From: Vibrio quintilis
GTDB lineage: Bacteria > Pseudomonadota > Gammaproteobacteria > Enterobacterales > Vibrionaceae
NCBI RefSeq assembly: GCF_024529975.1
Contig: NZ_AP024898.1
Coordinates: 496,001 to 560,000, forward strand
DNA: 64,000 nt
Direction: 5' to 3'
The number at the start of each line of letters is the position of its first letter. Position 1 is the first letter of the stretch. The translations under genes and the position numbers were made by a program. Below, piece by piece: positions 1 to 64,000 of the stretch. Under the pieces are notes generated by a model. That model did not search any database and was not told where the DNA came from. It worked only from the letters and a program-made list of their open reading frames with translations.

Positions 1-1807
1 CAATCAGGTTCGCTGCAAGAACCAGATCATATCCCTGATAATGTGGTTTCAGATTACAGGCATCGCCCTGAAGAAAGGTAATGCAGCCAGCGGTTTCATT
101 CAGGCCCAGCCCGGCCAGCGTGCGTTCCCGGTAGACGACCAGCTCTCCTTCATCGATCAGGCTGTAACGCAGAATGCCACTGTCTCTGAACTGGTTCGCC
201 AGATCGATAAAACGGGCAGAAAAGTCAATGCCGGTGACCTGATCGAAGTCCTGAGCCAGTTCAAATGAAGCGCGGCCAACGGCGCAGCCTAAATCCAGTG
301 CATGTCCGGTATGACGGCCATGCATGACCTGCCGGGCCAGTGTCGCTAATGCCTGATGAAAGTTTGCGACGCCGAAGTAGCTGTCACCATAATGAAATTC
401 AGCATATTCGGACAGCAACTTGTCGGTTTCATAGCGGGACACCGTTTGTTGCGGAATCTCTCCGCCAGCCACATAGCGGAACCCGGCATGCTGAAAGAAG
501 TGTCGCCGGAAAGCATAACGTGACCAGGGCAGGGCTTCGTTGCCGGTTGAGATCCACGAACCACCTTTCATCAGGTTATGCTGGTCGTCAAAGGTTGGCG
601 TTGTGAAGTCATCATAGAGCGGGTGAACATCGAATCCTTCATACGGATAAGTGGGCGTTTCTGTCCATTGCCAGACATTGCCGGCGACATCATAAAAATC
701 GCCCTGTTTAAAATGATCAACCGGGCAGCTGGATGCCCAGTGATGCAAATGCAGGTTCGCATCTCCCGGGTTGTCGGCCAACAGGTGCTGATAATCGCTG
801 TGGGCGACGATCCGGTGCCATTCATCTTCTGTCGGCAGCCGTACCGGCTGATTTATCTGGCCTGCTTTCCAGTGGCAAAATGCTTTGGCTTCATGATAAT
901 TGACTTCCACCGGCCAGTTCATTGGCAGCGGGATCTCCCGTGTCATCAGCCTCAGCTTCCAGCCATGATCCGCCGCGACCCAGAATTCCGGACAGCTTGC
1001 CTGAGCGTACTCACGCCATGCCCATCCTTCCTGCTGCCAGTATGCTTCGGTCTGGTAGCCTTGTGCTTCCACAAAATCGAGAAATTCCCGGTTGGAGACC
1101 AGAAACGCACTGGCCTGAAATGCCTCGATTTCTGCTTTGTGTTGCCCGTATTCGTTGTCCCAGCCATAAACCGGATCATGATAGGTTTTGCCCAGGCTGA
1201 CTTTGCCAGCGGGGACAGGCACCAGATAGTTGGCAGGGGCATCACCTGAGTGCTCACAGACAGGCCAGTCCGGACTGTCTTTTACCCGGCTCAGCTGATG
1301 TTGCCGGATGAGCACGGAAGAGGTTTCAAGATGAATACGCTCATGTTCGATTCCCATGATGACGGCCCAGAATGGGTTGGCCCAGTCAATCGGCAGGCTC
1401 AGCGGTGCTGTGCGGATAATTTGATCGACCTTGGTGCGAACCTGCACCCGGTATGCTCTGACTGCATCAACCGGCGGCCAGTCGTAATGGGTTTCGTCCA
1501 GATCATCCCAGCTCATTTCGTCAACCCCGATGGCAAACATGGATTCCATTTCCGGGTTAATCCGCTCTTCAACCAGACCAGCCAGCAGTAATTTGTTGAT
1601 AAAAAATGTTGCGGTGTGTCCGTAATAAAAAATCAACGGATGGCGCAGGGAAATTGGTTTTTGATAGAAACTTTCATCTGAAGCGAGCAGGGTAAATAGT
1701 GATTCATATTCATCATACGTGGTATGAAAATAATTCAGTAACTGCTCACGTGTGTGCCTGACGTCTGTTTCGGATAAACAGGGAGAAACAGGGAGCTTTT
1801 TATTCAT
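1..1807 (-). CDS. ovoA: 5-histidylcysteine sulfoxide synthase / mercaptohistidine methyltransferase OvoA (3' end beyond window)
   Basis: OvoA is an iron enzyme that joins cysteine to histidine C5 with oxygen in ovothiol biosynthesis; its C-terminal domain methylates the imidazole of the thiol product. About 602 codons lie in the window with no stop, so the end of the methyltransferase domain is missing. Seen: an N-terminal DinB-like helical region with the iron-binding HX3HXE motif (HERIHLE, H155/H159/E161), a formylglycine-generating-enzyme-like middle domain from about residue 195 to 460 (ending MKGGSW...RYAFRRHFF...GFRYV), and a SAM-binding start LDLGCAVGRASFELA near residue 500. The start ATG follows GAGGA at good spacing. 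EgtB of ergothioneine synthesis shares the first two domains, but the fused C-terminal methyltransferase argues for OvoA. It is transcribed away from the flavin reductase at 2371. Confidence 0.9.
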   Translation of the reverse strand, partial: MNKKLPVSPCLSETDVRHTREQLLNYFHTTYDEYESLFTLLASDESFYQKPISLRHPLIFYYGHTATFFINKLLLAGLVEERINPEMESMFAIGVDEMSWDDLDETHYDWPPVDAVRAYRVQVRTKVDQIIRTAPLSLPIDWANPFWAVIMGIEHERIHLETSSVLIRQHQLSRVKDSPDWPVCEHSGDAPANYLVPVPAGKVSLGKTYHDPVYGWDNEYGQHKAEIEAFQASAFLVSNREFLDFVEAQGYQTEAYWQQEGWAWREYAQASCPEFWVAADHGWKLRLMTREIPLPMNWPVEVNYHEAKAFCHWKAGQINQPVRLPTEDEWHRIVAHSDYQHLLADNPGDANLHLHHWASSCPVDHFKQGDFYDVAGNVWQWTETPTYPYEGFDVHPLYDDFTTPTFDDQHNLMKGGSWISTGNEALPWSRYAFRRHFFQHAGFRYVAGGEIPQQTVSRYETDKLLSEYAEFHYGDSYFGVANFHQALATLARQVMHGRHTGHALDLGCAVGRASFELAQDFDQVTGIDFSARFIDLANQFRDSGILRYSLIDEGELVVYRERTLAGLGLNETAGCITFLQGDACNLKPHYQGYDLVLAANLI

Positions 1808-2370
1808 ATTGTCCTCGTTAATGGCTGGTCCCCGGCAGCGACGGCATGACGACTGCACATATTAAACCTGTCGCTATGCTGCAGACAGATAGCTATCTTC
1901 AGGTGGTTCAGGTATAAGTGTTTTTACGCATATACATTCAAAGTGTAGACGTAAATCAGTAAAAAATAATGATAAGGGCCGCAATGAGGTATTCATTCGC
2001 TGTATACCCAAGCAATCTGAAGATGCAGGATTCAGCGTGCAGCCGAAAGGTACAGTTCAAGAAAAGGGAATGCAGGAATGTACCCACCTTTCAAATTATC
2101 CTGACGCAGACATGTGCCTTTCAGCTCACGCCCTGCGGGTGAGTTTGTCCGGATGATGAGCGTCGGGGAAAGCGCATCTCCTCAATACGATTCCGGCAGC
2201 GAATTATCATTCATTCTGACAAATGGCCCCTTTTTTATGATCTGTACGATAAATTTACCGTTTGTTTATATTCAATTGGGCTCATATTGATCTTCCTTAA
2301 GTTTTTCTTAAGAAACTGCAATTAAATTCGGCACTTAGTTTTCAACAGATTTGATTGAAGGTAGAAGCTG
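1808..2370. other. Intergenic region between divergent ovoA and flavin reductase
   Basis: There is no convincing gene in these 563 bases. The middle holds a copy of the dispersed Vibrio-type repeat (2003-2152). The last 120 bases are AT-rich and should contain the promoter of the reductase gene; a GGTAG ribosome-binding site sits just before its ATG. Promoters for ovoA would be near 1820-1980. Confidence 0.7.
2003..2152 (+). repeat. Dispersed intergenic palindromic repeat, long form
   Basis: It begins TATACCCAAGCAATCTGAAG and continues through GATGCAGGATTCAG, the left-end consensus shared with the copies at 35892, 45368 and 48453. The module CTGCGGGTGAGTTTGTC near 2134-2150 is also present in the 48453 copy. 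The right-hand inverted end is not obvious, so this copy may be truncated or degenerate. Confidence 0.65.
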
Positions 2371-3681
2371 ATGCTGAAATTAACGCTATTACTCATCGTC
2401 CTGTGGTTCCCTGCATTGTTATCCGGATTAGAAGATGCCGGTAATTTTTATTACTGGCGATATCAGCTGATTATGCTGACCGGGATTATAGGGACAGGGT
2501 ATATGGGCATAGCTTCTTTGCTTGCCGTGCGGTTTACGTGGACTGAAAAACTGGTGAAAGGGCTGGATAAAGGATATGCCATTCACAAAAAACTGGGCAT
2601 TGGTGCCGCAGTCGCACTGATTGCCCACTGGTTATTGATTAAAAGTGCCAAATGGCTGATTGCGGCCGGATGGATTGAAAAAAGAGTGCATCATCACCGC
2701 GAAGTGGAAGGGATTAACTGGCATTCACTGGCCAAAGATACCGGAGAATATACTTTTTATATTCTGCTGGTCTTTGTGTTGATCAGCCTGATAAGTTTAA
2801 TCAGCTACCGGCAGTTTAAGTACATTCACAAAGTGGCGGGGTTGTTGATGATTGCCGGGGCATTTCATTCTGTGTTCTTTCTGGACTGGAGCCTGCCTTC
2901 GGCAGGGATTGATGCGGTGATTGTGATGATTTGTGTGGCTGGCGTTGGCAGTGCGCTGCTTTCACTGAGTGGCAGAATTGGCAGCAGGAAAAAAGTATCT
3001 GGTGAAGTCACGCATGTGGAACGGTTTGTGCCGGACGGAGGCGAAAACCGGGTGATTCATTTTATCGTTCAGCTCACATCGTCACTCCGGTACCGGGAAG
3101 GGCAGTTCTGTTATCTCAATTTTCATGATGGTGAATCACCACATCCGTTCTCCGTGCTGAATTATGATCCGCTGGGCAACCGGCTGGAGTTTGCTGTGAA
3201 AGAGCTGGGAGATTATACCCGCAATATGGTGGAGACGCTGAAAACAGGCCAGCCGGTGACGGTGGAAGGCGGTTACGGACACTTTCAGATTCCGGAAACA
3301 GACCATCAGGTCTGGGTGGGTGCCGGAATCGGGATTGTGCCATTTATCTCCCGTTTGTACTGGCTAAACCGGCAGGCAGGCCGGCAAAAACGGCCTGAGC
3401 TGATTCATCTGTTTTATTGTGTCCGCGCAGAGAAAGAAGCTTTTTTTATCAAAGAAATCAAACGGCTGACCGATCAGCTGGATTATATTCAGCTGCATTT
3501 ATCCGATGCGGATAAAGGTGTGTTTTTATCGGCACCGGACATCACTGAAAAAATGGCCGGAAAATCATTTGATGTCAGTTTTTGCGGGCCGGACTCATTC
3601 GGCCGGCAACTGGCCGAAGCGTTGCAACAGTGGGGTTTACCTGCTTCAGCATTTCAGCGCGAATTGTTTAAGATGCGCTAG
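2371..3681 (+). CDS. Membrane ferric-reductase-like flavoprotein (FAD/NAD(P)H oxidoreductase)
   Basis: This 436-residue protein has an N-terminal membrane domain with several hydrophobic segments and histidines suited to haem ligation (residues 1-200, ferric reductase-like transmembrane family). A cytoplasmic FAD-binding barrel follows (HPFSVLNYD near residue 257) and then an NAD(P)-binding domain (VWVGAGIGIVPFISRL). The C-terminus, SFCGPDSFGRQLAEAL, is typical of ferredoxin-NADP reductase-like folds. The likely job is transmembrane electron transfer from NAD(P)H to an extracytoplasmic acceptor such as ferric iron or a quinone; the acceptor cannot be told from sequence. The ATG has an AAGGTAG ribosome-binding site. 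It stands alone, divergent from ovoA, and ends at a hairpin. Confidence 0.82.
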   Translation: MLKLTLLLIVLWFPALLSGLEDAGNFYYWRYQLIMLTGIIGTGYMGIASLLAVRFTWTEKLVKGLDKGYAIHKKLGIGAAVALIAHWLLIKSAKWLIAAGWIEKRVHHHREVEGINWHSLAKDTGEYTFYILLVFVLISLISLISYRQFKYIHKVAGLLMIAGAFHSVFFLDWSLPSAGIDAVIVMICVAGVGSALLSLSGRIGSRKKVSGEVTHVERFVPDGGENRVIHFIVQLTSSLRYREGQFCYLNFHDGESPHPFSVLNYDPLGNRLEFAVKELGDYTRNMVETLKTGQPVTVEGGYGHFQIPETDHQVWVGAGIGIVPFISRLYWLNRQAGRQKRPELIHLFYCVRAEKEAFFIKEIKRLTDQLDYIQLHLSDADKGVFLSAPDITEKMAGKSFDVSFCGPDSFGRQLAEALQQWGLPASAFQRELFKMR

Positions 3682-3690
3682 ATATTCATA

Positions 3691-3722
3691 CGCCCTCCGG
3701 ATGAGCTGATGACGGGAGGGCG
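3691..3722 (+). terminator. Hairpin after the flavin reductase
   Basis: CGCCCTCC pairs with GGGAGGGCG across a 15-base loop. It lies just past the stop codon of the reductase and between convergent genes. There is no clear T-tract, so termination strength is uncertain. Confidence 0.5.
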
Positions 3723-3831
3723 TGATGATTTCAGAGTCTGTTTTGTATCCGGTTCACCTGATTGATCTGAATGATACGTTTCAGGTTGTCTGGCCCGGCC
3801 ATATTTGAGCCTTGACTCAGATTTTTGTCAC

Positions 3832-5061
3832 TCAGGTACTTTTGTGCAGTGAGGCAAGTGGTTCTTCAGACTCTGTTTTTTCCTCTGCCACATCTTCAGT
3901 CACATCATCGGACTGCTGCCAGCCAAATCCGTTCAGTTGCATGAATTCAGCTTTCATTTTGTGGTAATAATTTTGTTGTGTCAGTTTCTCCGTGCGCATT
4001 TCATGCAACAGCATCCGGACACTTTCCTGAACCTGAGGCGATAATTCATATTCATCCAGCCGGATTAACCGTTCACTGTCAACCTGAATGTCCTGCGGGC
4101 CATAAAGTTTGTCTGTAAATAACCGCTGCATCTGCTGGTTACAATTTTCATTGGTTCCCCGTTGATCCAGTACTTTGCTGAGCATCATCAGATAAGGCAG
4201 TAATCCCGGAATACACACACTGGCACGGGTCATCAGCGCCTTGCAGACAACTGCGTAAGCGCCGCCATCAAAATTGGCCAGCTTCAGGTTGAGCGCGTGG
4301 CTGGTCTGATGAAGGTCGACCTTCGCCATGCCAAGCGTCCCGTTCAGATAGATCGGATAAGTCAGGGGCGAACCAACATAAGAAAATGCAATGGTCTGGC
4401 AACCCGGTGCAATGGATTCAGAATTGATGAGTGTATCCACCCAGCTTTCCCAGGCTTCACCACCCATGACTTTCAGGGTCGCATGAATTTCATCCTCAGT
4501 CGCAGGTTTGATGGTCGTTTCATGGCACAGGTCTGTGGCGAAATTAATTTCCGGGCAGGTGACTGACTGGGTTGTGGGTTTGAGAACGGCACGCCAGTAT
4601 TCATCCTGATCCGGTTGTTTGCGTTTACCAGATGCAATGCTGTAGATAATCAAATCAACTTCACCGTCAAAATAAGTTTCGATGGCTTCGATCACTTCAT
4701 CTTTGGTGGTCTGAGAGAAGACATCGCCCTGAATATTGATGGCTTCATAACCGGCTTTTTCAGCATATTGTTTGAAATAGAGGTTATTGTAGTAACCGGC
4801 ATTACCGGATTTTTCTGCTCTGGGTTGAGTATCGAGAGAAACCCCGATGGTTTTTGCACCGGCACCGCCGAAGGTCAGTGCAATGCGGGCCGCGAGCCCC
4901 AGACCAGAAGAAGAGCCGAGAATTAAAACCCGTTTGGGACCATGCTGAATCTGAGAAGCAGACTGAGCATACTGAATTTGCCGGAGAATAAACTGCTCAC
5001 ATCCGGCCGGGTGAGCCTGTTTTGCAACAACTCCCTCAATCAATGAATTTGTGTGCATCAT
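3832..5061 (-). CDS. fabV: Enoyl-[ACP]/enoyl-CoA reductase, divergent FabV family
   Basis: FabV reduces the trans-2-enoyl thioester in fatty-acid elongation using NADH and is commonly insensitive to triclosan. The 409-residue product has the N-terminal AHPAGCE signature, the dinucleotide-binding GSSSGLGLAARIALTFG, the SLASP-region equivalent (YSIASGKRKQPD) and the Y-X8-K active site (Y238...K247 in YLNGTLGMAK). It differs noticeably from the V. cholerae FabV I remember (N-terminus, SIASG in place of SLASP, and an acidic C-terminal tail ending EEPLASLHKST). It could therefore be a second, specialised copy. The start ATG follows AGGT at a suitable distance. It lies downstream of tesA on the same strand, separated by about 180 bases with a palindromic repeat. 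Confidence 0.88.
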   Translation of the reverse strand: MMHTNSLIEGVVAKQAHPAGCEQFILRQIQYAQSASQIQHGPKRVLILGSSSGLGLAARIALTFGGAGAKTIGVSLDTQPRAEKSGNAGYYNNLYFKQYAEKAGYEAINIQGDVFSQTTKDEVIEAIETYFDGEVDLIIYSIASGKRKQPDQDEYWRAVLKPTTQSVTCPEINFATDLCHETTIKPATEDEIHATLKVMGGEAWESWVDTLINSESIAPGCQTIAFSYVGSPLTYPIYLNGTLGMAKVDLHQTSHALNLKLANFDGGAYAVVCKALMTRASVCIPGLLPYLMMLSKVLDQRGTNENCNQQMQRLFTDKLYGPQDIQVDSERLIRLDEYELSPQVQESVRMLLHEMRTEKLTQQNYYHKMKAEFMQLNGFGWQQSDDVTEDVAEEKTESEEPLASLHKST

Positions 5062-5215
5062 TTGGTTTACCTGTTAGTGGTGAAACTTTGTTCACGTTAA
5101 CGTAAACAGTATAAATGTTTTTTGAGCCAGGGCATTAAACCCCCCATTTTATGCATCAATCCGGTGTTTTATGCAGCGGTGTTGGTGAAGTCTGAAGATT
5201 ATATTCATCCCATTT

Positions 5216-5239
5216 GAAGATACAGGTTGTTTGGGTATA
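5216..5239 (-). repeat. Short copy of dispersed palindromic repeat (right end)
   Basis: GAAGATACAGGTTGTTTGGG plus TATA is the inverted-end version of the TATACCCAA... repeat. It lies just downstream of the tesA stop codon and could form part of its 3' end. Confidence 0.55.
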
Positions 5240-5240
5240 G

Positions 5241-5843
5241 CTACATTAATAACGGGGCAATCTGTCTGGCAACGGTATCGGCAATCCATGGTTGCGCTTT
5301 GGCATTCGGATGCAGACCGTCATCTTTCATCCATTCCGGACGGATAATGACCTGTTCAAGAAAGAACGGAATCAGCGGTACCTGTTTGATATCTGATATA
5401 TTTGTATAAATAGCAGAAAATAACCGGCTGTAGCGTTGCCCGTAATTCGGTGGTATCCGGATTTGCATCAGAATCGGTTTGCCACCGGACTGAGAAATTA
5501 AATCAATGATCCTGACTAAGTTTTTCTTTGGTATGCTGGGAGTAAAGCCACGGAGACCGTCATTGGCGCCGAGTTCGATCAGCACGTATTCCGGCGCATG
5601 TTGTTTAAGTAACTTTGGCAGCCGGGCCAGTGCATTGCCGGTGGTATCGCCGGACACACTGCCGTTAATCACACTGACAGTCCGGTCGTGTTTTTTTAAA
5701 GCATCAGGTAATAAACTGGGCCAGGCCTGCTCAATCGGCATCTGATAACCGGCACTCAGACTGTCACCGAGAATCAGTAATTGTGTACATGTTGCCTGAG
5801 ATGAAAAAAGAATCAGCCATAAAAAGGATAACCAACGTATCAT
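5241..5843 (-). CDS. tesA: Multifunctional acyl-CoA thioesterase I / lysophospholipase L1 TesA
   Basis: TesA is a periplasmic SGNH hydrolase acting on acyl-CoA, lysophospholipid and arylester substrates. From the chosen ATG the product has 200 residues: a signal peptide (MIRWLSFLWLILFSSQATC), block I GDSLSAGY with the catalytic serine, the block II glycine in INGSVSGDT, block III GANDG, and block V DGLHPNA with the catalytic Asp and His. The frame could extend 13 codons upstream, but the shorter start gives a clean signal peptide and matches family length. Its ATG overlaps the oppositely directed ATG of ybbA within CATG (5841-5844). The tesA-ybbAP divergent pair is also found in E. coli. Confidence 0.93.
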   Translation of the reverse strand: MIRWLSFLWLILFSSQATCTQLLILGDSLSAGYQMPIEQAWPSLLPDALKKHDRTVSVINGSVSGDTTGNALARLPKLLKQHAPEYVLIELGANDGLRGFTPSIPKKNLVRIIDLISQSGGKPILMQIRIPPNYGQRYSRLFSAIYTNISDIKQVPLIPFFLEQVIIRPEWMKDDGLHPNAKAQPWIADTVARQIAPLLM

Positions 5844-6525
5844 GAAAAGCGCCCCTATAATCTCTGCCCGTTCACTGGTCAAGACAGTGTCTACGAATCA
5901 GCAATCTTTGACAATTGTTAAAGATGTGAGTTTTGATATTTTTCCCGGAGAAAGCGTTGCCATTGTCGGAGCCTCCGGTGCCGGGAAATCAACCCTGATG
6001 GCAATTCTGTCCGGGCTGGATATGCCGGTTACCGGTGAAGTGAAATTATTTGGCCGGCCGCTGCAGAGCCTGAGTGATGAAGAGCGGGCGGTGATTCGTA
6101 GTGAGTCTGTCGGGTTCATTTTTCAAAATTTTTTGCTGATACCAAGTTTATCTGCATTAGAGAATGTCACTTTGCCGTGTCTGTTACGCGGGGAAAAAGA
6201 GGACACAGAGCGGGCAAAAAGGTTACTTGATGCGGTTGGGTTATCGGAGCGGCTGCATCATACACCGGCACAGTTGTCCGGTGGTGAGCAGCAGCGGGTT
6301 GCGATTGCCAGAGCATTTATGCTCAGGCCTGCGCTGCTGTTTGCTGATGAACCGACAGGGAACCTGGATCAGACAACCGCAGAAAAAGTGATCGACCTGC
6401 TGTTCCAGCTCAATGAAGAAGCAGGGACGACACTGATGCTGGTGACCCATGATTTACAACTGGCAGATCGCTGTCAGCGCCGGCTGCAAATGCATGCCGG
6501 TCAGGTGGAGGAAATGATGTCATGA
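5842..6525 (+). CDS. ybbA: ABC transporter ATP-binding protein YbbA
   Basis: This 227-residue ATPase of the LolD/MacB-like class matches E. coli YbbA along its length. Seen: Walker A GASGAGKST, Q-loop FIFQNF, signature LSGGEQQRVAIARAF, Walker B LLFADEPTGNLD and the switch His in LMLVTHDLQ. It powers the large permease YbbP, with which it overlaps by 4 bases (ATGA), so the two are translationally coupled. The start codon overlaps that of tesA on the other strand, so its ribosome-binding site (AAGGATA) lies inside tesA. The transported substrate is unknown; the partnership with TesA suggests lipid-related export, which is inference. Confidence 0.92.
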   Translation: MKSAPIISARSLVKTVSTNQQSLTIVKDVSFDIFPGESVAIVGASGAGKSTLMAILSGLDMPVTGEVKLFGRPLQSLSDEERAVIRSESVGFIFQNFLLIPSLSALENVTLPCLLRGEKEDTERAKRLLDAVGLSERLHHTPAQLSGGEQQRVAIARAFMLRPALLFADEPTGNLDQTTAEKVIDLLFQLNEEAGTTLMLVTHDLQLADRCQRRLQMHAGQVEEMMS

Positions 6526-8972
6526 CAGGGACTTCATTTAACCGCTCGCTGATTCGCTGGAGTCTGAAAGAAATCCGTCACGGGCAGTTGTGGCTGGTGA
6601 TTCTGGCCCTGGCTTTAATCACAACCAGTATTTTTGCTTTGTCCGCGGTGGCAGCACGGATGGAGCAGGCGATTGTTAATCAAAGCAAAGATACCCTGAT
6701 GGCGGATACGGTGTTTATTTCACCCGATCCTGTCCCGGAGTCTTTGCTCGTCAGAACAGAGCGCCGGGGCGCTGAAACATCACTGATGACCCGCTTCTCA
6801 ACCATGCTGTTTAGCGGGGAAGGGATGAAGCTGGTGTTTGTGAAGGCGGTTGATCAGGCTTTTCCGCTGCGTGGACAGCTCCGGCTTTTCGACGGCAAAT
6901 CAGAACATGCACATGTCAAACCCGGAGAAGTCTGGCTTGATCCGCAAATCCTGACTGATTTGAACGTAAACATTGGGGATTCGGTTTTTATCGGTGATCT
7001 GGAGCGGCGAATTACCGGTGAAATCACTGAAGAGCCGGGGCTGAATTTCAACCCGTTCCGGCAAATGCCAACGGTGTTGATCCATCAGTCTGATGTTGCT
7101 GCAACAGGCACAGTGACGGTGGGCAGCCGGGTTCAGTACCGGCTGTTTATTAACAGTTCCGATCAAAATATTGCATGGTTAAAGTCGGCGACTGCACTCA
7201 GCCCGTCTGAGCGCTGGCGGGATGTGAGTGATTCGGGCAGAACCTCAGATATTTTTGAAAACGCGCTGCGTTATCTGTCGCTGGTTGTGGTGGTTACCGT
7301 GCTGATCGCTATGATTACATTGCTGTTCACCTGCCAGAATTATGTGGCGTCCCGCAAACAGACTGTGGCGATGCTGAAGAGTTTAGGTGCGACCAGAAAA
7401 TGGATCCGCCACTGGCTGCTGATTCAGATGGCGCTGTTGCTGAGTATTGCGCTGGCGATTGGTTTACCGGCCGGGTATCTGCTTGAGTTGATACTCCATA
7501 TTCCGCTGCGCGGCGTACTGCCTTCACCATTACCTGATTTAGGGTTCGGACCGTTATGGACGACTGTGCTGGTGCTGTTACTGGTCGCTGTTCCCGGTTT
7601 TGGAATTTCGCTGTATCAGCTGGTTCATGTGAAAGCCGGAGAAGTGTTGCAAAGTGGCGTGTCTCCGGCCTTATCCGCCTTTATGCGCTGGGGATTTTTT
7701 CTGATTCCGCTGTGCGGGGTGGCGGTCTTTTTCGGCAAGAATACCTTTCTGTGGGTGGTGCTGGCCGGGATTGCCGTGGTGCTGATTCTGAGCGCCGGGG
7801 CCGGTGTTTTGGTATTAAAAGCGCTGGAGAAATTTCCGTTATCTTCTTCCTTTATTCTTGCCCTGCGCAGAATGAGCCGCGCCCCTTTAATGACCGGTAT
7901 ACAGTTAAGTGCGCTGGCGTTGTCTCTGATGTTGTTTGCTGTGCTGTGGATCGTCCGGACTGATTTACTGGCCGACTGGACAGGGATCTTCCCTGAGGAT
8001 GCGCCGAATGTATTTGCCATCAATATCAGTACTGAAGAGAAAGACAATTATCTTCAGCAGCTGGATACAATGCAGCTTGAGCATTCGCCATTATTTCCTA
8101 TGGTTCGGGGGCGGCTTTATAAAATTAACGGTACTGATGCCAAAGTCTATGCCGGTGGTGCGCAGGCGAGTGATATTTTCCGCCGGGAAGTCAATTTTAC
8201 CTGGGCACAGTCACTGCCTGTATATAACCAGATTATCGATGGTCAGTGGGTGCCTGAGCAGGGCGTGTCGGTTGAATCCGGTGTGGCTGAAGATTTAAAG
8301 ATAAAGGTCGGCGACTCGCTGGAATTTCGTATTAATAATCAGGCGATCATTGCGAAGGTTAATTCAATCCGTCACGTCGACTGGCGCGATCTGAAACCGA
8401 ATTTCTACTTTATTTTATCTCCTGATCTGACCGGCACTTTGGCCCGCAGCTGGTTGTTGAGTTTCCGGACCGGAAAAGATTCTGTCCGGCAGATGTCGGC
8501 ACTGGCGCATCAGTTTCCGACTGTCAGCCTGATTGATATGCGTCGGATCACCACGAAGATTCAGCAGATTCTGAACAGGATTATCTGGGCGGTCTCTGTC
8601 CTGACCGGCATGAGCCTGTTTGCCGGGCTACTGCTGATTTATACTTTACTGAGACTGAGCCTTGACCAGCGCCGCAGTGAAATGAAGTTATATCGCACTC
8701 TTGGGATGAGCGATAAGCGTCTGCGCTGGACGCTCTGGGCTGAATTCGGGCTGTTGGCGCTGACTGCAGGCATGATATCCGGCTTTAGTGCCGACGGCGT
8801 CGTTGCTGTGCTGGTTTCTTATGGCTTTGATTTAACAGCCCGTCCTCATTATTTGCTGTGGATTCTTCAGCCGGTGGTGGCATGTGTGATGGTCATGCTG
8901 GTTGTCTTTCACTTATTCCATTACTTGAATAATAAAAATCATCAACAGAATACTTTCCCCAGCAGTGAGTAA
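6522..8972 (+). CDS. ybbP: ABC transporter permease YbbP (FtsX family)
   Basis: This 816-residue inner-membrane protein has about ten membrane segments arranged as two FtsX-type modules. One transmembrane segment is at the N-terminus, a periplasmic domain follows (residues 50-240), then membrane clusters around 255-340, 380-490 and 695-800. The sequence PSPLPDLGFGPLW and the terminal FtsX domain (LRLSLDQRRSEMKLYRTLGM) fit E. coli YbbP (about 804 residues). It forms a complex with YbbA. The stop is followed at once by a hairpin (8982-9004). Confidence 0.9.
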   Translation: MTGTSFNRSLIRWSLKEIRHGQLWLVILALALITTSIFALSAVAARMEQAIVNQSKDTLMADTVFISPDPVPESLLVRTERRGAETSLMTRFSTMLFSGEGMKLVFVKAVDQAFPLRGQLRLFDGKSEHAHVKPGEVWLDPQILTDLNVNIGDSVFIGDLERRITGEITEEPGLNFNPFRQMPTVLIHQSDVAATGTVTVGSRVQYRLFINSSDQNIAWLKSATALSPSERWRDVSDSGRTSDIFENALRYLSLVVVVTVLIAMITLLFTCQNYVASRKQTVAMLKSLGATRKWIRHWLLIQMALLLSIALAIGLPAGYLLELILHIPLRGVLPSPLPDLGFGPLWTTVLVLLLVAVPGFGISLYQLVHVKAGEVLQSGVSPALSAFMRWGFFLIPLCGVAVFFGKNTFLWVVLAGIAVVLILSAGAGVLVLKALEKFPLSSSFILALRRMSRAPLMTGIQLSALALSLMLFAVLWIVRTDLLADWTGIFPEDAPNVFAINISTEEKDNYLQQLDTMQLEHSPLFPMVRGRLYKINGTDAKVYAGGAQASDIFRREVNFTWAQSLPVYNQIIDGQWVPEQGVSVESGVAEDLKIKVGDSLEFRINNQAIIAKVNSIRHVDWRDLKPNFYFILSPDLTGTLARSWLLSFRTGKDSVRQMSALAHQFPTVSLIDMRRITTKIQQILNRIIWAVSVLTGMSLFAGLLLIYTLLRLSLDQRRSEMKLYRTLGMSDKRLRWTLWAEFGLLALTAGMISGFSADGVVAVLVSYGFDLTARPHYLLWILQPVVACVMVMLVVFHLFHYLNNKNHQQNTFPSSE

Positions 8973-9371
8973 CTTACTCACTTATCCACAGAATCAGTGG
9001 ATAAACTTTGGGATAAGTTGATATCTGACGTATGCTGAATGGAACATCAGCCCATAATCTTCAATATGTTAGAGAATATATGCGCCAGAGAAAGAGGATA
9101 TTTCTGAATTGTGAGTATACTCAGTCAAGTATTTTTTTCGAAAATTTTATGCTTTTTTTCCGGAGAAAAAGTAGCCGTAAAGAGATATGACAAATGGTTC
9201 AATTTATTGGTTTTTATATGGTTTATACCCAAACAGCCTGAATCCTGCATTTTCAGGTTATTTGGGTATAACGGTTATATAAAAACGTGTCTTTGAGGCA
9301 TCAGACAGCAAGCGGAAAAAGACAAAATGTGGATAAGGTGTGATTGCTGCGCAGGATAATCGATGCTGATG
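8973..9371. other. Intergenic region with hairpin, DnaA-box-like sites and AT-rich core
   Basis: No gene is supported here. TTATCCAC (8982-8989) and GTGGATAA (8997-9004) form a perfect hairpin that may end the ybbAP transcript. The same bases make a perfect DnaA box, TTATCCACA at 8982-8990, and a one-mismatch box on the other strand. A second perfect box lies at 9329-9337 on the reverse strand. Between them is an AT-rich stretch (about 9100-9225) and a palindromic repeat (9224-9270). Confidence 0.55.
9224..9270. repeat. Full palindromic copy of dispersed repeat
   Basis: TATACCCAAACAGCCTGAA at the left is mirrored by TTCAGGTTATTTGGGTATA at the right, around CCTGCATT. This is the compact 47-base hairpin form of the repeat. 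Confidence 0.8.
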
Positions 9372-9406
9372 AAAAAACCCTGTGAGCGTCGCTGCTGCAC
9401 AGGGTT
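9372..9406 (-). terminator. Rho-independent terminator of the pectate lyase gene
   Basis: AACCCTGTG pairs with CACAGGGTT around a 13-base loop. Read on the reverse strand the stem is followed by a run of T (9377-9372). It lies 36 bases past the lyase stop codon. Confidence 0.88.
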
Positions 9407-9442
9407 GAAATCAATGGCCTCTTTTATCAGACCGGCATCACG

Positions 9443-11026
9443 TTATTGTGGACCGGCACAGCGCTGAACCAGTGCAGGAACATCTTTCGCCTTATCGAGC
9501 TGATATTGATATGGCGGGTTTGTCCATGCTTTTGGCGGGTTGCTGCCGCTGCCTCCGGCACCGGTATCTTTCCGGCCGGATGTGTGATCATAGATGTTGC
9601 CGCGGGCGGTGATGTAGGATGGATTTGAATCCTGAAAACGATGTGGATTCTTCACGTCTTTGAAGTAGTTATTTTCTACCAATAATGAAGCCCAGGAGCC
9701 CGAACCGATGGCGTAAGAGTTTCCGGGCGCATTGTAGTAGTTGTTATAGATATGTCCTTTCCCAAATAACAGGCGTGGCATTCTCTGATCCATATTTTTA
9801 CCAAACCAGTTGTGGTGAATGGTGTGGTTGTTTTTACCGGAGTCGGTATCACCGTGATTGGAACCACCCCCGAACAGTAATGCCAGACGGTGCGAACGGT
9901 TCTTGCTGGTGTAATAGAATTTAGACCAGGAAACAGTGACATGATCGGTTCCGGTTGTCAGATCCAGAATACCATCCGGGCCATCCGTGACCGTTAAATG
10001 ATCGAACCAGATGTTATGGGAAGACCTGACACCGATTGAATCAACCGGACGGCCGGTATTGTTGCCCAGTATATTGATATTACGGACAATGATGTTTTGA
10101 TCATTTTTAATCCGGATTCCGCCTTGAATGGTGGTATTTTTATCCACACCAACCAGTGTTTTATTACTGCCGATCCAGATCGGTTCATTCCCGGTTGTGA
10201 AGGTTCCTGATAACTGAAGCACCCGTGGTGTATCGTCTTTTGCCAGTTTTCTCAGTTCGGATAATGAGGTCACACGCTGTGGTGTAGCGTTGCCGCCACC
10301 GGTTGTACCGCCGTCAACGGTTGCCCAGCCATAGAGCTTCACCGGACAGGTATTTGAACCGCTGTCGTCGCCACCTGTTGTGTCGCCGTCATCTTCCTGC
10401 GGGCCGTAGTAACATGCTTTGACTGTGCCGTAAATCGGATCGCCGAATGTATTGTTGTCACAACTGATGCTGTTTGTTGCCAACTGATAGTTGAACTTGC
10501 CGCTGGCACCGTATGCGACTTTTCTTGTCCCTGAGAACTGACAGGTTTCATCTTCTCCGGCACAGTAGGTGTAACCATCCGGACCGTCCGTTGAACCGGT
10601 CTGTGAGTTGTCGTTTGAATCTGTCGTATCGTCGTCAGATGATGAGTCAGAGGATGCACGGGCCAAAGTACAGGACGGCGCCGCAAAATTTCCTGAACCT
10701 TCACCCTGAATATAGAATGAAGTACTTTCCCCGGCCGGGACATTGCCATTCCAGTCTAAGCTGGTGCCAGTGACCAGCGTGCCGTCGACATCAAGGTCAG
10801 CATTCCAGCTATTCACTATCTTTGGTGCCTGAGTGAAATCCAGAGAGGCTTGCCAGCTTTGCAGATTATTACCTTCACTATTGACTGTTATCTCCATCTG
10901 ATAACCATTGCTCCACTGAGCACTGATTTTTGCTGAGCAGCTTGCAGCAGCGGCTTCAGGTATGCTCAGTGCATAGCAGGTTGCAATGGTGGCCGGGATA
11001 ACAAGCAGACGTGTTATTTGTTTCAT
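9443..11026 (-). CDS. Secreted pectate lyase, polysaccharide lyase family 1, with carbohydrate-binding modules
   Basis: This 527-residue exported enzyme should cleave polygalacturonate by beta-elimination. Order seen: signal peptide (1-28), a CBM2-like cellulose-binding domain (about 29-120, Cys at both ends and W38/W59/W74/W92), a Ser/Asp/Thr-rich linker (124-147), a small Cys-rich module (149-208, FGDPIYGTVKACYY) of a type seen in secreted polysaccharide enzymes, a second acidic linker, and the PL1 catalytic beta-helix (about 232-525). PL1 marks are IWFDHLTVTDGPDG and the RMPR motif with candidate catalytic R415/R418. The gene is monocistronic with its own terminator. Specificity (pectate or pectin) is inferred from family only. 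Confidence 0.9.
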   Translation of the reverse strand: MKQITRLLVIPATIATCYALSIPEAAAASCSAKISAQWSNGYQMEITVNSEGNNLQSWQASLDFTQAPKIVNSWNADLDVDGTLVTGTSLDWNGNVPAGESTSFYIQGEGSGNFAAPSCTLARASSDSSSDDDTTDSNDNSQTGSTDGPDGYTYCAGEDETCQFSGTRKVAYGASGKFNYQLATNSISCDNNTFGDPIYGTVKACYYGPQEDDGDTTGGDDSGSNTCPVKLYGWATVDGGTTGGGNATPQRVTSLSELRKLAKDDTPRVLQLSGTFTTGNEPIWIGSNKTLVGVDKNTTIQGGIRIKNDQNIIVRNINILGNNTGRPVDSIGVRSSHNIWFDHLTVTDGPDGILDLTTGTDHVTVSWSKFYYTSKNRSHRLALLFGGGSNHGDTDSGKNNHTIHHNWFGKNMDQRMPRLLFGKGHIYNNYYNAPGNSYAIGSGSWASLLVENNYFKDVKNPHRFQDSNPSYITARGNIYDHTSGRKDTGAGGSGSNPPKAWTNPPYQYQLDKAKDVPALVQRCAGPQ

Positions 11027-11421
11027 AATTCACCATAAAATATTAATTTTGTGTATTCATGTTATGGCTGAACAGATTTTATTCAGCTTATAGATTAATT
11101 CGATTGCATCGGTTGAAAAGCAATCGGTCACATAATAATTGACTGTTAAATATCAATCCATGAGCATATTGTATTGTTTGAACTGCGTTCATATATTTGA
11201 AAAATCTATATAATTATCTGATCCCATTACTATGCCTTTTCGTATGTATGTGTCTAAGGTTATCAATTGACCCTTTGCAACATTACACATATATATTGAC
11301 TGGCGCAGAGGGTGATTCGTTATGGTCTGGTGAAATGTGGTAATCCCGTAGTAAAAATGTGATTTTCATTCTGTGACCAGACCGATAGAATGAAAAAATC
11401 ATACGAAAGAGATGAGTTGCA
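11027..11421. other. AT-rich intergenic region between divergent pectate lyase and FAD oxidoreductase
   Basis: No gene is seen. It must hold both divergent promoters. Two small stem-loops, GCTGAA...TTCAGC (11067-11087) and GATTGC...GCAATC (11102-11125), lie in the probable leader of the lyase transcript. I could not recognise a convincing KdgR or CRP site. Confidence 0.5.
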
Positions 11422-12873
11422 ATGATTCAGGATATTACGTCAGAGAATAAGGTGCCCCGGGTTGCTGTGATTGGTGGCGGTGTTGCCGGAGCGACCGCAG
11501 CAGTTCACCTCGGGGAGCTGGGGGTTGAAGTCTTTCTGCTCGAACGGGGTGCAGGGCTGGTGAACGGGCCGCCTATTTGTCATCTTCATGCCGGAGGAAA
11601 TCTGTACCGTGAGATTTCAGAGTCTCAATGTCTCCAGCTACTCCGGCAGTCCATTGAAACCGTGCGCCTGTATCCGCACACGCTTAATAAGCGGCCAACA
11701 ATTATTGCCACCCCCTTTGACGATCCTCAGGAACCGGGAAGCTTATTACCGCGTCTGGAACTGGTGAAACAGACTTATCAACAGCTGGTTGATGAAGATT
11801 CAGCCAATCAGGTTTTGGGCGATCCGGGCATATATTATCGTTTGTATTCCCGCGAAGCCCTTGAAAAGCTCAAAGACGCCGTTCAGCCTGAGGTGCCGGA
11901 ATCGGTTGATGACTGGGTGATTCCGTTTGCCCGGCATGCTGATTTGGAGCGGTTGAAGTTTCCTGTCATTGTCGTTCAGGAATATGGATGGAGTGTGTTC
12001 CGGCTTGCTGCGACGGCAGCGCTGACCTTATCCCGTCTTCCCCGTTGTCATTTGTTGACGCAATCGACATTAGTTGATTCTGTGTTTCAGGATAATCGCT
12101 GGCAACTCAGGTATTTAGACTCAAATGGTCAGTTGTCTGATCTGGAGGTCGATTACATGATCAATGCCTGCGGCTATGAAACGGGAAAAATTGATGATCT
12201 GACCAATCATCGTTGTGAACGCATGGTTGAGTTTAAAGCTGCCTACGTGACCCGCTGGCGTCATTCGGATGACATCTGGCCGGAGGTGATTTTTCACGGG
12301 CAACGGGGAACACCGCAGGGAATGGCTCAGTTAACACCTTATGCTGACGGTGTGTTTCAGCTGCATGGTATGACCACCGAGATTACTTTATTTGATGGCG
12401 GATTAGTCCGGACGAAAAGTGATTCATCTCAGCCCCGTTTGCCGGCGGAATTACAGGCAAAGCTTGACGATGGCTGGGAAGAGCAGGCGATTCAGGTGCG
12501 AACAGAGCGTGCCATTGCTCATGTCGGGCAATTTATTCCTGATTACTGTGATGCTGAAGTGTTTGGCAAACCATTGTTTGGTGCTCAGCAAATTCCCGGA
12601 CACGATGCCACACTTCGTGCCGCAGATGTTTCTTTCAGCCGGCATCATTACGCAAGAATGGAGATTGTGAAAGGTTCTTCGGCGCTGGAAGCGGCCAGAA
12701 AAATTGTTGCCAGATGGCAACTCGGTGATGAAACGGATATTGATAAAGGCTCCATTGAGCAGCAGCATCCGGTATGTACTTCTCTGCAGGCCGGAGAAGT
12801 GGAACAGTTTGCGATTGAACTGGCCGGGTCAAGAAATTATCCGGCCGGGCTGGCTAAAATTGTTGGTCGCTGA
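11422..12873 (+). CDS. FAD-dependent oxidoreductase of unknown substrate
   Basis: The 483-residue protein opens with a classic Rossmann dinucleotide-binding fold, VAVIGGGVAGATAAVHLGE followed by an acidic strand end (LLERG). Near residues 242-250 it has YMINACGYETGK, the second FAD-contact region of DAO/lycopene-cyclase-like flavoproteins. No signal peptide or membrane segment is visible, so it should be cytoplasmic. Substrate and pathway are not evident. It converges with a TetR regulator and is separated from it by a hairpin, so any regulatory link is only suggested by proximity. The ATG is preceded by AGAGATGAG. Confidence 0.75.
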   Translation: MIQDITSENKVPRVAVIGGGVAGATAAVHLGELGVEVFLLERGAGLVNGPPICHLHAGGNLYREISESQCLQLLRQSIETVRLYPHTLNKRPTIIATPFDDPQEPGSLLPRLELVKQTYQQLVDEDSANQVLGDPGIYYRLYSREALEKLKDAVQPEVPESVDDWVIPFARHADLERLKFPVIVVQEYGWSVFRLAATAALTLSRLPRCHLLTQSTLVDSVFQDNRWQLRYLDSNGQLSDLEVDYMINACGYETGKIDDLTNHRCERMVEFKAAYVTRWRHSDDIWPEVIFHGQRGTPQGMAQLTPYADGVFQLHGMTTEITLFDGGLVRTKSDSSQPRLPAELQAKLDDGWEEQAIQVRTERAIAHVGQFIPDYCDAEVFGKPLFGAQQIPGHDATLRAADVSFSRHHYARMEIVKGSSALEAARKIVARWQLGDETDIDKGSIEQQHPVCTSLQAGEVEQFAIELAGSRNYPAGLAKIVGR

Positions 12874-12880
12874 ATATTGT

Positions 12881-12900
12881 CCCGTCTTGATAAAGGCGGG
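12881..12900. terminator. Hairpin between convergent oxidoreductase and TetR genes
   Basis: CCCGTCTT pairs with AAGGCGGG (one G-T pair) around GATA. It lies 7 bases after the oxidoreductase stop. No T-tract follows, so it may act as a weak or bidirectional terminator. Confidence 0.5.
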
Positions 12901-12944
12901 ATTACCGATTCAAATACCGGGGCGGGGTAAAGTGGAAATTCCCG

Positions 12945-13685
12945 TTACGGGGCCTGATTGCCTGACAGAGGCTGACAGGGGCAGCAGAAAGCGTCATTTA
13001 CAATTAATTCTTCCAGTGTGCCGGGGTTAAGCCGGGACCGGAGCGGAATGTGGAACTGTCCGGCCAGCAGGTTGTTATACATTTGCCAGTGTTTCATCAG
13101 GCAGTCCTGCTCACTGTCACATTCATTTCCCCAGGTTTTCATCAGAAAAGGTTGCAGCGAGGCGGCGCTGTGGGCAAACATGATCATCTGCCATTTGATT
13201 TCCCAGAATTTAATCGGATTATCAGGGTACTTACGGTTGTATATGGCTGTCAGCTGGTCGATTGAGTGTTCGACTTCACCGGTCTGGCCGACAAAGTAGT
13301 CGAACCGTTCACCTTCCTGACGCACAACATCAGCCATCAGCTGAATCGGCTGTTTGTAGACTAAAGTGAAAGCCAGAATCCGCACCATAAACTGATAGAT
13401 TCTTTCATTAATTGCCAGTGATTCCGGCAGGGTATTCAGAATATTGAGTCCGTACTGGTCAATACATTCATGGAGCGTATCACTGATGCTATACCAGATT
13501 TGCTCCTTACTCCCAAAATGGTGACGGATTAAGCTGTGAGATATTTGAGCTTTTTCACTGATCATTCTCAGAGATACTCTTGCATAACCAAATTCACAAA
13601 ACAAATCGGTTGCGACCTGCATAATTTGCTGGCGGGTATTCTCGGCAGCTTGTGCACTTCGGCGGCCTTGCTTTTTTGTCGTCAT
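12945..13685 (-). CDS. TetR/AcrR family transcriptional regulator
   Basis: This 246-residue regulator has an N-terminal helix-turn-helix typical of TetR proteins (ATDLFCEFGYARVSLRMIS and ISHSLIRHHFGSKEQIW, residues about 26-66). The long all-helical C-terminal part for ligand binding and dimerisation has no recognised subfamily. The C-terminus is unusual in carrying CCPC. Targets are unknown; candidates are itself, the convergent flavoprotein or the Nudix gene upstream on the same strand. Confidence 0.85.
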   Translation of the reverse strand: MTTKKQGRRSAQAAENTRQQIMQVATDLFCEFGYARVSLRMISEKAQISHSLIRHHFGSKEQIWYSISDTLHECIDQYGLNILNTLPESLAINERIYQFMVRILAFTLVYKQPIQLMADVVRQEGERFDYFVGQTGEVEHSIDQLTAIYNRKYPDNPIKFWEIKWQMIMFAHSAASLQPFLMKTWGNECDSEQDCLMKHWQMYNNLLAGQFHIPLRSRLNPGTLEELIVNDAFCCPCQPLSGNQAP

Positions 13686-13843
13686 GTTTGAGTACTGCTG
13701 TTTTGCTTTGTTGTCGGTGGCAATGATAAATCCTTACCGGAAAGCACAGGACTTTGCTGGCAGGACATCTATAAATTTGCGTGATTCTACCGGAGATATA
13801 ACACTATCGCCAGTAACGATTCTGTTTGCTTTTTCCTGCGGGC

Positions 13844-14365
13844 TCAGGCAGACAGAAAACCACACAGTTTTGCTCTGCTCAGACAGGCAATGGTTTTCGC
13901 ATCAGTTAACGTATTATTGATTATTTTCTGTTCCAGTGCTGCCAGAGAGAAAGTTTCAACTTCAATCACTTCATCTTCATCCTGTTGGAATCCATCTGTT
14001 TCTGTTAAATCATGAGCCAGAAACAGATGCTGAACTTCATTACAAAATCCTGCCAGTGGGGTGATTTGACCAAGCTCTGTCCACTGTTCTGCAGCCAGTC
14101 CGGCTTCTTCTGCTAATTCTCTTTGTGCGCATTCCAGCGGGGATTCTCCGCTCTCCATCGTGCCGGCAGGTAACTCATACAGCCATGCCTGAATTGAAGG
14201 GCGATACTGGCGCAGGATGATGATTTTGTTATCCCGGGTCACCGGTAAAATAACGGTGGCGCCGGGATGAGTAATGGTTGTGTGCTGAAGTTTTACACCG
14301 GTCGGGAGTGTAACTTCCTGCTCTATAAGTGAAATTTTTTTCCAGGAATGAATGATTCTGTTCAT
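13844..14365 (-). CDS. Nudix hydrolase, ADP-ribose/ADP-sugar pyrophosphatase-like
   Basis: The 173-residue protein contains a complete Nudix box, G-x5-E-x7-REL-x-EE-x-GL (GTMESGESPLECAQRELAEE then AGL), which binds the metal and cuts X-linked nucleoside diphosphates. The region before the box (VILPVTRDNKIIILRQYRPSIQAWLYELPAG) resembles ADP-ribose pyrophosphatases of the NudF/YffH group. The exact substrate is not settled by sequence. It sits 158 bases upstream of the TetR gene on the same strand. Confidence 0.85.
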   Translation of the reverse strand: MNRIIHSWKKISLIEQEVTLPTGVKLQHTTITHPGATVILPVTRDNKIIILRQYRPSIQAWLYELPAGTMESGESPLECAQRELAEEAGLAAEQWTELGQITPLAGFCNEVQHLFLAHDLTETDGFQQDEDEVIEVETFSLAALEQKIINNTLTDAKTIACLSRAKLCGFLSA

Positions 14366-14611
14366 GTATGTTTTTTACATTTGTATTTGTTAATTTTTTG
14401 ATCTTAAGGAATATCGACTAATGAGGCAAGCTGGGATTTGATGTTAAATATCTGTATATAAATCCATATTCAATTGGTGATCGACATCTCATTTTCGGGA
14501 ACATAGATTTCAACTAAACACCCAATTTATAGATCTGTTATAAGAATGAACTGAGAGACAGCGAAAATATAACGACATAACAATAAATAATGAGCGATAT
14601 ATAAATTACAT

Positions 14612-14632
14612 AAATGAAAGAAACTTTCATTT
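14612..14632. promoter_or_regulatory. Perfect palindrome in the ravA leader
   Basis: AAATGAAAG-AAA-CTTTCATTT is a perfect 9-base inverted repeat ending only three bases before the GGTGAG ribosome-binding region of ravA. It could be an operator for a dimeric regulator or an RNA hairpin limiting translation. Confidence 0.45.
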
Positions 14633-14660
14633 CCGGTGAGAAGATGAACGGGTGAAACCA

Positions 14661-16313
14661 ATGTCGACCAATTATTCGCAGCAAGCATTACTTTCTGAAC
14701 GAATCAATAATCTTGCAAATGCTTTAGCTGACGGTGTCTATGAACGTGAGCATACCATTAAGATTTGTTTGCTGGCAGCTTTGGCCGGGGAAAGTGTCTT
14801 TTTATTAGGGCCTCCGGGAATTGCCAAGAGTTTGATCGCTAAGCGTCTGATTCAGGCGTTTGATCATAGCTCTTACTTTGAGTATCTGATGACCCGCTTT
14901 TCGACACCGGAAGAGGTTTTTGGCCCGCTGAGTATTCAGGAATTAAAAGATCATGGACGTTATCTCCGCCTGACGCAGGGATATTTGCCGACTGCTCAGG
15001 TCGTTTTTCTTGATGAAATCTGGAAAGCCGGTCCGGCGATTTTAAATACACTGCTGACCGTTGTGAATGAGAAAACATTCAAAAATGGCAGTGATATTGA
15101 GAAAGTGCCAATGAGGCTGCTGGTTTCTGCATCCAATGAACTGCCTGATGCAGATAGTGGCCTGGAAGCTTTGTATGATCGTATTTTGGTGCGTGTTTAC
15201 GTCAACCGAATTCAGGATAAGCGCAATTTCAAATCGATGCTGACCGTCGGTACACCACAGGAAGTACATATTCCCGAAGGTTTAGCAATCACTGATGAAG
15301 AATATCATTTATGGCAGGCGAAGCTTGATAAGTTAGTACTGGATAATGATGTTTTCGAAAAATTGTACCAGTTAAAAACGTTGCTTGAACAGGCGGCTCA
15401 GGCGCGTTTCCCTTCTGACCCTGAAGCGATGTATGTGTCTGATCGTCGCTGGAAAAAAGCTGTCAAACTTTTGAAGGCGAGTGCTTTCTTTAACGGGCGC
15501 GATGCGATTAATCCTTTAGATCTGCTTTTATTACAGGACTGTTTATGGAACAGCCCGGAGTCTTATGCTGTTGTCAATGATGTCATCCGGGAATTTGCGC
15601 TGCGCCATGCGTTTGATCAGCAGCAGGTTGAAAGTCAGATTGATATTGCTCAGGAAACACTCAGGGACATTCAGGATTCACTTGAAGCACAATTTGCCAT
15701 GACGCTTTCTCAGGAGACATCGGCCGGGCTGATTAAGAAAAAAGTGTCGCATTATGATTTGAGTGGCGCGAAAACCTTCCAGGTCGGCAATCAGTTTGGG
15801 TTCGTCAAACTGGTGTTATTGCAGGATAACGTGACTGTCACTGAAATGGAGAGCCTCGATAAGAACTGCCGCTGGATTTATGTGGCGGTGCATGAGCTGG
15901 AAAAGCTGATTCGTGATGGTGGCGGTGAAGTATTCGGTTATACCAATGAAAACGCTAAGTTGTGCTCTCTGAATCTGGATGTGGACTCTGAAAGCCGGCT
16001 GGTCATTAAAGATATTGCGAACCGTTCTGTGTTTCTTTGCCTGGTGACGAAGCATAAGCAGGACTTGTCTTACCTTGAACGGTGGACTGATTTGATTGGA
16101 CAGACTCAGAAAGATCTGGATCAAACAGCTTTTCATTTGCGTCAGCTTCACCGCCAGTTTCATGATGCGCTGCCGCATAACTTTATTGATCCGGAAATGC
16201 CTGTGGCAATGGAAAATACTTTACAGCAGTTGCAACAACAGCTTGATTCCGCCATGGATAAATGTACCGGATATGCGCAGCGTTTAAATCATCTCAGTCA
16301 ATATTTTTCGTAG
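14661..16313 (+). CDS. ravA: MoxR-family AAA+ ATPase RavA
   Basis: RavA is a hexameric MoxR AAA+ ATPase that works with ViaA and has been linked in E. coli to respiratory complexes and lysine decarboxylase. Seen: Walker A GPPGIAKS near residue 50, the stretch [20 protein letters not shown], Walker [20 protein letters not shown], sensor 1 VSASNELP and the downstream [21 protein letters not shown] long C-terminal region follows, as in E. coli RavA (498 residues); this one is about 50 residues longer. A GTG nine bases upstream (14652) is an alternative start; I prefer the ATG because the family begins close to the LLSERI segment. viaA follows after 12 bases. Confidence 0.93.
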
Positions 16314-16325
16314 CAGGAGTAACCG

Positions 16326-17771
16326 ATGTTAGGGGCAGATAGTGTGAACCTGGCGATGATGATTGCCGATTCTGGAGTCGTTGATTCTGCAGTGAATGAA
16401 CTGATGATGAATACACAGCTCATGCTGGTTGTGGAAAATCAGGGCGTTGATTCCTCAATTAAAAATCATTTGATGAAGTGGCAGAATCAGGTTAAAACCC
16501 GCATGACAAAAGTGTGTGAGGCTGAGCGATTCCAGCAGGAACTTGCTTTGTATCAGCAGGTCATTCACTGGGATGAAGTCACTTTTTTCCAGCGTATTCA
16601 AGACGTGGTTCAACAGCTGGAATGGCATTCAGCATTTTATACTCAGGCCCGCCAGTTAACTGAGAAAAAGATCAACTTCAGCAATCCGATGTTTCCCCGC
16701 TACTTCTGTGATCAATGGTATCGCAGTTTATCTGATGCCTTAAAACAGGCGCAGCTGACAGAACTGGAAGCGAATAAAGAAAAAGTGCTCAAAGATCTGT
16801 ATCAGCGTATTGAAACCCTTCGTCATATGGACACGGTCACAGATACTGATGACGAACAGAGCACCCGGCGATTATGGAATATGGCCTCCGCCAAATTGAG
16901 CCGGGGCGATATTTCAGTCATGAAAAAGCATGCTGAATTTCTGAAGAAACATAAAGATATACAGGAGATTGCTAAAAGTCTGGGCCGGATGGCGAGCCTT
17001 GTGGATGATGAAGATCTGTATCGTGCTCCTGAAGAAACCCTGTCATTGGTTGAAGAAAAATCAGATGAAGCAACCGATGATATTGTCGGGATTCATCAGG
17101 GTGATGATCTGAATAAATTACTGCCGAACGAAACTCTGTTTCTGGCGCACCCGGAGCTTGAGGTTATCTTCTACAAACACCTGATCGATAAACGGCTGCT
17201 GAATTATCATATGGAAGGGAAATCGAGAACCCTCTCGAAAGTTATGACCTCAAAAGCTTCTAACCGGCAGGCAGATATTGAGAAAGGTCCATTTGTTGTT
17301 TGTATTGATGCATCAGGTTCAATGAATGGTTTCCCGGAACAGTGTGCAAAAGCGGTTGCCTATGCTTTGATGCAAATTGCGCTGGCAGAAAACCGGGAAT
17401 GCTATGTTGTGATTTTTTCGACTCAGGTGATTACTTACGAATTAAGTAAACAGGATGGTTTACGTGAGGTTTGTGATTTTCTCAGTTATACGTTTAAAGG
17501 CGGTACGGACCTGAATCTTGCGATTACCGAATCAGTGAAAAAGATGCAGGAAGGTATCTATAAAAATGCAGATCTAGTGGTGATCTCTGACTTTATGGCA
17601 CCGAAACAGTCAAAGGACGTCATTGAAAAAGTCAATGCTTTGAAAGAACAGACAAACAGATTCCACGCGATCACGCTTTCCAAATATGGTAATCCTCAGG
17701 TTATGGGGATGTTTGACCATTGCTGGTCTTATCATCCGGGGTTGATGGGGCGGTTAGTTAAACACCGCTGA
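16326..17771 (+). CDS. viaA: VWA-domain protein ViaA, RavA partner
   Basis: This 481-residue protein has a helical N-terminal region and a C-terminal von Willebrand A domain with the MIDAS metal site (CIDASGSM, then the conserved Thr in FKGGTDLN and Asp in LVVISDF). Length and pairing match E. coli ViaA (483 residues). AGGAG before the ATG and the 12-base gap indicate a ravA-viaA operon. A strong terminator follows. Confidence 0.93.
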   Translation: MLGADSVNLAMMIADSGVVDSAVNELMMNTQLMLVVENQGVDSSIKNHLMKWQNQVKTRMTKVCEAERFQQELALYQQVIHWDEVTFFQRIQDVVQQLEWHSAFYTQARQLTEKKINFSNPMFPRYFCDQWYRSLSDALKQAQLTELEANKEKVLKDLYQRIETLRHMDTVTDTDDEQSTRRLWNMASAKLSRGDISVMKKHAEFLKKHKDIQEIAKSLGRMASLVDDEDLYRAPEETLSLVEEKSDEATDDIVGIHQGDDLNKLLPNETLFLAHPELEVIFYKHLIDKRLLNYHMEGKSRTLSKVMTSKASNRQADIEKGPFVVCIDASGSMNGFPEQCAKAVAYALMQIALAENRECYVVIFSTQVITYELSKQDGLREVCDFLSYTFKGGTDLNLAITESVKKMQEGIYKNADLVVISDFMAPKQSKDVIEKVNALKEQTNRFHAITLSKYGNPQVMGMFDHCWSYHPGLMGRLVKHR

Positions 17772-17843
17772 ATTTCACTTTTCTTATGAGACGAAATCAA
17801 CCGGATCCAGCGTTTTCGGTACAGTAGCTTCCAAAGATGCAAG

Positions 17844-17876
17844 ACCTCATTAACAGTTTGTTAATGAGGTTTTTTT
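17844..17876 (+). terminator. Rho-independent terminator of ravA-viaA
   Basis: ACCTCATTAAC and GTTAATGAGGT form an 11-base stem around AGTTT, followed by seven T. Confidence 0.95.
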
Positions 17877-18236
17877 GATCATTTTTTCCGGAAGACGGTA
17901 ATCCATTCTGAGTGCGTTAGCCATCCATACATTTCTCATTATTCATATGATTTATAATCGCCGGTTAACTTTTGGTATGATTCACGCTTTTACTATTAAT
18001 TATTATTTTAATGTTATATGAGCTGCATTATATAAATGGTGGGTGTTTGATCTTATTTTATAAGTGTGTATATTCAATTAAAAACAAAATAAATAAAACA
18101 TTTTTAAAAATATCATAAAAAATTAATTAATTGATGTCAGTATCATATAGGTTTTTATATGAATTAATTGTTAGAGAAGTATTTCAATTATTTTTCAGTA
18201 AAAGTCATAACCATATCGAAACTTAAGGAGTTATCA
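17877..18236. other. AT-rich promoter region upstream of the NLP toxin gene
   Basis: No gene is supported. The stretch is strongly AT-rich, especially 18000-18170, in contrast with the flanking genes. It ends with AAGGAG six bases before the toxin ATG. Confidence 0.5.
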
Positions 18237-19046
18237 ATGTCAGTTGAAGTTAGAAAATTATTTTCAAAGGGGCTGGTTGTCAGTGCTTTGTCTTCGTTAT
18301 TTGCGGTAAATGCCTATGCGCAATTTTTTCAGGCGCTGCCGGAAACTAAACCCATGAATGGCTATGCTCTGTGGTTTGCACCCCATTTTGATTTTGATTC
18401 CGATGGATGTTTACCTGATGCCGGGATATCAAGAGACGGTCAGCAAAATGGCGGGCTGAAGAATTCAGGTTCAATCACCGGTGGATGTCGCCACAGCGGC
18501 TTTATGAATTTATCGAATACCTACCACCGTTATGTGTGTAAAACGACCAATGCGACTTATTGCGCGCATGTATATGCCCTTTATTTCCAAAAAGATCAGG
18601 CGGTTGCGGGAACTGATGCTTTCGGACACCGTCATGACTGGGAATATACCGTGGTCTGGACCCGTAATGGCCAGCCAACTCATTTCAGTACCAGTGCACA
18701 TGGCAAACTTTCTACCAAAGCCTGGAAAGATGTGCCTAAAGACGGAAATCATCCGAAAGCGGTTTATCATAAAGATGGCGGCCTGACTCATGCGTTCCGT
18801 ATGGCGAAGTGGGGAGAGAGCAAGGCTGAAAACCCAACAGGAAAGTGGGTGCGTCCACCGCTTGCCAGCTTCTATACCATGAAGGGGAATGTCGGTAATA
18901 AAAAGCTGACAGAGAACCTGAGTAAATTCGATTATGTCCGGGCCAATGTGCCGGTTACCCATGAGCATATGCTGAGTGCTGTAAACCGCTTTAAGCCATC
19001 AGGCTACCCATCCTGGTCTTCTCAGGATATGTGGAACTCTAAATAA
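18237..19046 (+). CDS. Nep1-like protein (NLP, NPP1 family), secreted necrosis/cytolysin-type toxin
   Basis: NLPs are secreted proteins that damage plasma membranes of dicot plants by binding glycosyl-inositol-phosphorylceramides. The 269-residue product has a signal peptide (residues 1-28, ...SSLFAVNAYA) and the hallmark heptapeptide GHRHDWE at 130-136, which binds the metal needed for activity. NGYALWFAPHFDFDSDGC and the conserved histidines nearby fit the family, as does a C-terminal half with FYTMKG. Cysteines at 58, 84, 101 and 109 could form two disulfides. The start at AAGGAG-TTATCA-ATG is preferred over an upstream in-frame ATG because it gives a clean signal peptide. Activity on plants is inferred from the intact motif. 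Confidence 0.92.
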   Translation: MSVEVRKLFSKGLVVSALSSLFAVNAYAQFFQALPETKPMNGYALWFAPHFDFDSDGCLPDAGISRDGQQNGGLKNSGSITGGCRHSGFMNLSNTYHRYVCKTTNATYCAHVYALYFQKDQAVAGTDAFGHRHDWEYTVVWTRNGQPTHFSTSAHGKLSTKAWKDVPKDGNHPKAVYHKDGGLTHAFRMAKWGESKAENPTGKWVRPPLASFYTMKGNVGNKKLTENLSKFDYVRANVPVTHEHMLSAVNRFKPSGYPSWSSQDMWNSK

Positions 19047-19228
19047 TATATTGATTCATCTGTATTAAACATAAAATGACCGGTGGAGGGTGAGATAACC
19101 CTTCATCGTTATTTATAATAAGCAAGGTTAAATTTATAATGAGCAGTTGGTTTATTTATATTCTGTTTGTTTAATTTTTGTTTTTTTGGATGTATTGATA
19201 TAAATTAAAATAATATTAGGGGTTTTTT

Positions 19229-20251
19229 GTGTGCGGAAAAAAATACCATGTGCTATTTTTTATTAGTTTGTTAATTAATAGTTTGTTAATTTTGTTTATT
19301 ATGTATCCGGGATTTATTGATAATTTTCCTGAGATCCATCGGAGTAACATTAACCCCCCGGAAAAAGAGAGTTCTTCCGGTGAACCGGTGGTCGATCCTG
19401 ATGAACACATTTTGTTGACGCAGTGGGTCAGTGAGCAGGCAAAAGAAAAACTGGCTCAGGAATCATTGCTTGGTCAATCTGACGATGAGCCGGTATTTAC
19501 ACCGTCGATCTATCGTCAGGATCTGCAGACGTTGATCAGCCACCTGGAAAAAGGTCAGTTTACACAGGAAGAGCTGGAAGCGATTCAGGAAAGCATTCTG
19601 AAAAATGAGGAAGCAGCTAACTTAACTATGGAGACTATTTTGTCCTCCGGCGCTTCTTACGATACAAAGTCGGTGTTGATTGAGATGTTATCTTCCCGTG
19701 CTGATCCACTGGCGATGAATTTTGCAATGGAACTACTGCAGAACCAGAGTGGTTCGCTGCAGGAACTCGGGGGTGATCTGGCAACCCGGATGATTCGTAA
19801 CGGGAAGGCCCCGCAAATGCTGGAATCCGTTATCTGGGGAAGTTACGCACCGGAGACAAAGCCGGTTGTTCGGATGGTCATTCATAGTGTGGGAAATTTA
19901 TCTGTACAGGATGACAGTAAACGTCAGGTCACCCGCTTACTGGACGATTATATAGTCAATGGTGATGAAACATTTAAACCGGCAGCTCTAACCAGTCTGG
20001 CGGCGCTGGAAGCAGATAATGCTGAAGCACTGAATCAGCTGGCGGATCGTTATCTCGATGATAAAAATGAAGATATGAGACTGGCTGCGATTCAGACACT
20101 ATATAATCTGAAACGTGGCAAATTAGCCTCAGATGTACAAAGTAAACTGTCAGAACTGTCCAATGATACCAGTCAGTCTTATTATCTTCGCAGTGCAGCA
20201 CTGCAAATTTTGGGTGATTTTGTGGAGTCCGGTCAGAAGGGTTTGCAATAA
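19229..20251 (+). CDS. Membrane-anchored alpha-helical repeat protein, function unknown
   Basis: I do not recognise the family. The 340-residue product has one N-terminal hydrophobic segment (VLFFISLLINSLLILFIMYPGF), so the rest is probably periplasmic. An acidic linker follows, then helical repeats resembling HEAT motifs (for example KPAALTSLAALEADNAEALN and MRLAAIQTLYNLKRG). The start is a GTG with AGGGG upstream; no better ATG exists before the membrane segment. It stands alone between the NLP gene and the tRNA genes and ends at a terminator. Confidence 0.7.
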   Translation: MCGKKYHVLFFISLLINSLLILFIMYPGFIDNFPEIHRSNINPPEKESSSGEPVVDPDEHILLTQWVSEQAKEKLAQESLLGQSDDEPVFTPSIYRQDLQTLISHLEKGQFTQEELEAIQESILKNEEAANLTMETILSSGASYDTKSVLIEMLSSRADPLAMNFAMELLQNQSGSLQELGGDLATRMIRNGKAPQMLESVIWGSYAPETKPVVRMVIHSVGNLSVQDDSKRQVTRLLDDYIVNGDETFKPAALTSLAALEADNAEALNQLADRYLDDKNEDMRLAAIQTLYNLKRGKLASDVQSKLSELSNDTSQSYYLRSAALQILGDFVESGQKGLQ

Positions 20252-20284
20252 CGCATATCTGTATCTATCCCCCGACAGAACAGA

Positions 20285-20320
20285 GAAAAAGTACACACAT
20301 TATTCAAAGTGTGCTTTTTC
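20285..20320 (+). terminator. Terminator after helical-repeat gene
   Basis: GAAAAAG...CACAC pairs with GTGTG...CTTTTTC with a two-base bulge. The 3' arm supplies the T-run. Confidence 0.7.
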
Positions 20321-20373
20321 TCATCAGTGAAGCGTGCTTTTTAATCATCTGATAAAAAAAATGAAAATTATAG

Positions 20374-20401
20374 TTGACTCAATTTTTCATTTGGGTAGAG
20401 T
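20374..20401 (+). promoter_or_regulatory. Probable sigma-70 promoter of the tRNA-Leu/Cys transcript
   Basis: TTGACT (-35) and TAGAGT (-10) are 16 bases apart. They stand about 80 bases before the first tRNA, with a small hairpin-forming leader in between. Confidence 0.55.
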
Positions 20402-20485
20402 ACGCATCGTTCTCTGAGCAGTGAGAGAGCGAAACACCTCGTCTTGTTGAAGACATTGATGGTGCTACCATCGCATATATGCGTT

Positions 20486-20572
20486 GCCCTGGTGGTGGAA
20501 TTGGTAGACACAAGGGATTTAAAATCCCTCGGCGTTCGCGCTGTGCCGGTTCAAGTCCGGCCCGGGGCACCA
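20486..20572 (+). tRNA. tRNA-Leu (anticodon UAA)
   Basis: The 87-base gene has acceptor stem GCCCTGG/CCGGGGC with discriminator A and an encoded CCA. The D-loop reads TTGGTAGAC, the anticodon loop is ATTTAAAAT with anticodon TAA, and there is a long class II variable arm. The T-arm is GGTTCAAGTCC. Confidence 0.97.
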
Positions 20573-20599
20573 TCTTATCCTTTCTGTATATTATATTGT

Positions 20600-20673
20600 G
20601 GCGTGTTGGCAGAGTGGCTATGCAGCGGATTGCAAATCCGTGGACCTCGGTTCGACTCCGGGACGCGCCTCCA
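20600..20673 (+). tRNA. tRNA-Cys (anticodon GCA)
   Basis: The 74-base gene has acceptor stem GGCGTGT/ACGCGCC, discriminator T and an encoded CCA. The anticodon loop ATTGCAAAT carries GCA. The T-arm is CGGTTCGACTCCG. It lies 27 bases after tRNA-Leu in the same transcript. Confidence 0.97.
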
Positions 20674-20709
20674 TTTCCCCTGATGTTCAAAGTTTTGAAT
20701 ATTGACTTT

Positions 20710-21522
20710 TCATCTGTCATCAAAAAAATCTTTATTTCTTATATACTTGCTCATTAAATGATATGAGAATGGTCTGATGATCCAACTGATGAAAGAGCGC
20801 CCCAGACGGATAATTGTGGGTGTATTTTCATAGATTCTTCCGTTATAGAGCCAGAGTAGCTTTCCGACATGCCAATAAATAAAAGGGATAGGCGGAAGGA
20901 AGGTGACGATATCTATGTCACAACAGATCCTGTAGGTTTTATGTTTGAGCCGGTAGTTTTTATGGAAACGCCAGTTACCAATCGCAGGCTGACCAAATGT
21001 GACAATTCGTTTGACCGATTTGGGAAAGTGATGTTCAACATAGTCAGCAACCACACATGCAATTGCTCCGCCGGATGAATGACCGGTAAATGAAATACGT
21101 TTTCCTTTCCGAATCAGTGGAAAAAGTATACTTTCCAGACGCGCCATGACGCTGAGCCCCAGTTTATCTTCATTTCTGGCGGGCAGGCTTTCCTGCTGAA
21201 GCAGATAATACATGCCGGCATGTATACTGTAATCGAGACTGAAGTTCTCACAGCTTTTCAGCCATACGGCAAGGTTTATCATCCAGTCTGAAGGGGAATG
21301 CGAGCCTTTGAATACCACAATGACCTCTTCCCGGTGGCTGCTCCACAGGACTCTGATCATAATTTTGCCGGAACGGTTTCTGATAATTCTTTGCCCGCCG
21401 GGATCAAAACCATAACGGGTATGTTTGAAAACCCGGGGATAAGCCAGCTTACACAAAACAGCATAACGTTCATATTGGTAGCGTTTTAATGGTTTCACAG
21501 TATTTGGACAGGTGACTGACAA
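20710..21522 (-). CDS. Lipase class 3 family protein
   Basis: The 270-residue protein has the alpha/beta-hydrolase nucleophile elbow GHSSGG (G-x-S-x-G) near residue 148, preceded by KRISFT and followed by AIACVVADYVE, as in class 3 lipases. IVVFKGSHSPSDWMINLAV matches the early strand of that fold, and a candidate catalytic Asp lies in CDIDIVTFLPP. No signal peptide is visible, so the location is unclear. Its end abuts the tRNA-Cys region by convergence. Confidence 0.8.
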   Translation of the reverse strand: MSVTCPNTVKPLKRYQYERYAVLCKLAYPRVFKHTRYGFDPGGQRIIRNRSGKIMIRVLWSSHREEVIVVFKGSHSPSDWMINLAVWLKSCENFSLDYSIHAGMYYLLQQESLPARNEDKLGLSVMARLESILFPLIRKGKRISFTGHSSGGAIACVVADYVEHHFPKSVKRIVTFGQPAIGNWRFHKNYRLKHKTYRICCDIDIVTFLPPIPFIYWHVGKLLWLYNGRIYENTPTIIRLGRSFISWIIRPFSYHLMSKYIRNKDFFDDR

Positions 21523-21732
21523 TTAAGAGTGCGTTGTTTTGAAAGTAGTTCGTCAATGTGAATATTTGATGAAATGTCAGCGGAGGCGGTAAATAATGTG
21601 GTTGTACGAGGCAATAAAAGAATGTGCTTGAAGCAGCGCAGGTACGCGGGCCTGTTGATCTTTCGCGTACATGTTTGCTGTCCTTTTAGATTCAACAAAA
21701 ATTGTACCCAAAAGGTCAACAGACCCTGAGGA

Positions 21733-22050
21733 TTATTTTTTACCCTGAGTTTGCTGTTTATCCTGCTCAGTCAGTTCTTTAATCCTGCGGCTGATATCAC
21801 GGCGTTCTTTGGAAATTTCCGCGCTTTTAATAATGTGATCATCGACACGATCTTCATAGTCACCTTTCATATTCTTAACGATCGCAATGATTTCTTCCTG
21901 GCTCATATCTGCTTTGATGTAGTCCATCAGGTTTTCCAGCAGATCAACACGTTTACGGTTGTCGCGAACCTTCTTCTCATTATCAACCAGTTCACGTTTC
22001 AGTTTGTTTTTACGACGTGCTAATGAAACGATTTCAAATACGCTGCTCAT
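21733..22050 (-). CDS. yeeX: DUF496 family protein YeeX
   Basis: This 105-residue, highly charged, probably coiled-coil protein matches E. coli YeeX, especially [21 protein letters not shown] and [14 protein letters not shown]...[11 protein letters not shown] chose the ATG that gives MSSVFEIV rather than a GTG five codons upstream. Its molecular function is not known to me beyond family membership. Confidence 0.9.
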
Positions 22051-22147
22051 AAGTCTATTTCTCACTAAGTTGTTAAGATAAAGTTGTTAAAATACATATC
22101 CAAGATATCTCTGACATACCTGAATTTGCAATAGTATCTGATAATTT

Positions 22148-22190
22148 GTCTCATTGTTGCCTCTCGGCAACAGTTTCCCCTTCCTGAGAC
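22148..22190 (-). promoter_or_regulatory. Nested stem-loop in the yeeX leader region
   Basis: GTCTCA (22148-22153) pairs with TGAGAC (22185-22190), enclosing the perfect hairpin TGTTGCC-TCTC-GGCAACA. It lies about 100 bases upstream of yeeX and may be a structured 5' leader or a short terminator-like element. Confidence 0.4.
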
Positions 22191-22355
22191 GGGGTCATAT
22201 AGTGTGATTAAATCATATCAGCTACTTAACTGACAGTCCTGAGATCAATCTAAGGTGTGCCTGCGTAACAATTGAACGAACAGATGGCAATTATTTGTGT
22301 TCTGGCTGAGACGCTATATTATGTTGAGACGTTTATCAACCTGGTAAATTATTGA

Positions 22356-22553
22356 ATGCCTTTCTTAGTAGGTAACCATTCTGAAAATATACAATTACCT
22401 GAGGTGAAAAAGTCCAGAGACAAGCTGAAGAAGTCTTACCTTCAGGCCAGAAAAGCAGCAGGAAGAATCAGGATTGAACTGAATCGTTCCCGGGTGATTA
22501 TACTTGATGAAGACGGGCAGATGGTTAAGTCAGATTTGTTGCGTGATCATTGA
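22356..22553 (+). CDS. Small basic hypothetical protein, 65 residues
   Basis: The frame encodes a Lys/Arg-rich peptide (KKSRDKLKKSYLQARKAAGR, then a beta-like RVIILDEDGQMV). I recognise no family. No good ribosome-binding site is visible, so the gene is uncertain. It precedes yceH by about 70 bases on the same strand. If it is not real, the whole of 22051-22620 is gene-free. Confidence 0.35.
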   Translation: MPFLVGNHSENIQLPEVKKSRDKLKKSYLQARKAAGRIRIELNRSRVIILDEDGQMVKSDLLRDH

Positions 22554-22620
22554 TAGCTGCTGAACTTTGATGGTCGGTTTTTGTTCGTACTGAACGCACT
22601 TCACGGTGGGGAGAAGCATG

Positions 22621-23268
22621 ATGAAATATGAATTAAATACTGTTGAAGCAAGGGTGATTGGTTGTTTACTCGAAAAGTCAGTGACAACACCGGATTATTA
22701 CCCGCTAACCTTAAATGGTCTGACAACCGCATGTAATCAGAAAAGTAATCGTGAACCGGTCATGAATTTGTCTGAAGCTGAAGTGCTTGATGTTGTTGAA
22801 GGCCTGAGAGGTCGTCACTTAGTCAGTGATGAGAGTGGCTTTAACCAGCGGACAAGTAAATATCAGCACCGTTTTTGTAATACAGAGTTTGGTGATTTAC
22901 AGCTGGATGAACAGGAACTGGGATTTATCTGCTGTCTGCTGTTACGTGGCGCTCAAACGCCCGGAGAACTCCGGACCCGGACGAACCGGTTGTGTACGCT
23001 GACGGATGTAAAAGAAGCGGAAGCCGTACTGGAACGTTTGATCGAAAAAGGGTTTGTTGCTTCTTTGCCCCGGGAAGCGGGAAAGAGAGAAATCCGTTAT
23101 CGACAGACTTTTACACCGGACGATGTTGCTTTTTCATCAGAGGAACAGGCTCCGTCACTTTATCCGGAGGCTGAATTATCCCGTCTTGATCAGCTTGAAC
23201 AGGAAGTCGGCGAGTTAAGAGCAGAACTTCAGGCTTTGAAAGAGATCGTTCATGAACTGGCAAAATAA
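22621..23268 (+). CDS. yceH: DUF480 (UPF0502) winged-helix protein YceH
   Basis: The 215-residue product begins with the family signature VEARVIGCLLEKSVTTPDYY and NGLTTACNQKSNREPVMNLSE. A second winged-helix repeat is in the middle (LLLRGAQTPGELRTRTNRL), and a short coiled coil ends the protein (LDQLEQEVGELRAELQALKE). The ATG seven bases after GGGGAG is chosen; the ATG just before it is possible. Molecular role is unclear; the two wHTH folds suggest DNA or protein binding. Confidence 0.9.
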   Translation: MKYELNTVEARVIGCLLEKSVTTPDYYPLTLNGLTTACNQKSNREPVMNLSEAEVLDVVEGLRGRHLVSDESGFNQRTSKYQHRFCNTEFGDLQLDEQELGFICCLLLRGAQTPGELRTRTNRLCTLTDVKEAEAVLERLIEKGFVASLPREAGKREIRYRQTFTPDDVAFSSEEQAPSLYPEAELSRLDQLEQEVGELRAELQALKEIVHELAK

Positions 23269-23284
23269 ACATACGTGAAATAAA

Positions 23285-23575
23285 GTGAGTCAACATAACA
23301 GCTGGTGGATCTACCTGATCAGGACTTCCCGGCATGCATTATATTGTGGTATTACGACCAATGTTGAGCGTCGTTTTGCGGAGCATCAGTCCGGGCGCGG
23401 GGCCAAAGCATTAAGGGGAAAAGCTCCCCTGAAACTGGTTTGGTCTCAGCCTGTAGCTTCCCGTCAGGAAGCCCTTCGTTTCGAGGCGAGAATAAAGAAA
23501 TTGCCCAAGGTAAAAAAAGAGCAGATTGTTGCTGAAAATTTACTATTGTCACAAGTTTTTCCTTTCCACTCATAA
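23285..23575 (+). CDS. GIY-YIG domain protein, YhbQ/UPF0213 type
   Basis: The 96-residue single-domain protein has the GIY-YIG pattern [18 protein letters not shown], then the conserved Arg in NVERRFAEH and the Glu in [11 protein letters not shown]. The family includes nuclease-like proteins acting on DNA; activity here is inferred. The start is a GTG 17 bases after the yceH stop, with weak ribosome-binding sequence, suggesting coupling with yceH. Confidence 0.83.
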
Positions 23576-23620
23576 GCCATTATTCAACGATTCGTTATTT
23601 TTATACTAACCTTTAATTGA

Positions 23621-24796
<1,176 letters not shown>

Positions 24797-24811
24797 ACAC
24801 AAGAGAAAGAT

Positions 24812-27412
24812 ATGGTAAACGATAAAGTCCGGTCCAGCTCTGTCAGGAAAAAGCTCAATATTGCGACCTATTTTACGCGCGCAATTATGATTGTCATTGG
24901 TATCCTGACCTTTGGTGTTTTGTTTCAAAGCTATCAGTTCAGCAGTGAGTTGATAGCCCGTGAAGTGAAGAGAATTAACGGGCAGACATCGGACTTTATC
25001 CAGGAAATTCTGGATTTCCAGCTTGCTTTAATCAAAACCCACCAGGACAGCAATGCAACCAACTCAGAGCTGCTGGAAGCGGTTATCCGGCATGCTGATA
25101 CAGAGATTATGCAGTTTTTTGCAGCAGTTGATCAGCTGGATCCGGAAAATACCCCGGACATTCGTTTTATCAGCGGGCTCAATGAAAAAATGTGGGATGA
25201 CGGCAATGCGGAGTTTTACGGTATCGCGCCCTCTGATCTGCAACGCCTGTCCGGACAAATGAATCTCAACGGGAGCTGGCGGTTGGTGAGTATACCTTCC
25301 GTTCTGGAAACCATTTATGCCTTTGCCCGGAAAATTCCGTTAATTAGTATTCGCAACGGTGAAGTGATTGGTTATTTCTATGTGCTTTCCGTGGTCAATA
25401 ATAACTATGTTTTATCTGAACACATCCGGGAAAGCAGCCATTTGCAGGATCTGATTTTTGCTGTGGGGTCTGATGTGCTTGCTTCAACCCTGAATGGGAC
25501 AGAATCCTATACTGAGTTTGATCTGCTGCATGCCGGAGATATGTCGGGTCTGAAAGACTTATATACCGTGAGCCAAACGACTCTGTCTGTGAATCATGTT
25601 CCGACTCCGCTGGCTGTTTATGCTGTCAACAGCAATCATAATATTGTCGAATTAAAAAGAAATTTTTATTTCAGTATTATTTTTATTGTTGTCGCGATGG
25701 GCATGTTGTCATTTGTATTATGGCGCTGGCTGAACAAAAGTATTCGTTTTGAAATTGATAAACTGGTTCAGTTTATTCACAGTATTGTTGATAAGGGAGT
25801 AAAGCATACATTTCACGGCTCTAAAATTGAAGAGTTTGATTTATTTGGCCGTGCTTTAGAACATACATTCAAGCGATTTTCGGAACAGGAAAAGCAGTTT
25901 GAAAATTTATTTAATTACTCGGTATCACCCACGATTTTGTGGGGAATGAATGGCCATTTAATTCGTATGAATCCGGCTGCTTTTTCCCATTTCTCTGAAG
26001 CTGCCCATACCAGCCGTTTCAGATCACTGAAAGATCTGTTATTGCCGGAGATTGAGAAAATCCTTTATACGGAAAAACATCAGTTAGATGAAATTACCAC
26101 TGAAATTGAAGACAGAATTTTCCGCTGGACGATTTCTCCGATTATTCATGAAGGCCGGGTCGAATCTGTGTTGACTCAGGGGCAGGATGTCACAAGTATT
26201 GCTGAGGCAGAAAGAGAAAGTCATCAGGCCAGAAGTGAAGCAGAGAGGGCTGCGAACGCCAGAGCAGATTTTCTGGCAAGAATGAGTCATGAAGTAAGAA
26301 CGCCACTGAATGGTATTTTAGGTGTCGCTCAGTTATTAAAAGATAATGCCACTGATGCCAAACAAAGTGAGCAGGTTGGTGTTTTGTGTTTATGTAGTGA
26401 GCATTTGCTGGCGGTTTTAAATGATATTCTTGATTTTTCCAAAATTGAACAAAATAAATTTAAAATAAGCAATGTACGTTTTTATTTAATGGATACGATT
26501 CATGTTGTTGATCGGATTTACCGGCCGCTGTGTGAAGAAAAATCTGTTGAATTTCATATTTCAACCAATATTCACCACAATCTGGTGGTATGCAGTGATC
26601 AGGTCAGACTGAATCAAATTATATTTAACCTGTTAAATAATGCGGTGAAATTTACTCACCATGGCAGAATCAGTATTTCATTAAATTTATTCAGTACTGC
26701 CAGTGAAGATAAAGAACATTTTCATGTTTGTGTTCAGGACACGGGAGTCGGTATTAAAAATGATGATATCAGCCTTATTTTTGAACCATTTATCCAAAGT
26801 GAAACCACATCCATCCGGGAATATGGTGGCAGTGGTTTAGGTCTGGCAATTGTGAAAAATCTGGTTGAGTTAATGAATGGAACGATTACCGTTAATTCTG
26901 TGCTGGATGAAGGAAGCTGCTTCGAATTTACCATTCCAATCGATGTTGAGCACCAGCCTGAGCACAATCATGATGAAAACTTACTGGCGGGTCAGTCCAG
27001 GCTTCTTTTCGATAAAACGCTGGATGTATTACTGGTCGAGGACAATCATACCAACGCCTATATTGCCAAAGCTTTTTGTGACAAATTTGGTTTGAATGTG
27101 ACATGGGTTGAAGATGGGCAGAAAGCCCTTGATACGGTAAAACGCCGTCCCTTTGATTTGATATTAATGGATAATCAGCTTCCCAAAATGGACGGGATTG
27201 AAGTGACTAAACGCATCAGAGAACAACTGGAGATGAGTGTGCCGGTATATGCCTGTACTGCAGATGATTCAGCTGAAACGCAACAGGCATTTCTGGATGC
27301 CGGGGCACAATATGTGTTGGTGAAACCCATTCGTGAAGAGAATCTTTATTCCGCTTTGGTTCATTTTAAAGAAGGGTTGGCAGCCCCGGAGACAAAGACG
27401 GCTCTGCGTTAA
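24812..27412 (+). CDS. luxQ: Autoinducer-2 hybrid sensor kinase/phosphatase LuxQ
   Basis: This 866-residue inner-membrane hybrid kinase is the LuxP partner and feeds phosphate to LuxU and LuxO. Order seen: transmembrane segment near residues 20-40, periplasmic double-PAS sensor (about 40-280), second transmembrane segment (FYFSIIFIVVAMGMLSFVLW), PAS-like region (about 350-460), H-box MSHEVRTPLNG with H493, N-box NQIIFNLLNNAVKF, G-boxes GVGIKND and GGSGLGLAIV, and a receiver domain with phosphoacceptor D787 in LILMDNQLPKMDG. Catalytic residues are all present, so the protein should be functional. It is in an operon with luxP. Confidence 0.96.
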   Translation: MVNDKVRSSSVRKKLNIATYFTRAIMIVIGILTFGVLFQSYQFSSELIAREVKRINGQTSDFIQEILDFQLALIKTHQDSNATNSELLEAVIRHADTEIMQFFAAVDQLDPENTPDIRFISGLNEKMWDDGNAEFYGIAPSDLQRLSGQMNLNGSWRLVSIPSVLETIYAFARKIPLISIRNGEVIGYFYVLSVVNNNYVLSEHIRESSHLQDLIFAVGSDVLASTLNGTESYTEFDLLHAGDMSGLKDLYTVSQTTLSVNHVPTPLAVYAVNSNHNIVELKRNFYFSIIFIVVAMGMLSFVLWRWLNKSIRFEIDKLVQFIHSIVDKGVKHTFHGSKIEEFDLFGRALEHTFKRFSEQEKQFENLFNYSVSPTILWGMNGHLIRMNPAAFSHFSEAAHTSRFRSLKDLLLPEIEKILYTEKHQLDEITTEIEDRIFRWTISPIIHEGRVESVLTQGQDVTSIAEAERESHQARSEAERAANARADFLARMSHEVRTPLNGILGVAQLLKDNATDAKQSEQVGVLCLCSEHLLAVLNDILDFSKIEQNKFKISNVRFYLMDTIHVVDRIYRPLCEEKSVEFHISTNIHHNLVVCSDQVRLNQIIFNLLNNAVKFTHHGRISISLNLFSTASEDKEHFHVCVQDTGVGIKNDDISLIFEPFIQSETTSIREYGGSGLGLAIVKNLVELMNGTITVNSVLDEGSCFEFTIPIDVEHQPEHNHDENLLAGQSRLLFDKTLDVLLVEDNHTNAYIAKAFCDKFGLNVTWVEDGQKALDTVKRRPFDLILMDNQLPKMDGIEVTKRIREQLEMSVPVYACTADDSAETQQAFLDAGAQYVLVKPIREENLYSALVHFKEGLAAPETKTALR

Positions 27413-27478
27413 TACTGTTTGCTGCCGGAAAGGCGGGGAAGAAGCAAGGCGTAAGATGAATGATGAACCGGTCAGTAT

Positions 27479-27494
27479 GCCACCGACCGGTGGC
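27479..27494. terminator. Hairpin between convergent luxQ and outer-membrane protein genes
   Basis: GCCACC pairs with GGTGGC around GACC. It lies in the 87-base gap between convergent genes. There is no T-tract, so it is a weak call. Confidence 0.4.
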
Positions 27495-27499
27495 GTGTA

Positions 27500-28024
27500 T
27501 CAGAACTGGTATCTTACACCAAGAATAATTTGTGGCCCCCAAACGCCGTTGTTTGTCGTTTCCATATTCATTGATAGTTGCCCGGTGGAGTGAAACCTGA
27601 TGCCGGCACCAACAACTGAATGACGATCCATTCTGCCGATTTTTCCGAACCCTTCCAGTTTGTCGGCAATCCATGTTCTTATACCCACACTCAATTCGAC
27701 CAGCGTATCTGAGCCGCCACCATCATCTTTCGGGTATTTTATTTCGTGCAGTAACAGGTGTCCGAACATATCCGTTGTTGGTGCCACGGGCCCGTTAAAG
27801 CCGATTCCGCCGGCAAGATCCCAGTCATGATCGATCTGACTGTCTGCAGAAGCCCGCACATGGAAGTTATCGGTAATGTTCATACTGAATTCACTGCCGA
27901 AAGATTGAGGACTGCTACCGGTTCTGAATTCAAAATAGTTATAGTTAAAGTCAGCAGCTGATGCCCATGAGGAAGCTAAGACGAGCAGGCTGACGGGGAT
28001 TTTCCTGAAGACGCGGTTTGTCAT
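27500..28024 (-). CDS. Small outer-membrane beta-barrel protein, function unknown
   Basis: The 174-residue product has a signal peptide (VSLLVLASSWASA) and alternating beta-strand segments ending in GVRYQF, the C-terminal Phe signal for the BAM complex. The size suits an eight-stranded barrel. I do not recognise a named family. The start with AAAGGT upstream (MTNRVF) is preferred to one five codons earlier. It converges on luxQ. Confidence 0.75.
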   Translation of the reverse strand: MTNRVFRKIPVSLLVLASSWASAADFNYNYFEFRTGSSPQSFGSEFSMNITDNFHVRASADSQIDHDWDLAGGIGFNGPVAPTTDMFGHLLLHEIKYPKDDGGGSDTLVELSVGIRTWIADKLEGFGKIGRMDRHSVVGAGIRFHSTGQLSMNMETTNNGVWGPQIILGVRYQF

Positions 28025-28393
28025 GAATTTACCTTTCAACGAATCCTGTGGTTGCCGAATTAAATCATTCCGGTGTTATCTGACTTTAGTGGCTGAAATT
28101 TGCCCGAATTGAGTATTTCAGCAGCAGTTCATCGTCAGCATCTTGATTAAAGTTCAATGAATCTCCGGAGTAACAGAAACAATTTCAATTTATACGAATC
28201 ATACTCATATTCCAAGTTTTCACTGATATATCCTCTATACGCAATATCATTATTGGAATATGTATCATTGAAAACGTACCCGCTACATTGAAACCTGCAT
28301 CTTCAGGTTGCTTGGGTATATGCGTATTTTAAGAACAATAATTCAGATACCGGAATTGTGTTTCTCAAAACCGGGCGCAGAAGGATGGATGAT
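28025..28393. other. Intergenic region with one palindromic repeat
   Basis: No gene is seen. The part 28289-28322 is a right-end copy of the dispersed repeat; the rest is AT-rich and should include the promoter of the outer-membrane protein gene. Confidence 0.5.
28289..28322 (-). repeat. Copy of dispersed palindromic repeat
   Basis: AACCTGCATCTTCAGGTTGC followed by TTGGGTATA is the standard right end. AACCTG...CAGGTT also forms a small hairpin on its own. Confidence 0.65.
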
Positions 28394-28708
28394 TTAAACA
28401 CGTACGTCAAGCAGAGAACCGATCATGTCCTGATCACGCTGGATCATATTGGTCCCTATCCGGGCATATTGATTCGACTGATTGAGTTCATGTATCGCAT
28501 TAATTTTATCCGGAGCCGGAGCCGAATATAAAGCAGACTGCTTATTTGTGTTTGGAAAAGCTTCCATTGGGGGGAGTTCAGGCTTAGCCTGCTCAACTTT
28601 CGGATAATCCTGCATGTGGGCCTGATTAAGCTCACGACTACTTCTGTCAGCCATTTGAGCTGATTGCTGAAGCATTTGGTAACCTGACTGAATTGCTGAA
28701 ACCGGCAT
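28394..28708 (-). CDS. Small hypothetical protein with flagellar-rod-like ends
   Basis: The 104-residue product has no signal peptide. Its N-terminus (VSAIQSGYQMLQQSAQMADR) and C-terminus (RIGTNMIQRDQDMIGSLLDV) recall the paired amphipathic ends of flagellar rod/hook proteins, with a Pro-rich middle. This likeness is weak and may be convergent. It lies 54 bases beyond another small gene on the same strand. Confidence 0.55.
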   Translation of the reverse strand: MPVSAIQSGYQMLQQSAQMADRSSRELNQAHMQDYPKVEQAKPELPPMEAFPNTNKQSALYSAPAPDKINAIHELNQSNQYARIGTNMIQRDQDMIGSLLDVRV

Positions 28709-28762
28709 AATAAAATCCGCAAAACTACCATAAGTAAATTATAGCAGTTTTACCGGATACGA

Positions 28763-28978
28763 TCAGAATAAACTATTGAGCATCTCAAGTTCTTCTTGCG
28801 TCAGCACGGGTTGAGAGGCCGGGTGTAATGACTCGTTGATTTCTGTCTGTAATGATTTCAGTTGAGATGTAGTCATCATCTTCAGCTGGGCTTTCACAGA
28901 TTCAAATTGATTGTGAGATAATGATTTTGTCCGGGGAACAAAATACATATGCTTATTTTGGTAAGATGAAGTGTGCAT
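28763..28978 (-). CDS. Small hypothetical protein, 71 residues
   Basis: I do not recognise a family. The product is soluble and probably helical (FESVKAQLKMMTTSQLKSLQ, then LTQEELEMLNSLF). The frame could extend 25 codons upstream, but the start at MHTSSYQNK avoids a hydrophobic leader of doubtful quality and is preceded by GGCGGA. It probably shares a transcript with the gene at 28394. Confidence 0.5.
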   Translation of the reverse strand: MHTSSYQNKHMYFVPRTKSLSHNQFESVKAQLKMMTTSQLKSLQTEINESLHPASQPVLTQEELEMLNSLF

Positions 28979-29094
28979 AATTTTTCCGCCAACCAACAGT
29001 AATGACATCGATCTTAGAAAGATCACCGGAAATGATTGTCCATAAAATGTCATGTTAATGACAGAATTGTGAGTTGGCTCACCGCACCAGATGT

Positions 29095-31272
29095 TTACTC
29101 TGTTGGTTGTGTTTCCCCTTCAGGAAGATACAGCTTACCGGCTAAATGATGCAGTTCAGGTAAGATTCTGTGTATAAGATACAGCTGCTGTAAAACCAGT
29201 TGAACTGAACTGCCATCCTGTTCCCGCCAGGCTTCAAGCCGGGCTTTTAATCCTGCCTCTTCCGGGGGCGATAATTCGTGCCGTTTGCTTTGGCCCAGTA
29301 ATTTATCAGCTAATGCTTCCAGATGCTGATGAATGGTCCGGTGTGCGTCCAGGATCAGCCTGTGAGTGATGTGATTGTCCAGGCGGGTTCTGTGTGCGCC
29401 TAAAGCAGAGATATAGCTTAACAGCGCGTGGTTGAGTGTCAGAAAGCGGAAACTTTCTTCTTCCGCTTTTTTATACTTATCCGGTTCTGCCAGCATGTTA
29501 TTGATGGCCGTGGTTAATGCGGCATCCTGGTCATGCGCATTTCTGCGGGCAATCCGGTAGCGGAGCGTATCCTGTTTGCCTATCCGGTATTGGGCAATGA
29601 TCTGATCGAGATAGTTTTTATTCGTCAGAATCGCTTCAGCCATCACCTGAGGCAGCCGGTCTGCCTGCCAGTCCGGGAGAATGTAAGTGACGGCAATGAC
29701 TGCTAAGCCACAACCGATGAAGGTATCCGTTAACCGGGGCAGAATGATTTCCATGCCCGTACCGCTTTGATTAAAACAGAACAGCACCAGCATTGTGATA
29801 AATCCTGTTGCATATCCATATTTATTCAGCCTGAATACAAAAAACATGACCCCGGAAAAAACGATGAAAGCAAGCTGGACCTCATAAGAAGAGAACAGAG
29901 GCATCAGGGCACCACCGGCGATAAGCCCTGAGACCGTACCGATCACCCGCAGTCTGATTCTTTTTCTTGTCGCGGAGAAGTTAGGCTGACAGACAAACAG
30001 AGTTGTCAGTAATATCCAGTATCCGAGTTCCAGATGAAAGCTTTGCAGAATAATATAACCCGCCGTTAAAGCCAGCGACATTCTGACAGCATGGCGAAAC
30101 AACAGTGATTCAGGATTCAGACTGGCCTGGATTCTTTGCCACATATTTTTCAGCGTATGCGGGTCTGTATCCGATAATTCACCTTCCATAAACTGATGTG
30201 CTTCCGGGTTCTCGATATTACACAGCTGCTTTTCAATTGTGGTCAGATTGTTGAATAAGTAATTGATTTGCGTTAACAGAGCATCGGGGATAGCTTCTTG
30301 CTGATGATTCAGGTGCTGAATGGACAACTGAAGTTCATCCAGTGCCAGTGCTGATGATGTTTGATGCTGATAGCTGTCGTTTGTTGCCAGGTCCCGCGCA
30401 ATATCCCGGCAGGCTTTTGCCTGTTCAGCAAGTAAATATTTAAACCGGAACAAAATATCGGACCGGCTGAAATGATGGGTCAGTTCATAATAACGGGAGT
30501 GGGTTGAACTGATGCGTTCATGAATATCCTGTGCCAGAAAATAAATATTCAGAAAGTGATCACTGGTGGTCTGGAGGTGACCTTTCTTACAGTGTGCCAG
30601 TAAGGTGGCTTTACATTGATTCAGTGTCAGGACGATGGCTGTATTTAAGTTGGCTTCTTTAATCCGGTATGGCTGAATCTGAAAGCCGGACACCGGGTGG
30701 AACATTTCACTTTTCAGATCGAAGTAATCTGCCAGATTGAGGAATACATCACTCAGACTTTGCTGAATTGACTGGCTGGGAAACAGAAGCAGCCAGATGA
30801 CAGAAAGCAGATAGTACCAGCAGGCGCCACTCAGTAATAATGCGGGTTGCAGCCAAAAGCTGGGATGCTCTGCGGCTGAAGTGCCAATCATAGTATAAAC
30901 AGCGATGAGCAGAGAACCGAAAGCAATCGTTGCATATCTTGAGCTGATTGCACCGAGCATGATGAAGCTGAAAGTCGATAAAGCCAGCCCGGCTGCAAAC
31001 AGAACCGGAGAATGAAAGAGCAGCTCAATCGATAAAGTTGCAATCAAAAAACACAATAACGTCAGACAAATGGCTTTGAGTCGTCCGGGTAAATTATCAT
31101 TTTGTTCCGTCAGTGCCGCAGCAATAATGCCGAGAATTAACGGATTGATCCAGGTGGTCAGGCCATAAGACCCGGCCGGGATGATGGCACCTAAAAAAGC
31201 GATCAGAATTAATACTGTATGACGAAGCGTTTTTTTGACCCGGTGCTCCGGGAAATGTTCGAATAATTTCAC
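29095..31272 (-). CDS. FUSC-family inner-membrane protein, YccS/YhfK-like
   Basis: The 725-residue protein has two sets of about five to six hydrophobic segments (residues about 15-165 and 385-525), each followed by a long cytoplasmic helical region. This duplicated layout is that of FUSC/aromatic-acid-exporter-like proteins such as YccS. The second membrane set contains LSLALTAGYIILQSFHLELG and GYWILLTTLFVCQPNFSATR, characteristic of the family. The transported substrate is unknown. It is divergent from helD across 192 bases. Confidence 0.83.
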   Translation of the reverse strand: MKLFEHFPEHRVKKTLRHTVLILIAFLGAIIPAGSYGLTTWINPLILGIIAAALTEQNDNLPGRLKAICLTLLCFLIATLSIELLFHSPVLFAAGLALSTFSFIMLGAISSRYATIAFGSLLIAVYTMIGTSAAEHPSFWLQPALLLSGACWYYLLSVIWLLLFPSQSIQQSLSDVFLNLADYFDLKSEMFHPVSGFQIQPYRIKEANLNTAIVLTLNQCKATLLAHCKKGHLQTTSDHFLNIYFLAQDIHERISSTHSRYYELTHHFSRSDILFRFKYLLAEQAKACRDIARDLATNDSYQHQTSSALALDELQLSIQHLNHQQEAIPDALLTQINYLFNNLTTIEKQLCNIENPEAHQFMEGELSDTDPHTLKNMWQRIQASLNPESLLFRHAVRMSLALTAGYIILQSFHLELGYWILLTTLFVCQPNFSATRKRIRLRVIGTVSGLIAGGALMPLFSSYEVQLAFIVFSGVMFFVFRLNKYGYATGFITMLVLFCFNQSGTGMEIILPRLTDTFIGCGLAVIAVTYILPDWQADRLPQVMAEAILTNKNYLDQIIAQYRIGKQDTLRYRIARRNAHDQDAALTTAINNMLAEPDKYKKAEEESFRFLTLNHALLSYISALGAHRTRLDNHITHRLILDAHRTIHQHLEALADKLLGQSKRHELSPPEEAGLKARLEAWREQDGSSVQLVLQQLYLIHRILPELHHLAGKLYLPEGETQPTE

Positions 31273-31464
31273 TTTGTATTTATTACCGGACTAAACTGCG
31301 ACCCAGAGTGAGGATACTACGTAATCAATATATATCAAAGAATAAGCCGGATGAAGGATGACAGAGACGGGTTATGCGTGAAAGATCAAGAAATCCTGAA
31401 TTCTTTGTTTACAGTATATATGGTATATCTACGATAAAGCCTTTACAGCAAACGGGATTTTTAT

Positions 31465-33531
31465 ATGATGCAGCTACAGGCTGGCAGGACTGCACGATAT
31501 TTTATATATGATGAATTTTGTCAGGTAGAGATTAAAGATGCATCTTTGATCATCCGTTCATCTGATGTCGAGGAAACTATCCCTTTTATGGTCTGGGATG
31601 GCTCGATACAAATGAACCGGGGAATTATATGGGGGCAGCTTCAGTTTTTTTCCCGTGAAAAGGAAGGTGTCCGTTATAGCTGGCTTGTTCAAGGCTTACC
31701 CTGGCATGAGTGTCGCCCCTTTGCTGAAAAAGCGCTGGCAGCCTATTCAGACTGGTATCAGCAGCAATCTGTCCGCTTTTCTTCTGTGATTCCGCAGTGG
31801 GATTATGAATTATTAAAACTGATATCATCGCCTGACTTTGTTTCTCATGCACAGTTTAATCAGTGGCATAATCTGGTGAGTAAAGATCTTGAGAAACTTG
31901 AGATGACCTTCGAGGAGCTGGTTGAACAATGTCCCGAAATTCCGGATATGATTATTTTCTGGTACAAAGACGGGGAAACAAATCTGGAAGAGCGGAATCA
32001 GCATTGGACAGATACTGAACGTTCACATTGGGCAGAATTATTTTCCTCCTTTGAATCTTCTCCGCTGAACCCCTCTCAACAATCCGCTGTTTTATTAAAT
32101 GATAACAATAATCTGGTACTGGCAGGTGCTGGCTCGGGTAAGACCAGCGTGCTCTCGGCGAGGGTGGCCTATCTGATGAAAAGCCAGCTTGCAGATGCCG
32201 GTCAGATTCTGATGCTCTCTTTCGGCAGAGACGCTGCAGATGAAATGCGTTCCCGGTTAAACCTGCGGATTGGCCAGACAGCTCAGGCAGTGACCGTGAA
32301 TACATTTCATCAGCTGGGTCTTTATATCATCAGAGAAGCCGAAGGTCAGGATGTACAGTTGTCCCCGGTTGCTGCTCAGGAAGAACAAAAACAAGCATGG
32401 ATGGCGGAATGGCTGAAAAAACACTGGATGACGCCAACCAATTATAAACGCTGGCAAAAGCATTTGAATCAATGGCCGATTGCTTATATCAAAGGGGATG
32501 AAGATCTTGGAAGTCATGCGGAAAGCCCGCAGTTAATTGCCTGGCTTACCCGGCAGGTTGAGCAGCTGTCGTTATCCGGGATGAGTAAGAGAAGTATTCA
32601 GCAAAAGATGATTTCACGGGATGATTATTCCCGTTTAAATAGTGAACTGTCGCTGTGCTGGCCGTGCTATCAGGCATGGACACAAATGCTGAAAGAAACA
32701 GAGCAGATTGATTTTAACCTGATGATCACCAGAGCAACGGAGCATGTGAAGAAAAAACGGTTTAAGTCTCCCTGGCGGTTCATCATGGTGGATGAGTATC
32801 AGGATATTTCTCCGCCGAGGCTGGCGCTGCTTGAAGCTTTATGCGGGCAGCAAAAAAATCAGGGCAATCTTTATGCGGTCGGTGATGACTGGCAATCTAT
32901 CTATCAGTTTACCGGCTCTGATGTGGATTTAACCACAAGATTCCGCCAGCGTTTTCCCGATTCGTCGGTGACTTATCTGGATACGACTTACCGTTTTAAT
33001 CAGAAAATTGGAGAAGTTGCCAATCAGTTTGTCCAGGTGAATCCGAATCAGCTGCGGAAACCTCTGAACAGTTATCAGCAAAGTGATGATGATGCCGTAT
33101 TTGTTATGTCCGGTCACCGTACAGAGGCGACACTTGAACAGCTGAACAGACAAGCAACAGAAAACAAATCGGTCTTATTGCTTGGGAGAAACCATTATCA
33201 TCAGCCTGAGTTACTTGAAGACTGGCAGAAACGTTATACCCGGCTTGATATTCAGTTTATGACCTGTCATGCCAGTAAGGGGAAAGAAGCTGATTATGTC
33301 GTGATCACCGGGGTGGATGAAGGGCAGTTTCCGGCCAGAATAAAAATGACTCATCTGGATACCGCATTAAATGCGTCTGATGATGGGTTTCCCGATGCGG
33401 AGGAACGTCGTCTTTTCTATGTGGCGATGACCAGAGCGAAAGAAAAAGTATGGATAACTTACAATGCCAGCGGGTCGGCTTTTATCCGGGAACTGGCAGA
33501 AGGTCCATACTCTGTTGTTATTGAAAAATAA
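31465..33531 (+). CDS. helD: DNA helicase IV, UvrD/Rep superfamily 1
   Basis: The 688-residue protein matches E. coli HelD in length and layout. It has an N-terminal HelD-specific region (about 1-200), then helicase motifs: Q-motif SPLNPSQQSAVL, Walker A AGAGSGKTS, Ia LSFGRDAADEM, II VDEYQDISP, III VGDDWQSIYQFTGSDV, IV LDTTYRFNQKIG, V MTCHASKGKEADYV and VI ERRLFYVAMTRAKEKVW. It should unwind DNA 3' to 5'. The gene converges on mgsA with a 7-base gap. Confidence 0.93.
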   Translation: MMQLQAGRTARYFIYDEFCQVEIKDASLIIRSSDVEETIPFMVWDGSIQMNRGIIWGQLQFFSREKEGVRYSWLVQGLPWHECRPFAEKALAAYSDWYQQQSVRFSSVIPQWDYELLKLISSPDFVSHAQFNQWHNLVSKDLEKLEMTFEELVEQCPEIPDMIIFWYKDGETNLEERNQHWTDTERSHWAELFSSFESSPLNPSQQSAVLLNDNNNLVLAGAGSGKTSVLSARVAYLMKSQLADAGQILMLSFGRDAADEMRSRLNLRIGQTAQAVTVNTFHQLGLYIIREAEGQDVQLSPVAAQEEQKQAWMAEWLKKHWMTPTNYKRWQKHLNQWPIAYIKGDEDLGSHAESPQLIAWLTRQVEQLSLSGMSKRSIQQKMISRDDYSRLNSELSLCWPCYQAWTQMLKETEQIDFNLMITRATEHVKKKRFKSPWRFIMVDEYQDISPPRLALLEALCGQQKNQGNLYAVGDDWQSIYQFTGSDVDLTTRFRQRFPDSSVTYLDTTYRFNQKIGEVANQFVQVNPNQLRKPLNSYQQSDDDAVFVMSGHRTEATLEQLNRQATENKSVLLLGRNHYHQPELLEDWQKRYTRLDIQFMTCHASKGKEADYVVITGVDEGQFPARIKMTHLDTALNASDDGFPDAEERRLFYVAMTRAKEKVWITYNASGSAFIRELAEGPYSVVIEK

Positions 33532-33538
33532 ACCCGTA

Positions 33539-33994
33539 TCAGGTCCGGGCTTTGAGATAAGAATCATAGTCAGGAATGACAATCTCTGACGTTTGGGCAA
33601 TCTGCTCAGATGAGAAAATAAAGTCAGCACTGGCCCGGTTAATTGCAACCGGGATGTTCCATACGGTTGCAATTCTGAGTAAGGCTTTCACATCCGGATC
33701 ATGCGGTACTGCATTCAGTGGATCCCAGAAGAAGACTAATACGTCAATTTTACACTCAGAAATCATCGCCCCAATTTGCTGATCACCACCCATTGGGCCA
33801 CTAATCATCGGCTCAATTTCAAGTCCGGTTTCTTTGGCTAATAAATGCCCGGTTGTTCCGGTTGCGTATAATTGATGTCGGGATAATTGTTCGAGGTTCT
33901 CTTTGACCCAGGATAAAAGACTGGCTTTGCAATGGTCATGTGCGACAAGCGCGATGCTTTTACGCGCTTCAATGGTTCTTTGAGTTGTTTGCAT
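33539..33994 (-). CDS. mgsA: Methylglyoxal synthase
   Basis: MgsA converts dihydroxyacetone phosphate to methylglyoxal and phosphate, a bypass of lower glycolysis under phosphate stress. The 151-residue protein matches the family length (E. coli 152). Seen: [17 protein letters not shown] with the conserved His/Asp/Lys, [11 protein letters not shown] for phosphate binding, [15 protein letters not shown] with the catalytic Asp, and [21 protein letters not shown] with the His/Asp pair. The helD-mgsA neighbourhood is also found in E. coli. Confidence 0.95.
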
Positions 33995-34187
33995 GAATAA
34001 GTTCTCATGTGTGTGAACGGCTTACGCCCAAATTTGCTTTCCGGCTGCTTGGGTATTTATAAAAATATATATAATAGGAATTAGATAAATGAATCAATTA
34101 ATTTTCATGAGAACTGAGAATCGGGTCTGATCCAGTTATGTGTAAAAAGAAAAGTGTGATAAGCAGAAAAAGTGATAAAAAACAGCG

Positions 34188-34227
34188 TATACCCAAATAA
34201 CCCTTCATCTTCAGGTTGATTGGGTAT
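34188..34227. repeat. Full palindromic copy of dispersed repeat
   Basis: TATACCCAAATAACC at the left end mirrors GGTTGATTGGGTAT at the right end, around CTTCATCTTCA. Confidence 0.75.
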
Positions 34228-34315
34228 CATAATAAAGAAACAGGAAAATAAATTCGGGCATTATTGCTGTTTTTCTTAACTTCTGACGGGAGCATAATAA
34301 GGCTCCCCTGTCAGA

Positions 34316-34355
34316 TATACTCAGGCATCCTGTCTCTTCCGGTTGTTTGAGTATA
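34316..34355. repeat. Diverged palindromic copy of dispersed repeat
   Basis: TATACTCAGGCATCC and GGTTGTTTGAGTATA form the arms. Compensating changes (CCC to CTC and GGG to GAG) keep pairing, which suggests that the hairpin itself is maintained. Confidence 0.65.
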
Positions 34356-34379
34356 GATTTATTATGCTTTTGATTTTAC

Positions 34380-34410
34380 AACCGTATTTCTGTTGAAATA
34401 CGGTTTTTTT
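34380..34410 (-). terminator. Hairpin terminator downstream of glgC
   Basis: AACCGTATTTC and GAAATACGGTT form an 11-base stem around TGTT. A long T-run follows on the forward strand (34404-34410); on the reverse strand, where glgC reads, the tail is weaker (TTGTAAAAT). It may act in both directions. Confidence 0.7.
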
Positions 34411-34427
34411 CGCCGTACTGTTGTGGG

Positions 34428-35672
34428 TCAACAAGCACTGGGCTCTTCATGTTCAAGACTAAATTGGTACCCTTCAGGAATCACCACAATTCCCTTTTCT
34501 GAGATATGAAATTTTTTACCGTCTTCGGCCAGGTTGACACCAACTTTTGTATATGGCGGCACGCTAACGTGTTTATCAATAATACATTTTCTCAACTGGC
34601 AGCCTTCTCCGATATCGACATCATCAAAAATAATACTGTCAACGATGGTTGCTCCATCACGGATTTTTACATCGGATGAAATAATCGAGTGTTGTACTGA
34701 GCCACCGGAATTAATGACACCATTTGCAATGATTGAGTTAATGAAGATACCTTCATTTCCGGTTGCTGATGAAACGGTCCGGGCCGGCGGAAACTGAGGC
34801 TCATAAGTCCGGATAGTCCAGTCTTTCTGATACAGATTCATCGGAGGAAGTGGTTCAAGCAAATCCATATTGGCGTCATAATAGGAATCAATTGTTCCGA
34901 CATCCCGCCAGTATAAATCCCGCGCCACCCGTCCTTTATCACCACAGAAGTGATAAGCATAAACCTGATTAGTTGTGATTAATTCCGGAATAATGTCATT
35001 ACCGAAATCATGACTGGAACTATTTTTTTCAGAGTCTTCAGTCAGTGCACTTTGGAGTGTGTCCATATTAAAGATGTAAATCCCCATAGACACCAGACTG
35101 CGGGTTGGATCTGAAGGCATAGACGGCGGATCTGCCGGTTTTTCTATGAACTCTGAGATTTGTCCGTTGGCCTGCGTTTTGATCACGCCAAAAGGACAGG
35201 CTTCTTCACGGGGGACGCTCATACAGGCAATGGTCAGCTTCGCCTCGTTTACAATATGCTGTTCAAGCATCGGGGCGTAATCCATACGGTAAATGTGATC
35301 ACCGGAAAGTACGACCACATATTTTGCGTCGCTGCGCGATAAGAGCCACATATTGTGGAAAATCGCATCGGCGGTGCCTTCATACCATTTTCCTCCTTTA
35401 CGCATCTGAGGCGGAACTGCGGTGATGTAGTCTCCCAGTTCAGGATTAAACACCGACCAGCCATCCCGCAAATGCTTTTGTAAAGAGTGAGACTTATACT
35501 GGGTTAAAACCAGTATTTGTCTTAATCCTGAATGTAAACAATTAGTCAGTGTGAAGTCGATGATCCGGTATTTACCACCGAAAGGAACCGCTGGTTTGGC
35601 GCGATCATCTGTAAGGGGGGAAAGCCGGGAACCAACACCGCCAGCAAGAATGACGGTTAATGTCTTTTGCAT
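34428..35672 (-). CDS. glgC: Glucose-1-phosphate adenylyltransferase (ADP-glucose pyrophosphorylase)
   Basis: GlgC makes ADP-glucose from ATP and glucose-1-phosphate, the committed step of glycogen synthesis. The 414-residue protein has the nucleotide site LAGGVGSRLSPLTDDRAKPAVPFGG (read as two parts), RIIDFTLTNCLHSGL, the sugar site FIEKPADPP, YRMDY and the C-terminal left-handed beta-helix (SIIANGVINSGGSVQHSII). The ATG follows GGGAGAA. No other glg gene is adjacent, in line with Vibrio genomes that hold stand-alone glgC copies. Confidence 0.95.
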   Translation of the reverse strand: MQKTLTVILAGGVGSRLSPLTDDRAKPAVPFGGKYRIIDFTLTNCLHSGLRQILVLTQYKSHSLQKHLRDGWSVFNPELGDYITAVPPQMRKGGKWYEGTADAIFHNMWLLSRSDAKYVVVLSGDHIYRMDYAPMLEQHIVNEAKLTIACMSVPREEACPFGVIKTQANGQISEFIEKPADPPSMPSDPTRSLVSMGIYIFNMDTLQSALTEDSEKNSSSHDFGNDIIPELITTNQVYAYHFCGDKGRVARDLYWRDVGTIDSYYDANMDLLEPLPPMNLYQKDWTIRTYEPQFPPARTVSSATGNEGIFINSIIANGVINSGGSVQHSIISSDVKIRDGATIVDSIIFDDVDIGEGCQLRKCIIDKHVSVPPYTKVGVNLAEDGKKFHISEKGIVVIPEGYQFSLEHEEPSAC

Positions 35673-35766
35673 CTTTTTTCTCCCTGAAGTTAGTGCGCTC
35701 TGCTTTCAGTATAGAGTGCATATTCAGGGTTTCGCCAGAACAAAAATTGTAGTCAGTTTAGATATT

Positions 35767-35814
35767 TATACCCAAGCAACCTGAACCCTGCATCTTCAGG
35801 TTGCTTTGGTATAT
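35767..35814. repeat. Full palindromic copy of dispersed repeat upstream of glgC
   Basis: TATACCCAAGCAACCTGAA is mirrored by TTCAGGTTGCTTTGGTATA around CCCTGCATC. It sits about 100 bases upstream of the glgC start, next to its promoter region. Confidence 0.8.
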
Positions 35815-35891
35815 CCCTGGTTGATCTGAATCATGCCTGAGCCCGGCAGAAGTGACCTGATCCAGACATCATCCGGGAGATTTCAGTATAC

Positions 35892-36156
35892 TATACCCAA
35901 ATGACTTCAAGATGCAGGATTCAGAGCTTCATCAACAGGCTCAGTTCAAGGAAAATAACCGAAGGAATGATGACGCCTTTCGAGGTTGTTTGACGCAGAA
36001 ATGAACCTGTTGATGCGCTCCCGAAGGGCGGGATTGATTGGCGCCTGTCCTGCGTGACTGATTTTCAACGCAGAATGACTCTGTTTACAAATCAGTGCCT
36101 TGCTCAGAAACCAATTCATTCTCGCTGAACATGCATCCTGAGGTCACTTGGGTATA
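35892..36156. mobile_element. 265-bp MITE-like element with terminal inverted repeats
   Basis: The left end TATACCCAAATGACTTCAAG plus GATGCAGGATTCAG is matched, inverted, by the right end CTGAACATGCATCCTGAGG plus TCACTTGGGTATA. Between them are 190 bases without a coding frame, including CTCCCGAAGGGCGGG and GTTTACAAATCAGTGCCTTG. The start and end at TATA suggest TA target choice. The compact hairpin copies elsewhere in the window look like internally deleted forms of the same element. Confidence 0.65.
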
Positions 36157-36194
36157 TACCCAAACAACCTGAATATTGAGGTTGCTTGAGTGTA
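36155..36194. repeat. Palindromic repeat abutting the 265-bp element
   Basis: TATACCCAAACAACCTGAAT mirrors ATTGAGGTTGCTTGAGTGTA. It shares the TA at 36155-36156 with the end of the larger element, so the two are joined end to end. Confidence 0.7.
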
Positions 36195-36279
36195 TGTTGC
36201 AGATCTGAACTGATAGTTAAGTCATATGTCCGGCTGCCGATAAGATAAATGTATAAAGCATTCAGGAATTGAGAAAAAT

Positions 36280-36936
36280 ATGAAAAAAGTGCTCATGATT
36301 TTGATTTTACTTTTGGGAATCGGTGGTGCCGGAGCTGGTTATTACCTGTTTTTTATGAAATCGCCGGAGAAACCGGCAGATGCAACAACGATTGAAAAGC
36401 CTGAAGTTAAAAAAACAGCCACAGCAGAGACGGAGCCGCAAAAGCCTGTTAATACAAAATTTTTTGTGAATGAGCATAAATTGCCCGTTCGCAATGAACG
36501 AAGTGATGATGCTTATCCGGTCCGTTATTTATATAAAGGTAACCAGGTCATTGTGCTTGAGCAAAAAGAAGGATGGGGCCGGATTTCGAGATATTTTGTC
36601 TATGAGGAAGGCGGACCTGAAGTTGCTGAATGGGTTTCTATGCAGGGATTGAGCGAAACCAGGCCAGTTATCTCTAAAGCAGAAAAAGAAGAAATATTAA
36701 CAGCCTATATTAATAAATCTGATGATTTAAAACTATATCAAGAAAAATTTATCCAGGTGACGGGTAAATTAATCGATGAGAAAATTTGCACACCTGAAGA
36801 TTTCGATGAATTGAAAGGATGGGTTCGCTCGGTTAAATATAAAAACAGAAATGTGTATTTTATTTATTGTGGTGGTTTGAAAGTAGCGGATAAAATATAT
36901 CTGGATGTCAATAGTGGTGAAATTTTCTACCAGTAA
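36280..36936 (+). CDS. Membrane-anchored SH3-like domain protein, function unknown
   Basis: The 218-residue product has an N-terminal signal-anchor (VLMILILLLGIGGAGAGYYLFF), a Pro/Lys/Glu-rich linker (residues 28-60), a bacterial SH3-like segment (FFVNEHKLPVRNERSDDAYP then YKGNQVIVLEQKEGWGRIS and VAEWVSMQGL), and a C-terminal region with two cysteines. SH3b domains in the envelope often bind peptidoglycan, but this is only family-level knowledge. It is a single gene with a strong terminator. Confidence 0.7.
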   Translation: MKKVLMILILLLGIGGAGAGYYLFFMKSPEKPADATTIEKPEVKKTATAETEPQKPVNTKFFVNEHKLPVRNERSDDAYPVRYLYKGNQVIVLEQKEGWGRISRYFVYEEGGPEVAEWVSMQGLSETRPVISKAEKEEILTAYINKSDDLKLYQEKFIQVTGKLIDEKICTPEDFDELKGWVRSVKYKNRNVYFIYCGGLKVADKIYLDVNSGEIFYQ

Positions 36937-36972
36937 TCAATATATTTAGCTAATACGAAATATATAATAACC

Positions 36973-37019
36973 AGAATCATTTAATGATTAAAATTGTCAT
37001 TAAATGATTCTGTTTTTTT
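36973..37019 (+). terminator. Rho-independent terminator of the SH3-like gene
   Basis: AGAATCATTTAATGA and TCATTAAATGATTCT form a 15-base perfect stem, followed by GTTTTTTT. Confidence 0.95.
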
Positions 37020-37379
37020 ATTAAATTTTTATGAATGTGAAATTCGTTCCTTTTTAACTCATTGATTTTATGATGTTTGTCGATATTTCTCCTCTGCCAA
37101 CAATCTATTATTTCCTGTTAAAACAATACCTTATATTTTAAGTGTTAATTCCATCCATTAAATGTGTCTGTTTTTGAGATTTCGATCAAGTTTGCAAAAT
37201 AATGTCCGTTATTAATTTGAAATGTCCCGATCTTGAATTAGCTTAAATGTGACGGCAATAATCTTTTTATTTCAAGCGCTTTTAAAAAAACTTAATTATT
37301 TTGTCGGTTGGTGATCAAATATATTTGACACCTTTCATTATAAAAACTATTGAATTTGTTATATGAAATGGAGTCTTTA
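37020..37379. other. AT-rich promoter region of the pha operon
   Basis: There is no gene. The stretch is AT-rich and includes TTGACA at 37325-37330, but no -10 box at standard spacing stands out. GGAG nine bases before the phaB ATG is the ribosome-binding site. Confidence 0.5.
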
Positions 37380-38120
37380 ATGGACAAAATCGCTTTAATT
37401 ACCGGATCAGAAGGTGGTATTGGATCAGCAATTACCAGTCAGCTTGTAAAAGATGGTTTTCGTGTTATTGCTGCTTATTACACGGGGTGTTATGACGCTG
37501 CATTAAAAATATTTAATGACAATGGATTCACAGATAAACAAGTGCGTTTATTCGAAATAGATGTAACAAATACGGCTGAATGTTTTGAAAAACTTGGAGC
37601 GCTTCTCGAAGAAGAAGGTCATATTGACGTAGTTGTCAATAATGCGGGGATTACCCGTGATGGTTTGTTTAAAAAAATGCCTGCAGAGAACTGGCTGGAT
37701 GTAATCAATACAAATTTGAATAGTGTCTATAACGTGACCCGTCCGTTATTTGGTGCGATGTGTGAACGAAAATCAGGCCGTGTGGTGAACATTTCATCTG
37801 TGAATGGTCTGAAAGGACAATTCGGTCAGGCAAACTATTCAGCAGCGAAAGCCGGCATGATCGGTTTTTCAAAAGCGCTGGCAGCAGAAGGTGCAAGAGA
37901 CGGTGTGACTGTGAATGTCATTGCTCCCGGATACACAGGAACACCAATGGTTGAAAAAATGAAACCTGAGGTACTGGATTCTATCGTTCAACAGGTTCCG
38001 ATGAAACGCCTTGCCAAACCGGAAGAAATTGCCAAAGCAATCAGCTTCCTGGTGAGTGAAGATGCGGCGTACATTACAGGTGCGACTCTGTCCGTTAACG
38101 GCGGCTTGTACATGAGCTAA
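37380..38120 (+). CDS. phaB: Acetoacetyl-CoA reductase
   Basis: PhaB is the NADPH-dependent short-chain dehydrogenase that reduces acetoacetyl-CoA to (R)-3-hydroxybutyryl-CoA for PHB synthesis. The 246-residue product has the cofactor motif TGSEGGIGSAI, NNAGITRD, the catalytic Ser in VVNISSVNGLKGQFG and the Y153-x3-K157 pair in YSAAKAGM. VAPGY...TPM and the C-terminal YITGATLSVNGGLYMS fit PhaB exactly. The ATG at 37380 with GGAG is preferred to an upstream TTG/GTG-type start. phaA follows after 19 bases. Confidence 0.95.
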   Translation: MDKIALITGSEGGIGSAITSQLVKDGFRVIAAYYTGCYDAALKIFNDNGFTDKQVRLFEIDVTNTAECFEKLGALLEEEGHIDVVVNNAGITRDGLFKKMPAENWLDVINTNLNSVYNVTRPLFGAMCERKSGRVVNISSVNGLKGQFGQANYSAAKAGMIGFSKALAAEGARDGVTVNVIAPGYTGTPMVEKMKPEVLDSIVQQVPMKRLAKPEEIAKAISFLVSEDAAYITGATLSVNGGLYMS

Positions 38121-38139
38121 GTGAGAGAGGCGTTTACTG

Positions 38140-39348
38140 ATGGAAAAAGTATATATCGTTGCGGCAAAACGTTCCGCACTTGGCTCCTTTGGGGGCAGTC
38201 TGAAAGGGGTTGGCGTTGGTCAGCTTGCTGCTACTGTCATTAAAGGCGCGATGGATTCAGCTAAGTTAGATCCGGCAGTCGTAGATGAGGTCATTCTTGG
38301 TAATGTTGTCAGTGCTGGTCAGGGAATGGGCGTTGCCCGTCAGGCTTCACTGTATGCCGGCATTCCTCATACGGTTCCGGCGTATGCCATCAATATGGTA
38401 TGTGGTAGTGGCATGCGATCCGTCATGGATGGTGTGAATCACATCAAAGTTGGTGATGCGCAGGTTGTCGTTGCTGCCGGTGCTGAAGTGATGTCTCAAA
38501 TACCATATGCCATTCCCGCTGGTGTGCGTGACGGACACAAAATGGGCAATATGAACTGTGTTGATTTACTGATTAATGATGGATTAACCGACATATTTAA
38601 TCAGTACCACATGGGTGTGACAGCTGAAAATATTGCTAAAGAATATGCAATTTCTCGTCAGGAACAGGATGAATTCGCTCTTTCCAGCCAGAAAAAAGCT
38701 GTTGCTGCAATAGAAAGCGGAAAGTTTGTTGATGAAATCGTTCCGGTTGAGATTAAAGTAAAACGTGAAACCCGCCTGTTTGACACCGATGAGTATCCCA
38801 AAGCGAATACGTCGATGGAAGTTCTGGCGAAACTGCGGCCTGCATTTGATAAAGAAGGCACAGTGACCGCAGGGAATGCGTCGGGCATTAACGACGGAGC
38901 AAGTGCGGTAATTCTTGCTTCTGAAAGTGCAGTGAAAAAATATGACCTGGTGCCAATTGCTGAAATTATCAGCTGTGCACAAGGAGGCGTTGATCCAAAA
39001 GTCATGGGACTGGGACCGGTTCCAGCAGTAACAAAAGCACTCAGACAAATCGATATGTCATTAACTGATATGGATGTTCTTGAGTTGAATGAAGCTTTTG
39101 CGGCGCAGGCTTTAGGGGTTGTGAAAGGTTTGTCGGAGGAGTTTTCTGTTTCTGAAGAAGAGATTCTGAGCAAAGCAAATCTCAACGGTGGTGCAATTGC
39201 ACTCGGCCATCCTCTGGGCGCATCAGGTAACAGAATATTGGTCTCTCTGGTTCATGAATTGAGAAAGAGAGGGAATCAGTATGGAGTGGCATCACTATGT
39301 ATCGGCGGTGGAATGGGAACCGCGGTCGTCGTGAAGGCCGTTGGCTAG
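38140..39348 (+). CDS. phaA: Acetyl-CoA acetyltransferase (beta-ketothiolase)
   Basis: PhaA condenses two acetyl-CoA into acetoacetyl-CoA, the first step of PHB synthesis. The 402-residue product has the acyl-accepting Cys88 in NMVCGSGMRSV, H357 in ALGHPLGASG and C387 in SLCIGGGMGTA, the full thiolase triad, and NEAFAAQAL. The length is slightly above the usual 390-395. It lies between phaB and the phasin gene in one operon. Confidence 0.95.
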   Translation: MEKVYIVAAKRSALGSFGGSLKGVGVGQLAATVIKGAMDSAKLDPAVVDEVILGNVVSAGQGMGVARQASLYAGIPHTVPAYAINMVCGSGMRSVMDGVNHIKVGDAQVVVAAGAEVMSQIPYAIPAGVRDGHKMGNMNCVDLLINDGLTDIFNQYHMGVTAENIAKEYAISRQEQDEFALSSQKKAVAAIESGKFVDEIVPVEIKVKRETRLFDTDEYPKANTSMEVLAKLRPAFDKEGTVTAGNASGINDGASAVILASESAVKKYDLVPIAEIISCAQGGVDPKVMGLGPVPAVTKALRQIDMSLTDMDVLELNEAFAAQALGVVKGLSEEFSVSEEEILSKANLNGGAIALGHPLGASGNRILVSLVHELRKRGNQYGVASLCIGGGMGTAVVVKAVG

Positions 39349-39388
39349 TTGAAAGGAATAAAATTTTAAAATTTTAGGAGATACATTT

Positions 39389-39736
39389 ATGTATACGGAC
39401 TTTTTTAAAACATTTACAGATCAAACAGAAAAAACTCTGGAACCATTTTTTAAATTTAACAAAATTCTAACAAAAAATGTTGAAGTACTTACTGAACTTC
39501 AGCTTGGGTCAATGCGTGCTTACAGTGATATTGGTTTAACCCAAATGAAAGCCGCAAGTGACGTGAAAGATGCAGCTACACTCGCAGCTTACAGTACACA
39601 GCAGTTAACAACATTATCTAAATTGTCTCAACAGATGATCGACGACAGCAACAAGCTGCAGTCGATTGCGAAAGAGTTCAAAGATGATGTTGAAAAATTG
39701 ACAACTGATAACCTTTCAACAGTCACTCCTGCATAA
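39389..39736 (+). CDS. phaP: Phasin family PHB granule-associated protein
   Basis: The 115-residue helical protein has a phasin-type amphipathic pattern (MYTDFFKTFTDQTEKTLEPF, then NVEVLTELQLGSMRAYSDIG and LSKLSQQMIDDSNKLQSIAK). Phasins coat PHB granules and control their number and size. AGGAG before the ATG and the 40-base gap after phaA support operon membership. An intrinsic terminator follows before phaC. Confidence 0.92.
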   Translation: MYTDFFKTFTDQTEKTLEPFFKFNKILTKNVEVLTELQLGSMRAYSDIGLTQMKAASDVKDAATLAAYSTQQLTTLSKLSQQMIDDSNKLQSIAKEFKDDVEKLTTDNLSTVTPA

Positions 39737-39750
39737 CTCCGTGTATTTTG

Positions 39751-39781
39751 GCCGCCTTGGGGGGAGGCGGCTCTTTTTTTT
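39751..39781 (+). terminator. Intrinsic terminator between phaP and phaC
   Basis: GCCGCCT pairs with AGGCGGC around TGGGGGG, followed by CTC-free run TCTTTTTTTTT. It stands 14 bases after the phasin stop and 17 bases before phaC, so it should cause partial termination within the operon. Confidence 0.88.
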
Positions 39782-39798
39782 AACTAAGGAGTAGGTTT

Positions 39799-41592
39799 AT
39801 GTTTCAACACTTCTTTTCGGACTATCTCGTAAAGATTCAGGAAACGAACCAAAAATGGTGGGAAGATCTGGAAACTCAGCGGGAAGTCTTCAATTCGCCC
39901 TTGAATAAAGCGATGCAGGAAGTGAACTATGATGATACTGCAAAACTATTTGAGAGGGCTGCCGGCCAGCCAGCTGCATTAATGAATCTGCAGATGGAGT
40001 GGTGGAAAAAACAATTAGAAATCTGGCAAAACGTTGTTTTAGCCGGAAAAAAAGAACAGCTGATCGAAGCAGAGCATGGTGATAAACGTTTTTCGGATGA
40101 CGCATGGAAAGATGAAGCACTTTATAACTTTATCATGCAGTCCTATTTGTTGTTCGGAAAAACATATCTTGACACAATTGATTCAATTGATGGCGTCGAT
40201 GAAAAAGTCAAAGAACGTATCCGCTTTTTCTCCCGTCAGACAATCAACGCACTTTCACCCAGTAACTTTATTGCAACCAATCCGGAATTACTGAAATTAA
40301 CAATTGATAGTAACGGTCAGAACCTGATTGATGGTATGGAAGCATTAAAGGAGGATGTTGCGTCGAGTGCGGATATTCTGAAAGTCCGGATGACGAATAA
40401 CAATGCATTCCGTGTCGGACAAAATGTTGCAACCACGCCAGGTAAAGTTGTTTTTAAAAATGACTTATTCGAGCTGATTCAATATACCCCGATGACAGAG
40501 CAGGTGCACAGCACCCCATTGTTAATTGTTCCGCCATTTATCAACAAATACTACATTCTTGACCTTCGGGAAAAGAATTCTATGGTTCGTTGGTTGCTGG
40601 AACAAGGCCATAGCGTGTTTATGATGTCCTGGCGAAATCCGGGGCCGGAGCAGGCTGAACTGGGTTATGAAGATTACGTGCTTGACGGTGTCGTAAAGGC
40701 CGTGACTGCAGTCGGAGATATTTCCGGCCAGGAGCAGATTAATACAGCTGGTTATTGCATCGGTGGTACTCTGCTGGCAACAACAATGGCTTACTATGCT
40801 GCGAAACGGATGAAACGGCGGATTAAGTCAGCTTCATTCTTTACAACCCTGCTTGATTTTACGCTGCCCGGAGAAGTTGGTGTTTACATCAATGATCCGG
40901 TGATCAGTGCAATTGAAATGCAAAACTCAGCCAAAGGCTTCATGGATGGCCGCTCCCTCAGCGTGACATTCAGTATGCTCAGAGAAAACAGTCTCTACTG
41001 GAATTATTATGTTGATAATTATCTGAAAGGAGCCAATCCGGTTGATTTTGACTTACTCTACTGGAACAGTGACAGTACGAATGTAAGTGCGGCTTGCCAT
41101 AACTTCCTGTTAAGAGAGCTTTATTTAGAAAATAAACTGATCGAGGAAAAAGGTATCAAAGTCGGTGGTGTCTGGATTGATCTGAGTAAAATCAAAATTC
41201 CGAGCTATTTCATTTCTGCCCGGGAAGATCATATTGCATTGTGGGAAGGTACTTACCGTGGTGCGATGAATCTGGGCGGTGATAAAGTCTTTGTGCTTGG
41301 TGAATCCGGTCATATTGCCGGTATCATTAATCATCCGGCTAAGAATAAGTACGGTTACTGGGTGAGTGACAAGCTGGAAGCAGAGCCGAAAGACTGGCTT
41401 GAACATGCCAAACGAACGGATGGTTCCTGGTGGAGTCACTGGAATGAGTGGCTGGTCAGTTTCTGCGATGAGGAAAAAGTTGAACCATTCCCTGTCGGAG
41501 GTGAAGGTTACCCTGTGCTTGGTGAAGCGCCGGGAGATTACGTGAAGCAGGTTCTGCCGGTTGTACCGGAAGAAAAAGCAAAAGCGTCATGA
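39799..41592 (+). CDS. phaC: Class I poly(3-hydroxyalkanoate) synthase
   Basis: PhaC polymerises (R)-3-hydroxybutyryl-CoA into PHB on the granule surface. The 597-residue product has the lipase-like box GYCIGG with nucleophile C320, D477 in SAREDHIALW and H505 in GESGHIAGIINHP. These positions match the C319/D480/H508 triad of the Cupriavidus enzyme. PPFINKYYILDL and WRNPGPEQAELGYEDYV are further class I marks. The ATG follows AAGGAG. Its natural terminator has been split by an IS element (41630-43063). Confidence 0.96.
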   Translation: MFQHFFSDYLVKIQETNQKWWEDLETQREVFNSPLNKAMQEVNYDDTAKLFERAAGQPAALMNLQMEWWKKQLEIWQNVVLAGKKEQLIEAEHGDKRFSDDAWKDEALYNFIMQSYLLFGKTYLDTIDSIDGVDEKVKERIRFFSRQTINALSPSNFIATNPELLKLTIDSNGQNLIDGMEALKEDVASSADILKVRMTNNNAFRVGQNVATTPGKVVFKNDLFELIQYTPMTEQVHSTPLLIVPPFINKYYILDLREKNSMVRWLLEQGHSVFMMSWRNPGPEQAELGYEDYVLDGVVKAVTAVGDISGQEQINTAGYCIGGTLLATTMAYYAAKRMKRRIKSASFFTTLLDFTLPGEVGVYINDPVISAIEMQNSAKGFMDGRSLSVTFSMLRENSLYWNYYVDNYLKGANPVDFDLLYWNSDSTNVSAACHNFLLRELYLENKLIEEKGIKVGGVWIDLSKIKIPSYFISAREDHIALWEGTYRGAMNLGGDKVFVLGESGHIAGIINHPAKNKYGYWVSDKLEAEPKDWLEHAKRTDGSWWSHWNEWLVSFCDEEKVEPFPVGGEGYPVLGEAPGDYVKQVLPVVPEEKAKAS

Positions 41593-41616
41593 CCTTTTCG
41601 GTGATGTTGATAAGAT

Positions 41617-41629
41617 GCCGCCTTTACGG
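41617..41629 (+). terminator. Left arm of the interrupted phaC terminator
   Basis: GCCGCC plus TTTACGG is the 5' arm and loop of a hairpin whose other half, GGCGGC with TTTTTT, is now at 43071-43081. The last eight bases (CTTTACGG, 41622-41629) are the IS target duplication. Confidence 0.8.
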
Positions 41630-41683
41630 GCTAACTCCGATCAGTTAAGTAAATGATCAGTTGAACGATCCTGTGGTTGGTTG

Positions 41684-41719
41684 AAAATACCCTCAAGCAT
41701 TTATGTTTGAGGGTATTTT
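41684..41719 (+). promoter_or_regulatory. Insulating hairpin upstream of the transposase start
   Basis: AAAATACCCTCAA pairs with TTTGAGGGTATTTT, directly before the ATG at 41721. It has terminator shape and T-tail. It would stop or mask transcripts entering from phaC, keeping transposase low; such hairpins are known in several IS elements. Confidence 0.6.
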
Positions 41720-41720
41720 T

Positions 41721-43052
41721 ATGTTGGCTCACTGGCTTATTGATGTTGATGACTTTGCTTCTCCGGAATCTCTTGCACTCTTTCAAAAAGAGCTTCCACT
41801 AGAGTGGATAAATCAAGCACTTGATGAAACAAATAAAGCGAGCATGAGGCGGCGAAAGCTACCTGCTGAGCTCGTAGTCTGGCTCGTTGTTGGAATTGGT
41901 TTGTACCGTGACCGGCCTATTACTGATGTACTTGATAAATTAGATCTGAAGCTTTCTAATTCTCTGGGAGAGTCCATTGCTCCAAGCGCTATACCCCAAG
42001 CAAGAAAGCGATTAACAGCCAAACCTCTCGAAGCCCTATTCTCTTTAACAGCCGAGCATTGGACAGGTGCGGAAGACAATAAAGATACATGGTATGGGCT
42101 GAGACTTTTCTCGGTCGATGGCACCCAGTTTAGAACGCATGATACCAGTCCTCTGGCCGAACATTTTCATTACGTTAAACACAGCAAAACTCGCCATACC
42201 GAATACCCTATTGTCAGATTATGTGCACTTTGCTCCCTACGCAGCCGTCTACTCTATAATGTTGCTTTTGGCCCAAGTTCTACAGGCGAAGTGAACTATG
42301 CAAAGCAGCTCATTCCCTCAGTTCCTGCCAACTCCCTTACTATTTTTGACCGATGCTACCTAAGTGCAGAGCTGATGATTAACTGGTCACGACAACACGG
42401 TTCAAGCCATTGGATGACCCCGATAAAATCTAATACTCAGTATGAAGTTATCGAACAGCTGGATGAGGAGGGTCGAGATTTAATAGTGGAGATGAGCGTC
42501 TCTCAACATGCATTAAGGCAAGACCCGAGCCTACCTGAAAAATGGCAAGCAAGGCTCGTTCTTTACCCGGAGCAAGAGCAACCCAACCATATCAAAGGGC
42601 TCCTTACCTCTCTAACCGACAGCCAGTATAGTCTCCAATCTCTGCTTGATGTCTATTTTGAGCGGTGGGAAGTTGAGAACAGCTACGGCGAAATAAAGCA
42701 CGATATGCTTGAGGATGAAGTGTTACTGCGAAGCCAGTCAGTTGAGGGAGTGGAACAAGAAATATGGGGAATACTTATCGCCTACAACCTTGTTCGTTTG
42801 GAGATAAGCCGTATTGCTAAAGAGGCAGGGGTATCACCTTTGCGGATCAGTTTTATGATGGCGCTTCGAGATATCCAGGACGAGCTCATGTGGTGTGCAA
42901 TAGCTTCACCAGGCTCGATCCCCAAAAAACTGAGGGCGATGCGTGAACGTGTAAAACGCTACATCTTGCCTGAGCGAAAAAAACGGCCCAAATCAAGGAC
43001 CGTTCGTATAAGTAAGACCCGCTATCCAGTTCGCTCCAAGCACCTTAAGTGA
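41721..43052 (+). CDS. IS4-family DDE transposase
   Basis: The product has 443 residues from the chosen ATG (MLAHWLIDVDDF). The DDE signature is seen as FSVDGTQFR (first Asp), TIFDRCYLS (second Asp) and the IS4-specific Y-x2-R-x3-E-x6-K in YFERWEVENSYGEIK. An N-terminal DUF-type domain (LPLEWINQALDETNKASMRR) precedes the catalytic core. An in-frame ATG at 41703 lies in the hairpin loop and is less likely to be used. The gene shows no frameshift or stop. Confidence 0.92.
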   Translation: MLAHWLIDVDDFASPESLALFQKELPLEWINQALDETNKASMRRRKLPAELVVWLVVGIGLYRDRPITDVLDKLDLKLSNSLGESIAPSAIPQARKRLTAKPLEALFSLTAEHWTGAEDNKDTWYGLRLFSVDGTQFRTHDTSPLAEHFHYVKHSKTRHTEYPIVRLCALCSLRSRLLYNVAFGPSSTGEVNYAKQLIPSVPANSLTIFDRCYLSAELMINWSRQHGSSHWMTPIKSNTQYEVIEQLDEEGRDLIVEMSVSQHALRQDPSLPEKWQARLVLYPEQEQPNHIKGLLTSLTDSQYSLQSLLDVYFERWEVENSYGEIKHDMLEDEVLLRSQSVEGVEQEIWGILIAYNLVRLEISRIAKEAGVSPLRISFMMALRDIQDELMWCAIASPGSIPKKLRAMRERVKRYILPERKKRPKSRTVRISKTRYPVRSKHLK

Positions 43053-43063
43053 TAGGAGTTAGC

Positions 43064-43082
43064 CTTTACGGGCGGCTTTTTT
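43064..43082 (+). terminator. Right arm of the interrupted phaC terminator
   Basis: CTTTACGG (target duplication) is followed by GCGGC and TTTTTT. Alone it cannot form the original GCCGCC/GGCGGC hairpin. A chance partner may exist at the IS end (GTTAGCC). Confidence 0.7.
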
Positions 43083-43311
43083 GTCCCTGAAAGCTGGTAT
43101 TCTCCGCGATAAGAAAAGCGAATTATTTTTACAGTTCTCTTCTTTAGGGGATTAATGATAAAATTCCGCCTTTATTTTTTCACTTTGTCTGGTATCGCAG
43201 TCTCTTCAGGTCTGCGGTTTTCAGGACGCTTGCTTTTATAAAGTGTGTTTTCAGGCCGTCCGGAATGAACGTCAGACAGAAAAATACCATGAACCCAGGG
43301 TTATAATTCAG

Positions 43312-44256
43312 ATGGTTAATAACACAATTCAGTGGTTTCCCGGCCATATGCATAAGGCACGTAAGGAAATCGAAGAAGTGATTCCGCAAATTGATGTCAT
43401 TATTGAAGTACTGGATGCCCGCATTCCTTTCAGTAGTGAGAATCCGATGATTGCTGAATTAAGAGGAGACCGGCCTTGCGTTAAGGTTTTGAATAAACGG
43501 GATCTGGCCGATCCGGAAGTGACCGAATTGTGGATTCATCATCTTGAACAGGAAAGAGGCGTAAAAGCGTTGGCAATTACCACGCAGCACCCTCAGGAAG
43601 TTCATAAAATCATGGAGTTGTGCCGGAAACTAGCCCCGCACCGCGAAGAGATTGGCAAAAATATCCGCACTATGATTATGGGAATTCCTAATGTGGGTAA
43701 ATCGACTATTATTAATACCTTAGCCGGCCGGACGATTGCTCAAACGGGTAACCAGCCTGCCGTAACCCGTCGTCAGCAACGGATCAATCTGCAAAACGGG
43801 ATTGTGTTATCCGACACCCCGGGGATTCTGTGGCCAAAAGTTTCAAACCCGCATTCCGGGTTTCGTCTGGCAGCGACCGGTGCAATCAAAGATACGGCCA
43901 TGGAGTATGAAGATGTTGCATTTTATACGGTGGAATACCTTGCAGCGGCTTACCCGGAATTATTAAAAAGTCGCTATTTGATTGAGGAAACCCCTGAAAG
44001 TGATATTGAATGGCTTGAAGCCATCGGTCGAAAGCGGGGTGCATTGCGTGCCGGTGGACGGATTGATCTGCATAAAGCCTCGGAAATTCTGTTGCATGAA
44101 CTTCGTTCCGGAACAATTGGTGGTATCACGCTGGAAAGGCCGGAAATGATTGATCAGGAACTGATCGATGCTGAGCGGGAAGAACTCAGAAAATCGGAAG
44201 AAAAAGCGAAAAGAAAAGAAGAACGCAGAAAACGCTATTTAAAAAATAAGCGCTGA
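43312..44256 (+). CDS. ylqF: Ribosome-assembly GTPase YlqF/RbgA family
   Basis: The 314-residue protein is a circularly permuted GTPase. The order of motifs is G4 NKRDL (residue about 62), G5-like ALAITTQ, G1 GIPNVGKST and G3 DTPGI. The start WFPGHMHKARKEI is the RbgA N-terminus, and the tail is rich in Lys/Arg. RbgA in Bacillus helps mature the large ribosomal subunit; the same role here is inferred. The ATG at 43312 is chosen because homologues start just before WFPGHM, not 23 codons upstream. Confidence 0.92.
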   Translation: MVNNTIQWFPGHMHKARKEIEEVIPQIDVIIEVLDARIPFSSENPMIAELRGDRPCVKVLNKRDLADPEVTELWIHHLEQERGVKALAITTQHPQEVHKIMELCRKLAPHREEIGKNIRTMIMGIPNVGKSTIINTLAGRTIAQTGNQPAVTRRQQRINLQNGIVLSDTPGILWPKVSNPHSGFRLAATGAIKDTAMEYEDVAFYTVEYLAAAYPELLKSRYLIEETPESDIEWLEAIGRKRGALRAGGRIDLHKASEILLHELRSGTIGGITLERPEMIDQELIDAEREELRKSEEKAKRKEERRKRYLKNKR

Positions 44257-44273
44257 TGTTGTTGCCTGATTTA

Positions 44274-44312
44274 TTCCGGAGAAACGAACTGATGCTGGCT
44301 GTTTCTCCGGAA
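44274..44312. terminator. Hairpin between convergent ylqF and yeiR
   Basis: TTCCGGAGAAAC and GTTTCTCCGGAA form a 12-base perfect stem around a 15-base loop. No T-tract follows on either strand; it probably protects the ends of both transcripts. Confidence 0.6.
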
Positions 44313-44345
44313 CATCAATTAAACGCTGATGATTTCAATTCGTTG

Positions 44346-45329
44346 TCAGCCAGTCATTTGAGCAATCTTTAACAGGATTTGCTCCAGTTCATCCCACGGC
44401 ATTAATTGCGAATCAATCACTTCAATCCGGGATTCAAACCCTTCCAGACTCATTTCATTCACAGTAATCATTTGCTGATGAACGTTAAATGAATAACAGC
44501 CTTTATCCGTATTGATGACCGCTTTAACCCGTTCGGCAGTCAGTTCACTCAGCATAGAGAACAGCACGTCAAACGAGAAAATCAATTCAGCGCCAAAAAT
44601 CCAGCCACAACTGAAATAGCCTTCTCCCTTGTTTTCTTTACGGATAAATTTCTGATCCGGTGCCAGTTCAAATTCCGGCTCCAAAAGATGATGATGGTGG
44701 TGATGAGTTTCTTTACTTTGATCGCCGGACAACAGTGGTTCCATCTCCAGTAACTCAGGTGACAATTGCCCGTCTTGGATCAGCTGTGTGAGAATTTTTT
44801 TGGGGGTCTGTTGGGCTGTCCAGTGACTGAAGTTGTCACGATCTTCAACCTGACACAAGTCATCTTTATTGCCGATTACAATGTCAGCGCAGGCCAGCTG
44901 ATCGCGAAAGTTTTGGTGAGACGTATATTGCGGGTCACTGAAACAGCGAGGATCAACCAGTGCAATTGTTGCCTTCAACTCAATATAAGGCTGATATTGC
45001 TCAGATTGCAGAATGGAGATTACTTCTTTTGGATGTCCTAATCCGGTCGGCTCAATCAGTAACCGATCCGGTTTCTGACGCAGTAGTGCGGTCAGGCCTA
45101 CTGACATCGGAACACCGGCTGTACAACACATACAGCCTCCGGGAACTTCTTTGACAATCGCATCCTGTTCTGAAAGCAATGCACCATCGATACCGATCTC
45201 CCCGAATTCATTGACTAAAATGGCCCAGTTTTCATGGGCGGGCTTATTTTTCAACAGGTGAAGAATCGCAGTTGTTTTTCCTGTACCCAGAAATCCTGTG
45301 ATGATGTTGACAGGGACACGTTGCGTCAT
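44346..45329 (-). CDS. yeiR: Zinc-binding GTPase YeiR (COG0523/CobW family)
   Basis: The 327-residue product is a G3E GTPase of the metal-chaperone family. Seen: Walker A GFLGTGKTT, the metal site GGCMCC, the G3-like motif EPTGLGHP, GNKDDL for guanine, and a stretch of six His near residue 210. It matches E. coli YeiR through WAILVNEFGEIGIDGALL and GYFSCGWIF. It probably handles Zn(II). I chose the ATG after GGAG at 45329; the frame runs 39 codons upstream, but that extension translates a dispersed repeat (CIFRLFGYI), so it is unlikely to be protein. Confidence 0.9.
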   Translation of the reverse strand: MTQRVPVNIITGFLGTGKTTAILHLLKNKPAHENWAILVNEFGEIGIDGALLSEQDAIVKEVPGGCMCCTAGVPMSVGLTALLRQKPDRLLIEPTGLGHPKEVISILQSEQYQPYIELKATIALVDPRCFSDPQYTSHQNFRDQLACADIVIGNKDDLCQVEDRDNFSHWTAQQTPKKILTQLIQDGQLSPELLEMEPLLSGDQSKETHHHHHHLLEPEFELAPDQKFIRKENKGEGYFSCGWIFGAELIFSFDVLFSMLSELTAERVKAVINTDKGCYSFNVHQQMITVNEMSLEGFESRIEVIDSQLMPWDELEQILLKIAQMTG

Positions 45330-45367
45330 AATACTGGCTCCGAATGACATAAAATTATCCCGCAGTA

Positions 45368-45423
45368 TATACCCAAACAATCTGAAGATGCAGGTTTCAG
45401 TGAGATTTGTCAGGCTCTGAGAC
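45368..45423 (+). repeat. Dispersed repeat copy upstream of yeiR
   Basis: TATACCCAAACAATCTGAAG plus GATGCAGGTTTCAG is the left-end consensus, followed by TTTGTCAGGCTCTGAGAC, a module shared with the copy at 48453. The right arm is missing. Confidence 0.7.
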
Positions 45424-45535
45424 AAGGCTCTGATTTGAAGGAGCATGATTCATGGTTTGCCGGAACGGCCTGTCACACGGGCTCTGATCCGGTTTAAAAC
45501 CCGGCAGGATAGTGAATTTCATCCGGTATCAATGT

Positions 45536-45703
45536 AAAAGGCGTGCTATCATAGCACGCCAGTTTTCCCGCGACTCACATCGTAAGCTTGCGTTTGGTTT
45601 GTCTTCAGACACCAACTGATTGCGGGACGATCTTCAGTATTACACTGTCACCTGATTGTCCGTAAGGCTATTCTTTCCTCCGTTATGAGATGTTTTGCCT
45701 TAC
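45536..45703 (-). ncRNA. Candidate structured small RNA with own promoter and terminator, about 168 nt
   Basis: Read on the reverse strand, the region starts with GTAAGGC pairing with GCCTTAC (45703-45697 with 45668-45662). Then GGACaATC pairs with GATcGTCC (45661-45654 with 45632-45625) around a CAGT/ACTG hairpin. CCCGC pairs with GCGGG (45626-45622 with 45571-45567) around a TTGGT/ACCAA hairpin. The last element is a terminator, GGCGTGCTAT/ATAGCACGCC, followed by TTTT (45539-45536). The second and third stems share two bases. A promoter at 45737-45710 would begin transcription exactly at the first stem. No coding frame is evident. GGAGGA in the first loop could be a CsrA-like site. I do not recognise it as a known RNA. 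Confidence 0.45.
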
Positions 45704-45709
45704 ACGTTA

Positions 45710-45737
45710 ATTATGGTACAGAATCGGGATAAAACAA
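45710..45737 (-). promoter_or_regulatory. Putative promoter of the candidate small RNA
   Basis: On the reverse strand TTGTTT (45737-45732) and CATAAT (45715-45710) are 16 bases apart. Seven bases further is G45703, the first base of the first stem. Confidence 0.45.
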
Positions 45738-45900
45738 GTGACTGTTTCCCGGTACAAGAGTAAGTTGTTAATACCATTACCTATTAAATGTGAAATACAA
45801 CATTTCATTATTGATTCTTTGGCTGGCTTATCTGATGCGTATAATCACGCTCGTCGAGATGTCACTTTTTATGTATTTCCTGTCTGTGAGGCCCGTTTTT

Positions 45901-47313
45901 ATGTCCAAAAGAGAGAATTTTAAACCTTCTATGCTTGCAAAAGTTCCAAAAGATGCAATTAATCAATTTCTCTCTAAGGATAAAACGCCGGTTTCTGTTC
46001 TTTGTCTGTCCGTGCTTGTCGGGATTTTTGCCGGTTTTGTCGGTACCTATTTTGAACTGGGTGTTCACTTTGTATCCGAAACCCGGACCAAGTGGCTGAT
46101 CAGCGAAATCAGCCATGTGCTGCCTTTGTGGCTGGCTGCATTTCTGATCAGTGCTGCACTTGCATTCGTCGGTTATTACCTGGTACACAGGTTTGCTCCG
46201 GAAGCTGCCGGTTCAGGGATTCCGGAAATTGAAGGGGCAATGGATGGCATGCGCCCGGTACGGTGGTGGCGGGTTTTACCGGTCAAATTTATCGGTGGTC
46301 TGGGTGCGTTAGGCTCCGGGATGGTCTTAGGCAGAGAAGGGCCGACAGTCCAGATGGGCGGTGCAATTGGCCGGATGGTTTCTGATTTGTTCCATGTGAA
46401 GAATAATGATACGAAGCACACATTGCTGGCATCCGGTGCGGCTGGTGGTCTGGCGGCAGCATTCAATGCACCACTGGCCGGGATTTTATTTGTTGTGGAA
46501 GAGATGCGGCCGCAGTTTCGTTACTCCCTGATTTCTATCAAAGCTGTGATTATCGCTTCCGTTTCTTCCAACATCGTTTTCAGGCTCATTAACGGGCAAG
46601 ATGCGGTTATTTCAATGCCTCAGTACGATGCGCCGGAAGTCAAAACATTATGGTTATTCTTATTGCTTGGCGTGTTGTTTGGTATTTTCGGGGTGTTCTT
46701 TAACCGGCTGGTCACCTTTTTTCAGGACATCTTTGTCAAAATTCACAAGAATGACCGCAAACGTTATTTACTGGTTGGCTCGTTACTGGGCGGCTGTTTT
46801 GGTCTGACGCTGCTGTATATTCCGGAATTAACCAGCGGCGGTATTTTTCTGATCCCGATTATTACCAAAGGCGGTTACTCAGCTGAAATTCTGTTATTGC
46901 TGTTCCTGGGCCGGATTCTGACGACTATGCTGTGTTTCGGTTCAGGAGCTCCGGGCGGAATTTTTGCGCCGATGCTGGGCCTTGGAACCTTGTTTGGTTA
47001 CGCTTTCGGCTTAATTGCTGCCAGTGCCTTTCCTGAATTATCGATTGATCCGGGTACATTTGCGATTGCCGGAATGGGGGCTCTGTTTGCCGCCACGGTT
47101 CGTGCTCCGATTACCGGGATTATTCTCGTGATTGAGATGACCAATAATTATTATCTGATTTTACCTTTAATTATTACTGCACTTGGTGCGGTGGTCTTTG
47201 CGCAGTTGCTGGGCGGAGAGCCGATATACAGTCAGCTGCTGCACCGGACACTGAAAAACGATAAGTTGCGTCAGCAGGATTTACCGCCGCAGGAAAATGG
47301 GGCAGCTTCATAA
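45901..47313 (+). CDS. clcA: H+/Cl- exchange transporter ClcA
   Basis: The 470-residue protein is a CLC antiporter, used in acid resistance as an electrical shunt in enterobacteria. Selectivity motifs are seen in order: GSGIPEIE, GREGP (gating Glu), the inner-gate Glu in FVVEEMRPQFRY, and GAPGGIFAPMLGLG. GMGALFAATVRAP and IEMTNNYYLILP also match. Its many hydrophobic segments fit the 18-helix fold. I chose the ATG at 45901 (MSKRENFK); upstream in-frame starts would add 37 residues not found in E. coli ClcA. A strong terminator follows. Confidence 0.93.
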   Translation: MSKRENFKPSMLAKVPKDAINQFLSKDKTPVSVLCLSVLVGIFAGFVGTYFELGVHFVSETRTKWLISEISHVLPLWLAAFLISAALAFVGYYLVHRFAPEAAGSGIPEIEGAMDGMRPVRWWRVLPVKFIGGLGALGSGMVLGREGPTVQMGGAIGRMVSDLFHVKNNDTKHTLLASGAAGGLAAAFNAPLAGILFVVEEMRPQFRYSLISIKAVIIASVSSNIVFRLINGQDAVISMPQYDAPEVKTLWLFLLLGVLFGIFGVFFNRLVTFFQDIFVKIHKNDRKRYLLVGSLLGGCFGLTLLYIPELTSGGIFLIPIITKGGYSAEILLLLFLGRILTTMLCFGSGAPGGIFAPMLGLGTLFGYAFGLIAASAFPELSIDPGTFAIAGMGALFAATVRAPITGIILVIEMTNNYYLILPLIITALGAVVFAQLLGGEPIYSQLLHRTLKNDKLRQQDLPPQENGAAS

Positions 47314-47332
47314 CTTTATAAACGCTTTGATC

Positions 47333-47362
47333 AAAAAATCCGCCGGAATGGCGGATTTTTTT
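47333..47362. terminator. Bidirectional terminator between clcA and pstS-like gene
   Basis: AAAAAATCCGCC and GGCGGATTTTTTT form a long stem around GGAAT, with T-runs on both strands. Confidence 0.93.
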
Positions 47363-47385
47363 CATCAGACCAAATGTAAGAATGA

Positions 47386-48222
47386 TTACATTTCTTTGAT
47401 CGATGGAATATAACCGTATTCCAGTACCAAATCCCGCACATGATCTGATTTCAGATACTTAGTAAACTGATTCGTCTCTTTGCTGACTTTTTCCGGATAG
47501 TGAAGAATCAGAAAAGGTCTGGATAGCTGGTACTTGCCGTTAGAAATATTTTCCGGCGTGGCTTTGATACCTTCAAATGTTAAGGCTTTGACTGAACGAT
47601 CGACTGAGCCGGTCGAAATAAAACCGATGGCCTGTGCATTATGAGTGACCAGTGATTTCACCATGCTGTTACTATTGACGACCAGATTGTTCGGGCTGAT
47701 ATCTGAAACCAGCCGGTTATTCACCACCCGGGTTAAACCCAGCAGACTCTCAAAACTAAAGCGGGAGCCGGAAGAGGCTTCACGGGTGACAACAGCAATC
47801 TTTTGGTCGTTGCCTCCGACTGCTTTCCAGTTAGAAATCTGGCCCTTGTAGATTTTGTAAATCTGTTCCCGGGTCAGGTTTTTAATCGGATTTGCCAGGT
47901 TCACAACGATCGCCAGCCCATCATAAGCCAGCAACTGAACTTCAAGCTTACTGTCCAGTTCAATCTCGGTCATATAGCGTGAACTCATTGCCACATCGGC
48001 AACCCCTTTTTTGATCAGGGTAATACCAGCGGTAGAGCCAACACCCTGAACGGCAATATAACTGTTCGGGTGAGTCGCGTTATAATCTTCTGCCAGTACA
48101 TCCATGATTCGGGCAACTGAAGTTGAGCCGGAAACAGTAATTTCTTCGGCCGTGGCCTGAGAGGTAACAGCCGTACTGATCATTAAAGTACTGAGCAAGA
48201 GATTAAATAACAAACGCAGCAT
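47386..48222 (-). CDS. PstS-type phosphate-binding periplasmic protein
   Basis: The 278-residue product has a signal peptide (LLFNLLLSTLMISTAVTSQATA) and the phosphate-binding pattern of the Vibrio/Pseudomonas short PstS class: VSGSTSVARIMDVLAEDY, VQGVGSTAGITLIKKGVADVAMSSR and TREASSGSRFSFE. No pstCAB genes are adjacent, so it is an orphan subunit or a helper for a transporter elsewhere. The ATG at 48222 follows GGAG; an ATG four codons earlier lies within that site. A Pho-box-like element stands upstream. Confidence 0.88.
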   Translation of the reverse strand: MLRLLFNLLLSTLMISTAVTSQATAEEITVSGSTSVARIMDVLAEDYNATHPNSYIAVQGVGSTAGITLIKKGVADVAMSSRYMTEIELDSKLEVQLLAYDGLAIVVNLANPIKNLTREQIYKIYKGQISNWKAVGGNDQKIAVVTREASSGSRFSFESLLGLTRVVNNRLVSDISPNNLVVNSNSMVKSLVTHNAQAIGFISTGSVDRSVKALTFEGIKATPENISNGKYQLSRPFLILHYPEKVSKETNQFTKYLKSDHVRDLVLEYGYIPSIKEM

Positions 48223-48254
48223 AGTTGACTCCATATATTGATAGAAGAAAGCAT

Positions 48255-48286
48255 ATTATGAGTATTTGATGACACTTTTGTGACGA
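48255..48286 (-). promoter_or_regulatory. Pho-box-like promoter upstream of the PstS-type gene
   Basis: On the reverse strand CGTCACAAAAGTGTCATC holds two GTCA repeats 11 bases apart, as in PhoB sites. A CATAAT -10 element (48260-48255) follows at about the right distance. This predicts induction by phosphate starvation. Confidence 0.6.
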
Positions 48287-48452
48287 AGTCTGTGCCATGC
48301 CGTTATTTTTCAACAGATTGTCAGGATTGTTTATCGAGTTCATGCACCAGATCGTTTATACTCATTTTATTGACTATTATGCGTTTTTCGCGATTTTGTT
48401 CCGGTTTTATCCTGTGGAATCTGACGTGAACAGCGGTAACCGTCAAATGATA

Positions 48453-48548
48453 TATACCCAAGCAACCTGAAGATGCATGATTCAGCTCACGACCTGCGGG
48501 TGAGTTTGTCAGGCTCTGAGACCTGAATCTTCAGGTTGTTTGGGTACA
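48453..48548. repeat. 96-bp long-form copy of the dispersed palindromic repeat
   Basis: The left arm TATACCCAAGCAACCTGAAG is mirrored by CTTCAGGTTGTTTGGGTA at the right. Between them are CTCACGACCTGCGGGTGAG (itself a hairpin) and TTTGTCAGGCTCTGAGAC. This copy links the short palindromes to the long forms. Confidence 0.8.
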
Positions 48549-48577
48549 TCAACGTTTAATCAGAGGATAATGAAAGA

Positions 48578-48931
48578 ATGACCGTCGTCGTTAATTTACT
48601 GCAGCGTCAAATTGAGCACCGGGCGACACTCGTTTGTGAAAACCGTAATAAAGGGTTGCCGGTAGGGATTGGCAAAGCAGGGTTTGAGCCGGTAACCAAT
48701 GGTGTGAAGTTCATTTATTCTCATTACAAACTGGATTCGAGTCACTGCGATTATGCGGTTCCCGTTGCCAGAATTCAGTGGGAATCTTCATCAAGCCATT
48801 GGGTGCTTTCAGTCCCTGATGAAGTGGATAACAATATCTGGATTCCCTATCCGTATCTTGAGCGAAGTGTTGACCTGACTGCTCTTATCCGCGAAATCGA
48901 AAAAGATCCGAAATCGTTTTTCTGGTCTTAA
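48578..48931 (+). CDS. DUF3024-like protein
   Basis: The 117-residue soluble protein resembles DUF3024 members in its second half (VPVARIQWESSSSHWVLSVP, WIPYPYLERSVDLTALIREI, ending EKDPKSFFWS). No function is known to me. AGAGGA precedes the ATG. It is a single gene, with a repeat just upstream and a hairpin terminator downstream. Confidence 0.72.
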   Translation: MTVVVNLLQRQIEHRATLVCENRNKGLPVGIGKAGFEPVTNGVKFIYSHYKLDSSHCDYAVPVARIQWESSSSHWVLSVPDEVDNNIWIPYPYLERSVDLTALIREIEKDPKSFFWS

Positions 48932-48948
48932 ACACTTAACCTTCCATA

Positions 48949-48982
48949 AAAACTCACATGGCCGATGCGGTGATGTGAGTTT
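48949..48982 (+). terminator. Terminator of the DUF3024-like gene
   Basis: AAAACTCACAT and ATGTGAGTTTT form an 11-base stem with T-rich 3' arm, followed by ATCTTTT. Confidence 0.85.
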
Positions 48983-49296
48983 TATCTTTTCTGCCTTTAT
49001 TTGTGTATTCAACATGAAGTCTGCCATTCCGGTTCACCGAGTCCATTCGGTGATTTTTCAATGGTATTTTTTTCTGCCTTCGCTTAATAAATCAATCACA
49101 TATAGAAGGTGATTCTAATAAGTCAAGTCATATTTTTGTAATAATTCTTGTCATTGATTCAGGTTTTCAATAAAATAGCTGACATAACAATCAATTTATG
49201 CTGTTGATTGAGTATTAATAATTAAAAATGAATCAGTCAATCATGACTGAAATTATGAATTTCGTTTGTTTGGTGTTAGGTAGTTTTAATTAATCT
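48983..49296. other. AT-rich region upstream of the two-partner secretion locus
   Basis: No gene is seen. The stretch is AT-rich, with TTGATTGAG and TATTAATAATT near 49203-49225, which could include a promoter; no exact boxes are assigned. No strong ribosome-binding site precedes the transporter ATG. Confidence 0.45.
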
Positions 49297-50970
49297 ATGA
49301 AACTTGTCGTTTTACTGACTGGCTTGTCAGGGCTTGTGTTTTGCCCGTTGTCTGTTTTTGCTCAAAATATGTCCTCTCCGGAGGCGCCACATATTCGTTC
49401 GGAAATCGAACGGGAGCAGGCGCAACGGCTGGAGCAAATTCAGGATGCAAAGCGCGAACTTCAGCAACTTCAATCTGTCCCTGTGATTCCCCAGCCAGCC
49501 GTTGAGCAGGACAAACAGTGCTTTCCGGTGGAAAAAATCAGTTTTTCCGGGCAATCCGTGTTTAACAGGGAACAGCTTCTTGCCTTTACCGGTTTTGAGC
49601 CTGCCTGTATTGGCCTGCCACAAATTAATGAATATTTACGCCGGATAACCAACCAGTATATTGCCGCGGGTTACATGACGTCCCGTGCATTTCTGGTGCC
49701 TCAGGATCTGACGACGAAAGAGTTAAAGATACTGATTCTGGAAGGCAAGCTGGAAAGTCTGCTGTTTAATGGCAAACCGCAAAGCTTTCTTCATTTTGCG
49801 TTTCCTTTCCTGACCGGAAAAATTCTTAACCTGCGTGAAATTGAGCAGGGGCTGGATCAGGTGAACCGTTTATCCCGCTATAACGCACAAATCAAATTAC
49901 TGCCCGGTACGAAAACAGGCTTCAGCATTGTTGATATCCAAACGCAGCCCGGTCACTGGCTGAATGGTTCTCTGGGTGTGAATAATGTCGGGCAGGAATC
50001 AACTGGTGAAGAGCAGCTGAACACGACACTGAATGCTGAAAATATTATCGGTATTCTCGATCAATGGTCGCTGTCCGGCAGTAAAAGCAGTGGCTGGAGT
50101 CAGCACCATGATGCCCAAAGCCTGAGCCTGAATGTTGATATCCCGTATGGTGGCTGGAATTTGAATTACCGCACCACTTACAGCGATTACACCAACATTT
50201 TTACAAAGAATGACTTTCGTTTTGATACCAATGGCAGCACAAGCAGTCACGATCTGGCGGTGAAGTGGCTTTTTCACCGCAATGCTGTCAGCAAATCCTC
50301 TTTCACGCTGGGAATCAATCACCGGCGTGAGAAAAACTACTTCTTAAATACGCTGTTGACGACGACATCCCGCAATTTGTCATCAGCGTTCCTTTCTTTT
50401 GATTACAGCACCCGGATCGGGCGCGGCTTTTTGACCCTTTCACCCCGGCTGACACTGGGGACAGACTGGTTTGGCGGTGAAGATGACCGGCGAAAATCAC
50501 CGGGTGCGCCAAGGGCACAATTTCTCAAGCATACCCTGACGGGCAGTTATACCTGGCCGGTCAATCCTTCACTGAGCCTGACTTCAACCATTTTCGGGCA
50601 GTGGAGTGATGACACCCTGTATGGCGGTCAGCGTGTGGGGATTGGCGGGCAATATTCTGTGCGCGGCTTTAAAGATGCGTCTATCTCCGGCGACAGCGGC
50701 TACTACTGGCGAAATGATGCGATCTGGCAAATGGGGCAGTTACCTTATCTTGGGCAGATGAGCCTTCAGTGGGCAATCGACACCGGCAGTATTGTAAAGG
50801 ATAAGCGTGACCGTTTTGAACGGGGATCACTGCTCGGGACCAGCCTGGCTTTACAAACCCGCTCAGAGCACCTGAGCAGCCGTTTGTCTGTGGGGACGCC
50901 GCTCGCTTCTCCGGGCAGACTGGATGCCGATGACTATGTCCTTTATTACCAAATGTCGATGGCATTTTAG
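49297..50970 (+). CDS. TpsB outer-membrane transporter, FhaC/ShlB/CdiB family
   Basis: This Omp85-family protein secretes the large exoprotein encoded next to it. The 557-residue product has a signal peptide (residues 1-22), an N-terminal plug helix rich in Glu/Gln/Arg (IEREQAQRLEQIQDAKRELQ), two POTRA domains (about 74-225, starting CFPVEKISFSGQSVF) and a 16-strand barrel. VRGF in GIGGQYSVRGFKDAS is the loop-6 motif that reaches into the barrel. The C-terminus YYQMSMAF ends in Phe for BAM recognition. The TpsA gene starts 105 bases further. Confidence 0.92.
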   Translation: MKLVVLLTGLSGLVFCPLSVFAQNMSSPEAPHIRSEIEREQAQRLEQIQDAKRELQQLQSVPVIPQPAVEQDKQCFPVEKISFSGQSVFNREQLLAFTGFEPACIGLPQINEYLRRITNQYIAAGYMTSRAFLVPQDLTTKELKILILEGKLESLLFNGKPQSFLHFAFPFLTGKILNLREIEQGLDQVNRLSRYNAQIKLLPGTKTGFSIVDIQTQPGHWLNGSLGVNNVGQESTGEEQLNTTLNAENIIGILDQWSLSGSKSSGWSQHHDAQSLSLNVDIPYGGWNLNYRTTYSDYTNIFTKNDFRFDTNGSTSSHDLAVKWLFHRNAVSKSSFTLGINHRREKNYFLNTLLTTTSRNLSSAFLSFDYSTRIGRGFLTLSPRLTLGTDWFGGEDDRRKSPGAPRAQFLKHTLTGSYTWPVNPSLSLTSTIFGQWSDDTLYGGQRVGIGGQYSVRGFKDASISGDSGYYWRNDAIWQMGQLPYLGQMSLQWAIDTGSIVKDKRDRFERGSLLGTSLALQTRSEHLSSRLSVGTPLASPGRLDADDYVLYYQMSMAF

Positions 50971-51075
50971 TCTGGTCTGAAGCAGATCCCGGCGAAATAT
51001 AATTTAAAACGAACGGCTTAACAATTATTCCGGTTTTGTATAACGAGTGAAATTCAACAACGGCAGTACTCTGGC

Positions 51076-54000
51076 ATGAATACAATGAACAAAAATCAAA
51101 TCACCGAAAAACCCGTCTCAGTCTGGCAACGTTATCTGACTTATTTTTTGTGCGGGATGATTAATATTCAGCCGGTGCTGGCAGATGTGATAGTCGATAA
51201 CAGTCTGCACAATACATCGGTGAATGCCGCCGGGAACGGGGTTGAGGTGATAAATATCTCAACGCCAAACAGTCAGGGACTGTCTCATAACCAGTATCAG
51301 CAGTTTCATGTTGATCCGCAGGGCTTAATTCTTAATAACTCAACTGAGCAGCTGGCGCAGTCAGAGCTGGCAGGCTATCTGACCAAAAACCCGAACCTGA
51401 ACGGGCAGGCAGCCAGTGTGATTTTAAATGAAGTCACCGGTGCGACCAGCAGTCAGCTGCAAGGCTACACCGAAGTGTTCGGTCAGGAAGCGCAGGTGAT
51501 TCTGGCCAACCCTTATGGCATTACCTGTAGTGGCTGCGGATTTATCAATACACCCAGAGTAACGCTTTCGACCGGTACACCACAATTTGAGGCCGATCAG
51601 CTCAACGGGTTCAACGTCTCACAGGGCAGTGTCATTATCGATGGCTTGGGTCTGGACGGCACCCGCCAGACGTATTTCGACATCATTGCCCGTACTGTCA
51701 AACTCAATGCTGCAATTCATGCCAATGACCTGACCGTTGTAACCGGACAGAATCAGGTGAGTTATGAAACCAATCAGGTGACGGAGAAGACTGACAGTCC
51801 GGCAGATGACCAGCCTGAACTGGCGATTGATTCTTCTGCGCTTGGCGGTATGTATGCCGGGCGGATTGCACTGATCGCGACGGAAGACGGCGTTGGTGTC
51901 AACGCCGGTAATTTGTCTGCTTCAGCCGGGGAGATACAGATCAGTGCTGACGGCAAAGTTACACTCGGTGCCAGCAGTGCGAATACCAGCCTGACGGTTA
52001 CATCCACTGATGATGTCAACCTGTCAGGCAGTCAGTTTGCCAATCAGCAGGTTGCGATCAGCGGGCAGTCCGTCACGGCAACACAGGCGACGATTGCCAG
52101 CGGCAATCAGATTCAGCTTAACTCCGACACATCCGTCACACTTGATCAAAGCAAAGTGATTGCCGGTATTGATCAGTCCGGCACTGTACAGGATCAGGCA
52201 AACCTGACGATTCAGGCCGGTCAGCTGGCTGTCAATCAAAGCCAGCTGATTTCTCATGATCAGCTGACAGCAACCGCCGCAACGGTTGCGACAGACAGCG
52301 ACAGTTTAATCAGCGGAACCACGACCACACTCAATCAGCTTCAGCAGCTTTCAAATCAGGGGACACTGGCAGCATCCGGTCAGCTGAATATCAGCGGGAC
52401 ACACACCACCCTGACCGGCGAAGGTCAGGTGAATGCTACCACAGCCAATATAACCGCCGATCAGCTCACGCTGGACACGACATTCAATACCGGCACGATG
52501 ACAGCACAAGGTCAGGAAACGCTGAAAGTCACAACGCAGGGAACTGTCAGTGCAGCAAACAGCCTGACCTTGCAGGGACAGGCACTGACACAGCACGGGA
52601 CGGTGCTTTCCGGTGGCAGTGCAACCCTGACCGGTGAAACCACGGTGCTTGGCGGAAAAACGATCGCCGGTACACTGATGATCAACGGAGGGAACACAAC
52701 CGCTTCCGGGCAGGTGACAGCAACCGGACAACTGCAGCTGAATGCGACCAGCCTGGCCCTGAACGGCACGGTTCAGTCCGGCAACGATGCGCAGCTGACG
52801 GTTACAGATCAACTGACGGTCAGTGAAGACGGCCAGTTGCTGGCTAATGATCAACTGAACGTTGAGACCGGAACACTCAGCCATGCCGGTATCATTGCCG
52901 CAGGGGGTGATATCGGGATCAGCGGGGAACAGTTCGTACTTAATGGCGGTATTCAGGCTTCTGATGATGTCACTCTGAATGCTTCAAAAGACATTGTCAG
53001 TCAAAGTTATGTGGCTGCCGGTCAAAACCTGACGATGACCGCAGATTCCCTGACCAACAGCGGTCAGCTGAGCGCCGGTCAGGCAGCATTAATTCAGTTA
53101 AATGACGGACTGAATAATACCGCCGGTGGTTTAATTTCCGGCCAGAATACCGGCATCAGTGCAAAGCAAATCCAAAACAGCGGACAACTTCAGGCGCTGA
53201 CGGCAATGGGGCTGACCGCTGAAGCGCTGAATAATTCAGGCATTCTGGTTGCCAGTGATCGGCTTACCACCCTGATTAGCGGTCATACCACCAATCAGGG
53301 GCTGATCTTATCCGACGGCACCCTGAATCTGTTGACGGGCAGTCTGACGAATCAGGCAAAAATTGTCGCCAGTGAACAACTGGTGATTGCTAAAGATGGT
53401 GCATTGAATCTTAGTGACAGTGTCACAAATTCCGGTGTGATTGAATCAAAGCAAAATTCAGTCAGGATGTCTGCGTCTGAGATTGAAAATAACAATCAGA
53501 TCAGCGCCGGAAAATATATCCGGATCCGGGGTGGTCAGCTCAGCAATGAAGGCGAAATATCAGCCAAATCCAGCACGCTGGTTTCTTTGAGCGGTGCGCT
53601 GACAAACAGCAGTAGCGGCTTGATCTCCGGAAATTTAACCCATTTGAATGCCGGCAGTGTCGATAACAAAGGGCAATTGCAGGCAAAAACTGCGCTTGGT
53701 GTGTCAGGACAGACGGTTGAGAACAGCGGCGCAATGGTGGCACAAAATGATGTGACCATTTCTGCCGGAAATAAAATGACCAATACCGGCCAGGTTCTGT
53801 CCGGAAATTCTATTCACTTATATGTCGATGAACTGGATAACCAAAGCGCGGTGATTGCCAACCAGCAACTGGTGATTGCCGGGGATCTTACCGGGCATCT
53901 CAGCAGCAGCGTGGTGAACCATGGGTCGATTGAATCCCGGCAGGGGGACGCTGAGATTTCCGTCGCGCAGCTGACGAATGAAGCCGGACACCATATCATG

Positions 54001-57000
54001 GCCGGTCAGAACCTGACGATTGATTCAGAAACACTGGATAACGCCGGAGAACTGTCTGCCGCGCAGGGTAAACTTCAGTTATCAGCCACTCAGGCCGTGA
54101 TCAATCAGGATGAGGGGCTGATTTCCGGGAATTCTGTTGCACTGACAGCACCGTCACTGGAGAACCGGGGCCAGTTGCAGTCATTGTCAGATATGGAACT
54201 GACCCTCAATTCATTTGACAACACCAGCTCGCTGGTTGCATTGCGGGATCTGATCCTGCGGATTTCCGGGTCGCTGACCAACCACAGCAGTATCGCATCG
54301 GGCAATCAAATCAGCTTACTGGTCAATACACTGGAGAACAGCGGTACCGTTACAGCGGGCAGCCAGTTACTGGTGGCGAAAGATGAGAGTCAACACCGCG
54401 CGACAAGTCTCACCAATACCGGCACGATGGAATCCCAGCAGGGCGATGTACTGCTGGCAGCGGAGCAAATCACCGGTCAGGGCACTGACAGCCGGATCAC
54501 GGCAGCACAAAATCTGACACTTCAGGCGGATACGCTCAACAATGACGGAGAAATTTCTTCCGGCGCACAAACGCAGCTTACGCTCGATAGCCAGCTGACC
54601 AGCAGTGGCCTGATTTCCGGTCAGGCGATGACCATTGAGTCGGCAAACATTGATAATCAGGGCCAGTTGCAGTCGTTGACTGATATGGGGCTGACGGCGA
54701 CGGCCATCAATAATGCCGGTGTACTGGTGGCACTCAATCACATCAGCGTGCAGGCGGGTGAGTCTGTGACCAACAGCGGTCATCTGTCTGCGGGCGGTGA
54801 CATCAGCTTACTGACGGATCAGCTGGAGAATCAAGGCAACATCAAATCGACCGGTCTGCTGCTGATTGCCAAAGATGCAGAGCAGTCGCTGATGACTTCT
54901 GTGGCCAACAGTGGTGCGATGCAGTCACTGGGTGGTGATGTGATCATTGCTGCAACGGATGTGGCGAACCAGACCGCAGACAGTTCAGTCAGTGCCGCAG
55001 CAAACCTGACTGTTCAGGCCACGAACCTGACCAATGCCGGAGAAATTTCATCTCAGGAGGAAACCCGCTTAACGCTGGCTGAAAAGCTGACCAACAGTGG
55101 CCTGGTTTCCGGACAAAATACCACGATTACCGCGCCGGAAATTGAAAACGAAGGTCAGTTGCAGGCGCTGGCAGACATGGGCCTGACGGCAGACGCACTG
55201 CAAAGCTCCGGTGCGCTGATTGCGCTGAATAACCTGACGGTTCAGGTCGCCAACAGTGCCACCATCAGCAAGCTTTACGCCGGGCAGGATGCATTCGTTC
55301 TGACGCCGGATTTGACGCAGAAAGGTGACTTTATTGCCGGGCGCAATCTGCTGATTGCAGCCGACAGCGATCAAACCCCAAACCTTTATCATCATGAATC
55401 CGGTCATCTTGAAGCCCGGACCGGCAATCTGGAGATTCTTACACAAAGTAGCGTTTCACTGGGAACCGGTGAACATATGATTGCCGGAGACAATCTGACA
55501 ATTCATGCCGCAGCACTCAATAACAGCGGTGATATTTCTTCTCAGGGAACAACGGAACTGACGCTGGATGGTGAACTGAAAAATTATGCCAGTGCGCTGA
55601 TTTCCGGTCAGAGCACCCAAATCACATCAAGCCAGACGCTTAACTACGGCCAGATGCAGGCGCTTACGGATCTGACACTGACAACCGGTTCGCTGGATAA
55701 CCGGGGCGCGATGATCGGACAGCACGACCTGACTGCACAGGTTGCCGGCATGCTGACCAACCGCGGGAGTTTACTTTCAGGCCATCAGGCCAGCCTGTTT
55801 TCGGCGCAGCTGAATAACAGCGGGAAGATTGTCGCCGCGCAGGACATTGTGATGGCGAAAGATGAAACCGGCAACCGCAATGATCAGATCGTCAACAGCG
55901 GTCAGATTGAGTCTCAGTCCGGCTCTGTTTCACTGGCGACCACTCAGGCCGGTAATACCGGCAATCTCAGTGCCGGCAAAGACCTGACACTGGCAGCGGA
56001 TACGCTGACCAACCGGGGGGAAATCTCCGCAAAAGGCCAGGCCCGTCTGACGCTTGACAGCACACTGACCAATGCCAGTCCGGGGCTGATTTCCGGCGGA
56101 AGCCTGACCCTCAGTGCCAGCCAGATTCATCATACCGGTCAGTTCCAGTCACTGGCAGACCTGGGCCTGACTGCTGATTCAATGGATGGTTTCGGCGGCA
56201 TGGTGGCGATGCAGAATCTCACCATGCAGGTCCGGGGCGAGGCAAAAGTGGGCAATATTTCTGCCGGGCATAACGCCCGCCTGTTTGCTGGCCGGTTGAC
56301 TCATCGTGGCAATATTGTTACTGGCAATGATCTGGACATTGCCGGGTACAGCGGCGGCAGCCGGACCCGTTTCTCACACAGTGGCGGTAATATTGAGTCC
56401 CGCAACGGGGATGTGGATATCTTAGCCAGCGGTACGGTCAGTATTGGTTCCGGCGAAAGAATTTCAGCGGGAGATAATCTGACGATCAGAGCGAATGAAG
56501 TCAGTAACCGCGGGCAGATTGCTTCCAAAGGTCAAACCAAACTGAAACTCGACAGCAGGCTGATCAATGCTTCCGGCGGGGTCATTACCGGCAGAAACAC
56601 TGAGATTGAAGCCCGCACTATTACCAATGCCGGTTATCTGCAGGCGTTGTCAGATATGGGGTTGACGGCGGACTCGCTGGAGAGTTCCGGCGCAATGGTC
56701 GCGATGAAAAATCTGACCGTGGATGCCGGAAATACACTGACCACCACCGGACAGGTTTCTGCCGGTGGTACGGCCGCGTTGCTGGCTGATCATGTGACCA
56801 GCCGGGGCGATGTGATTGTTGGCGTGAGCCTGCTGATCGCGAAAGATCAGAGTAAGGCTGCCAGCAGCAGTATCAGCCTTGAAGGCGGGCATATCGATGC
56901 CAGCCGCGGCAGTGTTGAGATTGTGACCAGCGAAGCACTGACACTGGCATCCGGCCAGCAGCTTTCTGCCGGAACCGGGCTGAAACTGGAAGCCGCAGGG

Positions 57001-60000
57001 CTGACCAACCACGGTGAAGTTTCCTCGATGGGTGAGACCAGCATCACTTTAAGTGGTGATCTGAATAATGCCGCTGATGGCTTGATCTCCGGAAAAGATA
57101 CTGTCATTGAAGCGGAAAATATCACCAATGCCGGTCAGATGCAGTCACTCAATGACCTTGGATTAACCGGGGAATCTCTGGTGAATACCGGCTCTCTGGT
57201 CGCACTGCATGACCTGAGCGCACAAAGTACCGGTGGCGAACTGACCACAACCGGCAAGGTCACCGCAGGCCATAATGCGCTGCTGCTGGCTGACCAGCTG
57301 ACTTATGGCGGCGAGGTGACGACCGGCAATGACTTAGTGATTGCCAAAGATGAAAGCGGTGCGCGTAACAGCAGCCTGATCCGCAACAGCGGCAGCATTG
57401 AAGCGGGTAGCAACCTGATCATTGCCACACAAAGTGACATTACACTGGGTTCCGGTGATCGGTTTGCTGCCGGGAATAACCTGGTGCTGGATGCCGCTTC
57501 TCTGACCAATGATGGTGAAGTGTCATCAAAAGGTGTGACGCAAATTACCATTGACGGCGCACTGACCAACAACACCAGCGGCCTGATTTCCGGCCAGAAC
57601 ACCAGCATCACCGCGGGTGGTGAAACTGTCAACAAAGGCCAGTTACAGGCAGAAAAAGATCTCAGCCTGAAAACCACCTCACTCAATAACCAGGGCTCGA
57701 TAATTGCGCTGGGGAACCTGTTAGCGGATGCCGGCAGTCAGATCGATAATCAGGGGTTAATCTACGCCGGGGCAAACGGCTACCTGTACGCAAATAATCT
57801 GACGAACTTCAGCGATATTATGAGTGGTCAGGATCTGGTGATTGCCGGCAGCGGCGGTGGCAGCAGTCAGAAGCTGACCAATAGTTCGGCCACGATTTCG
57901 GCGGGCGGGAATCTGACGATTTCGGCCAGTGTGGTTGAAAATATCCGGACTGAGCTGGAAGTTTCAGAGCCTGAAGAAACTGACCTGACCGGAGATATTC
58001 CCGGTGGTGGCGGGCAGAGTTATACGGTCATTTTCGGCGGTAGTATAAGCTCTGATTCTGAAGGCAGTACTCACTGTCGCGATAGCGAAAGATCTGAACA
58101 TTGTACATCATCAGGTGGTTCAAGTGCAGGCCATATAGTACAGGTAGAAAATGGTCCAACATTGGAGAGCTACGAAGGTGAATCGTGCCGTACTTATGGG
58201 AAAGCAGGTGATCGGAATGAAATTTGTCATAGTGTTACCTTATACAAAGTAACCGGCAATACAGAACATTCATTCATCGCATTTACGAAAAGCCAGACAC
58301 TTGATCATGCTTCTGCCGCGGGAAGAATTTTGTCCGGGGGTGATCTGACGATTCAGGCTGGTTCAGTGATGAATCAGGTCAGCCAGATCGCCGGAAAAAA
58401 TGTGTCTGTTTCTGCCAGCCAGCTGACTAATGAAGGGTATGAATTTGCAGAGTCTACCACCTACTACGATTATAAGCTGACGAAGGAAGAAGGAAGCAGT
58501 TATACCTACAGTTTGGTGAACATCCGGGAAGAGAATGCAGAAGAACCGACAATGCTGCAATCTTCCATTACCGCCAGCAATAATCTGGCGATGAATGTCA
58601 CTAATGAGGTGAATAATTCAGTTATTGATGGCAATGCAGGTTCCGGCTCTGTTGGCGGAGGTTCGCAATCTATCCGGGCAACCAGCGGCCCGGGTGCCGT
58701 CAGTCAGTCAGTTCAGGATACGCATCATAACACCACTACAGGCGAATCATTACAGACGGTGTCCGGTGGCTCAACCTCTGCCGGGCAGGTGCTGCAAACC
58801 AAAGACATTTCTCAGGATCGCTTCAGTATCAGTCAGGCCGCAGAAAATACCACGGATACAGAACAGGTTCGCCTGACCAGGGATATTGCGCCGGAAGAAA
58901 TCGGGACAAAAAATACTCAGGGACCGGCTCAGGATGCAATTACATTGCAGATTTCCCAGCAATCAACAAAAGATCTGTCCGCGATTACGCCGAATCAAAA
59001 AGGGACTGCATCATCTTCCGGGACGGAGATGAAACTTACTGAAATTCAGGGCGTGAGCCAACCGGAGATTAATCTGTCCGGCAGCAACAATGTCGCATTT
59101 CCTGACTTCCGCCTGCCGACTGGTCCGAATGGATTGTTTATTTATGGTTCCGGGCCGCAAAGCAATTATGTGATCGAAACCAATTCTTCACTGACTAATC
59201 TGGGTGAATTTGTCGGGTCGGATTACTTTGCCCAACAAGTGGGATTCCGGCCTGATCTGAATGTGAAATTCCTGGGTGACGCCTACTACGATACCCGCAC
59301 GGTGTCTCAGGCCATTTTTGAGCAAACCGGAAAACGTTATCTGAACCAGAATGTCGGTACTGATCTGGCGCAGATGCAGCAACTGATTCAGGGTGCCGCA
59401 GAAGAGAAAACTGCCCTGAATCTCAGTGTCGGGGTTTCTCTGACCAAAGAGCAGATTGCCAGCCTGACCCATGACATTGTCTGGTACGAAAAAATTGAAG
59501 TGAACGGCAGGCAGGTGCTGGCACCGAAGCTGTATCTGGCTTCCGCTTCAAAAGAAAATATCTCCGGTGGCGCCCTGATCGCCGCCGGAAATAATCTCGG
59601 CATTCAGGCCGGTTCAGTGACTAACAGCGGTGAAATTGAAGCACAGCAAGCCTTACAGATCGTCAGCACCAATCATATTGTGAACCAGAAAGGGGGTTCA
59701 ATCAGCGGTGGTGATGTTTATCTGAACAGTCTGGAAGGCAGTGTTATCAACCAGACCAGCAGCCAGAAACATGATTATGGGAATGGCTGGATTGATACCA
59801 GTATTGGTAAACAGAGCACGATTACAGCGACAGATTCACTGGCTGTCACGGCGGCGCAGGATATTCTCAATCACGGTGCATCCATGACTTCCGGCGGTGA
59901 TGCGCTATTGAAAGCCGGTCAGAATATAGATTTCACTACGATTGAGAACGAGATCAAACAAACAGTTCACAGCACGACGGCTTCCGGCAGAGATTCAACT

Positions 60001-63000
60001 GAGGTAACGCATTCTGTCACACATCAGGGTTCAACGGTAGATGCAGCTGGTGATCTGGCGATTGTGGCCGGAAATAACCTTCATGCGACAGCTGCCACAA
60101 TTGCCGCCGGAGGAACTGCGCAGCTGGTGGCCGGGCAGGATTTGATTCTGGATACGGCGCAAAATATCACGGAAAACCGGACGCAGGCTAAACGTGAGCT
60201 GCATATCCACAACACGCTGACCCATCAGGGTACAAAGGTTTCCGGCAGTGATGTCATCATGAGTGCCGGTCACGATATGACACTGACTGCGGCGCAGATT
60301 GATGCCAGCGGCAGTGCGTTATTAAAAGCGACCGGTGATGTTACGGTTGCTGCGGCCAGTGACAGTGAATATCGTTACGACCAGAAAACGAAGAAAAAAT
60401 CCTTCGGCCGCTCAAAAACCACCATCCGGGAAAGTATTCAGGAAACGGTCAAAGGGACGCAGATTAACACCGGTGGCAACCTGACCATCTCCGCGCAGCA
60501 AAACGACCGGATGAAGCACCCGGATGGCGGCAGCAGTATCAATCTGGTTGGCTCTACCATAAAGGCACAGGGAGAAGTCACTCTTCAGGCCAGTGGTGAC
60601 GTGAATCTGGTCGCTCAGCAGTACCGGGATTATTCCTACAGCCAGACTATCAAAAAAGGCTTTGGCGGTCTGACCGGCAGCAACAAGGGCAGCCTGTCAG
60701 ATGCGACGCTGCTGGAAAGCACCAATACTATTGCCGGTAGTCACGTTAACATGGATTCCGGCCATAATATTGACGTGGTTGCCAGTAACGTGGCCGCAGG
60801 TGGGGATGTGAACCTGCAAGCCATGAATGACGTGAATATTACGGCAGCAGATGTGTTGCTGAACACCAAAGACTGGGATGAAAAAACCAGCCTGTTCAGC
60901 GGGGGGCACTTCCTGACGATGGAAGCTGACCGGGCGGGCCAGCAGACCACCACGGCTCAGAGCAGCCAGATTCAGTCCGGCGGTGATATGACCGTGCATG
61001 GCGGTCGTGTCGCGATCACCGGTTCGCAGCTGTTTGCCGGGCAGAGCGCTTCTGTTACCGCAGATACCGGCGATGTGGTGATTCAGTCGGCAGAAAATAC
61101 CAGCCAGAGTTATAAAGAGCATGAAAAAACCACAGTCGACCTGTTCAGCAGCCTGATGAATCCGGCGGGGGCGATTAGTTTCTCCGGTGGTCAGGTTGGG
61201 ATCACTATTGCCGAAGCCACCTACGACAAAACCCGTCATGACAGTGATGTGACCTCGCAGACCGGTTCGGCGATTGTCGCTAATCAGGGGGTCAACCTTG
61301 CTGCGGTGGGTGATTTAACCGTCGCAGGCAGTCAGGTCGTTGCCGATAACGATCAGGATGAAGATGGTGATCTGAACATCAGCGCAGAAAATGTGGTGGT
61401 GAAAGAGAGCACTTCACATCGCCGGGATCAAAGCGATGAACTGCATGGGAAAGCCGAAGTCAGTCTGGTGGTGCAGCATCAGGCAGTACAGACGGCTAAC
61501 GCTGTGAAGGCATTGCAGGCATCGGTCAAAGCACTCAATAAAGCCAGACAGGATTACAAGCAGTACAAAAGCCAGCTGGTCTCGCTGAAATCTACGTTAT
61601 CCGGCCTGAAGGCGGATCTGGCAGAGAAAAAGCCGGGTGTAAGTGAAGAAGATATCGAAGATCTGGCGGATTTGATAGATGATCTTGAGAGTGACAAAAA
61701 GTGGTATGTCACCAGCATTGCGATGGCAACAGAAGATGTGGCGGCAAAACGGGTATCTCTCGCAAAACAGGCTTCGACGACCTATAACAGTGCATTCACT
61801 TACGGATTTAACGCTGGATTACATCTGGATATTGATGTGACCAAAACCAGTAGTGACAGCCAGCAGAGTACGTCGCAGGGCTCATTGCTGTCAGGCAATA
61901 ACGTTCATATTCAGGCGGGCAATGAAACCGGCCAGTCAGCCACAGTACAGGGGTCGGCAATTGCGGCGAAGCATGATTTGAGTCTCTCCGGCCATGAGGT
62001 GAATCTGCTGGCGTCGACCGATCAGAGCGAAAGCGCCAGCCAGAGTAAGTCAGCTCATATCGGTGCTTCGATGACGGTGTATGGCGCTTCTGGCGGTGGG
62101 ATCAATCTCGATGCCAGCTACAGCCGGAATGAAAACAGCAGCCGTTCGCAAACCCATACTAACAGCACGCTCAATGCAGACAATATTCAGATTGTCTCGG
62201 CAGGTGATACCAATGTCAAAGGGGCGACTGTCCGGGCAGAAAGTGAGCTGACCATGAATGTCGGCGGTGATCTGAACGTGGCTTCAGTGCAGGATCATCA
62301 CTCATCCAGCAGTAAGGGACAGTCCATCAGTGGTGGTGTGAGTCTGACCGGCGCACAGGCTGAACAAGGCAGCCATGTGATGAGTGATACCAGCAATGCA
62401 GGTACGCTGACTGGAGTGAATGGTGGTTTCAATGTGTCTAATGGCCGCGATCGCAGCCGTGAAACCGTGCTGACCAGTCTGACTTCCGGCGGTACGGCCA
62501 ATATCACCGTCGGCGGCAATACGGATATCAAAGGCGCCACCATTGCCACCACTGATGCAGACGGCAAAGACACCGGCGAGCTGACGCTGAAAACCGGCAC
62601 CCTGACATATAGCGACCTGAGTAATACCAGCTTCAACAGTAATATGAGTGCCGGTTTCAGTACGGGGGCTGCAATTGGTGACGTTGTGAATGAAAAGACC
62701 GGTGAGACAGAAACCCAGGTCAGCATCGGCAGCAACACCACTTCAGCCCAGTTAAACGATAGCTCGGATTATCACAAAGGCAAAACGCTGGCGACAGTGG
62801 GACAGGGTAGTTTAATCATCGGCGATGAAGCAGGCAGCGACGACACTACCGCGCTGAACCGGGACGTGGAGAATTCAGAAACCGATTTGTTCACAGTGAA
62901 ACGTCAGCAGGGAGACTTTGATGTCACGATTGACCACCGGTTCTTCCATGAAGAAGGGCGGAATGAAATCGCGCATGATTTGGAAAAAGAAGGTGAGATA

Positions 63001-64000
63001 GCTGAAGACGTTGCCAGTGCCGTCAGCAAAGTGGTGAATGATGAACGCTTCTCGGTGGTCAACAACCTGTTTGAAGTTCTGGGTAACAATAAAAAGCTGA
63101 CGATGCTGAATACGGCACTGGAAACTGATCCAGCTTATCAGGATCTGGTGAGCCGGTTGCAAAGTAAAGATGACACTGTGTCCGGCAACGCGCGTAAAGA
63201 GCTTTTCCAGATTGCGTTGGAACGGTTCGGGCTGACCCGGCAGGATCTGCACTTCTACGACAGTACACAAACGACCTCGACAGCACTGAAAGACAGCATC
63301 CTTGGTGATGTGAAGGCAGCGACTGTCACGGATGAAAACAGTGCGCTTCAGGGCACCTCGTTTATCGATACAGCCGGGGATGATGAAGTAACCCGTGATG
63401 ATGTCAATCAAAGTATGGGACAGGAGCTGGCGCGACAGGAAGAAATACAGGGTCAGGATGATTTCCACCTGTTTGATCGTAGCGAAGGAGAAGCGGATGC
63501 GGTGGCAGAAGCGATGGCAGCGCAGTTTGCCCATCGTCTGGAACATGTGACCGGTGCGGATCAGGATTATGGCTCAGGCAACAACTACGGTCAGGCGTTG
63601 CGGGAGAATACAACCCTGGTGAGTGCGGGAACACAGGTTGCCAATCAGGTGGGGAATGCCACGGTTGAATACCGGCAGCTTTATGTTCAGGAAGCCCGGG
63701 TCATTTTACAAAATGCCGCCACTTATGCAGAAACGCATGGGATAAGTGAGACAGAGGCGAAGAAAGCACTCTTTCAGCAGGCATTACTTCAGGTAGATCA
63801 AACCTGGGCGTCACAGTCACATATTCAGGAAAATCCGGAGGCCAGAGAAGCGCTGTCAGCAATTGCAGCGCAGCAGGATGGCGATGTTCATGAATCTGCT
63901 ATAGGGCAAAGCTTCTGGGGGCTATTGGGTGCAACATCCAGTCCTTACTTCCAGGCTGCGAATCAGGCGATTTATGAAGACAGCGGCATCAATGCCCGTG
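51076..64000 (+). CDS. Giant FhaB/CdiA-like two-partner-secretion exoprotein (3' end beyond window)
   Basis: At least 4308 codons without a stop. Order seen: a long signal peptide (residues about 1-37), the TPS domain with NPNLNG and ANPYGITCSGCGF (about 38-240), a beta-helical region with a repeat of about 165 residues (about 700-2290), a spacer with four Cys and a conserved block GLFIYGSGPQSNYVIETNSS...SDYFAQQVGF (about 2300-2830), and a second beta-helical region of haemagglutinin-2 type (about 2840-3930, for example YRYDQKTKKKSFGRSK). A helical stretch (about 3470-3575) breaks it. The last part (from about 3930) is mixed alpha-helical. The layout resembles CdiA, but the toxin end and any immunity gene lie outside. 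No good ribosome-binding site precedes the ATG, so the start is tentative. Confidence 0.93.
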   Translation, partial: MNTMNKNQITEKPVSVWQRYLTYFLCGMINIQPVLADVIVDNSLHNTSVNAAGNGVEVINISTPNSQGLSHNQYQQFHVDPQGLILNNSTEQLAQSELAGYLTKNPNLNGQAASVILNEVTGATSSQLQGYTEVFGQEAQVILANPYGITCSGCGFINTPRVTLSTGTPQFEADQLNGFNVSQGSVIIDGLGLDGTRQTYFDIIARTVKLNAAIHANDLTVVTGQNQVSYETNQVTEKTDSPADDQPELAIDSSALGGMYAGRIALIATEDGVGVNAGNLSASAGEIQISADGKVTLGASSANTSLTVTSTDDVNLSGSQFANQQVAISGQSVTATQATIASGNQIQLNSDTSVTLDQSKVIAGIDQSGTVQDQANLTIQAGQLAVNQSQLISHDQLTATAATVATDSDSLISGTTTTLNQLQQLSNQGTLAASGQLNISGTHTTLTGEGQVNATTANITADQLTLDTTFNTGTMTAQGQETLKVTTQGTVSAANSLTLQGQALTQHGTVLSGGSATLTGETTVLGGKTIAGTLMINGGNTTASGQVTATGQLQLNATSLALNGTVQSGNDAQLTVTDQLTVSEDGQLLANDQLNVETGTLSHAGIIAAGGDIGISGEQFVLNGGIQASDDVTLNASKDIVSQSYVAAGQNLTMTADSLTNSGQLSAGQAALIQLNDGLNNTAGGLISGQNTGISAKQIQNSGQLQALTAMGLTAEALNNSGILVASDRLTTLISGHTTNQGLILSDGTLNLLTGSLTNQAKIVASEQLVIAKDGALNLSDSVTNSGVIESKQNSVRMSASEIENNNQISAGKYIRIRGGQLSNEGEISAKSSTLVSLSGALTNSSSGLISGNLTHLNAGSVDNKGQLQAKTALGVSGQTVENSGAMVAQNDVTISAGNKMTNTGQVLSGNSIHLYVDELDNQSAVIANQQLVIAGDLTGHLSSSVVNHGSIESRQGDAEISVAQLTNEAGHHIMAGQNLTIDSETLDNAGELSAAQGKLQLSATQAVINQDEGLISGNSVALTAPSLENRGQLQSLSDMELTLNSFDNTSSLVALRDLILRISGSLTNHSSIASGNQISLLVNTLENSGTVTAGSQLLVAKDESQHRATSLTNTGTMESQQGDVLLAAEQITGQGTDSRITAAQNLTLQADTLNNDGEISSGAQTQLTLDSQLTSSGLISGQAMTIESANIDNQGQLQSLTDMGLTATAINNAGVLVALNHISVQAGESVTNSGHLSAGGDISLLTDQLENQGNIKSTGLLLIAKDAEQSLMTSVANSGAMQSLGGDVIIAATDVANQTADSSVSAAANLTVQATNLTNAGEISSQEETRLTLAEKLTNSGLVSGQNTTITAPEIENEGQLQALADMGLTADALQSSGALIALNNLTVQVANSATISKLYAGQDAFVLTPDLTQKGDFIAGRNLLIAADSDQTPNLYHHESGHLEARTGNLEILTQSSVSLGTGEHMIAGDNLTIHAAALNNSGDISSQGTTELTLDGELKNYASALISGQSTQITSSQTLNYGQMQALTDLTLTTGSLDNRGAMIGQHDLTAQVAGMLTNRGSLLSGHQASLFSAQLNNSGKIVAAQDIVMAKDETGNRNDQIVNSGQIESQSGSVSLATTQAGNTGNLSAGKDLTLAADTLTNRGEISAKGQARLTLDSTLTNASPGLISGGSLTLSASQIHHTGQFQSLADLGLTADSMDGFGGMVAMQNLTMQVRGEAKVGNISAGHNARLFAGRLTHRGNIVTGNDLDIAGYSGGSRTRFSHSGGNIESRNGDVDILASGTVSIGSGERISAGDNLTIRANEVSNRGQIASKGQTKLKLDSRLINASGGVITGRNTEIEARTITNAGYLQALSDMGLTADSLESSGAMVAMKNLTVDAGNTLTTTGQVSAGGTAALLADHVTSRGDVIVGVSLLIAKDQSKAASSSISLEGGHIDASRGSVEIVTSEALTLASGQQLSAGTGLKLEAAGLTNHGEVSSMGETSITLSGDLNNAADGLISGKDTVIEAENITNAGQMQSLNDLGLTGESLVNTGSLVALHDLSAQSTGGELTTTGKVTAGHNALLLADQLTYGGEVTTGNDLVIAKDESGARNSSLIRNSGSIEAGSNLIIATQSDITLGSGDRFAAGNNLVLDAASLTNDGEVSSKGVTQITIDGALTNNTSGLISGQNTSITAGGETVNKGQLQAEKDLSLKTTSLNNQGSIIALGNLLADAGSQIDNQGLIYAGANGYLYANNLTNFSDIMSGQDLVIAGSGGGSSQKLTNSSATISAGGNLTISASVVENIRTELEVSEPEETDLTGDIPGGGGQSYTVIFGGSISSDSEGSTHCRDSERSEHCTSSGGSSAGHIVQVENGPTLESYEGESCRTYGKAGDRNEICHSVTLYKVTGNTEHSFIAFTKSQTLDHASAAGRILSGGDLTIQAGSVMNQVSQIAGKNVSVSASQLTNEGYEFAESTTYYDYKLTKEEGSSYTYSLVNIREENAEEPTMLQSSITASNNLAMNVTNEVNNSVIDGNAGSGSVGGGSQSIRATSGPGAVSQSVQDTHHNTTTGESLQTVSGGSTSAGQVLQTKDISQDRFSISQAAENTTDTEQVRLTRDIAPEEIGTKNTQGPAQDAITLQISQQSTKDLSAITPNQKGTASSSGTEMKLTEIQGVSQPEINLSGSNNVAFPDFRLPTGPNGLFIYGSGPQSNYVIETNSSLTNLGEFVGSDYFAQQVGFRPDLNVKFLGDAYYDTRTVSQAIFEQTGKRYLNQNVGTDLAQMQQLIQGAAEEKTALNLSVGVSLTKEQIASLTHDIVWYEKIEVNGRQVLAPKLYLASASKENISGGALIAAGNNLGIQAGSVTNSGEIEAQQALQIVSTNHIVNQKGGSISGGDVYLNSLEGSVINQTSSQKHDYGNGWIDTSIGKQSTITATDSLAVTAAQDILNHGASMTSGGDALLKAGQNIDFTTIENEIKQTVHSTTASGRDSTEVTHSVTHQGSTVDAAGDLAIVAGNNLHATAATIAAGGTAQLVAGQDLILDTAQNITENRTQAKRELHIHNTLTHQGTKVSGSDVIMSAGHDMTLTAAQIDASGSALLKATGDVTVAAASDSEYRYDQKTKKKSFGRSKTTIRESIQETVKGTQINTGGNLTISAQQNDRMKHPDGGSSINLVGSTIKAQGEVTLQASGDVNLVAQQYRDYSYSQTIKKGFGGLTGSNKGSLSDATLLESTNTIAGSHVNMDSGHNIDVVASNVAAGGDVNLQAMNDVNITAADVLLNTKDWDEKTSLFSGGHFLTMEADRAGQQTTTAQSSQIQSGGDMTVHGGRVAITGSQLFAGQSASVTADTGDVVIQSAENTSQSYKEHEKTTVDLFSSLMNPAGAISFSGGQVGITIAEATYDKTRHDSDVTSQTGSAIVANQGVNLAAVGDLTVAGSQVVADNDQDEDGDLNISAENVVVKESTSHRRDQSDELHGKAEVSLVVQHQAVQTANAVKALQASVKALNKARQDYKQYKSQLVSLKSTLSGLKADLAEKKPGVSEEDIEDLADLIDDLESDKKWYVTSIAMATEDVAAKRVSLAKQASTTYNSAFTYGFNAGLHLDIDVTKTSSDSQQSTSQGSLLSGNNVHIQAGNETGQSATVQGSAIAAKHDLSLSGHEVNLLASTDQSESASQSKSAHIGASMTVYGASGGGINLDASYSRNENSSRSQTHTNSTLNADNIQIVSAGDTNVKGATVRAESELTMNVGGDLNVASVQDHHSSSSKGQSISGGVSLTGAQAEQGSHVMSDTSNAGTLTGVNGGFNVSNGRDRSRETVLTSLTSGGTANITVGGNTDIKGATIATTDADGKDTGELTLKTGTLTYSDLSNTSFNSNMSAGFSTGAAIGDVVNEKTGETETQVSIGSNTTSAQLNDSSDYHKGKTLATVGQGSLIIGDEAGSDDTTALNRDVENSETDLFTVKRQQGDFDVTIDHRFFHEEGRNEIAHDLEKEGEIAEDVASAVSKVVNDERFSVVNNLFEVLGNNKKLTMLNTALETDPAYQDLVSRLQSKDDTVSGNARKELFQIALERFGLTRQDLHFYDSTQTTSTALKDSILGDVKAATVTDENSALQGTSFIDTAGDDEVTRDDVNQSMGQELARQEEIQGQDDFHLFDRSEGEADAVAEAMAAQFAHRLEHVTGADQDYGSGNNYGQALRENTTLVSAGTQVANQVGNATVEYRQLYVQEARVILQNAATYAETHGISETEAKKALFQQALLQVDQTWASQSHIQENPEAREALSAIAAQQDGDVHESAIGQSFWGLLGATSSPYFQAANQAIYEDSGINAR
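53182..57960 (+). repeat. About ten tandem protein repeats of 163-168 residues in the exoprotein
   Basis: The marker G-Q-L/M-Q-A/S-L-x-D-M-G-L-T recurs at 53182, 53671, 54169, 54661, 55153, 55648, 56137, 56632, 57133 and 57637. Spacings are 489, 498, 492, 492, 495, 489, 495, 501 and 504 bases. Each unit also carries LLIAKD, NSGxxES and LTNxGEISS. DNA identity between units is modest, so the repeats are old or under protein-level selection. Confidence 0.88.

Follow-up and report, generated by a model that had tools for sequence, protein, structure and literature searches.

Evidence that insertion sequences of the IS4 subgroup target intrinsic transcription terminators and may replace them

The window, a stretch of 64,000 nucleotides of Vibrio quintilis DNA, contains a phaB-phaA-phaP-phaC block (37350-41592, + strand) that is followed by an IS4-family insertion sequence (IS) and then by ylqF. 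The element lies within the predicted terminator of the pha operon, and this position raises two questions: whether the choice of site was an accident of the locus, and what becomes of pha transcripts once their terminator has been split. The reading preferred here, to which we assign a probability of roughly 0.8, is that the transposase of this IS4-subgroup element prefers terminators and splits the host stem upon insertion, and that hairpins near the ends of the element would stop transcripts entering from the flanks and thereby replace the terminator.

The element inserted behind phaC

The features of the locus are as follows.

37350-38120, + strand: phaB, intact (open reading frames, Pfam and NCBIfam)
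38140-39348, + strand: phaA, intact (same evidence)
39389-39736, + strand: phaP, intact (same evidence)
39799-41592, + strand: phaC, intact (same evidence)
41617-41631, + strand: left half of the split phaC terminator, GCCGCC-TTTACG-GGC (sequence; empty site in another species)
41620-41631, + strand: left copy of the 12-bp target duplication, GCCTTTACGGGC (sequence; end analysis of 8 copies)
41632-43061, + strand: insertion sequence of the IS4 subgroup, 1430 bp long (one of 8 identical copies in the genome)
41632-41649, + strand: left terminal inverted repeat (sequence; end analysis)
41721-43052, + strand: transposase, probable start at 41721 in a reading frame open from 41703 (PF13006 and PF01609, NF033592; start conserved in relatives)
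43044-43061, + strand: right terminal inverted repeat (sequence; end analysis)
43062-43073, + strand: right copy of the 12-bp target duplication, GCCTTTACGGGC (sequence; end analysis of 8 copies)
43062-43082, + strand: right half of the split phaC terminator, GCC-TTTACG-GGCGGC-TTTTTT (sequence)
43312-44256, + strand: ylqF, the next gene downstream, on the same strand as the pha genes (TIGR03596)

A preliminary description of this DNA had reported an IS4-family element that left the pha genes untouched, and both statements hold. All four pha reading frames are intact, and the transposase matches PF13006 (Nterm_IS4, E = 5e-27) and PF01609 (DDE_Tnp_1, E = 3.8e-23), scores 256.5 bits against NF033592 (cut-off 115) and is 35% identical to the Escherichia coli IS4 transposase over 415 positions. 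The ends of the element, TAACTCCGATCAGTTAAG and CTTAAGTGATAGGAGTTA, are complementary at 16 of 18 positions and fit all eight identical copies in the genome. Here, the limits proposed earlier (41630-43063) required correction to 41632-43061. The flanking duplications are real, but the length of 8 bp first given to them is rejected in favor of 12 bp; these small errors arose because GC bases of the target had been counted as ends of the element. Given that each of the eight copies has its own direct repeat of 10-15 bp (15 bp in one copy, L008), a chance match of the flanking repeats is ruled out.

From its sequence, the window element is assigned to the IS4 subgroup of the IS4 family, the prototype of which is E. 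coli IS4. With that subgroup, as tabulated by De Palmenaer et al. 2008 (PMC2266710), it has in common the transposase family, the Y-(2)-R-(3)-E-(6)-K motif (YFERWEVENSYGEIK), the size (1400-1650 bp in the table) and the length of the duplication (10-13 bp). It differs at its termini: of the tabulated end consensus -AATR--------WTW----, the window ends carry the AA and the WTW but not T4 or R5, and they read TAACT where relatives of 33-46% identity and E. coli IS4 have TAATG or CAATG. Named close relatives of the transposase occur in Vibrio, Shewanella, Pseudoalteromonas, Grimontia and Photobacterium; a search at E 1e-40 returned 1 of 370 genomes class-wide (the window's own) and 8 of 299 phylum-wide.

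When the flanks are joined without the element they read GCCGCC-TTTACG-GGCGGC-TTTTTT, starting 24 nt past the phaC stop codon. This sequence has the form of an intrinsic terminator (a 6-bp all-GC stem, a 6-nt loop and a run of six T residues) and is predicted to be one. The insertion had been placed in the loop; it does split the hairpin, but the 12-bp duplication takes in the loop together with the inner half of both stem arms. Folding gave -18.6 kcal/mol for the joined (empty) site, -8.0 for the left junction and -11.6 for the right junction.

An empty site was found by the comparison of phaC-ylqF junctions that had been suggested, in another species rather than in a sister strain. The best non-self match among 227 genomes of the same genus (G001, locus L317; 83% DNA identity) has an intact GCCGCC-TTAACT-GGCGGC-TTTTTT between phaC and ylqF and no IS, and this hairpin was scored as terminator-like by the built-in terminator scan. 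Thus the earlier claim that the IS split the pha operon terminator is supported both by the joined flanks and by the empty site, and the eight identical copies, together with the IS-free junction, favor the recent event that had been proposed. With the 3' end of phaC as query, 166 of the 227 genomes were matched, and the match extends to the duplication in this one relative. A terminator lies within 150 nt behind the reading frame of the phaC match in 19 of the 29 matching genomes inspected (our own caller), and from the ylqF side 29 loci gave no BLAST match to phaC upstream of ylqF.

Terminators as targets across the IS4 subgroup

Related copies were gathered from ten genomes of the same genus (80 loci) and from an order-wide draw of 394 genomes that included same-genus ones (60 loci), to which 8 named near-full-length copies and the 8 copies of the window's own genome were added (156 in total). 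They are a selection among the matches listed, in which near-full-length matches were picked before their flanks were inspected; G166 and G029 were left out, and G200 and G223 were sampled in part. Ends with an exact duplication were accepted at 139 of the 156 loci (those of L145 being taken from a first inspection of copies), and one of these, L216, duplicates the site of L215, leaving 138 unique sites from 35 genomes or records. The 17 loci with no usable duplication were dropped, and several of them appeared by eye to be terminator halves with mutated or exchanged duplications. Duplications are exchanged between the copies at L123/L126 (G208), L136/L138 (G223) and L198/L199 (G378), as after recombination between two copies, and the broken ends at these pairs are mostly terminator halves.

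The caller used here demanded at least four Watson-Crick pairs, including three G-C pairs, and a T-run or A-run adjoining the stem. By this measure, 128 of the 138 insertions are centered on a terminator-like hairpin, compared with 392 of 22,000 random positions from the same loci, and at a threshold of at least six pairs the figures are 124 of 138 and 141 of 22,000. When right arms were swapped between sites, the mean number of calls dropped to 104 (at least four pairs) and 65 (at least six pairs). Pairing at arm positions 1-4 was 0.82, 0.85, 0.78 and 0.77, against 0.42, 0.54, 0.42 and 0.41 after swapping, and inside the duplication the mean over four positions was 0.74 against 0.33. Many sites resemble the textbook-like bidirectional terminator at L088, aaaaaacct[GCTCATTGAGC]aggttttttt. 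Ten of the 138 sites were not called as terminator-like.

The gene context is consistent with these calls. Open reading frames contain 10 of the 138 sites (5 of the 128 called ones), compared with 2142 of 2664 random positions. Convergent genes flank 77 sites; in tandem contexts, 21 sites lie behind a gene co-directional with the transposase and 21 behind an opposed gene, so that no orientation bias is seen; 6 sites lie between divergent genes, and for 3 no gene is visible on the left. Where a gene reads into the site, its stop codon is a median of 39 bp away (199 distances). In thirteen cases, two sites from different genomes occupy the same orthologous terminator, with the IS in opposite orientation in 10 and with differing elements (ungapped comparison) in the other three, and one such terminator is occupied in four genomes (L094, L110, L114 and L124). 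The sharing of orthologous terminators by opposite or differing elements favors repeated independent insertion. That IS4-subgroup elements target intrinsic terminators is therefore well supported by sequence comparison, and the choice of site at phaC is read as the rule of the IS subgroup; an accident specific to the phaC locus is rejected, hairpin targeting being general across the subgroup. Such a rule was not part of the preliminary description, which also lacked the 12-bp duplication and the inward-facing hairpin at the right end of the element.

The copies in the window's own genome, all of which carry duplications of 10-15 bp, show a broader distribution. Four of the eight (the window copy, L002, L003 and L005) lie in clear terminators and four (L004, L006, L007 and L008) in open reading frames, a share that exceeds the 6 of 130 observed elsewhere (Fisher p = 0.0009). 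The window's own element may thus be less strict in its choice of site than its relatives. The reading-frame pieces around L004, L006, L007 and L008 match UxuA, a LysR-type HTH, BcsB and a Gate domain.

The geometry of insertion is precise. Duplications of 10, 11, 12, 13, 14, 15 and 16 bp occur at 23, 41, 53, 16, 2, 2 and 1 of the 138 sites, and of the 128 called sites, 99 have the hairpin dyad exactly at the center of the duplication and 21 have it half a base off. Loop and duplication agree in parity in 107 sites (65 even-even and 42 odd-odd) and disagree in 21 (12 and 9; Fisher p = 2e-14). AAA and TTT occur nearby at 119 sites; 112 of these are cut 2-4 nt away from the A tract, and 109 show the same spacing to the T tract. 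The distance from cut to tract shows no correlation with the length of the duplication (-0.03), whereas hairpin length does (0.51, a value partly built in since the hairpin includes the duplication). A fixed tract distance and a growing hairpin imply that the cuts are set by the base of the stem and that the tip is duplicated at any size. In folding, the intact hairpin is stronger than both junctions at 129 of the 138 sites.

These observations can be arranged in a minimal model. The transposase prefers intrinsic-terminator hairpins and, as the sequences show, makes its cuts symmetrically around the dyad at a distance of 2-4 nt inward from the A and T tracts; the loop and upper stem (10-16 bp) become the target duplication, and the host stem is split, as seen in both sequence and folding.

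How the terminator is recognized admits two explanations, each compatible with terminator targeting. Recognition of linear duplex DNA, in which each transposase subunit binds an A tract and a GC arm and such palindromes are mostly terminators, has close to an even chance of being correct. A symmetric transposase complex is expected to favor symmetric targets, as is established for DDE transposases. Consistent with this, A occupies positions -5 to -7 in 92-94% of the 138 sites and T occupies +5 to +7 in 85-91%, with GCC/GGC-like arms, and the in-gene sites L004, L007 and L008 keep GC arms beside T-rich stretches while forming poor hairpins. Against it, the arms vary between sites yet pair within a site, and their spacing varies by up to 6 bp with the distance from cut to tract fixed. 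Moreover, where the outer arms pair in an AAA...TTT frame, pairing continues into the inner part at 103 of 104 sites, compared with 61 of 181 background frames. This excess favors a folded form being read, although real terminators pair throughout anyway.

The alternative, which we hold only tentatively and at distinctly less than even odds, is that the terminator is read as a folded structure; this could be an extruded cruciform, or a hairpin formed where strands are exposed at transcribed, supercoiled 3' ends. The duplication would then be set by the hairpin tip rather than by a fixed stagger, two end terminators would replace the broken one, and IS4, IS3 and IS1182 elements would have reached the terminator niche independently, each with its own place of cutting.

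Hairpins at the ends of the element and the fate of pha transcripts

Two hairpins with T-runs are located near the ends of the window element.

41684-41720, + strand: leader hairpin and T-run with arms 41684-41700 and 41703-41719, directly before the transposase ATG (inverted repeat; fold -23.7 kcal/mol)
42977-43005, - strand: right-end inward-facing hairpin and T-run (built-in scan; fold -13.9 kcal/mol)

The leader hairpin, which pha transcription would meet 52 nt into the element, is likely to be a terminator for transcripts from phaC, and the right-end hairpin is a possible terminator for transcripts from the right. The built-in scan of the element called the right-end hairpin as 1 of 3 sites found, with a mean of 1.6 in shuffles, and gave no call at the leader hairpin because the stem absorbs the T-run.

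Both structures recur in relatives. Among 34 representative elements picked by an ungapped identity rule, some of which are close variants, our own caller found a leader hairpin with a T-run in 31, mostly 50-100 nt from the left end; by eye, this hairpin is also seen in the remaining three (G116, G562 and G585), where its loop is larger. Of the 31 called leaders, 30 or 31 pair at any one of 12 stem positions, with four to six standard pair types per position, and as these leaders were chosen by having a stem it is the variety of pair types that is telling. The start codon follows almost directly after the leader T-run. In 31 of the 34 representatives, the last 100 nt before the right end contain a minus-strand hairpin with a T-run, located at ∼16-18 nt in 14 (built from the right inverted repeat), at 42 nt in one and at 69-80 nt in 16, compared with at most 4 of 34 representatives for a hairpin in any other 50-nt bin of the element.

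Given one inward-facing hairpin with a T-run near each end, in the leader before the ATG and at or near the right inverted repeat, transcripts from either flank would most likely be stopped. We infer that the end hairpins terminate transcription, stand in for the host terminator and cut the cost of insertion. The same structures would shield the transposase from outside promoters and replace the broken host terminator, and terminators would thereby become cheap landing sites. At phaC, pha transcripts should end near 41720, within the IS, with no run-on into ylqF.

It is plausible, though somewhat short of even odds, that the end hairpins serve the element only, by shielding it from outside transcription and hiding the ribosome-binding site, and that targeting evolved separately with host termination as a by-product. 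Of 46 leaders examined, 41 had a start assigned, and 32 of these have a Shine-Dalgarno-like motif immediately upstream of it, within or next to the 3' arm of the hairpin; IS-borne 5' terminators with this role have been described for other ISs (PMC2965389). However, 31 of 34 representatives have a minus-strand hairpin near the right end, which would be superfluous for shielding the transposase; a block to antisense transcription is a possible use for it.

Two outcomes had been offered in the preliminary description, namely an IS hairpin acting as a substitute terminator and read-through into ylqF. The former is favored and the latter disfavored, because the leader hairpin is kept across the relatives examined with stem bases that have changed and still pair. 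Read-through as the main effect of a chance, locus-specific insertion would agree with the folding of the two junctions, which are weaker than the intact hairpin, and with ylqF being the next gene on the same strand. It is nevertheless improbable, as terminator targeting is general in the subgroup and a strong hairpin with a T-run faces pha transcription inside the element.

Other insertion sequences, known systems and E. coli IS4

The comparison set consisted of 60 loci of other transposases from the same genomes, with families assigned by NCBIfam and ends found in 53. An IS3-family element with TGAACTGACCCC ends and 3-bp duplications (L296-L303 and L389-L392 in G029; L310-L314 in G212) is hairpin-centered in 11 of 17 sites; it was rejected as a negative control, since it lands in terminator loops itself. 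An IS1182-family element (L400-L410, G222) is centered on terminator hairpins in 9 of 9 sites with ends called, and by eye the hairpin ends directly at the left end in 11 of 11 loci; the duplication search was limited to 12 bp here, and the true duplication is probably longer. By contrast, a second IS3 element with TGTCCCGTCC ends (L382-L388 in G044; L305-L309 in G202; L393 and L394 in G212) is hairpin-centered in 0 of 14 sites, and four further elements in 1 of 13. The low rates of these elements, set against the high rates elsewhere, imply that landing in terminators is no general property of ISs in these genomes and that it occurs in three families. At 10 of its 14 sites, the element with TGTCCCGTCC ends is immediately preceded by a terminator on the element's strand, compared with 124 of 4004 random positions. 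Another IS3-family element, with TGATATGGCCCC ends (L315, L378, L379 and L381; G044), has at least 4 of its 5 sites within short tandem repeats.

Pure survivorship, that is, near-random insertion with only harmless 3' intergenic copies retained, would fit both the high cost of most random insertions (2142 of 2664 random positions being in open reading frames) and the association of three transposase families with terminators, but it is very improbable and is largely rejected, as harmlessness leaves the base-exact centering on the dyad in 99 of 128 sites unexplained, random intergenic positions a few bases away would be equally harmless, and the other elements of the same genomes are hairpin-centered in 1 of 13 and, for a fifth, 0 of 14 sites.

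In part, these findings have precedents. The 2008 review of the IS4 family noted a "spectacular" specificity of the target arms; in the portion of its text available, the arms are not tied to transcription ends and the word "terminator" is absent (PMC2266710). Elements that target repetitive extragenic palindromes (REPs), such as ISRm22 (IS4 family), ISPsy8 and ISPpu9/10, likewise enter an extragenic palindrome at its axis of symmetry, frequently where two genes converge, and their authors already argue that such places are harmless (PMC1525189); a table in the same paper places 3 of the 11 IS4 copies of one Shigella genome close to REPs. REPs form families of repeated sequences, whereas the targets at the 138 sites differ in sequence and are diverse terminators sharing structure and A/T tracts, so the likeness is one of mode of working only. 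Unlike the REP-targeting elements described there, the IS4-subgroup element carries putative terminators of its own.

Group IIC introns were reportedly found to insert behind intrinsic terminators in work by Robart et al. from 2007. They use the terminator as a landing site with no single fixed sequence, as is the case here, but they are retroelements and insert behind the hairpin, whereas IS4-subgroup insertion occurs inside it; the IS3 element with TGTCCCGTCC ends would be the closer parallel. Protection from read-through is known for IS10 and IS50. The "mobile attenuators" of Naville and Gautheret 2010 (PMC2965389) carry a terminator before the transposase that limits outside transcription, as proposed here; in the available text of that article, IS insertion is described as nearly random and terminators are not mentioned as targets.

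In searches of open-license papers, none was found on IS4-group elements targeting intrinsic terminators, which is weak evidence of novelty, nor any that joins IS4 arm specificity, REP-targeting ISs and IS-borne 5' terminators. These three are already known. A target pattern that was noted but unexplained in a long-known IS group would become a rule, landing in transcription terminators, that predicts where such elements land. The rule suggests low-cost multiplication, as the element brings a stop signal for each side, and it allows tests of whether DNA secondary structure is read by a DDE transposase and of where the variation in duplication length comes from. With three transposase families in the same niche in one genus, mobile DNA may find refuge in terminators more widely.

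The prototype behaves similarly. A target of the form AAAN20TTT has been ascribed to IS4, a target preference is also known for IS231A, and an IS4 in the pheST attenuator was reportedly described by Mayaux et al. in 1984. Fourteen E. coli IS4 loci, of 2739 matching records, represent 10 distinct sites. Our own caller was positive at seven of these (behind glgP, pdxK-crr, bamD-raiA, near gnsA/cspG, tdk-adhE, behind glcA and fumB-fumC) and negative at three (a phenylacetate gene, yicI and the K-12 site near nanX). In E. coli K-12 itself, the hairpins at pdxK-crr and bamD-raiA are intact, and the K-12 IS4 carries the same leader hairpin ahead of its ATG.
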